DNA from: Spirogloea muscicola
Taxonomy: Eukaryota; Streptophyta; Zygnematophyceae; Spirogloeales; Spirogloeaceae
DNA length: 62,535 nt
Assembly (NCBI GenBank): GCA_009602725.1
Contig: WELB01000105.1
Coordinates: 429,596-492,130 of the forward strand
Direction of reading: 5' to 3'
A program made the position numbers and the translations under genes. Shown piece after piece: positions 1 through 62,535 of the stretch; position 1 is the stretch's first letter, and each line of letters begins with the position of its first letter. The notes below the pieces were generated by a model, which saw nothing but the letters and a program-made list of their open reading frames with translations, made no database searches and had not been told where the DNA came from.

Positions 1-1070
1 AGTAGGAAGTCAGATGAGCTGAGGGGAGGAAGAGCAACCCCGCTGCGCAAACCAGAGGCTGCTGCAAGGGCGCGACCAGCCCGGCGATGCAAAGCAATCG
101 CCTGGGACCGCTGTAGGGACATAGACAAGCGCATACGGTAGCAGGACACAAGACCCAAAGGCACCGAGCCACCGGGAAGGGCTGCACCCCGTTCCCGGCG
201 CCGCTGGTCAGCTTGAGAGGCCAGCAGCGAAAGTAACGAGGACCACTGACCCCCGTAACACCCGTGGATGTCCATGGCCAGGGGGTAAAAGGTATCACCC
301 GCCGGGTGGTCCGCGGGGAGAAGTCGCAACTCGAGAGTTGGGGTTCAGGATTTAGGTTTGTGGACTTGGCAACCCTACAAGCTGCAGCTTCTGCCACTCG
401 ACCCCCCCCCCGAAGCTACGCCGCCGCCGCCGCCGCCGCCGCCGCCGTCGCCGCCGTCGCGCGGCGCGTGGGAGCTCATCCGCGCTGCAGGCGGGCGAGC
501 GAGCGCCGCAATGGCGTAGCGGCCTGCGGCGTCTTGGCACTCCTGTGCTGGAGCGCACTGACGGGCACAGCAGAAGCCGCGGCAGGCTGCGGGCACCCCG
601 GCGGGGCATGGCGGCGGCGGCGGCGGGGTGCGGGGCTCGCCGAGGCCTTTGGCTCGTCGCTTGCGGCGGGGGGTGGCCTTCGCCGCCAGCGCAGGCACGC
701 GGACAAACCCCCCCCTCCGCAGACGCGGTTTTTTGAGTGCCTGTTGCCGCAAACAGGATTGAGGTCAAGGGGAATCTAACAGCCAGTCCCAGGAACGGCA
801 TTCGCGAGCGCTTACATCCACTGGCGGCTACTGCTGATGGCCGCTGCGGCGGGTGCAGGCAGTTGGCAGCGGCAGACTCGTGCCGGCGGCGGCAGCGGCT
901 CTCTCGAGGCCGCGGGAGCGCCCTGCCGGACACGCGGGGCCTGCGGGGTCCCGCTCCTTCTGCGCGGCGAACGAAGGTAGTCTCCGAAGCTTACTTCTTG
1001 CACCCCGAGTTCAAGTGAGGAGGCTGGCCAACGGCGGTGTCTGGCTGCCCTCCTCGGTGGGCTGTCACTG
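1..1070. other. GC-rich 5' region of the first gene, with CCG repeat
   Basis: No confident gene was read in the first 800 bases. A (CCG)n tract lies at about 418-466, with further CCG/GGC-rich DNA to 700; the long open frames here are by-products of this composition. An ATG at 838 opens an Ala/Gly/Arg-rich stretch that runs to a possible donor at about 977. It could be a leader exon of the armadillo gene downstream, but its phase does not fit the next acceptor I considered, so it was not joined. Confidence 0.4.
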
Positions 1071-2044
1071 ATGGGTTTCGGCACTTCACCGTGCCACGCA
1101 GCCCGAGATGCGGCCGACGAGGCGGAGCACCTGCGCCGCAGCCGCTGGATGCTCAAGGCGCTCGCGGCCGTCACGCTCGGCGTCGTCGGCCTCCACACGG
1201 CCGGCAACATGGGTCAGTTCCTCGAGTGCCACAAGTGCCGGTTTGCAGGCTATCAGCCTTACCTCACCTGCAAGCGGTGGACGGCTGTGGACGGCTGTAC
1301 TCGAGCTGAAGCTCTTCTGCTGCCCATTGCTGAAGTCTGGCTCAGTGGGCCGCAGGTGACAGCATGGTGAGGCAGTCAGTCGCGCTCCTGCGGTCCAAGG
1401 ACCCCTTCCTACAACGAACTGGTGCCGCCCGACTGCATCGCATGGCCTCTGATGGTACGACTCAGCACTGGGTCAAGCTACTTGCATGCACATGCTCTAA
1501 ATATGATGTAGTTGATGTGCTTACTGCGCCCTGACTGGGTGCGGACTGCGCAGACAACAGAAAGCAGCGCATCATTGAAGCTGGCGGCATCACTGGCCTG
1601 CTCTTGCTGCTGGAGGCGTCAAAGGACGAGGCCACTGTGCGCGAGGCTTCGAGGGCCATCGCACGGCTCGCTGAGCACGGTGAAAGCACAAAGGATGCCC
1701 ACTTTAGTGCATACATGCTTCTTTTGCAGCTTGCTACGCGTAAATGTGGGTGTCACCAACAACATGAGCAGCCTTATGAATACATGTGTTTCTTGATCCT
1801 GAAGTTCAACTTTGCACTCGTTGACCCCCCATGACCTACAGAGAGCGCTGCAAGTGCGATATCGGCTGGCGGGGGCACAGAGCTAGTGCGGCGCTTGGCA
1901 GAGGATTCGGGGGATGGCGAGACACGAACTTGCGCCACAGCCGCCCTGGGCCGCCTGACGGACTTGCCCGAGCAGGCCCAGGCGCGGATAGACTGCAATA
2001 GCGAGCTGCTGGACGACGGGGTGGCACCTCTTGCGAGGCACTGA
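1071..2044 (+). CDS. Armadillo (ARM) repeat protein
   Basis: Four exons join in phase: 1071-1212, 1356-1454, 1554-1679 and 1842-2044, all with GT-AG borders. The product is about 190 residues. It starts with a hydrophobic helix (LKALAAVTLGVVGLH), then carries helical armadillo-type units, such as NRKQRIIEAGGITGLLLLLE followed by EASRAIARLAEHG, and a last unit with GGGTELVRRLAE and TAALGRLTDLPEQAQ. ARM repeats form a superhelix that binds other proteins. The N-terminal helix could be a membrane anchor or part of an organelle signal. The ATG at 1071 is the best in-frame start seen, but upstream exons are possible, because the promoter-like GC-rich region begins further upstream. The partner and pathway cannot be told from sequence. 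The fold assignment is fairly sure, the start is not. Confidence 0.7.
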
Positions 2045-2273
2045 TTGGCCTGCGCAGACAGGTCTGCCGATACCGTGAAGGACTGGCAGCCTGTCGGTGA
2101 TCAGGTCACGTAGCCCAGGCATTTCCGGATGCTCTTGGGTCCACCGAGCAATGACTGTTGTGGTCGTGTAAGCAGCTTAGGTTGACAAGTGAAGAGTCTA
2201 GGGGTTTGTGATAAGGGCTGGAAGTCTTATCAGCCTCTCAATTACGTGGAGGGCAACATCCCGTTGCTGGGAC

Positions 2274-3697
2274 TTAGAGTCCGTCAGCACCCCCAGGCAG
2301 CTGGGGAGGTTCTCGCAGTGGCAAGCATGCTTGGACAGCAGCCGTAAATGCAGCCATCTTCGCGGGGTCCTTGGCAATCTTGTCCGGGCCTGTGACGCCG
2401 CTGGAGACGTCAACACCGTCAGGGTGCAGGAGCGAAACAGCTTCTGCCACATTGCCGGGCTCGAGGCCGCCCGCCAGCAACCAGCCGTGGCGGCTCAGAC
2501 CCTGCGGGGCTGCCAGGTTGCTCCAGTCAAAGCGCTCGCCACTGCAAGTACACCAGTCCAGTTGTTGATACATTACCATTAAGAATGATATGTCCGCTTG
2601 GTGGCAGCCAGCACCGCTGGCAGTTGAGGAGAGGTCTAACTGCAGGTATGGTGTAATGGGGAACTTGGGCATTGATGACCATCGAGGACGAACCTTCCGC
2701 CCTGCATGCCATCGACCAGAATCCAGTCGACCAGGCCAGCCACACGGCCGCTGTGGGCTGGGCTGGCGCCACTTGTCGGCTGCGGTGGCAGCGGCGGCGG
2801 CGGCGGCGTGTGGAGCACGCCTTGGCTGTCGGCTTGCATCACGTACACAAGCCTCAGGTCTGGCGGTAGATGCGGCAACGCTGCCCTGGCTCCATCGCCG
2901 TGCAGCTGCAGGTGCGGCATTGGCGATAACCTTTGCAATCAGCAAGCAAATGCGAGGAGCTCCAAGGGGCGCGAGGTTGGCGCTTGCACCTCGCGCAGCA
3001 GCGCCTTCGCCATGTACCTGGGCATACGACACGCCGGCCGCCTCGCTGGCATGTGCGATCGCAGCGGCGTCCTCGTCAACAAAGACGCCGACCGTCTCTG
3101 CGCCCAGCGACCGCACAGCTCGGGAGATCTCGGCGGCCCTTGCCAGCGATACGGAGCGCTGCGGCGGCACAGAGCAAGCTCACGAGCTGAGCTGCCTCCA
3201 CTGCGACCGTCATTCATGACAATGGCTGGCGGCATCGGTGGGACGGCGGCGGCGGCAAGATTTTGCTGGGCACCCACCGGCACTTGGCTCACCTTGGACT
3301 TGGGCCAGAGTATCATGCCCACGAGCGACGCGCCGACTGCCACTGCCGCAGCGCCGTCCTCTAGGCTCGCCACGCCGCAGATCTTCACGACGACCCCACC
3401 GTCGCCGCCTGGTGGGTCATCCACCGCCGCCGCCGCTGCGCTCGCCCCTGCCGTGCTGGTGCCCACGCCGGCCCGCACCTTATGGGCGCACCACGTTCGG
3501 CCGAGAGCGCGGGAGTCCCAGGAGGAAGCATGGCGGAGCGTCGCTGGCTGAGGTGACTTCTGCTGCGCGGTGCAGCCGCGTCCGCGGCACGATATTACGA
3601 TTGCACTGGCCTCTGCGTCGGCAACGGAAGTGGCAGCAGTGAAGTCGGGGATGCCTGCCAAGCTGGGCGGCCGCAGTAGCGCAGCTGCACAGCACAT
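2274..3697 (-). CDS. PAI1: Phosphoribosylanthranilate isomerase, plastid type
   Basis: Catalyses the isomerisation of N-(5-phosphoribosyl)anthranilate to CdRP, the third step of tryptophan synthesis (EC 5.3.1.24). Four exons (3697-3293, 3158-3018, 2905-2694, 2541-2274) join perfectly in phase into 341 residues. Family signatures appear in order: VKICGVASLEDG with the catalytic Cys, LWPKSK joined to RSVSLARAAEIS across intron 1, VGVFVDED, LHGDGARAALP, WILVDGMQGG joined to SGERFDW across a phase-2 intron, GGLEPGNV, and DVSSGVTGPDKIAKD near the C-terminus with the catalytic Asp. Roughly the first 110 residues precede the barrel and are rich in Ala, Ser and Arg, as expected for a plastid transit peptide; in plants this pathway is plastidial. 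Length beyond the leader matches the usual TIM-barrel size. An extra intron inside the leader is possible. Confidence 0.93.
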
Positions 3698-4522
3698 GTC
3701 GCATAAGTCTCACGGGGCCAGTGTGCCTGCCGCAATGGCTGCAGGGCACTCGTCGCCAGAACCTTTGCGAAGGTCAGATTGAGCAGGAGCTTCGTTGATG
3801 CGTGCTACACTGTCTGATGGTGATTGGTGAGGGTCAATTTACTTTGTTATAACCCGCTTTCTTCGGGCGTGCCCGCTACACCATCAAGGCTCCTTCACTT
3901 CGCGCCACTAAGACTTCAGACGTCAGATGTTCAGTTATTGTTACTCAGCATCTCTGTTCTCCTCGAGTCTAGGTCCCAGGCAGACCTACTCATAGAGAAG
4001 CTTGACTGAGCTCCGCAGATCATGACTCTTTCAACTTCACAGTCTGCACAGCTTTCAGCATCTGCAAGAATCACGGCTGGTATATTATGAAGAAACCAAA
4101 GACAGCTTGAAGACGAGGAGGCAAAGGGACAGTCAGACTGGTTAGAAGCTGGAGCAGCGCGAAGCCAAAATTCATAATCAACTTGTCCCACCAAATGTCT
4201 TTCTTGCTCCGAAATTGCAGCACTTTCTACAGCGGAACCTTTCTGCTGCACTTATCTTGTTCATCGAACTATGAATCGAAGGGGAGGACTGAAGCTGAGT
4301 AGAGGCAATGCAGTATGCTACTCCAACGCCTCTCCTCTGCTTTGCCCCACAAAAGCCTGCCATACTCCTTGTCAATTTCCATTGTGCTCGGCTTCGGGTG
4401 AGAGCAGAAATGTCACCTGCCTCGACGTTCCAGGAAGCACAAACTATCGCCTTTCACAAGCACACTTGGCAAAGTTCTGTTATCAGTAAGTCCCCCAACC
4501 CACATCTTGTGGCGAACCTCCT
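3698..4522. other. Intergenic region between PAI and the LRR gene
   Basis: About 825 bases separating the 5' end of the isomerase gene from the 3' end of the LRR gene, both on the minus strand. Composition drops to moderate GC. No open frame with recognisable protein features, repeat or RNA gene was seen; it should hold the isomerase promoter and the LRR 3' UTR. Confidence 0.5.
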
Positions 4523-6608
4523 CTAGTGGCGCTGCCTCCTCCCGGAAGATACCTGCCCTGCGACACTAGAGTTGAGCCTTGATGAGCTCTGATGGCCTGA
4601 CGAATTCCTCTTCACTGCCGACGACTTTCGGCCACTGCTGCTTCTCGTGGTATGAGCCAAAGAGTGTGTTGGGGTGACGCTGAGCACTCTGGTCCCTTCT
4701 CGGTCAGAAGAACCCCTCACAGGCTGTTCATTCAAGAACGTGAGTCTGGGGAGTAGCCCTGAGACAGTTCACATCGCACTGAAGCATATGAGTCGAGAAT
4801 GTTAACTACGCACATTCAGAAGTCTGCTGCAGTGGCATCTGCGATTAATTGAGACAATTCAGGTCCAGCTAGAAGGTGCAGTGCTACACGGGTCAGGGCA
4901 AAGCCTCACCACCAACTGTGCGCCGGAGGGCTTCCTCTCCAACAAGTGTGATCACTGGATTATCAAGCACGTTCAATGTTAGCAGTGATCCATGATTAGC
5001 AGCAAGCTGCCCGAGTGCTCTGGTGGTACAAATCTTGTTGCCTGAAAGGTCCAGCACTCGCAGCTTGAGCAGGCGATGAAGGCCCTCTACATCACTGATC
5101 TTGTTGTTTGACAGATCCACCTCTCTCAGCGACACACAGTGCCCAAGACCTGAAGATGCAGGTGGTGCAGGTCAGACAGAGTCATTGTGAACAATACTTA
5201 TCTGCATGCAAATTACATGCACCACATCTTGGTGGACTGCAGGTCAGACAGAGTCAGAGTCATTGTGAATATTACTAATCTGCATGTATGTCATGTACAG
5301 CACTTCTTGGTGGACTGCAGCATGCAAGCAGTGGAGGACTTAAGCACTCACTGTGGCCAATGCGTGTGAGGCAGTTGCCTGTCAGCACGATGCAACGCAA
5401 GTGCGTTAGATCACGAAGGCCCTCAATTACAGATATGCTGTTATATGAAAGGTCCAATGTGTGCAAGCTCTTGGGCAACACACCACGCTTCAAGGCACCT
5501 GCATCGACCCCGCAGTCTGATGTTCAGTGGCCGACCTCATCAGCACTTTCCAACAGAAGCTTGTCACATGCACAAAGGCATATTGCAGATGGCCTGTTAA
5601 TCCAACTTACAGGATTATTTGAATAAGGGTACTCTCTAGACTTCCAATCCTCCTCTAACACCTGACATGAGATGTGGGCTTACCAATACGGTTGAAGGAC
5701 AAATCCAGGTGCTTGAGATAGCGGAAAGAGACCATACATGGCACTTCTTTCAACTGTCTTGCAGACCACTGAGCCTGTGTGGCACGGTGGTCCAAGGACA
5801 TCGTGAAAGCAGCCGCCGTTGCTTCTGTGAGGTGCACACCGCTCCTGTAGCCTGCCGAAGCAGATGACTCTGCATAGTACCGTCTGTTGCCCCTCGCTTG
5901 GTCAACCTTGCCAAGCCCCATAAATTCACGTGGAAGCTCCATGCCGCTACTGCCAAGCGGGCACACAATTGCTAAATCCTCCGCTGTGTCATGCTTTGAC
6001 TGGACCCCCTCTACGATCTTGAGCTGCATGTCAGAGTCGTCCTCATTGTAGTTGTCTGGGCTGCCCATGGCTTTCACCCACTGCTGCACCCAAGTCAGCT
6101 TCTCAATCTCAGCAATTTTGACTACTGCAACTTGCTGCATCTTCTGGGATCCCTTGCCCTCCCCGTGAAGCACCTCCTCCTGGCTCTCCTCGGAGTCTCC
6201 TGCTGCAACAAGGCCTGGAATCTTGACCTGCTCGAGATCTCCATAACTGCCTGTGGAATCACTCTCTGCTTTGTCGCTAACATCTTGCACCAGTATATTG
6301 AAGCCCATCAGGTCACAATCATGCTGCACATGCTTGTGGCTTTTGCGGATGCGGACTGCTGAAGCTGTGTCTTGTGCTACTGCCTCCATGTTTGCATCGT
6401 GCATGTCAGGCACAAGATTGTGCTCCTCAATATCTACAGCCACCACCGTGACAGTTGATGTATCCCCACCCAAGTCCATCCGATTCCTCTCCAAAGACAG
6501 CTCTATGGCGGATGTGGGCTGCACCGTGCAACCGCCAGAAATAGCTCTGGAATGAACTGGCATCTGCACATGCACAGAGGAGACATGAAGAGAAGGATGA
6601 GGAGTCAT
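4523..6608 (-). CDS. Leucine-rich repeat protein, plant dynein-light-chain-1-like family
   Basis: The first recognised exon (from 6608 to about 5684) encodes an acidic, probably disordered region and ends in the first LRR (YLKHLDLSFNRIGK). Next come 5498-5352 (GVLPKSLHTLDLSYNSISVI, EGLRDLTHLRCIVLTGN), about 5149-4914 (LREVDLSNNKISDVEGL, LKLRVLDLSGNKI, ALGQLAANHGSLLTLNVLDN) and a last exon about 4737-4523 starting LTFLNEQPVRG and ending in a Ser/Arg-rich tail. This order, including the N(K/E)QPV motif just after the LRR cap, matches a plant family annotated as outer-arm-dynein-light-chain-1-like LRR proteins. SDS22-type LRRs bind partners; the function of this family is not settled. The ATG at 6608 may be internal, because an acceptor-like CAG lies about 45 bases downstream and further 5' exons (6631-7040) are possible. 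Confidence 0.8.
5165..5325. repeat. Imperfect tandem duplication in an LRR-gene intron
   Basis: Two successive copies, each about 75-80 bases, start with GTCAGACAGAGTC and end with CTTGGTGGACTGCAG. They lie in the intron between the LRR exons at 5498-5352 and 5149-4914. The copies differ by small insertions and substitutions, so the duplication is not very recent. Confidence 0.75.
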
Positions 6609-7440
6609 TAGAATGGAGGCACATGGACATCTAGCATTGCAAACTCCTCAGAAGGTCACGTAGTGCTAAGCACATGGCAAGCAAGTCCCTCATCCACCAA
6701 AGGCTATCTAAAATTGACTTTCTTAGCCACAGGGAAACATAAACACTGATATTGCTCTTCTCGCTTGCCTTGTTTCTTGACTGCCTCCACACCGCCGCTT
6801 TCATCCCGATCAACAGAGAGGCGAGAGCCATGGTAGTAGCAGTGTGGCTTTGAAAGAGAAGTGATGCCCCCCGTCAACAGGCCAAAGCAGTGGCAAGATC
6901 TTGGTGTGACGGCCAGACGTATGTTGATTATTGTCAGAGATTCGTCCGATGCCGTGCCTTGCTGCAGATGGCAACTCTTGGCGCAGGGTATCGATCACCA
7001 CCAGTGCCAAAGAGACACTGAATCTGGATGTCCACACAGGCTTGGCAGCCTTTCCTCCACCAACAAAGCGTTACATCGAGCCTGCGACAGGGAGGTTCAG
7101 ACACGTCTGCGCCACAGCCCTCTTAGCCGTAGTCCAGGCAGACGCCCTCAACCATCCGTCGTGCCCTCCAGACGGTGGAGGCTCGGCCCTGGCCTGGCAA
7201 GTGGGCTGAGGGTGCGCAGGGTCCTCCGCGCACCTGCGCCAGCAATAGGTGATGCACCCCGCCCATGGGCCACCATCAGCAACATGCAGAGGTTCTCGTG
7301 GTAACGTCAGGGCGGGCATATAGTTTGGCACTCAGGAACAACAGGAACAACAGGCAAACCCTTATGGTCGGTCCAAAGCGCTCAGGAAGCCGACCTGCCG
7401 CGAGGAGCGGCAACGCCTGGCTGCCGAGGAGGCCAGAGTG
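6609..7440. other. Unresolved region upstream of the LRR gene
   Basis: Both strands carry moderately protein-like open frames (plus 6931-7209, minus 6810-7037 and 7071-7331), none with a recognisable domain. The minus-strand frames could be 5' exons of the LRR gene; the plus-strand ones could belong to the weak gene at 7445. Nothing here decides between them. Confidence 0.3.
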
Positions 7441-7444
7441 AACG

Positions 7445-7717
7445 ATGGGGGTGCTCGCAACGAGCGACGGGATGGGGTTTGGAGGCCGCCGGGCTGCACA
7501 GCAAGCATCGCACAACGCAGCACCGGTGGCGGCCGTCAGACAGAATTCTTCCTGCACCAGCAATGTCGAGTTCCAAGACGGCGGCGCGGACGCGGAGCAT
7601 TTCGGTCCAGCGGCAGCCACTGTGGCCTATCGCCAAATAGAGCAGGCCATCATCAGGGCTTTGTCAATCATGCGGCAGCGGCAAGGCTTGCCTAGTGTGC
7701 CGCGCGGCGCGGGCTAA
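7445..7717 (+). CDS. Hypothetical protein, possible last exon
   Basis: A 90-codon frame ending at 7717. Its second half looks coding (VEFQDGGADAEHFGPAAATV, then YRQIEQAIIRALSIMRQRQG) and follows an acceptor-like CAG at about 7560. I recognise no family. The stop is followed at once by a GC-rich CGG tract with an N at 7790. It may be the 3' exon of a gene whose earlier exons lie in 6930-7300, or it may be chance. Confidence 0.3.
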   Translation: MGVLATSDGMGFGGRRAAQQASHNAAPVAAVRQNSSCTSNVEFQDGGADAEHFGPAAATVAYRQIEQAIIRALSIMRQRQGLPSVPRGAG

Positions 7718-7738
7718 CGCCTGCCCAGACGGCGCACC

Positions 7739-7830
7739 TGCGACCGGCGGCGGCAGCAGCAGCGGCGGCGACGGCGGCGTCGGCGTCGGNGGCGACGGCG
7801 GCGGCGGCTGCGGCGGCGGCGGGCTCGGAA
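7739..7830. repeat. (CGG)n / GCGGCGA repeat with one unresolved base
   Basis: CGG and GGCGAC units run for about 80 bases, with a single N at 7790. Similar tracts recur at gene starts across the window. Confidence 0.85.
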
Positions 7831-7898
7831 CGTCACAAGAAGAGTGAGAGAAAACTTGGGTCCAGCGCGGGGGGCTGTTAAGAGCCGCCGTTTGTGTC

Positions 7899-7930
7899 GA
7901 GATGCGTTAGAGCAAGCTCTAACGCATCTC
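7899..7930. repeat. Perfect palindrome, 15-bp arms
   Basis: GAGATGCGTTAGAGC and its exact reverse complement are separated by only AA. It lies inside retroelement-derived DNA. Confidence 0.9.
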
Positions 7931-8317
7931 CATCGGCGCGAGAAAATAGAAAGTGGCTCTCCCAAAGGGGAGCTAGGGCCGGCAACCCGAAACAAAGACA
8001 ATTGACAAGGAAAGACTTGCCGACCGACCACCGGCCGTGACGTTGTACTTCCCCACGAGAATCCCTCGATAAGCACCCCTTTACTGAGTGATCCGTAGCT
8101 GCTTTGTTTCTTAGTGTGCTTGTTTTCCTTAGCGCTTCCCCTGGCCCCCTTCTCGTACTCTGTTGATCTTTTTCGGGCTGGCTTTTCCAGCCCCTATTCT
8201 CAATGGGCGAGCACTTTCTTCTTTGCCCTTGCCCCTTGGCCACTCAAGCCCCATTCCTCAGTAACCCCACCCTTAGTCGATACACGCTCCGTTTTGAACC
8301 CCACTTGCTGCAGCAGC

Positions 8318-8367
8318 AAATGACAACGGGTGGTTGCGGCTCAAATGACAACGGGTGGTTGCGGCTC
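8318..8367. repeat. 25-bp direct tandem repeat, two exact copies
   Basis: Two adjacent identical units beginning AAATGACAACGGGTGG and ending GGTTGCGGCTC. They sit in non-coding repeat-derived sequence and suggest a recent local slippage or duplication. Confidence 0.9.
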
Positions 8368-8823
8368 ACTCACCCTGCCACGTAGCGCGCGTGGTGAGCC
8401 GGCTTGCACGCGTACTTCTCAGGCGCGTCAAGGTCTTCTCGCTCTCGCATAGCTGTGTGGTCTTAGGGCCATTCGATCGGCCCTTTGATCCTTGTCCTTC
8501 CCGTCTGGGTTGGCTTTCCACGAAGCCCCCGCCCGCCTTCGCAAGAGCTCCCTTTCCTTTCACGCGCACCGCGCGCCTCTATTCCGCTAGTCTGAGGCCG
8601 GCGTTGACCCGGCAAGGCGCTGTGCGGGAAGATAGAAAGAAAGTGCTCGATAGCCGTTTTTGCTACTAGTGTCTCCCACTTGCAGCTGCTGGTTGGGGGT
8701 TACAGAGCAGGCGCCCTTATGTCCACGTTGTCCACTCCACTGGACCTTCTTCATACTTTGTAGGCTAGCTTTTCACAGCCCTTGCCCCCTTCGAAAATTC
8801 TACTTCTTCTCTTGCGCTGGCCA

Positions 8824-8865
8824 CTCACAGCCATCGCCTTGTCTTAAGACGGCGATGGCTGTGAG
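8824..8865. repeat. Perfect palindrome formed by two head-to-head repeat ends
   Basis: CTCACAGCCATCGCC (8824-8838) faces its exact reverse complement (8851-8865). The 12-base centre holds a second perfect palindrome, GTCTTAAGAC. The arms contain the CTCACAGCC half of the family's 3'-UTR hairpin, so this looks like two inverted copies of one repeat end. Confidence 0.85.
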
Positions 8866-9460
8866 AGAAGGCTTGCGGTGCGGCATGAGATGGCTGTTTG
8901 AGAAAACTAGTCGCCCCTCCAAGAGCCTGAGGCGGCCCAAAAAGATTGAACGAGAGCAGGCAGACAAGTGGGCCTCTATGGTGGCGCTTGACCAAGCGCT
9001 GCCTCAGAGAGATGGAGCGTGGTGCCCATGAGATATTGTTTGGCGAAATTAAGCCAGCCCACTGTTCAGGCAAAGCTAGTATAAGAAAACGGGCTCAACA
9101 AAATTGAAGCCCTTTCCCAGCCACCAGTCAATCTGGCCGCGCTTTTGTCTATGCTAAAGGGGGCTACAGTAAGGGTGCAAAAGCCGGGCTTCAATAACCC
9201 TCCAAAACATAGAGCACTATGGAAGCATAGTATGCGTACAGTGCGAACAAGTAAGGGAGGCCAAATCAAGCCGCTACATACTGCAGGCACAGCTAGTGCA
9301 AAGAAGGGGGCTACGCAAAGCGAAGCCCTATGCTGAGGGGGCTAAGCTGAAGAGAACAGGCTCTTCTGAAGGGGGTGATGGCTGTGAAAGGCCAGCCCAA
9401 GTAACCAAACAAGGTCCAAAGGCGACTTGAATTCCGACACCACTCAAAGCAAGTGGCCAG

Positions 9461-10477
9461 TACGGATGGCCACTTGATAACAGACAACATCTAAGTGACA
9501 GCCTTCAGTTGGACATTCAGTAGCCGGAGAAGAGTGGCCCTGCCAACAGCCTGAGCCAGCAGCCAAGCAAAGCCAATCAACAACTCACATGACACGCTGC
9601 CATGAACAATTTTGTCGACATTGTGGTGGGGCCAGGTGCTGCGGTCCTGGAAAAGGGGGGCGACTCTTCCAGTAAATGTGGTGGCTGTGAATACCAGCCC
9701 AGAAGAAATGGACAAGGTCAAAGAGGGTATGGAAAAAGCTGACGCCACAGACTCACGCTACGCCAGAGGCGGCGTGCTCGGGGGCAACCCCAGCTGGACG
9801 AACTTAGTAGACAACCAAGTCGTTGATGATCGGCAAGGTGCAATACTGTCAGCCCCACACTCTCTCCCACTGTTATCTGTAGCATCGCAGGAACAGAAGA
9901 GCTCTCCAGCGCACACACAATGTCCTAGGACATGAACGCATACAACCTTGCCAACACTTGAAATGTGGTCTTAGAAGAGGCAGCTGTCAAGCTTGCGACA
10001 GGGTGAGCTACATCTGCAAATGCTGTTAGTAAGCTCAACTTTGCGAGAGCCACAACTTATGCTTATGCCACCAACCCCAGCATTAAGCCACGCAGCTGCC
10101 TTATGGTACAAATTGTAGCCTCGCTTCAGCAGGTGAAAGTGAGGCCCTCTGAACAACCAGCATCCACATGTTCGCACCCGCAAGGCACAGTTGCAGAGGA
10201 AGCACTAGCAGAGGCACAGTATGCACGCGTAAGGCCCACTACCGGCTGCCAGTAGTGGAACAAGCATCCACAATGTCTCGTAGCTCATCTCTGACAGCTA
10301 AGTGACAGAAGAGAAATTGGCTCTGCGAAAGATGAAAACAAAATTCGAGAGCATTCAGTCCCATCCTGTATTTAATTTCACATTTTACATTGTCTCTTCG
10401 CAAAGAGACGTCACAAGCATGTCTGTCCTCGTTACCTTGTAGCCTGCAGACAGACACTAAGGGATAGTCCTACGTAG
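9461..10477. other. Intergenic region 3' of the tyrosine phosphatase gene
   Basis: Contains one more retroelement hairpin fragment (GGCTGTGAATACCAGCCC and GACAAGGTC, about 9680-9720). The rest shows no protein or RNA gene I can support. Confidence 0.4.
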
Positions 10478-12445
10478 TCATGGCTGGTCCTGATTCCGGT
10501 GCTGCGACATGTGTGAGGAGGAGATTGCGGCAACCACATGTGCTGTGCATTGAAGGATAGCTTGCAGCAGGGTTACCTTCGTCTGCACCATACCAAGGCG
10601 TTGCTGTCGTAAGATGCTGACATTTGCAGCAATATCAGTGGCAGACAGATCGCCAGCAAGTACTCTCCTGATTGTGTAGTCGATGGTACAGAATGAACCT
10701 GATCTCCCAATACCTGCACTGCTTACGCACAGCAGAACCACCTTCCAAATCTTAAGTATTCAGCTCTGCATTCGATTCAAAACTGTGTAGCTTGCTGCAG
10801 TCTGTATGAGGGACAACTCCCTCATAGCTTGCCATACATATCATTGTTGAAGATGTCAATACAATGCCCACCTGCAGTGAACAATGAATGGGCCACGGGA
10901 TATGAAATTTGTTCGTAGAATGTGCGTAAGATCCCTGATAGATTTTGTCGAGACAGGAACTCCATGGTCTGGCCAGTCCAGGTATTGTAAGTGTACTAGC
11001 TGATGAGGAGGGCCCTGAGGAGTAAGATGTAGGAGAAAGGGGACTATGAGGTCATGAGTGATAAGTATGGCAAGGTAAACAACAGCCACAGTTGCAACCT
11101 CAGAGGCAGCAGAGACCTGGTGTACACAGCTCTGACTATCTACAGCAATCACTTAAAGATTGTGCGCAGATAAAAATTCTTGATAGAAGGCCAGCACCTA
11201 CAAGCACAAATGTCAGTACAACCATCTGAGACAGAGGCCTGACCTTAGTTTCCGTGTCACAAACCCTCATATGGCGTATTGCAATGCTCTCGTGGACTTC
11301 TACATGCGTATTTACAACCTGGAGAGAACCATACACTTCCACGTTCCCAGTGTGATTAGGAAAATACTGCCAACACTTCACCTGTACCAAGCACGTATAT
11401 TCATGTGTCATGTATCACACGGAAATTTGAGATCTCATATAAGAATGCTGTGAAGGTAATGGTTGCAGTGCACGACCTTGTGAAGGCAACATCGAGCTTC
11501 CATCATACTAGTGTGCAGCGTGAGATGGTGGCGACTGCTCCCTCAATTGCAATGGTGGAGTTGCTGAGCTCATAGATTGTCGTTCGTTTCTACCCTACAC
11601 CTGCCCCTTATCAGCATGCAGTGCCATACCTTATTGTCCTCAATCGTCTGCGTGAGCATTATGATGGCAGGACACTTGTACTGCATTGCCATCTCCCAAA
11701 AGTCTGCAGCAGTATTGCTTTGGGGACCCTGGGTACTTATGTATCTTGGCAAGGTGGAATTGTGATTATCCTGCCAGGAGCACGCTGTTTATAATTAGGC
11801 AAAGACCACAGTGCTAGTAGCAAACGATTCTTTCCAGCACCCTTGGCAGCTTAAGCAACTCTTCCAGGTCTTTCTCATGCACCATGGCAAAGTAGTGGGC
11901 TGCATGACGTGAGACAAAGCTTGCAGCGCTGCAGGGGTATTTGGCAAGTGCACATAGTAATATGACACTGTGCGAGCTAGTTCAGTTAAGCCGGGCCTGC
12001 AGATGGCCTAAGCTTTTAGGCTCAGAAACAACAAACTTACCATAATGTGGCTGGCGTTGATATAGTCGGAACCATCCTGGTTGTGTCTCCGTGGGCCTCT
12101 TAGACGCACACGATGCTCATCGTCTTTGCCAACAGATTAAGGACTCCTCCTTTACTAAAAGAGGCCAGTATCCTTGCATGCAAGATAAACAACTGCACCT
12201 GCATTCGTCATTCCAGACAAAGTCACACAGCGTACTTATTGCCAGGACTGCCAACAGTTGAGAAGCATGCTTGATGGGAAGTCTGAAGTCAATCTGCACA
12301 AGGCCTTACGGCTGGAGGGGATACATGGTAGGACATCTGCATATCGATTCTTGTCCCGGTTGGCCGGCAGGTACGCAGCCGTTATTCTGGCACCTTCTCT
12401 CGGGCGGCTAGTCGCCTCTACCTTTTGCTGCAGACGAAGGAACAC
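10478..12445 (-). CDS. Classical protein tyrosine phosphatase
   Basis: Removes phosphate from phosphotyrosine through a Cys thiophosphate intermediate. In order on the minus strand: PANRDKNRYADVLPY (12433-12325), DEHRVRL and GSDYINASHIM (12123-12041), YISTQGPQSNTAADFWEMAM (about 11750-11630), YFPNHTGNVEVYGSLQVVNT (about 11390-11235), then LQYLDWPDHGVPVS with the WPD loop and GPFIVHC (about 11010-10893), and SAGIGRSGSF to the stop (to 10478). The P-loop reads HCSAGIGRSG, that is C-x5-R, split by a phase-2 intron. The Q-loop region is MVQTKVTLLQAI. All classical PTP core motifs are therefore present and the enzyme should be active. The N-terminus is uncertain: the first exon seems to start at an acceptor near 12433 and an upstream exon is likely. 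Plants have a single cytosolic enzyme of this type; the substrate here is unknown. Confidence 0.9.
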
Positions 12446-12537
12446 TCATATCAGTTGTACGATTTGTGATGGAGCTGCAAAGACAAGCCCTGAACTTCCG
12501 GCCAAGAGCACAACATTGTGAACAATTCGAGATGATA

Positions 12538-13050
12538 TCAATCTACCAGAGGAGCCTGAGAACTGTGAGTCCAGTACAGCCAGACTGCAGCTGCCCTGCA
12601 GGACTTGAAACTGGAGCATTCTGCAACACTTTGCTTTGATGTCAACAGTACCTCAAGTGCTGCGAATGCTCTGTCAAGCCCAGTGAGCCTCCCGTTCAAG
12701 GGGCGCTCCAGCTCCTCGATGCTCTGCTGCAGCTGTCGCAAGGCCCTCTCACACGTCTGGAGCTGCAGCGCAGTCAGCTCCAAGGAGGAGCTCTCCAGCA
12801 GCCCACTGCCGTCCAGGCTCAGCCTGCAGAGGTGGTAAGCCAGCACCATATAAGCCACCGAGCCTTGCTTCTCGATTGCTCCTGCGAATCTGTACATGCT
12901 CCCAACATGCCCGTCTGAGAGGAGGTACTGGCAGCCTGCGCAGCCGGCGACGCCAATGAGACCAGCGAGTCCAACTCTGCAGACTCCTCTTCGAGCTTGT
13001 CCTCTGCATGGCCTCGTGAACAAGCGACACATAAATGCGGCTTGCTTCAT
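12538..13050 (-). CDS. Hypothetical protein with hydrophobic segment and coiled coil
   Basis: A 170-codon frame with an ATG at 13050. The first 25 residues are basic (RLFTRPCRGQARRG), followed by a hydrophobic stretch (GLAGLIGVAGCAGCQYLL, about residues 28-45). A helical region then follows, with heptad-like spacing (RALRQLQQSIEELERPL, GLDRAFAALEVLLTS). The basic start plus hydrophobic segment would suit an organelle membrane protein. It ends about 100 bases upstream of the phosphatase exon, so it could alternatively be a 5' exon of that gene. I recognise no family. Confidence 0.4.
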   Translation of the reverse strand: MKQAAFMCRLFTRPCRGQARRGVCRVGLAGLIGVAGCAGCQYLLSDGHVGSMYRFAGAIEKQGSVAYMVLAYHLCRLSLDGSGLLESSSLELTALQLQTCERALRQLQQSIEELERPLNGRLTGLDRAFAALEVLLTSKQSVAECSSFKSCRAAAVWLYWTHSSQAPLVD

Positions 13051-13560
13051 CGCCTGGCCGTCCCAGTCAACGGCTTCGGCTCACGCTGGCAGCGTGAGCC
13101 AACGGCGTGGCTGAGAAAGGAGCCGCCAACGACGCGCTCGATTCGATCCTTAGACCTCGCCGGAGAGGTACTACCGTGCCGGCCGGTCGTACGCCGCGCT
13201 CCCGGGGCTGGGCGTGGCGGGCGAGTTGTCCATGGCCGCCGCCGCCGCCGCCGACGGGTACGCGCGCCGGAGGACGGCCCTCGGCAGCCCCGCCGTGCCC
13301 GGCGCAGGTCCGCTCCCGGAGCGGGCCCGGCCAGCGGCCACGTGGCAGTCCACTGAGTGCTGTTGCTTGCGGTACTTGGGCATTTCCCGGGCATTAGTTG
13401 ATTCAATTTAGAGGCATGATTCCGCCAAGTTTGCAGCGCCCCCAGTCTCTGGTTACCATTCTCAGCCTGCACATACGCTGTTACTTTTTCTTTTTTTTTC
13501 AGGCCCTCCATCACTCAATTCACAATTGGTTTCCCTGCAGCGCAACAGCCGTCAGAGCCA

Positions 13561-13597
<37 letters not shown>

Positions 13598-13789
13598 GGA
13601 TTGCTGTGCGCAGTTGTGGAGTGGAAGCCCGGCGGCGCCTCCGCCGGTCCTGCGCCGCGGCCGGGCGGCTATCTTTGCCAACCCTCGGTGCCCGTACGAG
13701 GGCCAGGCCGCATCTGTTCGGCACGGCATTGCGAGCTCGCGCGGGGCGGCGGCGCGGGAGACCGTCCTGGCGGTCGCCGCGTCGGCGCC
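13051..13789. promoter_or_regulatory. GC-rich divergent promoter region with GGC repeat
   Basis: Lies between a minus-strand frame starting at 13050 and the plus-strand oxidoreductase starting at 13790. It contains a (GGC)n tract at about 13560-13598 and other CpG-rich stretches; the long open frames on both strands reflect composition. A short fragment GGCCCTCCATCACTCAAT (13503-13520) is shared with retroelement tails at 51.35 kb. Confidence 0.45.
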
Positions 13790-16700
13790 ATGGCGGCGGC
13801 GGCGGCGGCGGCCATGAGAGGCGGCGGCGGCGGCGTCATGAGGTGCGACTGCTGCCTGAGTGATGATCATATCGTGCAGACCGCAGCTCTGTCTAGTGCT
13901 ACGCTGTCCTCAGCACCTTCCAGATCGGGAAAGTCTGAGCTTGATACACAGTCCAGGCGCAGCTACTGGCCAAGAGCTTCGATAGTTTATTGAATTGGTA
14001 GACCAGCACGCAGACAGTGATGCATGCAGCCTAAGTTGCTGCATAAGGCTCGTGTATTTGAGATACTGATGCAATTCTGCCGTGCTCGCAAATACCCAAT
14101 TTTCCCTTGAGTAGTGGGGACGTCCTTGCGACGTCCAACGGCAACGGGTCCGCCTCTCCGGAAGCCAAGCATGCGGTCGTCTGCGGCGGCGGCGTGATCG
14201 GGGCCTGCACCGCCTACTTCTTGGCACAGAAGGGCGTCAGCGTCACGCTTGTGGAGAAGTGCGCAGGCGAGGCCTCTTGCTCCCTGTCTTGCAGTTAGTC
14301 GCCGCGACCGGGAGCACGTCGGGCCTCCCGGAGGTGCTTGCCTAGCGGTCATTTGTGAGCCCAAATCTTTGAAGTCTTGCTTATGTATCTTCAACTGAGG
14401 ACGCTTTCTACATGCCGCTGGCTGCGTTGCACGATTGGTGACCATTACCATCCGATTCTTATGCCAAGCCCTTTCTCTAGTACACACACCCTACTGACGA
14501 CTCGTACAGTACAGCCAAAAGCTGCGCTAAATGCGAGGGCTTATACTCCCTATCCCCTTGGCTCATGCCAGTCTTCTACTTCTTGCAGTTGCCTGTGCGG
14601 CGTCAGGGAAGGCTGGCGGCTTTTTGGCCTATGACTGGAATGACCGGAGTCCGGTCAAGGAGCTGGCCAGAGCCAGCTTCAAGCTTCACAAGCAGCTGGC
14701 GTCAGAGTTGAAGCAGGACTACGGGTATCGTAGTGTCAGTGCTCTGAGCTTGGGCGTCAAAGAGCCTGCCGCCAATTCCAAGCCCTCCAAGGAGTTCCAC
14801 AAGGTGAGCGAGCATATATGTGGCATACTCTTCATGTCCTGAAGAGTATGACGTCATGGACCCTCAAGCAGGACCGATTGTTCAGGGCCTCCTGCAAAGA
14901 ATAGCTGCTGCTCACGCGTAAGGCAGGAACCTTACAGAGGCGGTGTCTTGCCTTTCTCGTCTGATGAGCTCTTGTTGCACACGGTTGACATTTGGAAGAC
15001 GAAAGGAGGGCTGCCCTCATGGATTGATGGGCCAGTCAGATCAGCTGCTGAGATAGGCAACGAGGTGACAACTGCCCAAGTGCATCCACAGCTCTTCACG
15101 AGGGCAGTTGTGGATACTGCTGTGGAAAAGTATGGTGTCAAGGTGCTCTTTTCGCCTTGGGGTACTTTGGCATTTTATTAGATTCTTGTACTGTGTTTTG
15201 GATCAAGAAGCTCGTCTATCTTCTTGCTTGCTGTAGTCCAGCAGCCTGGTCCATGTCCTCCCTTAACCATGACGTACCGAACAAGAGTCTTGTGAAGGCC
15301 AAAGGCCTCAGTTAGCTTGCTTTGAGTTGATATTGACATTTCACCGACCTTCTCTTGTCCATTTGTTCCTTCAAATCCAGGTGCAGATTGGAGAAGTGCA
15401 GGACATCGAAGTGGACAGGCTCGGGCCCAGGTACTAGGATTTCTAGCCTTGGAGTGCTGCCACTAGTGCTCATGCTATGCAGGACCATAGGCAAAGAGTT
15501 CCTTCCAGAATCAGAGACATCTCAAACTTCTGAATTCAGCGTTCTAGCTGAGATAGCATAAGAGGATCTTATGACAATTGGACCTTTTGTTTGCTCAGCT
15601 CCTCAAGAGTAACAGGCGTTGTTGTGAATGGTCAGCTAATACATACAGGTTATACTTACTGCTCATGTGTGATCTTCCACGAGTACTGCAGATTGCAACT
15701 GGCCCGAGTTGCCTTGCCTGTCTTTATGTCAATTCATATGAGCTATTTGTGTCATTTGATATGCATGGGAGGTCGGAATATTAGTCATTTCAGTCAGAAA
15801 GCGTTCAACAGGTAACTGTGATCACTAGTTGCACAGCTTTTACCTTCTCAATTACAATACTCTCTGATAATATCAACTGGTCAGATGCTGTGGTGCTCGC
15901 TATGGGGCCTTGGTCCAATCGCAACAAGCTCATCTCCCAGGTAAGCGTGCCATCAGCCGAGGCTCACCTTTCTTCATGACTACTGGGGAGGAATCGGTAG
16001 TCTTGTGGCTGATAAGTTCATGCCCTATACCATCTGTTAGCTTGGTGATTTAGTGTGAGCCTTGCGTTGCCCGGCAAGCATAGGCACCAGCTGTCTCCTC
16101 TACTTCAGTGACCTCTCTGATGCCTCGACTTGCTGATCGTGCGGGCTCCTTCCATCTGTGTGTTGGGCAGCTGACAACGATCACTGGCCTCAAAGCTAAC
16201 AGCATCGTGCTGCACCCAAAGCAGCCTGACAACATCTCCCCTCACTGTCTCTTCCTCACTTACAGGTCCAAGATTCGACCTCACTTTGTGCCTAAGACTC
16301 ACACAAAGCCAACTGGATTCTGTGTTTCAATTGCTTATATCACGGACTGGCATGCTGTCTGCTACTGAGAGCACTGAGCCTGGCAGTGCCGCACTTTGAC
16401 CTCTATTGCATGGCAGAACCCAATCTGGCAAAGAGATGGACCCTGAGATCTACCCCCGAGCAACAGGAGAGGTGTACGTGTGCGGTGTCTCAAGTACGGA
16501 GGAGGTACCAGATGATCCTGCAAGCATACTTCCAACACCTGGGGCTCCTGATGTTTTGAAAAGGTTGGGCTTTCTGGCCCATGTCCACAACAGGACCTGA
16601 AATCGGCAGTGGGCGGGTTGTTGCAATGTGAGGCTTAGTCACCTCTGAGGATGCACACTCGCCCTTTGGTAGTGGAGGGAAAATGTCATTCTTGTTAGTC

Positions 16701-17172
16701 CTGCTTGCAAGGGCACGTGGTCAATGGCACGCCACTGGTCAAATGGTTGCTGATTGAGTGTGTCGAATGCGTGGCAGGGTGGCTTTGACAATTTCCAGCG
16801 AGCTTGCTGAGGCAGAGGTCACAGTAGAGCAGGCCTGCTTCTTACCGTGCTCAGAGGACGGCATCCCTGTCATAGGTGCACACCTCACCCAGCTCGGCGT
16901 GTGCATGGTAAGGTTGATGCCACTGATGAAGCATGCCTTCTTTGTAACTGTGGATGCATGACAAGGTGCACACCGCCATGAGATCTGCAGGCAGGATTCC
17001 AGGCGCGGAAGGCGCGTACGTTGGGACGGGCCACAGCTGCTGGGGCATTCTGAACGCGCCCGCAACCGGAGCAGCCCTCTCGGAGTTGATTGCAGACGGG
17101 TCCTCGTCCTTGGTAGATCTGTCGCCATTTGATCCCCAGCGATTCTGCGTGCCAGCTGGCTTCAGACGCTAG
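13790..17172 (+). CDS. FAD-dependent oxidoreductase, TDA3-like (DAO family)
   Basis: Exons read in order: 13790-13842, 14112-14293, 14589-14803, about 14948-15142, 15381-15430, 15599-15648, 15885-15940, 16171-16265, 16417-16563, 16777-16907 and 16991-17172. The first exon codes a poly-Ala/Gly leader and joins in phase 2. The Rossmann motif is HAVVCGGGVIGACTAYFLAQ with VTLVEK as the second strand. Then come ACAASGKAGGFLAYDW, TTAQVHPQLFTRAVVD, VTGVVVNGQLI, AVVLAMGPWSN, EIYPRATGEVYVCGV, EVPDDPASILPTPGAPD and VGTGHSCWGILNAPATGAAL near the C-terminus. This order is that of the fungal/plant TDA3-like putative oxidoreductases. The substrate is not established for the family. The exon 2/3 joint (CAGEASCSLSC insert) is longer than usual in the family and deserves an RNA check. 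Confidence 0.88.
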
Positions 17173-17319
17173 AGCGATCTCCTGTGAGTGCACTCGCATG
17201 AACTTCGGCAAGAGATTATTCATGGCAATTGTTTGTCTTGACCGAGCCTGCATGCTGGAGGCTGCTTAAGTGAGCACAAGCAGGCATATGAACTATGAAT
17301 GACTGCTTCTGCAGGCGAG

Positions 17320-17355
17320 AAGGCCTGGAGGGGCTATCCAGCCCCTCCAGGCCTT
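17320..17355. repeat. Perfect palindrome, 16-bp arms
   Basis: AAGGCCTGGAGGGGCT and its exact reverse complement flank ATCC. The right arm runs straight into a retroelement 3'-UTR piece (CTTGTCCATTGATTTGGGC, then the GGCTGGCCTCTCACAGCC hairpin), so the palindrome sits at a repeat boundary. Confidence 0.9.
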
Positions 17356-18140
17356 GTCCATTGATTTGGGCTGGCCTCTCACAGCCACCAGTCAATTTGG
17401 AAGCGCTATTTCTGCAGGCTAGACCGTGCGCATTTGAACTACTGACAGACCTTTTACATCACTGCGGGTCAGAATTAGGTCCTGATCTTCTGCAAGGCTG
17501 ACACGAGCTGCCAACGAGCTCAAGGTCACCCGGTTCCCGTTGACCACGCCTAACAGAGCCCGGAATCCTGGGCCGGCAACACTGCCGGCCCAGAACAGAT
17601 CGACACGGTAGAGAAGTAGTGGGAATGAGTGTGTTTTAAGAGATGGAGGGCCATGTGTGGCCAAGTCCAAAGTGGGGTACGAGGGCTGCAAAAGGGCAGC
17701 CCACAAAAGAAAGCCAAGGTCCGTATGGGTTTCTAGAGAGGGGAGCCCCACGAGAAAGCAGGGAGGCGTCAGCCTGCCGATTCTAGCCGATGCTCTTGTC
17801 AAGCTAGCACGCTAGGCGAGAGAAAGAGAAGTAGGCTCTTCCAAAGGGGGCGACGAGTGTGAAAAGCCAGCCGGAAAAGAAAGGACAAGGTCCGATGGGG
17901 CTGAAAGGGCTGAAACACACAATAAGCAAGTCTCGCAAAGGACAGTCACTTAGTAACCTCTGGTTAGCAGCCGCAAGTCAGAAAGACTAGCTGGAGAGCA
18001 GTTTCCTTGACGAAAGCCAGAGGCTGCAGCTAGAGCATGGCCAATATGCAGATGCAAGGCGTGGGCCAAGGTCCGTCGGAGGGACGCGGTGCATAGGTGC
18101 ATGCGAAGCACCTGCGTTAACGAGCCAGCGGCGTTGAAGT
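17356..18140 (-). mobile_element. Fragments of non-LTR retrotransposon 3' ends
   Basis: On the minus strand, 18140-17950 decodes as a decayed C-terminus of the reverse transcriptase family: NAAGSLTQVLRMHL, then a basic helical stretch, then SDLRLLTRGY and a TAA stop at 17950-17952. About 80 bases downstream lie the 3'-UTR marks CTTGTCC and GGCTGGCTTTTCACAC (17900-17850). A plus-strand hairpin copy (GGCTGGCCTCTCACAGCC, 17371-17388) lies in opposite orientation. A further 11-bp perfect palindrome, CTGGGCCGGCA facing TGCCGGCCCAG, lies near 17570-17595. Confidence 0.7.
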
Positions 18141-18200
18141 CGGCCTGCTCGGCCCGCAGGACACAACTCGGCGCACAGGCCCAGTCAATAGGTCGAGCCA

Positions 18201-18509
18201 GTGGTACCTGGAGGCTTTGTGCACATCGATGGCCAAGAAAATGGATTCGTCCCCTTCTATATGGTCCGCGTACTTGGCCTCATTGCAACGAGCAGGGCAT
18301 TCGCTGCTGCATGCCCAGCCTTCGAAGCAGAGAGCCCCATAACAAAGTGGTCAATTACGTCTGGGTTGACCTACGTCAGCAGTTATGCGCGGAAGGGAAA
18401 GCTTGCAGCCGTGCAGCTGAACGAAGATAGTGAGCTCATCCAACGGGGGCTAGGGCTGTGTGCCAGCCCGGCGCAAGAAGGCGAGCGGTGTGCAAGCAAT
18501 GAAGTGTAG
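18201..18509 (+). CDS. Orphan open frame, possibly a gene or element remnant
   Basis: A 102-codon frame with an ATG at 18201, reading like a folded protein (GGFVHIDGQENGFVPFYMVR, LIATSRAFAAACPAFEAES, SGLTYVSSYARKGKLAAVQL). It lies between two retroelement fragments and no family was recognised. It may be an exon of a captured gene or a piece of a related element's frame. Confidence 0.25.
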   Translation: MVPGGFVHIDGQENGFVPFYMVRVLGLIATSRAFAAACPAFEAESPITKWSITSGLTYVSSYARKGKLAAVQLNEDSELIQRGLGLCASPAQEGERCASNEV

Positions 18510-18604
18510 GCAAAACGTAAGCCCATACTCTGTTCGAACTAAAGCTAGCAAAAGCGGGGCTGCATAGAACGAAATCCGGAAAGCGAGAAAGCGTGACTCT
18601 TCCA

Positions 18605-19145
18605 CTAGAGGGCCTGCGGAATGCTGGAGTGGCCCAAGCTGCCCCCCCGACTTCGACGACGCGCATCAACCAGCCGGGCCAGATGCTGGATCAGGGAGAA
18701 CCATTTTACGCCGTAGCCTCCGTAGATATCCATGGCACACGGATAAAGATGGTCCCCTCGGGGATGGTCCTGGTAGTGCCGCTCCTTCTTGCGCTCCGCG
18801 CTGGACGTGGCCCAGCCAGACACGGTTGACGTGGGTGCGCCAGCCTCGTACGCGTCGATCAGTACCACGTCCAGGAGCAGAAGAGGCCCACCGCCCCGGA
18901 GGGTGGCGACCACGTCCAGACGCCGCACGTATGGCTTGCCGCGCCTTGAGGAGATTGGCATGATGACGGACACCTCCATCGCCGGATGATACCCCGCCTC
19001 TCGCACAATTCCAAGCGTAGTGTCCCTGAGTAAGTCGTGGGAGGCGATGCGCTCCACCCCCTCAACACATCTCAGCATATGAGCAGCTAGATCGAGCTTG
19101 TCATCGGCAATGTGGCCACACTCGCACTGGCGGATGCCAGCAAGG
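18605..19145 (-). pseudogene. Truncated copy of the retrotransposon endonuclease domain
   Basis: Bases 18613-19145 closely match 52849-53380 of the full-length element, with few substitutions. The minus-strand frame keeps the restriction-like endonuclease core (GKPYVRRLDVVATLRGGG, LLLDVVLIDAYEAG, HYQDHPRGDHLYPCAMDIY). Both ends are cut: it starts within the zinc-knuckle region and stops after SSIPQAL, lacking about the last 60 residues including the terminal LTRGY. It cannot encode a working enzyme. Confidence 0.9.
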
Positions 19146-19164
19146 ACAAGGACAAGGTAAGAAT

Positions 19165-19345
19165 GGGAACAAAGAGAGAAGGCGCGCGGGGCGCATGAAA
19201 TGAAATGGAGGCCAATTCAAGCCGATACATTGTTCAGGCAGAGTCTAGGGCAAAGTAAACAGGGCTACAAAATACGGAGACCTAAACTAAGGTGCCTAAT
19301 AAGGTGACATCAGTACCCACGGGTGAGCAAACAAAGAACACGCAG
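19165..19345 (-). mobile_element. Solo 3'-UTR copy of the full-length retrotransposon
   Basis: Matches 52530-52690, including AATACGGAGACCTAA and the LTRGY-coding end (GTACCCACGGGTGAGC). It is cut just upstream of that peptide. It lies beside, but out of order with, the endonuclease fragment at 18.6-19.1 kb, so it is a separate insertion. Confidence 0.85.
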
Positions 19346-19970
19346 GAGGCGCTTGAGACACACGGAAGCCGGCACGCCGGGCTGCTCACTGCTGCGGCCG
19401 CTGCCGTCGCACCGCCTCTCAGTCGCGCAAGCCGCCAGAGCAGGTCGAGCCAAGCGAGGGCCCCCACGACACGGCCGCCATTGCCAGCGGGACAGGCTCG
19501 GCTCGTGCGCGAGGCCGGCGGGGTTCGCATCTCCCCGGGCCCATCTTGGACCTCGTCCATTCCTCTAGGGGCCGCCCTCTCGCCGTCATGGCCTTGTTTG
19601 CGAAAGAGCTGTTGCCTTTCCGGCTCGATTACCTGCGCCCCTCAGATTTCTGTCCTTGGTTCCCTTGTACATTCCTGGGGCTGGCCATTCAACAGCCTTG
19701 CTGTCAATTTGGAAGAGCCGTTTCCTGTCACGGCAGCCATTGCGTTGAGATGCGGGAAGGAGGCCAAGGCAAACCAGTACAGTTGTCGCATTTTGACAGC
19801 AGAGTCCTGGCTACACTTGGCCGCCCCTCTCATCTGTCACTCTCTTCTTCTGTTTGCCCTAGACTCTGCCTGAACAATGTGTCGGCTTGAATTGGCCTCC
19901 ATTTCATTTCATGCGCCCTGCGCGGCTTCAATCTTCTGGGCTAGCCTCTGACAGCCGTCGGCTCCCGGTG
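19346..19970 (+). mobile_element. Repeat-derived region with an inverted 3'-UTR copy
   Basis: At 19855-19965 the plus strand carries GACTCTGCCTGAACAATG and TTGAATTGGCCTCC, the inverse of the copy at 19195-19260. This forms a large imperfect inverted repeat around 19.5 kb. A hairpin fragment (CTTGTACATTCCTGGGGCTG) lies at 19665-19700. The long plus-strand frame 19292-19873 is composed of this repeat material and is not called as a gene. Confidence 0.6.
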
Positions 19971-20529
19971 CAGAGGCCCTCGTTGTCTGTCTTGCAGTGC
20001 ATGGCACTGGGCGCCCCATGCCGCCGTTCACGCCCGAAAGGAGCCGCGTCGCTAGCGGCCCCGTCGGCCTCGGGCCAAGCGGCGGGGCCCACCGTCAGGC
20101 CCGACGGCGCTGGCGGGGGCCGAGTTTGACGGGAAAGCGGACCCGCGCCGTAGGGCGGGCTCTACGGCCGGCGGGCGACCCAGCTTGCCACGTGGCGGGG
20201 GGGGCCCTGGGCACCTGCCAGGGGGCGGAGGGGCGGGCCACGACGGCGCGGGAGCGCTGTACGGCGAAGATCTCTTGGCGCGGCCCGCGGACCGCGCCAA
20301 GGCCGGCACCTGGCGGGCCACAGCCAGGGGCCCCGGGGGCGCGGAAGCCGACAGGCGGGCGTCACCACGGTGGGCCCCTGGGAGGTGCTGCGGGCACCTG
20401 ACCGACCGGCCGCTCCGGAGGCAGTTTTGCCACGTGTCGGTGGACAGGCTTGGCCCCGGAGCCCGCGGCAACAGGGGCGGCCCCCGCTCCGTGGCCGGCC
20501 CCAAGGCGCCTTCCCGCCGGCCAGGCCAT

Positions 20530-20533
<4 letters not shown>

Positions 20534-20593
<60 letters not shown>
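20534..20593. repeat. Homopolymer run of 60 C next to a gap
   Basis: Sixty consecutive C end exactly where the N gap begins. Upstream DNA from 20000 is extremely GC-rich and holds no supported gene. The run may be real or an artefact of gap closing. Confidence 0.9.
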
Positions 20594-20797
20594 NNNNNNN
20601 NNNNNNNNNNNNNNNNNNNNNNNNNNNNNNNNNNNNNNNNNNNNNNNNNNNNNNNNNNNNNNNNNNNNNNNNNNNNNNNNNNNNNNNNNNNNNNNNNNNN
20701 NNNNNNNNNNNNNNNNNNNNNNNNNNNNNNNNNNNNNNNNNNNNNNNNNNNNNNNNNNNNNNNNNNNNNNNNNNNNNNNNNNNNNNNNNNNNNNNNN
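20594..20797. other. Assembly gap (204 N)
   Basis: Unknown sequence between the C run and the start codon of the MOCO-sulfurase-like gene; it probably contains that gene's 5' UTR and promoter. Confidence 0.99.
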
Positions 20798-20800
20798 GCC

Positions 20801-23800
20801 ATGCGGGGCGCCACCGACGCCGCGAACCGGCAGCAGTCGCCGGCGCAGGCGCAGGCGCAGGCGGCGGGCGCGGCGCAGCTGCCGCTGGCCGCTGCCAAGG
20901 CCGCCTTCCTGGCCAAGGAGGTTGCGTACGAGGTGAGCGCGAACGGCTCCGCCGCGCCGCGCTCGGCCCATCTCCCTCGCTCCCTCGCTCCTTCACCGTC
21001 TCCGCAAGCTCTCGCTGCCATCGTCACATCTAGATGGCCTGAAGCGTGTTGTCGGACGTGCTCGACACGCTGGGCTGTGGCATCGCCTCGCCTGTGTCGC
21101 CGCTAGTGCTAGAAAAGGACTTGGCTGACTGGCCGACGACTGTCGGTACCCGGCGTCCAGCGACTGGCGGCGCCATTTGACGAGCTGCGGTCGTCGGAGT
21201 ATGCCCATCTGGACGAGGGCCGGCGGGCTTGCCTGAGCTACTCAGGCGTCGGCCTCTTCTCGCACGCGCAGCAGGTGGGCCTCCCCCCTTTCTGTCGCAC
21301 CTGGCTGGCTTGTACAGCCGCTCTTATAGTATCGGCAGCCACCGCGCTCCCCATGTCCTGCTCTGCTTTGCTTTGCAGCTGTACACTGTGTACAGCAGTG
21401 GCACGCTCAAGCCTCAGGAAGGCTTGGGCAGCCGATGGGTTTGTCCGCAGTCGCTTTCTGCTGGTCGATGCCCTGCTCGTGCCTTCTGACCTGCGGCTGA
21501 CGCGCACGCCCCCTTGCATGTTGCAGGCGGATGAGGAGATTGCCTACCAAACGCTTCCGAGCTTCAACTTCAACTTCGTTAGCTCGGGGGGCAGCCTCAG
21601 CCTGAAGGCGCTGGAGGTGACCATTGCGCCTCGGTTGGCGTCTTTGAGCGACCGTGAGCACTTACTCCACAGCCGCACTCGACCTCTACTTTGGCGCTGA
21701 GCGTCGACCCTTGCCCTTGCAGAACCTGCTCGCTAAGGAGGAGCCGCTGGAGAAGGAGTTGCGGGAGAGAGTTGCCGAGTTCTTGCAGGCACCGCAGCGT
21801 GACTACCACGCCGTGCTTGTGCCTTCCAGCCACTCTGCACTGCAGGTGTCAACCCCACAAGATCCCCTCGTGCCGGGCACAGCTCAGTTGCGCAAGCCTC
21901 GTTTGTGCTGGCTCTACGTGGCAAGTGCTCAAGAGTTGCTCCTGTTGCTGAGGCCGGCGGTGAATCCTGCGCAGCTGCTGTTGGAGGTCTACCCTTTTAC
22001 GGAGACGAGCAGCCTCTTCACAGTATACGACCACCCGAACAAGGGCATTGAGCCTCTCCAGAAGGCTGCTGCAGCCGCCGGCGCTGCGCTTGTGACGCCT
22101 AAGATATCCTGGCCAGACCTCGTCGTCAATGGCCGGGACTTGAGCAGGTGCAGATTGCTGAGAGTAGCCGACAATGTCAATGGCTGTGATCATTGGCATG
22201 CGCCTGGCTCCCTCTGTACTGTCTGACGATCGCACCACAAGATGGTATTAAGAATCGATGATATTCAGAGATGAGGCTGACATCATATTGCGCAGCGCAG
22301 GCTGCTGTGCGAGGAGGGCAAGGCCGGCAAGGATGGCATCGCCGGTGGCCCTGCCAAAGGGCTCTTTGTGCTTCCGGTACAGTCGGAGGTCACGGGGGCC
22401 AAGGAGCGGCTCGACTGGCTGGCGACCGCCGCGCAGCAGGGCTGGCACACGCTGCTGGACGCCACTGCCGCGTCGCCGGGCGAGGAGCTCTGCATCGCCC
22501 TCCACAGGCCCCACTTCGTCGTCGCCTCCTTCTACAAGGTCGACCGGCGTTGCGCCTCACCAAATAGCGCCGCAGCTCGGGACGTTCTCGCTGGCTCTGG
22601 CCGCTGAGGAGCGGAGGCGGTCCCCTGAAGGAGCTCTCGGAGCCGAATGCAGGTCTTTGGCGAGGACTCTGGAGGCTTCGCCTGCCTGCTGGTGAAGCGT
22701 GGCCTGTCGCTGCCGCCACCGCCTGCCGCCGCCGCCAGCAACAAGGGCCCGCCCAGGCTCTCGCTCGACGTGCTCCTGGCCAAGGGAGCCGCCGCTGCCG
22801 CCGCCGCCGACGACGCCGCCGGTCTCCCCGCAGTGGTCGCCACTGACCAGGAGTCGTCAGGGCGGTCGTCGTCCTCGTCCTCCTGCTCATCCTCCTCGTC
22901 CTCCACGCCGTCCCTTGCGTCCTCCGCCTCCCGCCGATTAGACCTGGATGCATTGCCGGCCGCCATCAGCCGGACCGCCGCCGCCGCCGCTGCTGCTGCT
23001 GTCATTGGTGAGAGGCCCTCTGCTCAGGCGCCGTGGTACTTCCTGTCTTCCCCGGCAATAATCTCGGCGACCTCCTTGTCGCCGGCCTCATCCATCAGCC
23101 AGGAAGACGACGCGGCCGCGCCCACAGACAGTGCTGAATGGGTTGAGGCAGCCTCCAAGAAGCCCACATGTGTTTTGCAGCGGTGGGCCTCAGCTCTGAC
23201 TGCCCTCTGCGAGCATCTATTAGACATGTAGCTACTCGGTCTTGCGGGGAGACTGCACTGCAGTGCCCGCATACATACTGTACATGCAAAAACTTCCGTC
23301 ATCTTATGTAGGTGGCTAGCTTCGCCGGCTTTTGCTGACAGCTGCCCGTCCCTGCCTGCAGTACGCACTCGTATCATAACCCCTGGTACACGGGGCCGCT
23401 AGTGTGCCGAGGACTAGAGCACCACGTGGTACTGGCCTCCTCTGCTCGCCCTCTGCATACCAGGCCGATGAATGGTATTGCTGACAGATGGACGTGCAAG
23501 GACTTGATGCGATGATGCAATTCTGAAAGTTAGAAATTCTTGGAGTGCCCAGGCAATGGGCGCTGCACGCACCCGCCGGAGGCTGGCATGCTTGGGAGAC
23601 TGGCTCTTGTCTTCGCTCGCTCAGGTACAAGCTGCAACCTTGAGCTCCAGAAGATCAGTCTGCGCAGGGTAAGCAGCAGCCACTGCAGCGACGTCTGAGA
23701 GAGACAAGTAATGCGAGCTTGCTGGTGTCCACGCCATGCAGCTGAAGCATCCGAGGAGCCAAGAGCCGCTGGTGGAGATTTATGGGCCCCTCTCGTCGGC

Positions 23801-25401
23801 TACGCGGGGCATGAGACTTGCGTTCAACGTTTTTGACGTCAAGGGTGACCTCATTCCGCCCACAGTCGTTCAAGTGAGCCCACGATCGTTCATCAAACAC
23901 TTCTGGATCGGAAAAAACACCCAAGTTTGCTGTCGTTTTGTTGTATCTCAAATGCTGCTCACACCCAGTAACAGCACAGCTAGGTCCTTCCATTGACATA
24001 GTAGACATGGAAGGCTGGATATGCTGAGGTAGCCCAATCGCATGAGCAGCCCTCGGTCGCCCAGTGGTGTTGAATGAGCTCCTCAGCAGTTGGCCGCCAG
24101 AATTGAGAAACTGCCTCATGAGGGCAGTCTCAAATGACACGACCAGGCCTTCACACAAGTTCTACTGTGCCTGCCTGCAATTGCTGTGCAGAGGTTGGCA
24201 AGCAAGAGCCAGATCAACCTGTCCACTGGGGCTGTGTGGGCACCCAGCAATGTGCGGCTGGTGCTCTCCACCTTCTCACCTGAGATTGAGCAGGATGAGA
24301 GTGCGCTCGTGGGCTGCCTCCTCTCGCCATCCGAGAGCTCTCCAAGGAGGAAGCTTAAGCAGGCAAGGCACTGGTGCTTGTGATTTTGCGAAGCTGCTCG
24401 TCCATGCAGACTACATGTTTTTGGCATATCTTGGCGACATTGTATGATCTGAGTCATGGCAAGCTTTTACCTGTTCTTGTTCGTAAACTGAGTATCAATG
24501 AGTTGCGGTTGCTGTGTGCAGCTGTTTGGCATCATCGGCCAGGACTCCGGATCGCAGGCGCGCAAGGGCGCCCTGGAGGTGGATGATCGGGCTGTTGTGT
24601 TGCACAGGAGGACGCCGTCAACGTCGCAAGTTGGTGTTACGTCGTGGAACAACAGTGAGAGCCACAAGGGCATGAAGGCCCCAGCGCTCACTCCCACAGT
24701 GGGCTTTGAACGCGCGGCCGGTGACAGCAGCTTCACCAAGCCGACCATCACCCTTCCCCAAGACCTCCTGAGGAGCACACGGCGCATGATGACAACCAAG
24801 TCGCTGACGCTTACCCCTGCAATCGCCAGCCCAAAGGATAAGTCTGTTCGACGGTCCGGCTTGGAGGTGCTGTCAGGCATGTTTGGGAGGCGCAAAGTTG
24901 CATCGCCCAAGGGGCTGAAACCTTGGTCACCAATCAGGAGCCGGCGGAGCCACAGCACGACTTTCTTCCACAAGGATCGTGCGAGCGACAGAAGCACAAG
25001 GCCTGCAAGACCTAACCCCCAGCGGGAGTCTGGACCTGCAAAGCCTGACAGGTGGGACTTCTTCAAATGACGCTTATATTGCAGTTTGACAGCTATCTTC
25101 TCAGAAGTTTCTTGGAATGTATCAGCAACCACCAGGCGTGGCCACTGCAACCCCTCCATATGTAGTGCTGAACGAACTCGTGTCCACGTCTTGCAGCGAT
25201 GGCAACCCCATGGTCATGCCTGTGGTGTCCATAGCATTTGGTCTTGTCACCAACTTCGAGGACGTATACAACCTGTGGGCCTTTGTGGCCCATTTCCTGG
25301 ATGCCGACTTTGCATTCGAGTGGTCCTACGGCCTGAATGACTTTGCAGCAGCACCTACTACGGCCTCAATGACTTTGCAGCAGCACCTACTTAGCATCTG
25401 A
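20801..25401 (+). CDS. MOCO-sulfurase-like PLP-dependent transferase
   Basis: Belongs to the plant family of PLP-fold proteins related to the N-terminal half of molybdenum cofactor sulfurase. Exons include 20801-20932, 21161-21274, 21526-21616, 21723-21845, 21975-22147, 22301-22538, 22653 onward and 25197-25401. Motifs in order: FDELRSSEYAHLDEGRRACL, YSGVGLFSHAQQ, HAVLVPSSHSALQ, EVYPFTETSSLFTVYDHPN, ALVTPKISWPDLV, then SFYK joined to VFGEDSGGFACLLVKRG, where the Lys is the expected PLP Schiff-base residue. Later come CRGLEHH, LKHPRSQEPLVEIYGPL, AFNVFDVKGDLIPPTVVQ and VTNFEDVYNLWAFVAHFLDA at the end. Ala/Ser-rich low-complexity inserts follow the Lys exon, and a basic Ser-rich insert (about 24520-25070) precedes the last exon. 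Whether it still has desulfurase activity cannot be judged. Exon borders between 23.0 and 25.1 kb are tentative. Confidence 0.85.
25334..25391. repeat. Short tandem duplication in the last coding exon
   Basis: GACTTTGCAGCAGCACCTAC is followed, after a short spacer, by GACTTTGCAGCAGCACCTAC in another frame. It alters the C-terminal residues of the MOCO-sulfurase-like protein just before the stop. Confidence 0.75.
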
Positions 25402-25882
25402 CTTCTTGACGTACATGTAGGGGTTGAATCTGTAAGCTGGTGATCAGAGTCTTCTAGGAACAGGTCACAGAGCAGCAACACCTCTCATAAGACTTGCTGA
25501 TTTTGACTTGTACCAATAAAATGTACCATAGCAGCTTGTGCGAATGGGTACTAGTATGTCACTAGGGTGTACTATTTCCCCTACACAGCCTACAACCCTG
25601 CGCAGCCTATTAATCTGTACAATTTTACATACTGTCTATGCAGACTCTACAGCCTGCTTGGCAGGTGATGTATGCAGCTTGCCTTGTTTGACCGATTCAA
25701 CACTTGTGTCCAACAGATATATTGCTTGCACTTTTAAGTGCTGACAGTGGCACGCCTGTTGAGAACAATAGGCACAACTCAGGTGCATAGTTGGTGGGTG
25801 TACCTGCAGGGTACACACACTGTAAGCTGCTGTTGTCGAAAGATTGTGTCTGCTTCTTCCAATCAACAAAAATCTAATGTCC
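25402..25882. other. Intergenic region between convergent gene ends
   Basis: AT-richer 3'-flanking DNA shared by the plus-strand PLP gene and the minus-strand aminotransferase. No coding or RNA feature was seen. Confidence 0.5.
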
Positions 25883-30256
<4,374 letters not shown>

Positions 30257-31369
30257 GGCGTGCGGCCCGCCCCCGGCGGCGGCGGCGNGCAATACCTTGA
30301 CGTTTGCGGTCCACCTGCGGGCAGGCCGCACGCGAGACAGACGCTTCCAGTAGACGTGGTGGTTGTGATTGGCCAGCCCAGATAAAAGATAGAATGAACG
30401 AAGTTCGAAGGGGCATGAAGAAGTGGCTCTACCAATTCTAACAGCCCTTGCCCCCATTGGGAAAAGAATTGCTCGCTCATAGAGAAGAAGAGACTGGTAA
30501 AGCCAGCCAAAAAGAACGGACAATTTCCAAAGCCGGAAGAAACAAGGTGCCGAAAGAGGACTACACTATAAAACACGCACAAGGCGATGCAGAGGGAAGC
30601 TCAGTGCCCGCGAGCGAGCATTGGGAGAGCCACTTCTCTACCAATGGGCCAAGGGCACGGGCTGTGATAAGCCAGCCCGAAAAAAATTGACAAGGTTCGA
30701 AGGGGCCAAGCTACGAAGGGGCCAGGAAGTCGCTAAAGCTCACAGCGACTCAGGTGGCCACTGGGTGCTCAAATCCCCTGTTTAGCAGCCGCGCTTTGGC
30801 TGCTGCCTGCGGATGGCGGATGGATGCGGATGCCAGGTGGAAAAGCGCGCCAGGATTTGCCATCCTCTATTTCTGATCTGCATTCGGTGTCTGGAGGTTA
30901 CTGAGCGTTCCACGCGCAGGAGGGAGCAGTTTCGTGCTCCGTGCACCTTCCCGCCCTTTCAGATCCTTGCACACTCCTTGGGCCTGGCCTCTCGCAGCCA
31001 TTGGCAGAGCAGTTTCTTCTGATGCATAGATCAGTCACCGCACTCTCCGCGACACCACTCGTTCCAAGGCGCGGCCCGCTTGGGCCACGCGGCCGAGCGG
31101 GGGCACCGTTGCAGGCAACGGCGGCGGAGCGCCCCGTCCGCGTTCCGTCCGCCCCGCGCGTTTTTCGAACACCCGGGTGGGGGTTCGAATCCGCGTTGGC
31201 GCGCGCCACTTTTTGCGCCCCCCCGGCGAGGCGTCACCGCCACGGCGCCCCCCCTCCCGCCATTCCCCGTGGGCACAAAACCCCAAACCCCACTAAATCA
31301 AACGAACCCCCTCCCAGCTGCCACTGCCACTGCCACCGCCACCTCCCCCCCGCCGCCCCAGCCGCCGCC
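30257..31369. promoter_or_regulatory. Divergent promoter of aminotransferase and RNR2, invaded by retroelement ends
   Basis: CGG-rich sequence with one N (30288) abuts the aminotransferase start, and a second very GC-rich stretch (31060-31360) abuts the RNR2 start. Between them (30365-30800) lie minus-strand retroelement tails. 30495-30620 matches 52185-52320, and 30725-30790 contains a decayed LLNRG-stop tail followed by the hairpin GGCTGTGATAAGCCAGCCC (30659-30677). Another plus-strand hairpin copy lies at 30975-31010. Confidence 0.6.
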
Positions 31370-33465
<2,096 letters not shown>

Positions 33466-34773
33466 GGGTGGAGTGTGCAGCTTTCCTTGAGTTCTTCCAA
33501 CCCCCATCTCCGGCCTCAGACTCTCCCTCCCATTAGCAGGGCAAGCTGACCCTGTTTGTACAGTCTCAGTAGTCCTGGATGCTTTGTAGCACGTCCTCTG
33601 TACAGGACTGCATCCACGAGCTGGCCTTATCCAGGTACAGGTCAAAGCTGTTGCTTGCACTCACACAAGCAATGGCCAGCCAGGTAGTCAGATGATGTTT
33701 CCATCATTGGCAAGGTTCTACAGTGTCTCCGCACCTTCTGAGCTGTAGCAAATTCGTTTCCGGCAGCCAAGGTACAGTGCAAACATTGGGGCTGACTGGA
33801 GTGGAAGTACAAATATAAACTTGTCCAATAACGCCGTGAAGGCTTGCAATCAACCCAACAAAGTTGATTGAGCTGAAACATAACAAGGCTCGAAAGAAGC
33901 TGTGTTGTGACTAAAATATTGCCAGGTGTCTGCGGCAACTGTACCAAGGTCAAGGATATTACATCCCTGAGCTGTCCTACCAAGTCTGCTTAAGGGCTTG
34001 GACTAAGGCTCTTATCACTAATTGGCCATCAGATGCCAATTACTGTGGCCAGCACTGCTTGGCATGTGCTGGTGCTGAGCTAAGGCTGAAGTGAATCTAC
34101 TAAATAGGCAGATACTTGTCATAAGTAGCAACACGTATGCTTGTAGCTTTACAAGCTCCAGATTTATTTACACCAACATGCACAGTCGTGCAGAAGGGCT
34201 ATGTACACCTGCGACATATGTACTTGAGTGAGAATGAATGCTGTACAAGCTCTTGTATGAAGTTCTCAGTATGGCCTTGGAAGAGCAGCGAAGTCGAACA
34301 CGTGGGTCAGTGTTCCCAATGTGATTGCATTCAAGTTATCCGTCAGGCTTTGCCTGGGTCTGGCCTCGCTGGTCCCTGTGTCGGATCCTGTTGTTCCTGA
34401 GAACTCTGAAATGAAAGCAACCACCCAGACGATGACAGCTATGTAAGGTGGTCGCCCAGGGGCTTCCAGCATAAGTCACAGGAGCTGAAGGCACATGGCT
34501 GCCGTCAATAGGCTGCAGAACAAGCACCAGTCGCCCGTCAGTGTTCCCTTGTTATGGTAGAAACGATAAGGTTAGATAAGGGATAACAAAGAGCTTCAAA
34601 CAGAAGGGAGGGGGTTCCTCCGAAGCGCCACTAAGCAAGAGAGAGGTTTGCACCTGACTCCTGCCATTGAGATAAAGTTCCATAGGACGCCTGTAGGATG
34701 CGCAGCAGCGCTCCGGACATGGAACTGCAGCTCCAAGAATCGGTAGTGTGCTGCAAAACAGCCAATATCATCT
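33466..34773. other. Region with uncertain minus-strand exons
   Basis: Lies beyond RNR2. On the minus strand a few protein-like stretches occur: AHYRFLELQFHVRSAAAHPT (about 34640-34740) and a hydrophobic helix YIAVIVWVVAFISEFSG (about 34400-34450). They may be 3' exons of the beta-trefoil gene or a small separate gene; no splice model was convincing. Confidence 0.3.
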
Positions 34774-37700
34774 TCAGCCAATTTTCGCTGTGTAAGCAAG
34801 TTCCTCAGCATTCTGCTTTTGTGAAGCTAGAAGGTGGTGCAGGATCCTGAGCCTAAGCGAAGGCGAATGCAGCTTGTAGCTATGAACACTGGCTGAGTCG
34901 TCTGCTGGTATTATCAAACGAGGGTGAATTGTTGCCTGTTGAGCTAATTGGTCCAGTAACATACCTGGATTGAGCGCCGGGTCGAGGGGCAAATGGCCCC
35001 CAGTGTAGCACATGGTGCAGTGCCAGCCTCCTTGGGGCAACGCAGCCAGAGGGCGGCTCAGTTGGGACCTCCATGCGGGCCCGTGGTGCATGGACGGGGC
35101 GAGCAGGTTGGCAGCCGCCTGGTGGTGCGAAGCGTTGGTCGACAGCAGGAGCCGGAAGGGGCGGTACGGGTTCGCTGACAGGTGCAGCGGGCCTGGCCTC
35201 CACTTGCAGCTGTGAGCTGGCGACTGCCTTGACCTGGCGAAGCCAAGGAGCAGCGCCACGATGAGACGATACCTTCCACTGAAAACAGCGGCTCTCTTAT
35301 AGCTCGGAGATCATGGAAAGCTGGCGGACTCAGTTCGCACTGACGTTGTTTGACGTTGTCTGACGTCAGTGCACAGGACACGAAGTGGGTGTACAATGAT
35401 GGTGTACGAGAGTAGGGTGGCCTTGGCGTACAATCATACCTCCAGCCTCGCCACACCTGCGACTGCAGCTCGCTGGGCAGCTTGCACACGTCAGCAGCAA
35501 GGAGGAAGGCTGGGATGGAGAAGGGGAACAAGAGCTCCTCGTGAGAAATGGCACCCTCCTCCTTGAGCAGCAGCTGGAGGGATGACAGCTGGTCCTCGTG
35601 CTCCACATGGCCCAGCGGCTTGGTTAGCAGAGCGCGGTCCGTGCAGACCACTCCTGCAGACAGAAACTGAGAGGGGGCTTTCTCACATGGCAAAGGCCTG
35701 GTCGCATCCAGTACAGTCTTGTGGGATGTCCGGCCGGCCGTTGCATGCCCGCAAAGACAGGCTGCTCGTGCTCTACTAACCTGATCGCGCACACTCCACG
35801 ACCAATGACTCAAGGCAGAGGTTGAGGAGGCTGGCCGGGGAGGGAGTTGGCGAGGCAATCCCCAGCACAATGGCCTGCTCGGCAGCAGCTGCCAATCTGC
35901 ATGGCCAAGCCAGCAGCTACTGAGATGATAAGCAAGTACCTGAGGGTCAAGACTACTAGTATGAGCTGTTGACAAGTTGTTCCTGTTGACAAGTTTCCCC
36001 TTGCCTATCATGTCGAATCTGCTACTTTCAGTCATACTGCTTGCAGGCCAGAAGGTATGAGTTAGAATGGCTCCCACTCAAGCTCCAAATTCATTGCCAT
36101 TGCGTCGTCCCTAACCTTACTCACCTAGTGAGAACAGCCACTGACTTCATTGCAGCTGCCTGCACGGTGCTCGCAGCAGACTCTCGCAAGGCTAGCGTTG
36201 TTTCAACAATTGCCTCGTGTTGTCCTTGCAGAAGATTTGTGGTACCCCTTGAGTCAGGAGTTGCTGGCCAGGCAAGGGCGGGACCACCGCGGAGAACGTC
36301 ATTTGGGCGCTGCGTTGGTGCTGCCAGCTGCTCGACTTGTGCAGCTGCAGCGTCCACGTCGATGAGGCGGAAGACCTCCCAGTGGCCCACAGTCAGCCGC
36401 CTCGCCATGATGGCCCCATTTGGCTCGGCAGTAAGGTAACGCCTGTGAGACAAGGCTGACGAGCATATGAGCTGCGCACATCAACTCTTACATGCGTGCA
36501 CAGCGTGGCTGCTACAGATACTACCTTCATAGTATCATCTACGCATCTCAGGTGACGACTGATGCTTCAATGGCTGACTACAGAATCTTCATGGAGGCGT
36601 CTTCATAGTGTGGCTCACTCCTTGCCATGGATCTTCCGGACGGTACGGATGCTGAAGCCGGCAACACTGCGGCCCTCACCCACACGCTCAGGCACAATCT
36701 TGAAGAGCGAGGCCACTGCCGGGAAGTGAAGGGACGGCTCGCTCGACTGCAGACGAGAGGCCGAGGCAGGCGCTTCAGCATTGCCAGCGCATGACAAGAT
36801 GAGGAGGAGATGAGTGGCAACAGGTTTGCGGCTCCCTTGGACACGGAGCTTGCCTGCAAGACTTGGCCAGCCGAGTCAACATAGAGGTATGAATCGCCAG
36901 CGCCAGGCGGCATTGCGGGGACTGCCACGAGCGTGTAATGAGAGTCTCCGTGGGCCCTCAACTGCCAAGCGGCACCATGCACCGCCTCGTCCATGCTGCC
37001 CCTTGGTTCTCCCGCCTGTGAGGCCCACGAGCACGAGCGGTCAAGCTGCTGCAGGTCCCTCCTGCCGCTGAGGCCGCTGCCGTTCCAGGCGCTCGTTGCC
37101 ACGCTGATCATTGGAGGCTCCGGCGTCACTGATAGCAGGGCGCCATGAGGGCTCTGTATGAGGACGTGCGAGAGGTCCGCAAACTCCAAGCAGAACCGCT
37201 CCCAGCGCTGTGCGCGAGGACGATCGCATGCCACTATGCCACGACGCTCGGCCGAAAGGTAGCAGCAGGGAGGGGGGCCGCTGCTGTCGCTGGCGCTCCT
37301 GCTGCAACTTCCTGCCCCTTGTTTCACGCCAGGGAGGAACCGCAGCGCAACCTCGGAGGTGCCCCCACGACCGTCGCCCTCGAGCTCGAGCACGAATGCC
37401 TCCCTGCCGCGCGCCTGGCTGACCTCCGATGCCAGCACCCGCTGGCCGCTGCCCTCCACAGTCCACTGCGCAAGTGGCGGCCATGGGCAGAGGTGCGCCG
37501 TCAGAGGCTGATCCAGCACCGATTGCCAGCCAAGGGTGCAGGAGATCAAGAGGGCCTCAGCCAGGGGGGCATCAACTGCAAACCATGTGCCGACCCTCGC
37601 CAGTGCGAACAGCGCACGACCAAGAGTCTTCGTCTTCGCCACTGCTGCCAGCACCGCACAGGTCGCAGTTGCAAGAGCCCGAGGCCAGCAGCAGCGGGGG

Positions 37701-39033
37701 AGGCTTGAGGTCGAGCAAGAACTCCTCGCAGCAGCATGCTGTCTGCAACGACGCAGATCAGCAGATGCAGTCATGACATGTCAGCAATGACTTAGCCAAA
37801 GCCACAGCCACTGCCAGGCCAGCAAGTTATCACAGCAGTGCGAAAAGGGTGCAGCCGCAAGACTGCCAAGTACCTCGGCGCGAGCGTTGAGGACTGGATG
37901 CGCGCTGCACAGGTACTTGCCGGTGTGAGCCCGCAGGTTCACCCGCACGGGGGCCCGCATGCTCCAGCCGCTGATCGGTTGGCAGGCCCTGAAGATCGGC
38001 ACAGCGGGCGGGCAGGCAACAAGCAGCACTTCAACTGAGCAACCTGCCGATGGCTGCATTGCGGCCAGTTCATGGCAGCATGCCGCGGCTTACAGCCAGA
38101 GCGTCAGCTGCGGCGGTTGCAGCGCCGCAGCTCGGACCTGGCAGCAGCCGCAGAGCCTCACGCACTCACTCGGCGGTGCAGCCGGGGAGCCCGTCGCCGA
38201 GGTCGGGGACGAGCTGGAACCTCTCCCACGCCCTGGCGACGCGCGTGCCGCACCACATCCGGCCCTCGGGGCTGCACGTGACGAAGCCGCCCTCGGTGTG
38301 CAGGCTCACGACTGCAGCATGCGCAGGGGCTGCGGGCTTAGGGGTGGCAGTCGCAGCCAAGCGCCATTGCTTGACAGGAAGAGCCCCTTAAGTCCATCGG
38401 CAGCCCCAGGAGATGGAGTGGTTATCGAGTGATTGAGGGCCTGAGTGGCCAAGTACAGAGGCAAGCACATTGACCAGATGCACATCACCTGCTGCTGAGC
38501 TGACCCGCTCCTAGTCAGCACGTAGAGGTCGCTAACTGATGCCCAAATACCAGACGGCTATTGACGAGCCCTTATGCTCAGGCAGGCGTGCTCATCACAA
38601 CGCACTGCGGCCAACAGGCGCGACACAATCCTGGAGTACGACACGCACGACGACGACGACGGATCGGCCGCGCGCGGCGGCGCATGGAGGACGGGCGCGG
38701 CTCACATTGGCCGCTGAAGAGGCCGATGGAGAAGTGCGCCGCATCCGCGCGGCTGCGGACGAGGCGGAGCTCCCGATTGTGGCACGCCAGGTACTGCGCC
38801 GGCGGCGCGCCGTCCCCGGCACCGGCCGCGGCTGCGACGGCGGTGGCAGCGGCGGCGGCGGCCGCGGAGACCTGGACGTGGTAGAGGCCGCCCTCGGCCA
38901 GCGGGAGGAGGCGGACGAGCGCAGCTCCGGCCGCCTCGTTATTGGCAATGCAGCGTAGCCGGCCGTCGCCGCCGTCGCCGCAGGCCGCAGCCCCACTGCC
39001 GCCGCCGCCGCCGCCGCGGCGGGCGCCGGCCAT
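34774..39033 (-). CDS. Large protein with repeated fascin-like beta-trefoil units
   Basis: The ATG at 39033 starts MAGARRGG. Repeated units end in the WE(R/V)F-hydrophobic signature of fascin/actin-crosslinking-type beta-trefoils: GGLYHVQVS with YLACHNRELRLVRSRA; VSLHTEGGFVTC with RVARAWERFQLV; VRVNLRAHTGKYLCS; CYLSAERRGIVACDRPRAQR with WERFCLEF; YLYVDSAGQ; and, across a donor at about 36618 that removes an apparent stop, RYLTAEPNGAIMARRL with VGHWEVFRLID. After about 36250 the protein becomes helical (AAAAEQAIVLGIASPTPSPA, SLLNLCLESLVVECARS, HEELLFPFSIPAFLLAADVC). A last readable frame ends at 34774 (LHHLLASQKQNAEELAYTAK). Such folds bind actin or carbohydrate in other proteins; the role here is unknown. 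The trefoil part is well supported, the 3' limit is not. Confidence 0.6.
38425..38600 (-). mobile_element. Retroelement tail (family B) in an intron of the trefoil gene
   Basis: Minus strand reads GTTAGCGACCTCTACGTGCT, matching the plus-strand copies at 39470 and 51250, followed by the shared 3' sequence CTTGGCCACTCAGGCCCTC. It lies between the first two trefoil exons. Confidence 0.75.
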
Positions 39034-39419
39034 GGCGGCTGGCGGTGGAGTGGGGCGAGCACGGCTGCTCGGCAGCCTTGGGCCCACCTCGGCGTCCCAG
39101 AATCTAGGAGCCCCAGATATAGCATGTCGTAGATACTATGAGTGCCAAGTAGGCTGAGGACTGGAGTATCAAAGCGGTCCGAATGCGAAAGGCGGCGACG
39201 TCGGTCGAGGAGCCAGGGACGGCCTGCCGGGCCGCGCGGTGCCGCGGGGAATTTAGCCCAGAGTTGACAAGCGGATCTGCTATTTCTGTGCTGCGGCGAA
39301 AGAATCTGAGCCTTTGGGCCAAACCGCTAGGCCGCCAACAGTACCGCAGGCCCCCTCCATAAGTCCGTCGCCCGCCTGTTTGCAGCGTGCGCCAGCTCAT
39401 GCTTTGTACCAGAGTGCTG

Positions 39420-39620
39420 GTTGAGCCTTAGCTGGTGGCACGAGGGCTTGTTAATTGCCGTCCGGTATTGGTCACCAGTTAGCGACCTCTACGTGCTCAC
39501 TCGTGGCTACTGAGCGGGTCAGCTTCAGCAGCAGGTGGTGTACATCTGTCAGTGTGCTTGCCGTCTTGGCCACTCAGGCCCTCCATCAGTCACTACACAC
39601 TCCATTCGTCTCGAGCTTCC
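39420..39620 (+). mobile_element. Retroelement tail (family B) directly upstream of the CML gene
   Basis: Decodes PVSDLYVLTRGY then TGA, and continues with sequence that matches 51190-51400 over nearly 190 bases (CAGCAGCAGGT, CACATCTGTCAGTGT or close variants, CACTCAGGCCCTCCATCA). It ends about 25 bases before the CML start codon, so it should form part of that gene's promoter or 5' UTR. Confidence 0.8.
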
Positions 39621-39642
39621 CTCCGCCCCGGCAAGTCAGCGG

Positions 39643-40871
39643 ATGGGCGCGCTGGCGAGCAAGCCCCAGGGCTCCGGCGAGCTCGACCGCAAGCTGCTGC
39701 GCGCGCTGCAGGCGCGGGCCGTGGAGCGCAACCGCGAGGCCCCACCCGGCGTCCGCACGCTCGACAGCATCCTCCTGCTCTTTCCCAAGACCTTCCGCGG
39801 CCTGGAGCAGCTGCGCGCCGTTTTCGCCACCGCGGGTCCGTGGCCGCCATGGCAACCTCGCGGCCCACTTGCTGCTGCTGGCCGGAGCTCGGCTGACGGA
39901 GCGTTGGGCTGCGACTACTGCAGATGCCGACGGCGACGGCCTTGTGGACATCGTGGGTCTCAAGGCGTGCTTCCGCGCCCTGAACGTGGCCACGAAAGAC
40001 GCCGAGGTTGACAAGCTCTGCTCCGAATTCGAGTTTGAGCCCCACGACAGCGATAGTGGCGCCGGCAGCATCACCTTCAGGGATTTCGTTCTCGCGCTCG
40101 CGGTCCTGTACCTCATCGGACCGCTAGAAGCTGGCGACGTGGTAAGTATTCCCACGACGTCCAGCGCTTGCTCAGTCACGCCAGCGTCTTGGGGGCGGCA
40201 CGCAGACACGCTGGCTGGGAGAGCTAGTTGACGTCCATAGCCACCTCCCACCTCTTACCTGTCACCTCTGTCCCATGCCTCTGCCTGACTGCTCGGCCCT
40301 CACCTGCACAGACCGGCTCCAGCGAGCTAGCAGCGCCACCGCGTATCGGCCTGCCCGATGCGCAGGCAGCGCTCGAGACGATCGTGGAAGCATTCCTCAT
40401 GTTTGACACCAACCATGACGGGCTGGTGTCTCGAGAAGAGATTTACGCCGCCATCCCTGACAGAACCATGGGCAAGCATTCCTCCTCGCGTCTCGCTGTC
40501 GACCTCTTTGGTAAGCTCTTTGGCCGTTCTTGCAAACAGAGAGCTATTCAATTAGAGTCCTCGGGAATCCGAGCCTGTGGGCTCACTACTGTCAAATCTG
40601 GCAGGGCCCTGTTCAGCATGAATAAAGGTCCAACCAAGCCCACAATGCCATTCACCAAGCATGGCAGCTACTGACTCGTGTTTCGCTGCTGCCGTTGCTG
40701 TGTGGGCTTACAGTGGAGATGGACTGCAACAAGGATGGGCGCGTGACGTTCAAGGACTTCCTCTTCGCCTTTGCCAACTGGGTTGGCCTTGGAGATGAGG
40801 AGGAGGACGAGGACAAAGGAGAGGATGGCGATGGCAGCCACCAGCTTGACGATGTTGAAAGCGACAGGTAG
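39643..40871 (+). CDS. Calcium-binding EF-hand protein, CML21/22-like
   Basis: The ATG at 39643 gives MGALASKPQG, fitting an N-myristoylation site (Gly2, Ser6), so membrane attachment is likely. Next come LDSILLLFPKTFRGLEQLRA, the first EF loop DADGDGLVDIVG (position 12 is Gly, so weak), KACFRALNVATKDAEVDKLC, and a degenerate loop before SITFRDFVLALAVLYLI. Two good loops follow: DTNHDGLVSREE and DCNKDGRVTFKD, then FLFAFANWVGLGDEEEDEDK and an acidic tail. The FPK motif and domain order match plant CML21/CML22. Introns interrupt after the FPK exon, after the second loop (donor near 40142) and after the third loop (donor near 40511). It diverges from the trefoil gene with about 610 bases between starts. 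It probably acts as a calcium sensor rather than an enzyme. Confidence 0.85.
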
Positions 40872-41011
40872 GAGGATGAGGCTGGCCGGGAAGAGGGCGT
40901 CAACCAGCAGGAGGGGCCGCTGGCAGACAAACACGCAGCATCAGCTGTGCTGGCAGGGCCGCTGCAAAATTTGAGACAGTCTCAATGATCCCAAATCTTT
41001 CAAGTCTTCTC

Positions 41012-41013
<2 letters not shown>

Positions 41014-41042
<29 letters not shown>
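41014..41042. repeat. Homopolymer run of 29 C
   Basis: Lies between the convergent ends of the CML and TPR genes. Length is probably unstable or uncertain in the assembly. Confidence 0.9.
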
Positions 41043-41044
<2 letters not shown>

Positions 41045-41149
41045 GCCCGATTGACAGACCGGCATTGACCCAACAGTGTGGGCGCCCACACTATGCTTGC
41101 CTGCACAGAGTTGCCGCTTATCTGCAGACCTAGGCAGAGCTCGTCATTG

Positions 41150-41510
41150 TGTCGACGACAAATCAGGAAGGCACGGAGCGCGGCCACATGGTCGGACGGC
41201 CAGTGGTGGTCGGCTGCGACCCACAGTAGGTCGTACTGTTGGTCCAGCAGCGTGGCAAGTGTGAACTGGCACTCTGCCTACGGCCCTGCACCAGCACTGC
41301 CTGTGCCTCTGTTGGCAGGGGCATCGACAGTGCACCACTAAATCAATTTTAAAACGCTGCACTGTATCATGGACACGACAGCAGACTGACTGAACGTGGC
41401 TTCACTTGGCAGCCACTCTCTGTCAACACCTCTCTAAAACCAACAGGCTTGCAAGGAGGTTAAGAAGTAGTGAGCATCTGCTGGCGGCAAGTAGCGTTGC
41501 AACTCAGCCA
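41150..41510 (-). pseudogene. Degenerate tandem copy of the last TPR exon and its intron
   Basis: On the minus strand AECQFTLATLLDQQYDLLWV and HWPSDHVAALRAFL parallel AERQFTIATLLDRRYADPVW and HWPPSLVAALRSFL of the real last exon. Similarity continues into the upstream intron (GCCACTCTCTGTCAACACC against GCCACTCTCCGCCAACACC). The copy has an in-frame TAG just before AECQF, a small deletion, and no stop where the original ends. It could still serve as an alternative 3' exon if spliced downstream of the TAG. Confidence 0.8.
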
Positions 41511-41633
41511 ACCCCCCACTCTGTCAAGAGGTCAGCCTTGACCTGACAACCTGCGGCAATAACCAGAAATCGAAATACTCGCGTGCACAAGGTTATGGCT
41601 TGCCGGCAAAAGCAGGCAGTGCCCCTCACCATG

Positions 41634-42458
41634 TCAATTGAGAGTCAAGAAAGAGCGCAGCGCGGCCACTAGGCTGGGCGGCCAGTGACGGTCAGTTGCG
41701 ACCCACACTGGGTCAGCATAACGCCGGTCCAGCAGCGTAGCGATTGTGAATTGGCGCTCCGCCTGCGGTGTAGAGTTACGCTTCTCCTGGTACAGCCCAG
41801 CAGCCAGCGCAGCATGTGCCTCTGCCGACATGGGCGGCGACAGTAGAAGCACCAAGTCAATGCTAGATGCTGCAGAAGTATGAAAGGCGCGACATGACAG
41901 TGACTGCAAGTTCCTCAACTTGTAGGCCACTCTCCGCCAACACCGTACTAAGAGCAGCGAAATTGCAAGGAGGATCAGAGGTAGTGGTACTGGCGGCAAC
42001 TGTGGCGGCTCACCCGGGTAGCCCTTGAGCTCGAGCGTCAGGTCCTGGAGCTCCAGGATGGCTTCGGCGCGGTCGCCGACTTCGTACAGCGCCAGCGCGC
42101 GGCCCAGCCGCGCGTACGCCGACAGCGCCAGGTCCTGGTCCTCCTCCGCCACCTGGGAGCAACCACCAATGCCAACACTTGGCAATGGGCACCACAACAG
42201 CGGCGGCAACGGCGGCGGCGACGGCGTCGGTGGCGCAACTCACCTTAGTGAAGCAGGCGAGCGCGGCGGCAAAGTCGCCGTCGGCCTGCCGGGCGCGGCC
42301 GTCTTCAAGGAGCGCCACGGCGGCAGCAACCCGCTGCTCCAGGACCGCACTGGCCTTGCGCTCCACCACCGACACGGGGTCGAAGCGCGCCGCGGCGGCG
42401 GCGGCGGCGGCGGCAGGCCAGCAGGCTGCGGGCGCGGCGGCCGCCAGAAGCGCCAGGG
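41634..42458 (-). CDS. Plastid-type TPR protein (5' part in gap)
   Basis: Three exons are visible. About 42458-42245 encodes FDPVSVVERKASAVLEQRVA, ALLEDGRARQADGDFAAALA, CFTK. About 42155-42015 encodes EEDQDLALSAYARLGRALAL, YEVGDRAEAILELQDLTLEL, KGYPG. About 41850-41634 encodes EAHAALAAGLYQEKRNSTPQ, AERQFTIATLLDRRYADPVW, HWPPSLVAALRSFLTLN and stop. These are TPR-like helix pairs. The whole string, including the FDPVSV start and the HWPPSL end, resembles a conserved plant plastid TPR family. The N-terminus, expected to hold a transit peptide, falls in the N gap. It diverges from WDR74. The precise role is unknown to me. Confidence 0.8.
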
Positions 42459-42742
42459 NNNNNNNNNNNNNNNNNNNNNNNNNNNNNNNNNNNNNNNNNN
42501 NNNNNNNNNNNNNNNNNNNNNNNNNNNNNNNNNNNNNNNNNNNNNNNNNNNNNNNNNNNNNNNNNNNNNNNNNNNNNNNNNNNNNNNNNNNNNNNNNNNN
42601 NNNNNNNNNNNNNNNNNNNNNNNNNNNNNNNNNNNNNNNNNNNNNNNNNNNNNNNNNNNNNNNNNNNNNNNNNNNNNNNNNNNNNNNNNNNNNNNNNNNN
42701 NNNNNNNNNNNNNNNNNNNNNNNNNNNNNNNNNNNNNNNNNN
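42459..42742. other. Assembly gap (284 N)
   Basis: Lies in an Ala-coding CGG-rich stretch at the 5' end of the TPR gene. Flanks on both sides are CGG/CCG repeat, which probably caused the gap. Confidence 0.99.
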
Positions 42743-42909
42743 CGCCGCGGCGGCGCCGCGGCGGCGGCGGCGCGATGCGCGGAGGGGCCGGGGCGGCTGG
42801 CGATGACAACCAGGCCCTTAAACCCTGGCTCGCAGAACCCCAGACGCCGAGCACCCCCCCAAACCCCTGGACCAGAAGCAGCGGGCGACCATACTCTAAA
42901 CCCTAACCC

Positions 42910-42940
<31 letters not shown>

Positions 42941-42945
42941 GCGGG
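42743..42945. promoter_or_regulatory. Bidirectional CGG-rich promoter of TPR and WDR74 genes
   Basis: CGG-repeat blocks flank a less biased core. The core contains AAACCCTAA (42898-42906) and a related TTAAACCCT at about 42819-42827. A (CGG)n run of about 10 units (42909-42940) separates the first motif from the WDR74 start codon. Confidence 0.6.
42898..42906 (+). promoter_or_regulatory. telo-box AAACCCTAA
   Basis: Exact plant telo-box, 40 bases upstream of the WDR74 ATG. In plants this motif is enriched in promoters of ribosome biogenesis and translation genes, which fits the product. A nine-base match could arise by chance, so the position is the main support. Confidence 0.55.
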
Positions 42946-45900
42946 ATGCCGCGCGTGAGCACGGCGCCGCCTGGCGCTTGCCCGGCCTTCCGCGCCCTCG
43001 TCGGCGACGAGCTCGGCTTCGTCAAAGGTGTGGCACGCCGTGCCAACTGCGGCGTCATGCATCGGCGCCTTTCTCCCTCCGGCCTCCTCAACGGGCCGCC
43101 GCCCGCCGGTGATTGCGTGTGCAGCCGTGCATTGCGGCAGCGGTGGTGGCGCCAGCGGCGGCGGCGGCGGCGGCGGCGCGCCGGCTGTGGTCGCCAGGTG
43201 GGGCGAGCCTCGTCGAGCGCGTGGCGTTCGGTGCCTGGAGGTCTGCGGCGGCACGGACCTCGGGGTGAGCGGGGTGCAACCTCAATGGCGCTTCCGCCCC
43301 GCCGGCAAAGGAAGAAATCAGAAGCTGCGGCATGATAGTATACGAGATTGGCATTCGTCACATGGGCAAGCGTTACCAAGCTGCTGAATTAGCACAATCA
43401 CAGCGACGGCAATGCTGCGATGGCGCCGGCGACGTTGCCGGCAGCCAGCCGATTCCGTTCAAAGACTGCTGAGCGCCTGTGGCGCCCTCCATCGGTGCTC
43501 CCCAGGTTGCGGCTGTCGGGAGGCGCGATGGGACGGTGAGCGCCCGCATCCAGTCGCTGCCATGAGCTGCATTCGCAGCCCTGAAATAAGTAGCGGAGTC
43601 CGTCACTTTATCATGGAACTTTGCGCCACGGTCCAGTGCGGAGCTACTGGGAGCTTGCTTCCCACCGTCGACTCCAGCACGGGCTTCGGGAGCTCCTGGG
43701 CGCTCTGCCTGCGCAGGCTCCCTCGCGAGCAGGGCTGACCAGTCACAGGCCATGGAGCTGATGTTGATCACATCCCCGTTTGGGCCAGGTCGAGCTCCTG
43801 GACCTGGACAGCGGGGCCACTCTCCTGAGCGCCAGCGCGCACTCTGAGGCGGAGGGCGCCCCTCTTGTCGTCGACGCAGGCAGCGCCGCCATAGCGGGAG
43901 TCCACTTGTGGCAGCGTGGAGAATCTGGGTGTGCAAGGAGCCCACCTTCTTGTTGTGGGAGCTGATAACACCTTGTGCTGAAGAATCTGACAGTAGGACG
44001 TGCCAGCCTCACCAGTAACTGCTGCACTTGCCTCCTTGCAGCCAGCTCTGCATGATCTCCTGCACTGAGGCCGGCAAGGCCCGCTTGATGGAGGTGTCTG
44101 TCACCGGCGGCGGCAACGACGAGGTGCAATGCTCCACGACAAACGTGGCTGCCTCATGGCAGGTCCTGAGTGGTGGCAGAGGAGAGATTGGGAGCACGCA
44201 GCTTTCGCCAGACAAAGTTGCACTTGCTGTGGGAGGGTGAGCAACCAGCCGTCCTGCTTGCACAGTGATGGTCATAGCCTGGCATCTGGAGCCACTGTTG
44301 ACCACAGAGTGGCGGGCAATCTAGAGCCTGGAGATGATGGTGAAGACGTTCACGACTCTGGGTCCACGAGGGCCAGCCTCATTGGCAACTGACATCAGAA
44401 ATCGCAATCGAGCTCAATGGCTTGCAGGGAGGGTGCGGACCTTGCCCTGTGGGACCTGGAGAAGCGGAGCCGGGCATGGGCTGCAAAGAATGTGAGAAAC
44501 CTCTCACTGCTGCCGGCTGATGGGCGACCACTTGGCACAGGCGCTAGTATCATTTGGTGCTTGTTAATTTGGCCCACGCCCGCCCTGGGCATCATGGTTT
44601 GGCCCATAGCTAAACCTCCCCTATGTAAGGTAGAGCAGGGGCAGGAGTCATCCTGATTGCTGGAAAATTTCGGGTAATTTTCCAAAGCTCCAGTGGAAGA
44701 TGCCGATGAACAGATATTGGACCCTGACCTGACTCAATCTCATGCCCAATTGTATCAAGACCTCACTTTTCAAGTCTGCTGAAGTACGTTGTCCAACCCT
44801 TCTTTATCTGCTGCACAGCCCAAGCCAGACATGCTCGGCCTTATTACTTCTGCGCGGGTGACCGCTATCTGCTTCACGGACCCTGCTAGACCGTCAAAGG
44901 TTGCGGTAGGGACTGGCCAGCACGAGGTCCGGCTCTATGACACTGCCACTCAGCGACGACCCGTGTCAAGCTTCTCCTATGGGGAGGTGCCAATCAGGGC
45001 CGTCACCGCAAGTGGAGATGGATACTCATTGTACGTGGGAACAGCGGCAGGCGACATGGCCTGCTTTGACAGTCGAAACGGTGAGGCCTTGTACATGTTG
45101 GCCCACCCTTCATATGTGATCATGATCCTTGTGGATGCTCATTTCTGCTTCTGCACCACGAGGTTAGCTGTCTAGCTTCTCCCATCGAACATCGAAGTGC
45201 AGACCTCTCAGCTGCTAGTTTCCTGCTTGTCGAGCTGTCTTCAGGTAAGCTGGTCGGAGCCTTCAAGGGGGCCTGCGCTGGGAGCGTACGGTCTATTGCC
45301 AAGCACCACACGCTACCCTTCATTGCATCCTGTGGTAACAACCACCCCAAGGCTGGCTACCAACCAGTGTCTGTAGCCTACTGCATCAGCTAGCGGTTTT
45401 GACATGCGGATCTTCACTATTCCAGTCCCTAAGTAGTCCTTTCTGTTGATGCCAATGCGAGACAGCAGCAACAAGTAGGTGTTGTGCATGCTCTGTCTCA
45501 CAAGCAGAGTGTACAGTCACCTATCTGATCTGAGAAAGTGTCCCTGGTCCGCATGCCTGACTTTCAGACGCCCCATGGCCTGCCCTTGTGATACATTGCA
45601 GGCCTAGATCGATTCCTGAGAGTCCACAGCACCACCTCCCGGCAGCTTGTTGCAAAGGTGATGCCCTCAGTCATCCACACATTAGCATGCTACACTTGTC
45701 CTTGCTGAAGTCCTCCACTGGTGACTGAGCCAGTGGCCACTACTAAGACTTGCGCATGTTGACCTGCATCTAGTACAATCTGGTTGTGCCAGGTCTTTCT
45801 AAAGCAGCACCTTGTGTCAGTCGCCTTTGACACACGGGAGAGTGCTCCAAGTATCCAAGCTCTCACTGCTGGAGGTTTGTGCCCACCGTGCAAGCCTCCA

Positions 45901-46255
45901 TTGTCTTTGTCAAGGAGCTGAGCAACTCTACAGATGTTGCTCTGCGTGATTGATCGAACTTAGTCACTGCTCTTGCTAGCAGTCTACTGCCTGTATAAGC
46001 CAGGAGCAGGCCACTCATGCAAGCGCTGCAAGACTATTTGCAGACAAGGACACAGTGGAGAGCAAGCAACTGCAATCAGGTGAAGAAGTGCTGGAGACCA
46101 AGGAACGTACAGATGGTAGTAAAGTTGATGGCAGGGTGGATAAGCGGAGGAGGGGGCCTGAGAAGCAGGGGCGGGTGATGAGGCCGAGGAGCTTGGAGGA
46201 CAGGCCAAGCGGCAGCCGGCACCTATCTCTCAGGACAGGCACTGTGGCCTCCTGA
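42946..46255 (+). CDS. WDR74: Ribosome biogenesis WD40 protein WDR74/NSA1
   Basis: Nucleolar WD40 protein of early 60S ribosomal assembly. Exon 1 (42946-43027) gives ACPAFRALVGDELGFVK. Then VVARWGEPRRARGVRCLEVC, VELLDLDSGATLLSASAHSE, a middle exon with MISCTEAGKARLMEVSV, EGADLALWDLEKRSRAW, SARVTAICFTDPARPSKVAV, GTGQHEVRLYDTATQRRPV, LYVGTAAGDMACFDSRNG, and the family hallmark GKLVGAFKGACAGSVRSIAK with GLDRFLRVHSTTSRQLVAK and VFLKQHLVSVAFDTRES. The last exon (from about 46043) is Lys/Arg/Glu-rich (VDGRVDKRRRGPEKQGRVMR), typical of nucleolar proteins, and stops at 46253-46255. One intron holds a 9-bp palindrome, TGGAAAATT facing AATTTTCCA (44661-44684). Exons at 43.2-44.4 kb are approximate. Confidence 0.88.
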
Positions 46256-46599
46256 TCGCACTCTTAGCACAACTGCTAGCATCATTCAGGCGTGGAGGCC
46301 CTCCTGAACTCTAATTGTGGGAAGCTTCCTGAAGGTGAGCCCATCTGCTGGCCCTACATACTCTCATCTTTGATGCTCTTGCAGGCCTGCGTGACTGTGA
46401 AGACTAAACGCCATGTGATTGCTTGCTAGACGAGGTTCTTGCACCCGCAAAGGAGGCAGGTCTCTGATTGGAACTCACAAAAAAAATTGAGTGGCGCTCC
46501 ATAGCATTCCTGCTCCATAATGGGAGTCTTAGCACATGCTGAGATTCACTGCAAGGGTCCTGCCGACCAGGACGCGGAGGCTGGAGTTGCATACGATGG
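46256..46599. other. Intergenic region 3' of WDR74
   Basis: Short open frames only; no supported feature. Confidence 0.4.
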
Positions 46600-47970
46600 C
46601 TGCGAACTTATGGTGGACTTTTTGCCCTCTAAGTGGTAGGGTATGACAGGCAATAGGTAATTGCCGAAAGCGGATTCACAGCTCCGGAAGCTACCAGTGG
46701 CGCCCATTGCAAGCGCCTTTTGGATGGTTGCCCCCAGCCGCAGCTGCACCTCTGCTCGCCGTGCCATGGCCTCCTTGGGGTCTGGCGGCCACTTGACAGG
46801 AGGAAGCAATTCTTTTTGAGGCGGTCGGACTGCCGCTGGTTCGTGCCTCCTCACCACCTGCCAACGAGATAGACATGCCCTGCCAGAGGTCAGGCAGTAG
46901 CATTAAGAGTGCCAGAGCTGCTCAAGGCAATGTTGCAGGCTTAAGTCAAGCAAGGCCAGCGACAAGTCTGGTAATACCTGCAACAAGACCATTGCAGGAA
47001 ACAGTTGTTCACCTCTAGTCTCTTCTGGGCTGTCGGCGGTCTCAGCTCACCAGGTCCCAAAGTTTGCCTGCAAGATGGACGCCTGGCTTGACTTTTGCTA
47101 AAAAGTCTAATGACAGTCAGCTTGTCAGCTCCAAGCCATACTGTCAATGGGGACCATTTCTTGAAGCAGACCAAGCTGAGTACGAGAAGGTACAAGGTTG
47201 TAGGCGTTGGCCACATACCTGGCTCCCTCAGGCATCCGATGGAGCTTCGTCTGTGGACCTGCAGCATGCAAGCAAGCACTGCAGTTGGTTGGTTGTCACA
47301 GTGTGCAGTGTGATGCCCGTCCCAAGGTGCTGTAGATGTTTGACAGTGCTGGCCTGCACTCCTGCTGTAGTAGTAGCGCACTGCACCTTTGGCAGGACCT
47401 CCGCTGCTGCCGCTGACGCTGCTGCTGCCGCTACCGCCGCTGCTGCCAACGCCAATACGTTGCCCTGGCCGCACTGGGGCACTCCCCGCAGGCGCCTCAC
47501 CGGCAAGCCGTGGAGCAGAAGGTGTTGCGCCACCTGCTGTGAGCTGACAAGTCATCAGCACCTACATTAGCAGGACCCTGGAAGCTAGAGGTAATGACTG
47601 CACGACGCTGCTGCACCTCAGCTTGTTACAAGTGGACACAACAAACAAGCAAGACCTCTGCCACCACCACGTGTCTTGCTGCACTTTGGCTAAGCCGGCC
47701 AACCAGGACATTGCACGTCAACATGGCTCTGGAGCAGGCTTGAGGCTCTCAGACAGCAACCATGCTGTTCAAGTGTAAGAGTGCAAGCTGGCAGTGTACA
47801 TGCAAGGAGCCTCCGGCTTCTATAGACCTCTCCAAGGCAAGGAGATGAAGCCCCAGCAGCAGTGGCAGCAAGCCAGCCGCGCCTCTTAACAGACGTGTGC
47901 CTAGAGGGCTCACCGGGCTGACGCTGCTCGGGCGCCGGGCCGGAGGCGGCGCTGGTGGCGGCGGCCAAGG
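46600..47970 (-). CDS. Hypothetical protein, possibly plastid-targeted
   Basis: Three minus-strand pieces look coding and have splice-like borders. About 47970-47850: Ala-rich start, then PSRHTSVKRRGWLAATAAGA. About 47560-47395: PSAPRLAGEAPAGSAPVRPG, a Ser/Gly-rich linker and GGPAK before a donor. About 46860-46690: VVRRHEPAAVRPPQKELLPP, VKWPPDPKEAMARRAEVQLR, LGATIQKALAMGATG. The twin-Arg plus Ala-rich stretch in the first piece resembles a thylakoid-lumen signal, but this is weak. I do not recognise the family. An N lies at 47985 in the Ala-coding repeat at the putative 5' end. It would diverge from WDR53. Confidence 0.35.
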
Positions 47971-48019
47971 CCGGGCCCGCCGTGNCCGCCGCCGCCGCCG
48001 CCGCCGCGCCGCCGCAGCT

Positions 48020-48351
48020 GCCGCCAAGGCGAATGCGGCTGCTGATGTATAAAAAGGCCTTGGCAGCACCTCTCCAGCCCCCTACGGACTGTCCACAAAT
48101 ATTCGGGCTGGCTTTTCATAGACCTCTGAATCCTTTCGGCCCTTTCAGACCTTTTGCATTTCATTGTGCTGGCCTCTCACTCATTTGCCTTCAACCGGAG
48201 GAGCTATTTGTTTTGTTTGGGAAGAGCCCCTCTCTTTCCTATTTGATGGTTGTGTTGGTTGACGCGTCCCGCAGACGAAGGGCCTGCAGGCCCCCCCGTC
48301 TGGCTGCTCCCAGCGGCGACGTCGGCGGCGGCGGCGGCGGCGGCGGCGGCA
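48020..48351 (+). promoter_or_regulatory. 5' region of the WDR53-like gene with retroelement hairpin and GGC repeat
   Basis: Contains a 3'-UTR-like retroelement piece (TTCGGGCTGGCTTTTCATAG at about 48102-48121, then GCTGGCCTCTCACTC) and a (GGC)n run of about ten units (48320-48350) that ends one base before the start codon. Confidence 0.5.
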
Positions 48352-51125
48352 ATGGCTGCGGCGGGGGAGGCGGCAGTGATGACTGACCGTGGCAGCGGCG
48401 CGCTCGTGGGCGTGCTGCGCGGCCATGAAGACGCGGTGCTGTGCTGCGAGTATGCCCCTTGTCGTGCCGCAACAGTGGCCTCTGGGAGCGAGGTCCGGCC
48501 CCCACCTCGGGAGCTGCGCAGCGGTATCTTGCTGTGGAGCTTAAGCCCGCTGCACAGACCAGCTCGTGGCTCGTAGCAGGCGATAGCTAGGGGATGAGGA
48601 GCAGGTGCAGCGGCGTCGCTGATGGCTGTGGCTGCGCTTCTTGGTCGAGGAAGGACGGCACGGCTGGCATCTTCGACCTGAGGACCAGAGCGATGGAGCA
48701 GCGCCACAGGAATGGCGGCACGGATGCCGTCACATCCGTCGTTTGGCAGCCACGTATGGCAATTGAACCAGAGGTGCTTTCATAGGAGAATCTGTATTGG
48801 AATGACTGACATAATTGCGTCAACTTCCTAAGATTGCATTCTCGGGCCTTGAGCTTGCAGACAATGACAATATTTACCACTTCTCAGCAGCAACCACTGT
48901 CTACTCTATTGACTTACGCCAGGTACCGTAGCAGCTAACTTGCTGTACACCTTCGGATTAGCTTGAGCCTGCAGACAGATGCAAAAATGTAAGCTGTCCA
49001 ATGACAGATGAGCTTATCAGGTTGCCAATATTTTCACTTCGTCTCGTTTGTACCCTGTCACTTGACCTCATCAAGGCGCGATATTGCCCTGCTGATGATC
49101 CAGGGGCCCGGGGTCGAGCCGCTGCACAAGTTTGCTTTTAATTGCGAGGAGATCAATCAGGTCGGTCTTGTCACCTTATTCTGAGCACTGTTGCATTGAC
49201 TGTGGAGATAGAGTGCGTGACAAGTGGGCAACTAGGCTCAGTGCATGGCTTCCTTGTCTTGCCCTTCTTTATCTGGACCAAGACTCGCTCAAGAGCGTGC
49301 TTATAGCTGCGGTGCAGGTGGCAATAAGCAACAAGGGCACATTCTTGGCTGCTGCTGACGATTCAGGGGAAGTGAAGGTATGTCCTGCTCTAATCCACCT
49401 TTTTTGGGGATGCTCTAATCCGGATGAATATCTGCATTGACAGATGTCCATGATCCACAACAAATGTGGTGTGCAGGTTGTGGACCTTGCAGAAGGAAAG
49501 TTGAGGAAAGCACTTCAGGCTGCTCATTCAAATGTAAGAGCAATGCGTCACTCTGGCCTTGGGGCTTCTTGGCTTCTGCACGCAATGTACTGAAGAGCAA
49601 GAGCAGTATGTCAGCATCTCTATCATCATGCAACTGCAACGAATGATGTGCAAGCAACTCAGCAGCAGAGAATAGGTGCAGATATAGACTCCTCATAGAA
49701 CTTCTTGGTACATTTGCTGACCTGCAGATCTGCAGCAGTGTGCAATTCCACCCAAGGAGGCCATGGGAGGGAAGGTCTTCTCACAAGTCCCTTCGCTTCC
49801 CTGTCCCCTTCACAATCTCACATATCGCTTAGTCATAGAATTGTAAGAATATGGAATAGAGCTCTTCTACTTGCTCATCTGCAATGTACTCTACTGTCAA
49901 GCACGTCAGCACTTGCAGCTGAGGCAACTGCTTTGGCTGTTGCAGTGGTGACTGGAGGCCTGGATTGCAAAGTGGTCAGATGGGACTTCTCACGAGGCCT
50001 GCCTCGGCATTTCTGGGACTTCTGTAAGCCCTCTACTCTAGATCATGTCTCGGGCTTTGCACCCTGCAAAGTTTACTTCTGCATCTTCCTGCACCTCAAA
50101 CTGCTGTTTTCAAGACCGCCTGAGACCGAGGCACTTGTGGCTCACTGCATTCACTCTTCTCATTGTAAGCAAATGTTTCAGTTTCTCCTCGGCAGCAAGC
50201 TGTACTTGACATCTTGCTGTCTTCCAGCCTCAGAGGTTGTAAGGAGCTGTGAAGGTCTTGGGGCAATGTGCAACCCACCGCTGGTGCACTCCGTTGCTGT
50301 TCCACTGGCAGAGGTACCAGGCAGGGCTGGCAAACTCTTGGCTGTTGCCAGGGGGGATGCCTGTGTGGCACTCTATGATCTGGACTTTGAGGCCAGAAGG
50401 ACACCGACCAGCTCGGGTAGAGTGAGAGGAGCCGGACAAGCTGAAAGGCATGAAACTTCAGAGACTTCTGGGAGTAGTTTAGCAGGTGCAGAGAGCCGCG
50501 ATGAACTCAGAAACGGCAGATTATGCCTACTTGGACCGAAGAACGGGGGTCACAAGGCTGCCGTCTCACACGTGTGGGTGCTTGCCACGTCATCACCGAC
50601 TCTTAGCACCGTTGTGTCAATGTGTTCCGTGCCTGATATTATGCTCAGGGACTTCCCTCAGCGATGCTTATCTTGACTTTCTGATGGTGGCAAAGCAACA
50701 GGGAGGGACAAGCTTTCAAGCATTGTTCTTGACAACATTCTACTTCGTTTGGGTTGGCAATAGGCACTTTGCCAACTTCTGCTCGGGGGCAAGGCATATC
50801 ATCTCCGGTGGAGAGGATGCAAGGATCAAACTCTGGAGAGTAGACGAAGTGGAATATCTCACAGCCGGGAGGAAGCCATCAATATCAATAGACCATACAA
50901 GCAAAGTACGCTGCCACTATGCCATTCTCAAATATAGCGTGGCAAGCTACTCGCTTGTGTATGACAGCTCAGGGTGGCAAGTGATGGCACTTACATGCTG
51001 GCCTTGACCTCTGTGATCAGCTTGTGCATGTACAGGTGAATTGGCTGGCGACAAGTAGCCTGCAGCGCGACAACTTGCTAGCTGCGGATGTTACAAGCAG
51101 CATCAGCATCTACAATGTCCTCTGA
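48352..51125 (+). CDS. WDR53: WD40 repeat protein, WDR53-like
   Basis: The ATG at 48352 gives MAAAGEAAVMTDRGSGALVG, then LRGHEDAVLCCEYAPCRA. Further exons: KDGTAGIFDLRTRAMEQRH; FSGLELADNDNIYHFSAATT with VYSIDLRQ; MIQGPGVEPLHKFAFNCEEI; VAISNKGTFLAAADDSGEVK; VVDLAEGKLRKALQAAHSN; ICSSVQFHPRRPWE; VTGGLDCKVVRWDFSRGLP; CNPPLVHSVAVPLAEVPGRA with LLAVARGDACVALYDLDF; GHKAAVSHV; ARHIISGGEDARIKLWRVDE; and VNWLATSSLQRDNLLAADVT with ISIYNVL and the stop at 51123-51125. The NPPLVHS and VNWL..DNL motifs mark the WDR53 family, thought to act as substrate receptors for CUL4-DDB1 ligases. Substrate unknown. The Ala/Gly start derives from the GGC repeat. Confidence 0.85.
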
Positions 51126-51189
51126 GAATCCATCTGAAGGGTACTGAAATCTCCCAGCAGCCGCCTTCAGCTTAGCTTTGCACCAGAAC

Positions 51190-51400
51190 CCGGTCGAGCC
51201 TTAGCTGGTGGCACAAGGGCTTGAATATTGCCGTCCTGTATTCGGGCATCAAAGCGACCTCTATGTGCTGACTCATGCTTACTGAACGGGTCAGCTTGGC
51301 AGCAGGTAATGCACATCTGTCAGTGTACTTGCCATTGTACGTGGCCACTCAGGCCCTCCATCACTCAATGCACACTCCATCCCTTCAGCTTCTCACCAAC
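51190..51400 (+). mobile_element. Retroelement tail (family B)
   Basis: Decodes QSDLYVLTHAY then TGA (about 51250-51283) and matches 39420-39620 over about 190 bases. It lies about 65 bases after the WDR53 stop. Confidence 0.8.
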
Positions 51401-51439
51401 ACCTCAGGCCCCCTTAGCATAGGTGCTTCGCCCCAGATG

Positions 51440-52165
51440 CTGCTACTTTTCTCCTTGAAGTGTACTGGCTTAAATTGGCCACCCTTTCATCTCATGCGCA
51501 CCACGCGCCTTCACTATCTGTGTAGCCCGAGTCTTCAGAGAAAGCGCGTCCAAAGTGACTGGTGGCTGTGAGAGGCCAGCCCGAAGGATTGGACAAGGTG
51601 GAAAGGAGCCGTGGTCCAGCCCGACCTGCACTGCATTGGCGTTTCTGGCCTCCCTTTATCTGGCCTTTGGCTCTGGCCAGGGGACCCGCTTCCAGGAACC
51701 CAGTCTCTCTGACCTGAGGCTGCTTAGCAGGGGTTACTGGGTGCTTCGTAGCTGCTCAGCTTCTTCTTGTGCTTGTTATTTTTGGTGCTTCCCCTGGCCC
51801 CTTCGCCTGCATCTTTTCCAGCTTCGAGCTACTCTGACCTGATGTTGCTCACCCGCGGGTATTGAGCTTCCTGTGGTTCCGTCATGTCTAGTTGTCTAGA
51901 TGCCTAGCTGTGTGTTTCCCTTCTTTTCGGCACCTGCTGTGGCTCTTTGGATTTTGTCCATTCTTTTTTGGCTGACTTCTGCCAGCCCCTCTCTTCTATG
52001 GGCGAGCTCATTCTTCTCGTCCTTTGTTCATTCTTTTTTGGGCTGGCTTTTTCCAGCCCCTATCCTCAAATGGGCGAGCAGTTCTTCTTCATTTATTTTC
52101 TGGGCTGGCCTCTCACAGCCACCGCCTCCTCCTCCTCCTCCTCTCTGCCCACACAAGAAGAAAGT
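51440..52165 (+). mobile_element. Plus-strand retroelement 3' ends in series
   Basis: Three pieces follow each other. 51455-51600: 3'-UTR-like (CTTAAATTGGCCACC, GGCTGTGAGAGGCCAGCCC in reverse sense). 51695-51743: PSLSDLRLLSRGY. 51828-51866: SYSDLMLLTRGY then TGA. The last is followed by three hairpins spaced about 60 bases: GGCTGACTTCTGCCAGCC, GGGCTGGCTTTTTCCAGCCC, GGGCTGGCCTCTCACAGCC, and a CTC-rich tract. Confidence 0.7.
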
Positions 52166-52527
52166 GCTCGCCCATAGAGAAGAGAGGCTGGCAAAGCCAG
52201 CCCAATAAGAATGAACAATGTCCAAAGCCAAAGAAAGAGGTGCCGATAAAGGACTACACTACAAACAATCAAAACACAAGACGATGCAGAGGGAAGCTTA
52301 GTACCCGCGAGTGAGCAACATCAGGTCGGAGTAGCTCGCTGCAGGGAAAGAGGCACTCCGCCGAGATCCAGAGCCGGCGGCCGTTGCACGGCCTGCTCGG
52401 CGTAGGCAAGGGAGCGTTGAAACGATACCGCCAGGCGCATACGGAAGACTTGGGCGAGCGAACCGGCGGCGTTGAAGCCGGGCATCGCTGGCAGACCCGG
52501 CCGCCGGTCAATGGCCCGACGGGCAAG
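52166..52527 (-). mobile_element. Related 5'-truncated retroelement copy
   Basis: Minus strand reads VFRMRLAVSFQRSLAYAEQA, then after a frame change SYSDLMLLTRGY and stop (about 52340-52300), then a 3' UTR shared with 30495-30620. Its upstream edge abuts the 3' end of the intact element, so one inserted next to or into the other. Confidence 0.75.
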
Positions 52528-52666
52528 CCGCTGGAGAGAAGGCGCGCGGGGCGCATGAATTGAAAGGGAGGCCAATTCAAGCCAATACATTGTTCAGGCA
52601 GAGTCGAGTGCAGACTAAACAATGCTACATAATACGGAGACCTAATCTAAGGTACCTAAGATGACA

Positions 52667-55600
52667 TTAGTACCCACGGGTGAGCACAAACAAATCTGAC
52701 AAGCTAACTTGGGGAGCTGGAGCGCCGCCACGAAAGCCGGAGGCCTGACTTAGAGCACGCCCTGCACGTTGATGAAGATGAAGAGCCAATGCTTGCGAGC
52801 GCTGCAAACTAAGCGAGAGCCGCATTCTATAATATGCAACTAAGGCCTGCGGAATGCTGGAGTGGCCCAAGCTGCCCCCCCGACTTCGACGACGCGCATC
52901 AACCAGCCGGGCCAGATGCTGGATCAGGGAGGACCATTTCACGCCGTAGCCTCCATAGATATCCATGGCACACGGGTAAAGATGGTCCCCTCGAGGATGA
53001 TCATGGTAGTGCCGCTCCTTCTTGCGCTCCGCGCTGGACGTGGCCCAGCCAGACACGGTTGACGTTGGTGCGCCAGCCTTGTATGCGTCGATCAGTACCA
53101 CGTCCAAGAGCAGACGAGGCCCACCGCCCCGCGGGGTAGCGACCACGTCCAGACGCCGCACGTATGGCTTGCCGCGCCTTGAGGAGATTGGCATGATCCC
53201 AGACACCTCCATCGCCGGATGATATCCCGCCTCTCGCACAATGCCAAACATGGTATCCCTTAGTAGGTCGTGGGAGGCAATGCGCTCACCCCCCTCAACA
53301 CACCTCAGCATGTGCGAAGCTAAGGCGAGCTTGTCGTCGGCAATGTGGCCACACTCGCACTGGCGGATGCCAGCCAAGCAAGGGGGGGGGAGGCCAAGGT
53401 GGTGGTGGAGCGCCGTGCGGAAAAGGTTGTCAGAAAGCCGAAGGGACTCGTAGATCGGCAGAGCGTTTAGCCACTCCGACGCGCCCGGGGAGCCGATTGA
53501 AAGGAGCCGGGTAAGGCCACGTCTATCGTCCTTGAGCAGTCCCTTCAAGTCGGAGGCGGCCTGCACGTCCGCAGCGTGTGTGTAGTGAGCCTGCGCTTTC
53601 CTATCGGAACAGCGTGCCCATGCCGCAAAATCTGCATGACCCTCGGCAAGTGTTGGTAGGGAGCACGAGAGGTCATGCAGTGCTGCGGTTAGGGAAAGCT
53701 GGAAGGGCCTGGTCCCTGTTGCAACACCCGCTATAGCGGGTGCTAAAACAGCCTGGCCCCTCAGGATGAAGCGACTGGAGATGGTGGAGGCCACTTGGGC
53801 CCAGCAACCCAGGTGAGCTGCTTGGGACAGGCGAGCCAGTGGACGGCACCCAAGGCCGCCTATGCTGGTAGGAAGGGTACACTGGAGGATGGCAGCCGGC
53901 GTGGCGGACAAATTGGGATGGTCCACCAGGCCGTGAAGAGCCTGTTGGAGTCTGGAGTCCACGGTAGAGTAGATGGCGTTTAGTGCCGTGGTGGGGGGTA
54001 CAGTCCGCAACAGGTAAGTGGGACGCTGGGCCACACACCGGGTGAGGATGGCCACCGCAAGCTGCGCATCCTGTAAGGAGGGGAGGGCCGGGAGGGTCTG
54101 GAGATGGTTCTCAAGGGTGGACTCCACAACTTGCTCCACATGCGCAGCAGCCCCCAACGGGACTCCAAGCACCACCATGCCGAGTGGTGGGGTCTGGCAC
54201 CCAGCCGGCAGCTTGATGGAGGGAGGGATGCCGGCTGGAGACCAGGCTGAACACTTCTCAGGCCGGATGTGGAGGCCGAGGATGTGAAGCTCGCGCTCCA
54301 ACGTGCTGTAAGCGCTGGTGACTTCAGTTGGGGGTCCCGCAAGGGTGGTGTCGTCGGCGTAGCTTGGGATCAGGACAGCAGGGTGGGCCTCCGCCGTATT
54401 ACGCAGCGCACGTAGGTGTGCCAATGCAAAGAGGAACCCGCCCAAAGGGTCTCCCTGTCGGGTGCCTGTGCTGGATTGCAAGACCACCTGTGACGTGCCC
54501 GCTCCCCAGAGCAGGCGGGAGGGTGCTCCGTAGGAGCACCGGAAGAAAGGGATGAGGGAGGGAAAATGCGTGCGCAGCTCCTCGGCGATGACACCTCTGT
54601 CAACGCTGTTGAATGCATTCTTCACGTCCACTGACAGGGCCATCCAATCGGGATTGCAATCCAGGGCAACACGTAGACCGTGAACCACTGTCTCCGCGCC
54701 CGCAGACAGCCCTGCGCCGAACTGGTGGGGGGAGAAGTGGAGCTGCGCCGCCTCTTTGTGCTGCTGGAATAGGGTCTTGGAAATCAGTCGGGTAAGGACC
54801 TCGCCCATCGCAATTGGTCGGACGCCTCCGGTGGGCTTGGAGAGAGCGAGCAGGGTGCTGCTGGTGAGTGCTGCCCGGGCCTTGGGTGGAAGGAGGCCGC
54901 GCGCCACCGCTTGGCACACTTTGTGCAGCAGACTGAAGTCACCTGCCTCATCGTCGAGCCAGAGCTCTCGAAGGTGTTCAAAGAGCATGCCCGAGGGCCC
55001 TCCAGCCGCTGCTTTCCGGCTCTGCACCAACGCTGTCCGCAGAGCTGCTGGGTTGAGGTCCACCATGGTTGGGGGCTGAAACTCCTCGAGCCAGGGGGGT
55101 AGGGGGCTTGGGGCAGGGGGGTGGAGGGTCCTGAGAGCAGCAAGGGTTTCTGCATCGTGAGGTGCTGGGGTGGCTGGGTCCAGAGCTTGGGCAGCACGGG
55201 ACAGGTCCCCTGCGCGGCCAAAACGAATGGCCCGGCGGACAGCTGAAGCCTCTGAGGTGGCTGGGGTGGGCCGATTCGCCTGGGACACCTGGACAGCTGC
55301 GCGATGCTCCTCCAGGAGCTGCTCCCATGCACCGCCCTCAAAGCGCTGAATCCTGGCAAGCATCACCGCGCGTTGGCTTGGACCACTTGGAAGGGGCCCC
55401 AGGACCAGGCGAGGGAGGAGCTGCCAGACAGTCCACGCGGCCTCGTCGAAGCTGTTCCGAGCCATCCGAGTGAGTATGGGCCGCGAGGCTCGCTGGATGT
55501 GTGGCCGTGCCCAGTGGGGAATGTGCCGCAAGGTGGGCAGACTGGGTTCCAGCATGACCGCATCAAGGTCCAGGAGCCTTGCCCAACGCCACTGAGCCGG

Positions 55601-56479
55601 CGAGGGAGCTGGGAGAAGGGGTGCCGGGGCTGGGGTGCCGGGCTGCCGTCGTCGGGTAGAGGCCTCAGCACGGGCTTGGGCCTGCACCGAGGCGCGATCG
55701 GCCTTCTTGGAGCAGTGGTACTCGTGGATGCGAACGCCCCGCCGGCTAGGCCAGGGCTTCTGGCAGTACCGGCAGATGTGGGGGAGAGCTGTAGCAGCAG
55801 GGCGGGTGGATGGAGCTGCTGCAGCTGCAGGGATGGCGGGAGTAGGCAGGAGAGGCGGGAGGGCTGAAGCCATTGGGGGCTGGGGCCGACGACCCCTCCT
55901 GCTGGTACTGGAACCACTGGTGCTTGAAGGAGCCACATCGGCAGTAGCGGCAAACGAAGCGGCAACGGCAGCAACGACGGCAGCAGCAGCAGGAGGCGTC
56001 GGAATGGTGGACATGGGAGGGGCCGGTGGACGAGCAGGGGCCGCCAAGAGTGGGGTAGCTGTGGGGGCACCATCAGGGGGCACGTCTTCGTCCATGGGCG
56101 CACTTGCAGGGGGCTCATGCGAGGATGTGCAGGGCGGGATGCACCCCTCGCTCGTACTCGGGCAGTCTCCGCCCCGGGAAGTGGCGGCAGTGGAACCAAT
56201 TGTGCTTGAAGGAGCCACATCGGCGATAGCGGCAGCAGAAGCGGCAACGGTAGCAACAGCGGCAGCGGCAGTTGGAGTCGCCGGAATGGTGGACATGGGA
56301 GGGGCAGTTGGAGGAGCAGGGTCCGCCGAGAGTGGGGTAGCTGTCGGGGCACCGTCAGGGGGCACGTCTTCGTCCATGGGCCCACTTGCAGGGGGCACCT
56401 GCGAGGATGTGCAGGGCGGGATGCACACCTCGCTCGTACTCGGGCCGTCTCCGCCCCGCGAAGTGGCGGCAGTGGCCAC
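52667..56479 (-). CDS. Reverse transcriptase / restriction-like endonuclease polyprotein
   Basis: Open from 56545 with no in-frame ATG before 56377; the frame given begins at a GTG (1270 codons), and the first ATG would give 1236 residues. Domains: a Pro/Ala/Ser-rich N-terminus made of two imperfect copies of about 97 residues; a zinc finger CRYCQKPWPSRRGVRIHEYH(C) at about 235-256; the reverse transcriptase core GGVRPIAMGEVLTRLISK, ALSVDVKNAFNSVDR (about 610), TGTRQGDPLGGFLFALA and SYADDTTLAG (about 706) with both catalytic Asp; a Cys/His knuckle CECGHIADDKLALASHMLRC (about 1037); then RRLDVVATPRGGG and LLLDVVLIDAY (about 1105-1130), matching the PD-(D/E)xK-type nuclease of R2-like early-branching elements. 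It ends in SDLFVLTRGY. No stops or frameshifts interrupt it, so it may be functional or recently so. Confidence 0.92.
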   Translation of the reverse strand: MATAATSRGGDGPSTSEVCIPPCTSSQVPPASGPMDEDVPPDGAPTATPLSADPAPPTAPPMSTIPATPTAAAAVATVAASAAAIADVAPSSTIGSTAATSRGGDCPSTSEGCIPPCTSSHEPPASAPMDEDVPPDGAPTATPLLAAPARPPAPPMSTIPTPPAAAAVVAAVAASFAATADVAPSSTSGSSTSRRGRRPQPPMASALPPLLPTPAIPAAAAAPSTRPAATALPHICRYCQKPWPSRRGVRIHEYHCSKKADRASVQAQARAEASTRRRQPGTPAPAPLLPAPSPAQWRWARLLDLDAVMLEPSLPTLRHIPHWARPHIQRASRPILTRMARNSFDEAAWTVWQLLPRLVLGPLPSGPSQRAVMLARIQRFEGGAWEQLLEEHRAAVQVSQANRPTPATSEASAVRRAIRFGRAGDLSRAAQALDPATPAPHDAETLAALRTLHPPAPSPLPPWLEEFQPPTMVDLNPAALRTALVQSRKAAAGGPSGMLFEHLRELWLDDEAGDFSLLHKVCQAVARGLLPPKARAALTSSTLLALSKPTGGVRPIAMGEVLTRLISKTLFQQHKEAAQLHFSPHQFGAGLSAGAETVVHGLRVALDCNPDWMALSVDVKNAFNSVDRGVIAEELRTHFPSLIPFFRCSYGAPSRLLWGAGTSQVVLQSSTGTRQGDPLGGFLFALAHLRALRNTAEAHPAVLIPSYADDTTLAGPPTEVTSAYSTLERELHILGLHIRPEKCSAWSPAGIPPSIKLPAGCQTPPLGMVVLGVPLGAAAHVEQVVESTLENHLQTLPALPSLQDAQLAVAILTRCVAQRPTYLLRTVPPTTALNAIYSTVDSRLQQALHGLVDHPNLSATPAAILQCTLPTSIGGLGCRPLARLSQAAHLGCWAQVASTISSRFILRGQAVLAPAIAGVATGTRPFQLSLTAALHDLSCSLPTLAEGHADFAAWARCSDRKAQAHYTHAADVQAASDLKGLLKDDRRGLTRLLSIGSPGASEWLNALPIYESLRLSDNLFRTALHHHLGLPPPCLAGIRQCECGHIADDKLALASHMLRCVEGGERIASHDLLRDTMFGIVREAGYHPAMEVSGIMPISSRRGKPYVRRLDVVATPRGGGPRLLLDVVLIDAYKAGAPTSTVSGWATSSAERKKERHYHDHPRGDHLYPCAMDIYGGYGVKWSSLIQHLARLVDARRRSRGGSLGHSSIPQALVAYYRMRLSLSLQRSQALALHLHQRAGRALSQASGFRGGAPAPQVSLSDLFVLTRGY
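55900..56479 (-). repeat. Tandem duplication in the retrotransposon N-terminal coding region
   Basis: Two successive units of about 290 bases encode near-identical peptides: PMDEDVPPDGAPTATPL and ADVAPSST occur once in each. The duplication keeps the reading frame. Confidence 0.85.
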
Positions 56480-56620
56480 GGCTGGAGGAGATCCAGCCAG
56501 CGGCTGCCGAAAGCCCCGTGTACGACCATCGCCAGGGCCGCAAATTCATCACCAACCGAGTGATCGACCACACGGGCCCTCCATCAATTTATACACACTC
56601 ATTTCCTCGAAGAAGAAGTG

Positions 56621-57130
56621 GCGAATGGGGGCAAGGGCTGTGAAAAGCCAGCCCGAAAAGCATTGACAAAAGTTCGAAGGGGCCAAAAAGCGCTTAGCAG
56701 CTACGAAGGGGCCTGAAGAAGCTACGTCAGAACGGGGGGAGGATGGGCCACTCAGTACGAGTGAGCAGCCTCAAACCCGACAGACTAGCTGCCGGAAAAC
56801 TATCCCTCTAACGAAAGCCGGAGGCCGCAGCGAGAGCACGGCTAGCACGCAGATGCCTAGTCCTTTCGCACTCCGGCTCCTTCAGACCTTGTCCATTCCA
56901 TTGGGCTGGCCTTTCCCAGCCACCAGTCAACCTGGCCGCGCTATCTACTGAGGCTTAGGCCAGGGACCGCTGGAGGGGAAAGCGGCTGCTGATATGAAAG
57001 AATCGGCTGTGAAATGCCAGCCAGATGCATACAGGTGTTCATGACGGAGCCAAAGGCTAGGCTGGAGGGAGACCGACAACCTCACACGATAGACTTGAGC
57101 CCACGAGCCAGCGGCGTTGACGTCGGCCGG
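56621..57130 (-). mobile_element. Decayed retroelement 3' end upstream of the intact element
   Basis: Minus strand holds AGSWAQVYRVRLSVSLQPSL (about 57110-57050), a second piece with SLSGLRLLTRTE (about 56800-56755; the usual D and GY are lost), and the hairpin GGCTGTGAAAAGCCAGCCCG (56636-56655). A plus-strand hairpin copy, TTGGGCTGGCCTTTCCCAGC, lies at about 56900-56920. Confidence 0.65.
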
Positions 57131-57411
57131 CTCACCGCGCCTGCGGGACACAGCCACTGGGATTTCCTCTGGTGTACGCGCGCTCCCGTGCTCGAGACCA
57201 ATTGAGCCCACCCACGGGCGGGACGTCTGTAGTGTCATGTGACTGCCATAGCCTCGACTGACGCCGGACCCCTCGCAGGACGTCGCAGCCTCGGGGCCTC
57301 CGCCACCGCCGCCATGGCGGCCTCCTTCAGGGCGCCCGCGGCGGCCCGCTGGTCGCCTCCAGCGAACGCCGCGCCGCAGCCGTCTGACCAAGCTCGGCTC
57401 GCGGAACCCAG

Positions 57412-58191
57412 ATGGCGAGCTCGCCGCCGCAGCGGGGGGCTCCGCGAGAGGGGATCGAGGGGCCTCCGGCGACCGCCGTCGACCAGGCCGCCTTCGTGGC
57501 TCGCACCTGCCAGCTGCTCATGGCGGGCGAGAGTTCGAGGTGCGCTGCAGGCTAGCAACCCGTCAGCGTGAGCTCTTGTCCGGCTGCAGTCGCTTCTATG
57601 CCTGCACCAGCAATGTAGCAGGGTGGAGGTCTGGCAGCTCTTGCTCACCATGCAGCTACTACTGCTGGAGCTCATGGCAATGCTACGGCAGCGGGCCACC
57701 GAGCCGCTGATACACATGGGCTTCTTGTGAAAGCACTCCTTCTGCCCTGCTGTTCAGGCAGAAGCAGCTCAGTGGCCTGTGGCGTGTGGTGGCCAAGGCC
57801 CTCGCCGAGCTGGACAGCCTGCGCACGGAGCAGGAGGGCGCCGCAGGGATGCTGGCAGCGCAGGTGGCCGAGGTGATCCACAAGTGGAGGAGCAGCAGCT
57901 TCGACGCTGGGGACGGCGGCCCTGGATGCCTCCTCGCAGCGGCCGATTGTGAGGAAGTTGCGGTGCCGAACGGAAGCCTAGGCCGCAGGCAAGCCGGCGA
58001 CGGCCTCGTTGAGCTTGTCGCTGAGAGGCCCAGCTCCTGGCTGCAGCAGTACTCAAGGAGTGGCCAGAAGGCCAGCCAGAATGTGGCGGCTGAAGAGGGT
58101 CCCAAGCCACGCGGCGTGGCATCCGATTCGGCCCGAAGCCTCTGGCGTGCATCCCTGCTGGCCAACCTGGACGAGCACCCGCCACTGTGCC

Positions 58192-58222
<31 letters not shown>

Positions 58223-58982
58223 TGGAAGGCGGCCCCTAGCTTCGGCCTTCTACTCTGCAAATAGCGCCTCTCATGTGGGCACTGCTTGCAGTCCCCCCGG
58301 GGCTCCAAGCGCAGCAGTAACTGCAAAAGTTGCAGCTATAAGGTCAGAGCAAGCAGCGGCGCACCCAAAGAGGGTTTCTATTGGGGATAGCAACACCACA
58401 GAACTTCTGCGGCCGGTGTCAGCCGAGGACCCTGCAGGGCCAGGCACTGGAAAGAGAGACGTCGAGGTCAGCATGGTTGAGGAGGCTCCACCTGTGAGGC
58501 AAGACGCAAGCCACGTGGAGGAGATCATATTTGCGCTGCAAGCCGTCCAGGAGGACATCAGCCATGCTCTACGCGGCAGCGTCCACCACTCGCAAGCGGA
58601 GCAGCAAATGCCATCTCCGGCGTCCAAGCTAGCACATCCACTAGACGATGTTACGAGGATTGCCGCAGCACCATTTCCTTCATTACCCGCTCTTGGTGAC
58701 ACCACGTATGTGCCGCATCATCTCAGATTTGACAGGGCGCGAGGTGGGTTTACAACTCCAACTGAACGTGGTGTCAAGCAACATGATCGATTCCATGATG
58801 ATAGGCCTGCTCGAGCTGATGGGGCTTCGGCGGTGCCTGTGCGAGCAATGAACGGGGCCGCAAGCGCTGTAGATATCTCTGGGTTGCAGTATGTGGTAGG
58901 AGGCCCCAAGGTTGCCCATGACACCAGCCAGCGATCTCACCTGCGCGACCAAGTCACACCTTCTCTCATGCGGCCTACATAG
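57412..58982 (+). CDS. Unknown helical protein with poly-Asp tract
   Basis: Three exons join exactly in phase: 57412-57539, 57622-57726 and 57758-58982, giving 485 residues. The N-terminal 110 residues are strongly helical: VDQAAFVARTCQLLMAGESS, VEVWQLLLTMQLLLLELMAM, LRQRATEPLIHM, QLSGLWRVVAKALAELDSLR, MLAAQVAEVIHKWRSSS. The rest looks mostly disordered, with ten Asp in a row from a (GAC)n repeat at about 58193-58221, a short helix VEEIIFALQAVQEDISHALR, and FPSLPALGDTTYVPHHLRF. I recognise no family. The coiled helices suggest a structural or adaptor role. The splice phases and clean stop support a real gene, while the start ATG at 57412 is preceded by GC-rich DNA. Confidence 0.6.
58193..58221. 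repeat. (GAC)n coding trinucleotide repeat
   Basis: About ten units encoding consecutive Asp within the unknown helical protein. Length is likely variable between strains. Confidence 0.9.
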
Positions 58983-60145
58983 GGGCATCTTGGTGAGGAA
59001 ATGCCCTTGCTCATGGAGCTTATAATGGCTTCTTCCATCTTGATGAGAAGCCCACGGACTCGTTTGCCCGTTAAGCATGAGTGTTACCGTGATCTGAAAA
59101 TGACAAGCAACCCTGCAACTCTCAATTTCTTTCCGATACTTAACGTCCACCTCCATGACTTGTTTAGATCAGCTGGTAAAGATAGGCAGTGCAGTACTTG
59201 ACAATTGAGTGCCACCCTCCAGACCTGCGGCTGCTCAATAGGGGATATTGAGCACCCAGTGGCCACTTGAGTGGCTGCGAGCTTTACTGCTTCTGGCCCC
59301 TTAGAATATTGGTCGTGCTTTTCCTGAGCTGGCCCAGTGTAGCCCTCGCCCTCTTCTGGAAGAGACTCTCCTTGTTAGGCACAACCTAAGGGCACGAGGC
59401 AGCAAACCTTGCTTTGATGATCCTTCAGCAGGGACTGGATTGGAGCAGAATGAAGCAGCATACAATGCAAAGGGTCACTTAGAAGTAGCCATTTGCAGCA
59501 AGAAGATGCAGGAGACACGGAGAATGTGTTGGCACAGTCTTGAACAGTAAGTCATCAACTTTCACAAGACGTGTTCCAGTGGACACTATGGTCGTGCACA
59601 GCAAGGAGTCACTTGTACAACCTTCTGACACTCGGGGTGAGATTTCGACATCCCAGATCCCAAAGGGTCTCAACGCAGCTATTCTATGCACGTCAAAGTA
59701 TAAGTATGGGGCTAACCATGCTTTTATACTAGGTTAATCGCATCTTCGGACTGGTCTTCACGTATGGTCAACCTACAGAGATAGCTGACAGCTCATCAAC
59801 AGCTTCATTGCCAGAAGCAATGCATAAGTCGTGGGGCTATACTTCTATCCACAAAGCCTGTTAAGCAGGCCCTGAGAAGGGCTACCGTATTAATCCAAAA
59901 AGCCCAGTGAACAGGCCCTGAAAGTAGCAACTGCTCCCTCGCCATTGTCTCCTCTAAGTGTGCTTAATCTGTGCCCCAGGATCGCAAGAAGGCTACTCTC
60001 TATATTCCTCATTCCTAGGGGCCATGCGTTTTGAAAGCTGAGACTGTCAGCTTGAGGTGAATGACATGTCCACAGATTGACCCCATGAGAAGAGGGCAGG
60101 CAGCCAGAGCCTGGGTTCAGGTGTTGCCTGCAAGCCATTTGGACC
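58983..60145. other. Intergenic region with one retroelement tail
   Basis: At 59216-59253 the plus strand reads PPDLRLLNRGY then TGA, followed by a weak hairpin (GAGCTGGCCCAGTGTAGC). This matches the inverted copy at 30725-30790 (GAGCACCCAGTGGCCAC shared). No gene was supported in the remainder; it lies between the convergent 3' ends of the helical protein and the response regulator. Confidence 0.55.
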
Positions 60146-62535
60146 TTATGTATCGTACCTCGTCGTGTTTGCCTCATACTTGGACCTTGTCGCTGAGTTG
60201 CTCTGCTGACTGCTCATGTAGTGATTGAACAGCATGGAGGACTGCGCGTGGGCGCCACTCAGATCGACGCTGCCCGGCTGGTTGATGAGGTACGCTTCAG
60301 CTTGCGACAGGTCGCCAAAGTTGCCGGAAGTGCCCTCGCCCAGGCCGTCACTGCTGGCTGCCGTGCCGAGCGAGCCTGGCAGCGGGTGGGAGCTCGGCAC
60401 CCCCATCAGCTGGCCCATGCCCGGCACAGCCTCTCCCAGCGCATCCGAGCCGGCAGTTGCAGCCAGACGCTGTCGCTGTGACTGCTCCTGCTGAGCCTGC
60501 ATGAGCATGTTCAGGTCGTAGGGTGACAAGGCCTGTAGCTGCGAAAGAGTGCCACTGCTGCCATCGCCAACGCCGCCAAGTACGTTGCTCTTTGACGCTG
60601 TCGTTATGCCCTCGAGTCCAGTGAGCATTGTAGGCTGCACAGGACTTCCATCCAGGCGCTGCAGCTGCTGTAGCTGGGCGAGCGTTGCAAGCGTCCGAGA
60701 GTCGATCTCGCCCATGCTGGGCCGTCCATAGTTGGTCCTCTTTGCAGCCGGCTGCAACGTCGCAGGGCTGCCCGTGCCTGAGCCAAGGTTTGCGCTGGAC
60801 TTGGTCTGCACTGCTGCCTGCGAGCCGCGGCCCCCAGGCTGGATCTGCATGACGCCGCCCTTCTCTCCCTCTCTGGACGCCTGGAACGAAGCCACGGGAT
60901 GGGGTTGCGGCTGGACCCCACTCAAGCGCTTCAGATACAACCGGTACTTCTGCAGTGAGCAAGCCAGCCAGCCACCGCTCGACAGTCAGCCAGGATCAGG
61001 AATAAAGGACATCTATACCCAAGCCATGAGGACCAATCCGTGCCACGTGCTAGGTAGACTCCACGGGCATGCCAGAAACACCTCAAAGAACACTGCAACC
61101 ATGCCTGGATGCCTAGCAGCTCAGCACCCCGACAAATCGTGCTGGCAAGAACATACTTCCACGAGAGTGAGGAGGTCACAGAGAGCTCTCTGTGAATGGG
61201 ACACAGTAAGGTTCGAAAGGGACCAGCGGTAGGACCTGGAGGTGACTAGCCACATTCTCGCGAGTCAAGCCAGTCACATTCATGATCTCCAGTATCCTTT
61301 TAGGGACAGCCTCTGCACCAGAAATCTAGTTCAGCGCGAGCACAAAACAAAAGATTGACAACCGACAACATGAACTGATTCATTGTCCCAAAAGCAGACA
61401 TCTGAAGCTGGTGACAAAACAGTCTGTGCTGCATTGCTGAGGCGTGCTCCTGCATTCCAGTGCATGAAGAGCAGGCAGATGAGGGTCCGCACTCTCTATG
61501 CCGAGCTCATTCACGGCGTTGACAAACTGCTGGTGCAGCTCAACGGACCACACGACACGCGCCTTCTTGAGGCCGTTGGGCTCCTCAAAAAGCTCCTCAG
61601 CAAATCTCTCCTCGGCGGACTCGGCCTCTGGCTTGCGCTTCCGGGTCGAGGACGTGAGCTCCTGCTCCTGACTATCAGGCAGCCGGCTCTCGTCCCACTC
61701 GCCGTGCCCGAGGACGTCGTCGCGCTGGATCTCGCGCGTCTTCTTCCGCACCACGTGCTGCCAGATGTTGCGCAGCTCCTCCACGCGCACCGGCTTGATG
61801 AGGTAGTCGCAGGCGCCGTGCGTGATGCCCTTCATGACCACGTTAGTCTCCCCGTAGGACGACATCACTGCAGGGGGGCGCACCGCAGTTGCATCACGTA
61901 AGGCCCTGCATAAGCGCCTTCCCACAGCGGCAACTTGACCCAGGAAACAACCACTTTTTGCTCCTATGGCAGCGCAGGACCGCCGTCAGGGCTCTCTCGG
62001 TCCGACCCCTGTCTGTGTACACGCCATGAGGCAGGTAGGGCCTTCCTCGGGCACGACGTGCGGGTGAAGGGAAGATGGCAGGCGGGGACTCACTGATGAC
62101 AGGGAGGTCGAGCTCCAAGCCGATGAGCTCCAGGAGCTTGAAGCCGTCCATTTGCGGCATGTTCACGTCGCTGATGACCAGGTCGAATTTGTCCTTGTTC
62201 TCCCGCAGCATGTTCAGCGCCACCATGGGGTTGCTGCACGTCGTCGCTGCCAGCACCGCCGCCCCACGCAAGGAGGTGAGGGCAGGGCGCAGACTGCAAC
62301 ACGGCCAGCTGTCTCGGAGCTCCGGCACTGAGAGGCCGGGCGAGGCAGCGCTGCCGGGACGGCGGCGCTTCTCGCCGCCGCCGCCGCCGCCACCAGCAGG
62401 GGCGGCACAGAAGGGCGCGCACCGTGGTAGGAGCAGGCGCGCAGCATGCGGTCGAGGATAGTAAGGCACAGGATGTCGTCGTCCACTACCAGCACCCGCA
62501 GGCCGGCCGGGAAGGCGTCCAGGGACCCCGCCGCC
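60146..62535 (-). CDS. Type-B response regulator (receiver plus GARP/Myb), 5' partial
   Basis: Output transcription factor of a His-Asp phosphorelay, as in plant cytokinin signalling. The gene runs off the window end. Receiver: [20 protein letters not shown] with the acidic pair, [40 protein letters not shown] with the phospho-acceptor Asp, [20 protein letters not shown] and [20 protein letters not shown] with the conserved Lys. After an acidic linker the GARP domain reads [25 protein letters not shown], then [20 protein letters not shown] with ASHLQ, then [10 protein letters not shown]. Introns split it at the usual SHLQ-KYR point. The C-terminal exon (60955-60146) is Gln/Gly/Ser-rich, as in activation domains. 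All receiver residues needed for phosphorylation are present. Confidence 0.93.

What the first reader, a model, noticed from the sequence alone, without database searches (positions are those of the whole stretch)
52528..56620. An intact algal non-LTR retrotransposon with a C-terminal restriction-like endonuclease and no conventional start codon
The frame is uninterrupted for about 1270 codons and all reverse transcriptase and nuclease signature residues look intact. In this class (R2-like), the endonuclease is usually sequence-specific and translation can start without an AUG; here the frame opens 34 codons before its first ATG. The N-terminus combines one zinc finger with a duplicated disordered region. 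An active, possibly site-specific element in a green alga would be of interest.
Basis: partly seen in the sequence, partly recalled or inferred. Interest (0 to 1): 0.75.

Follow-up and report, generated by a model that had tools for sequence, protein, structure and literature searches.

The report
Truncated R2-like retrotransposon, green lineage
The open frame is a recent copy of a jumping element that copies itself through RNA and carries an R2-like cutting enzyme, but it has lost its front end, so the "missing start codon" is a truncation; longer copies start with an ordinary ATG, and the shortened copies that were mapped tend to sit in runs of C and T.

Summary
Window 56480-52534 (minus strand) holds 3947 bp with a 1270-codon open frame: one N-terminal C2HC finger, a reverse transcriptase (RVT_1, 8.5e-15), a CCHC knuckle and a C-terminal PD-(D/E)XK nuclease. 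A predicted model of that nuclease matches R2 nucleases best (the top seven PDB entries are all R2, Z 8.5-10.6; next 5.9).

Two parts of the interpretation fail: the copy is not intact, and the element does not lack a start codon. The full-length element is 4440 bp, with a 44-nt leader, an ATG at +45 and a 1420-codon ORF; the ATG is kept in 13 of 13 5' regions examined (6 of this family, 7 of relatives). The window copy begins at element position 515, so the ATG and 157 codons are gone. It differs from the C45 copy by 4 substitutions and two in-frame indels, so the family moved recently.

Insertion is not at one locus. In 23 mapped truncated copies the 14 nt before the insertion are 83% pyrimidine (background 50%), with short target duplications; copies at full length show this weakly. 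The likely mechanism is target-primed reverse transcription at pyrimidine tracts. Two related families share the genome. The RLE clade could not be tested.

The parts
52534..56480 (-). 5'-truncated copy (3947 bp) of the family-1 RLE non-LTR retrotransposon; equals positions 515-4440 of the 4440-bp full-length element
   Evidence: Homology boundaries against other copies and against the longest copy
52667..56479 (-). 1270-codon open frame plus stop (codons 158-1420 of the full-length ORF, with 15-nt and 6-nt in-frame insertions relative to the C45 copy)
55904..56467 (-). two tandem 282-bp units (94 codons each) in the Pro/Ala-rich N-terminal region; part of this region is absent from copies L003-L005
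55712..55774 (-). N-terminal C2HC zinc finger (CRYCQKPWPSRRGVRIHEYHC)
   Evidence: C, C, H, C invariant in 6 of 6 rows of A1; no Pfam match in family 1
54239..54838 (-). reverse transcriptase domain (RVT_1, aa 570-769 of the stop-to-stop frame): VRPI, VDV, QGDP, YADD motifs
   Evidence: motifs read by eye
53300..53359 (-). CCHC knuckle C-x-C-x12-H-x3-C
   Evidence: invariant in 6 of 6 rows of A2
52670..53287 (-). restriction-like endonuclease domain (RRLD-x14-D, order alpha-beta-beta-beta-alpha-beta) and C-terminal tail ending SDLFVLTRGY; start approximate
52534..52666 (-). 3' UTR (133 nt) ending in the pyrimidine run GCCTTCTCTC; the equivalent stretch of the C45 copy folds better than all 200 shuffles (z -2.66)
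56481..56484 (.). target-site duplication CAGC, 5' side
   Evidence: sequence; empty-site comparison
52530..52533 (.). target-site duplication CAGC, 3' side
   Evidence: sequence; empty-site comparison
52301..52533 (-). 3' part of an older, frameshifted family-3-like element that the copy landed in
56481..56574 (-). 5' part of the same interrupted family-3-like fragment
   Evidence: joined flanks read through as ...HGAFGSRWLDLLQRLARRAIDRR...

Best explanation
This is a recent, 5'-truncated copy of an R2-like (restriction-like-endonuclease) non-LTR retrotransposon in a green-lineage genome. The full-length element is 4440 bp and encodes one 1420-residue protein from an ordinary ATG: disordered N-terminus, C2HC finger, reverse transcriptase, CCHC knuckle, endonuclease. 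Shown: domain order, truncation, recent movement, short target duplications, and a pyrimidine-tract bias at the insertion sites of truncated copies. Inferred: the endonuclease nicks the purine strand of a C/T-rich tract; the exposed 3' end primes reverse transcription of the element RNA from its 3' end, helped by pairing of the RNA's terminal CUUCUCUC with the purine strand; early termination gives 5'-truncated copies like this one. Not shown: expression, activity, or which RLE clade it belongs to.
For: RT profile: R2 chains score best (2e-10, 42.6 bits); LINE-1 ORF2 chains are weaker (0.0028, 18.9 bits; chain 8c8j, named only RNA-directed DNA polymerase, 0.0015, 19.9 bits). Endonuclease model: the top 7 entries by VIA-align are all R2 (Z 8.5-10.6, rmsd 2.4-2.6, 129-143 residues), next entry Z 5.9; Foldseek ranks R2 at 1, 2 and 5. 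No APE domain: the only Pfam match of the full-length ORF at E <= 10 is RVT_1. Truncation: shared 5' end and ATG upstream in longer copies. Recency: 4 substitutions in 3947 bp against the C45 copy. Empty site: flanks joined with one CAGC removed match a family-3 protein across the junction (tblastn 8e-24); an earlier run with the 3' edge one base off aligned across the junction to another fragment. Target: 23 of 37 fetched copies had a usable 5' flank; mean 82.6% C/T over 14 nt; background (both strands of window 1-52000) 50.0%, z 10.6, 0 of 20000 draws as high. The 13 flanks left after dropping by hand 10 that lie in recurring repeats give 83%; adding four further truncated copies, the window copy included, gives 81% for 27. 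Duplications: mean matching length 6.5 against 4.0 (sd 0.33) with flanks re-paired among the 23 copies, 0 of 1000 as high.
Against: The endonuclease model is of moderate confidence (mean pLDDT 60.9, pTM 0.58); no Foldseek match reaches E 0.001 (best 3.6e-3); the whole-protein model is poor (pLDDT 40.7); a sequence profile of the nuclease alone finds no R2 chain at E <= 10. The pyrimidine bias has exceptions: window copy 9/14, L007 6/14, and the six copies at or near the full 5' end that were counted 7-11/14 (one of them, L071, is a relative, and the 5' end of L064 is uncertain). 14 of 37 fetched copies had no usable 5' flank and were left out (12 run past the fetched piece, 2 have under 30 nt). 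3 of the 23 have no match longer than 3 nt between their flanks. Pairing of the RNA tail with the target is an inference from sequence only.
Confidence: 0.85

Rival explanations
1. An intact element that starts translation without AUG.
For: The frame is open upstream of the first ATG within the copy.
Against: The window copy's homology ends at 56480 while longer copies continue up to 514 bp to a shared 5' end; ATG at +45 kept in 13 of 13 5' regions examined; an in-frame TAA lies between the 5' end and the ATG in the C12 copy.
Confidence: 0.03
2. A strictly site-specific element (rDNA, U2 or spliced-leader target) whose dispersed copies are exceptions.
For: Several flanks carry a similar recurring sequence, a T-rich run before GGGC (L019, L025, L028, L040, L045, L049, L051), and 3 of 23 sites follow on the family's own 3' end (L023, L044, L047).
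Against: Other flanks have nothing obvious in common but C/T richness; the shared flank is itself like the 3' UTR of related families, so it looks like an abundant pyrimidine-rich landing place rather than a unique locus. No U2 or rRNA match in the 7 loci scanned.
Confidence: 0.07
3. An APE-type LINE (L1, Zepp-like) or a Dualen element whose C-terminal domain only looks like an RLE.
For: L1/Zepp and Dualen elements are reported in green algae (passages of PMC8226300).
Against: No APE domain in the full-length ORF at E <= 10; nuclease fold matches R2 above the rest; RT profile closer to R2 than to LINE-1.
Confidence: 0.04

Closest known systems
R2 non-LTR retrotransposons (animals; PDB 9nl2, 9nl3, 9dou, 8gh6)
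   Same: N-terminal zinc finger, RT, CCHC knuckle and C-terminal PD-(D/E)XK nuclease in one ORF (R2 layout recalled); nuclease fold match Z 8.5-10.6; RT profile match 2e-10
   Different: Not at one site; dispersed and often 5'-truncated; RRLD/RRVD where R2 has (K/R)PD (R2 motif recalled); knuckle C-x-C-x12-H-x3-C, spacing different from the R2 consensus (recalled); no HDV-like ribozyme found in the loci scanned
HERO and other weakly specific or microsatellite-targeting RLE elements (PMC4640811, passages)
   Same: RLE element with loose or simple-sequence target preference
   Different: Clade not tested; here the preference is for pyrimidine-rich sequence in general
Utopia / NeSL clade (PMC4640811, passages)
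   Same: One protein with N-terminal finger(s), central RT, C-terminal finger and RLE
   Different: No U2 snRNA match in the loci scanned; no protease or RNase H domain by Pfam
Dualen and Zepp/L1 LINEs of green algae (PMC8226300, passages)
   Same: Green-algal LINEs; for Zepp, insertion into existing copies with frequent 5' truncation, giving arrays of 3' ends
   Different: Those carry an APE endonuclease (Dualen both kinds, PMC4640811 passage); none detected here

Membership tests
RLE-encoding non-LTR retrotransposons (broad group: R2, NeSL, R4, HERO, CRE) | Reverse transcriptase of non-LTR type | tested here: met
   RVT_1 8.5e-15; best PDB relatives by profile are R2 proteins
RLE-encoding non-LTR retrotransposons (broad group: R2, NeSL, R4, HERO, CRE) | C-terminal restriction-like endonuclease after a CCHC knuckle | tested here: met
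   (fold of a model of moderate confidence; not found by sequence profile)
RLE-encoding non-LTR retrotransposons (broad group: R2, NeSL, R4, HERO, CRE) | Copies with a fixed 3' end, variable 5' truncation and target duplications, as target-primed insertion leaves | tested here: met
   the enzymology itself is not testable here
R2 clade | Insertion at the R2 site of 28S rDNA | tested here: not met
   3' flanks of the 37 fetched copies have no common sequence; the window copy lies in another LINE
R2 clade | RT phylogeny within R2 | not testable with these tools
   No reference RT set for the RLE clades on hand; only R2 and LINE-1 chains turned up in the PDB
R2 clade | HDV-like ribozyme at the 5' end (recalled as an R2 feature) | tested here: inconclusive
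   No Rfam ribozyme match at E <= 0.5 in 7 loci; divergent ones could be missed
NeSL / Utopia | Spliced-leader or U2 snRNA target | tested here: inconclusive
   No U2 match in the 7 loci scanned; not all copies scanned; spliced leader not tested
Dualen | Both APE and RLE endonucleases | tested here: not met
   Only RVT_1 at E <= 10 in the full-length ORF
L1 / Zepp (APE clade) | N-terminal APE endonuclease | tested here: not met
HERO | RT phylogeny within HERO | not testable with these tools
   No reference sequences on hand

The most novel reading that the evidence does not exclude
A lineage of RLE retrotransposons in the green lineage, at least three families deep in one genome, that has traded R2-style single-site targeting for recognition of polypyrimidine tracts by pairing the pyrimidine-rich 3' end of its own RNA with the nicked purine strand. 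Because its own 3' end is such a tract, each insertion makes a new landing site, so tail-to-head chains build up.
Probability: 0.3. Interest if true: 0.6.

Novelty: new member of a known kind. Interest (0 to 1): 0.38.

Why it matters
RLE elements are known mostly as site-specific parasites (PMC4640811, passages), and R2 is being looked at as a gene-insertion tool (abstract starts of PMC13188248 and PMC12203849). A recently active R2-like element with a relaxed, simple-sequence target would show how site specificity is lost and which part of the protein or RNA sets it. For annotation, it explains at least some of the short GGGCTGGC...CAGCC repeats of this window as 3' ends of related elements.

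Tried and rejected
Rejected: initiation without AUG; APE or Dualen membership; a single shared target locus. HDV-like ribozyme: three Rfam matches in 7 loci, none a ribozyme, all below gathering score. Scans of viral contigs with the protein profile and with the RT profile gave 90 and 95 pattern matches but no relatives. The sequence profile of the nuclease alone found no R2 chain; only the fold comparison did. AlphaFold of the 1043-residue piece was poor (pLDDT 40.7), so the nuclease was folded alone. Genome searches with APE (PF03372, 10 matches from 27 candidates) and RVT_1 (150 scored of 985 candidates) did not place the clade; what the RVT_1 matches are was not checked. Paper searches showed no description of this family in their listings; this covers only the held open-access library. 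I read passages of two papers (PMC4640811; PMC8226300) and of the rest saw listings with abstract starts only. No tree was built.

Rows dropped and limits: of 37 fetched 3' junctions, 12 whose 5' end lies outside the fetched piece and 2 with under 30 nt of 5' flank were left out of the flank and duplication tests; 10 flanks in recurring repeats were dropped by hand for the 13-site check. The 40 near-identical 3' ends are a lower bound (40 scored of 2677 candidates). In one search the value printed for L004 (8/14) was taken inside the element by mistake; the true flank gives 12/14. C118 (L060) reads N upstream of the element, so it does not help to fix the 5' end. For family 3, 20 pieces were fetched and 19 gave a match; their 5' flanks were not fetched, so no target claim is made for families 2 and 3.
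Full report
What is there. The minus-strand frame 56545..52667 is open for 1292 codons. RVT_1 matches residues 570-769 at 8.5e-15. One C2HC finger lies N-terminal to the RT, and a CCHC knuckle followed by R-R-L-D-x14-D lies near the C-terminus (read by eye, coordinates). The finger is kept in 6 of 6 rows of alignment A1 and the knuckle and both aspartates in 6 of 6 rows of A2, one of which is a fragment. The N-terminal region holds two tandem 282-bp units.

It is truncated. The search of the window's own genome (153 Mb, 471 contigs) gave 43 protein matches. The C45 copy is identical at the protein level (100% rounded) from query residue 21 on but has a different upstream sequence. At DNA level the window copy's homology begins at 56480 in the five copies that reach this point (L002-L005, L008). 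Those copies go on matching each other upstream: four over the whole 160 nt shown, L004 over 46 nt. A search with the 5' part of the longest copy shows matches that begin at nearly the same point (query positions 77-81). Reading them gives a 5' end shared by C45, C52 and two C12 copies with unlike flanks; C408 is less clear and C118 is cut by N. The element is 4440 bp with an ATG at +45 and a 1420-codon ORF. The string CTCATGGCCGCGCC is present in 13 of 13 5' regions held: 6 of this family, 6 of a group 73-74% alike there, and one of a 68% relative. The window copy starts at element position 515. Its first 157 codons and the start codon are gone, and the open codons upstream of 56479 are flank.

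It moved recently. Against the C45 copy the window copy differs by 4 substitutions plus a 15-nt and a 6-nt in-frame insertion in 3947 bp. At least 40 near-identical 3' ends exist (97-100%). At least two copies, C45 and C12, have an uninterrupted ORF from the ATG to the stop.

Where it landed. The window copy lies inside an older family-3-like element. Joining the flanks and removing one CAGC restores a continuous reading ...HGAFGSRWLDLLQRLARRAIDRR... that matches family 3 across the junction (tblastn 8e-24 together with a second, frameshifted piece). An earlier run with the 3' edge one base off already aligned across the junction to another fragment (76.6% over 282 columns).

Target preference. 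I fetched 37 further 3' junctions. In the 23 with a usable 5' flank, the 14 nt before the insertion are 82.6% C/T; 13 of 23 have 12 or more C/T, against 1.2% of background windows; background mean 50.0%, z 10.6. The share falls with distance (0.82, 0.71, 0.67, 0.65, 0.60 in successive 10-nt bins, n 23). Thirteen flanks outside recurring repeats give 83%. Matching ends of the two flanks are longer than when flanks are re-paired among copies (6.5 against 4.0, 0 of 1000). Four further truncated copies score 9 (window), 12 (L004), 14 (L006) and 6 (L007) of 14; with them the mean is 81% for 27 copies. Against this, six copies at or near the full 5' end score 7-11/14. So the bias is shown for truncated copies and is weak, if present, for full-length ones; the 5' junction of the latter may also be less well defined.

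What the nuclease is. Folded alone, the C-terminal 257 residues give the order alpha-beta-beta-beta-alpha-beta (pLDDT 60.9, pTM 0.58). Foldseek ranks R2 chains 1, 2 and 5 (best E 3.6e-3, probability 0.99; no match reaches 0.001). The second look gives seven R2 entries at Z 8.5-10.6 and then a drop to 5.9. A sequence profile of this domain finds no R2 chain. The RT profile finds R2 at 2e-10 and LINE-1 ORF2 at 0.0028. No APE domain is found in the full-length ORF. This makes it an RLE element in architecture; the clade inside that group stays open.

Relatives in the same genome. Family 2 (58% identity to the window protein in A1) and family 3 (52%; 150 of 150 scored nuclease-domain candidates match, of 4823) have the same layout. 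Family 3 has two N-terminal fingers by eye, with weak Pfam support. The 3' UTRs of families 2 and 3 carry a GGCTGG...CAGCC stem of the kind that recurs 18 times in the window, with up to 3 mismatches, where 0.5 is expected. All three families end in a pyrimidine-rich run. In 3 of 23 family-1 sites the 5' flank carries the family's own 3' end (L023, L044, L047), so tail-to-head chains form.

Host. An LHCII fragment of this genome matches chlorophyll a/b-binding proteins (270 PDB sequences at E <= 1e-20; one of the best is 8htu_U, 6.3e-102). That fits a green-lineage host; the species is not identified, and alga against land plant was not tested.

How it most likely works. Shown: architecture, truncation, recent movement, short duplications and the pyrimidine bias of truncated copies. 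Inferred from the known mechanism of R2 (recalled): nicking of one strand, priming of reverse transcription by the nicked end, and loss of the 5' part when synthesis stops early. The further idea that the RNA's CUUCUCUC end pairs with the nicked purine strand rests only on the likeness of the element's end to its targets.

Noticed in passing
window 8175-57023, 18 places: GGGCTGGC-loop-CAGCC stem repeat, 18 matches (up to 3 mismatches) where 0.5 are expected; some coincide with 3'-UTR remnants of family-2 and family-3 elements.
   Followed up: partly
window 17953-19299: A family-1 fragment (90% identical protein) follows closely on another family-1 3' UTR in the same orientation (tail-to-head), near a family-3-like C-terminal fragment.
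   Followed up: no
window 3-311: Family-2 C-terminal fragment, 97% identical to L013, near the window's edge.
   Followed up: no
L065-L070, 5' ends: A dispersed group shares the 5' 220 bp at 73-74% and in all six read is preceded by a GC-rich run ending GGCGGCGGTCCTTT; the body of L065 reads mostly N.
   Followed up: no
L016:4879-5350: A family-2 element sits inside the nuclease-coding part of a family-3-like element: nested insertion.
   Followed up: partly
window 62535: The window's right end is the end of contig C105.
   Followed up: no
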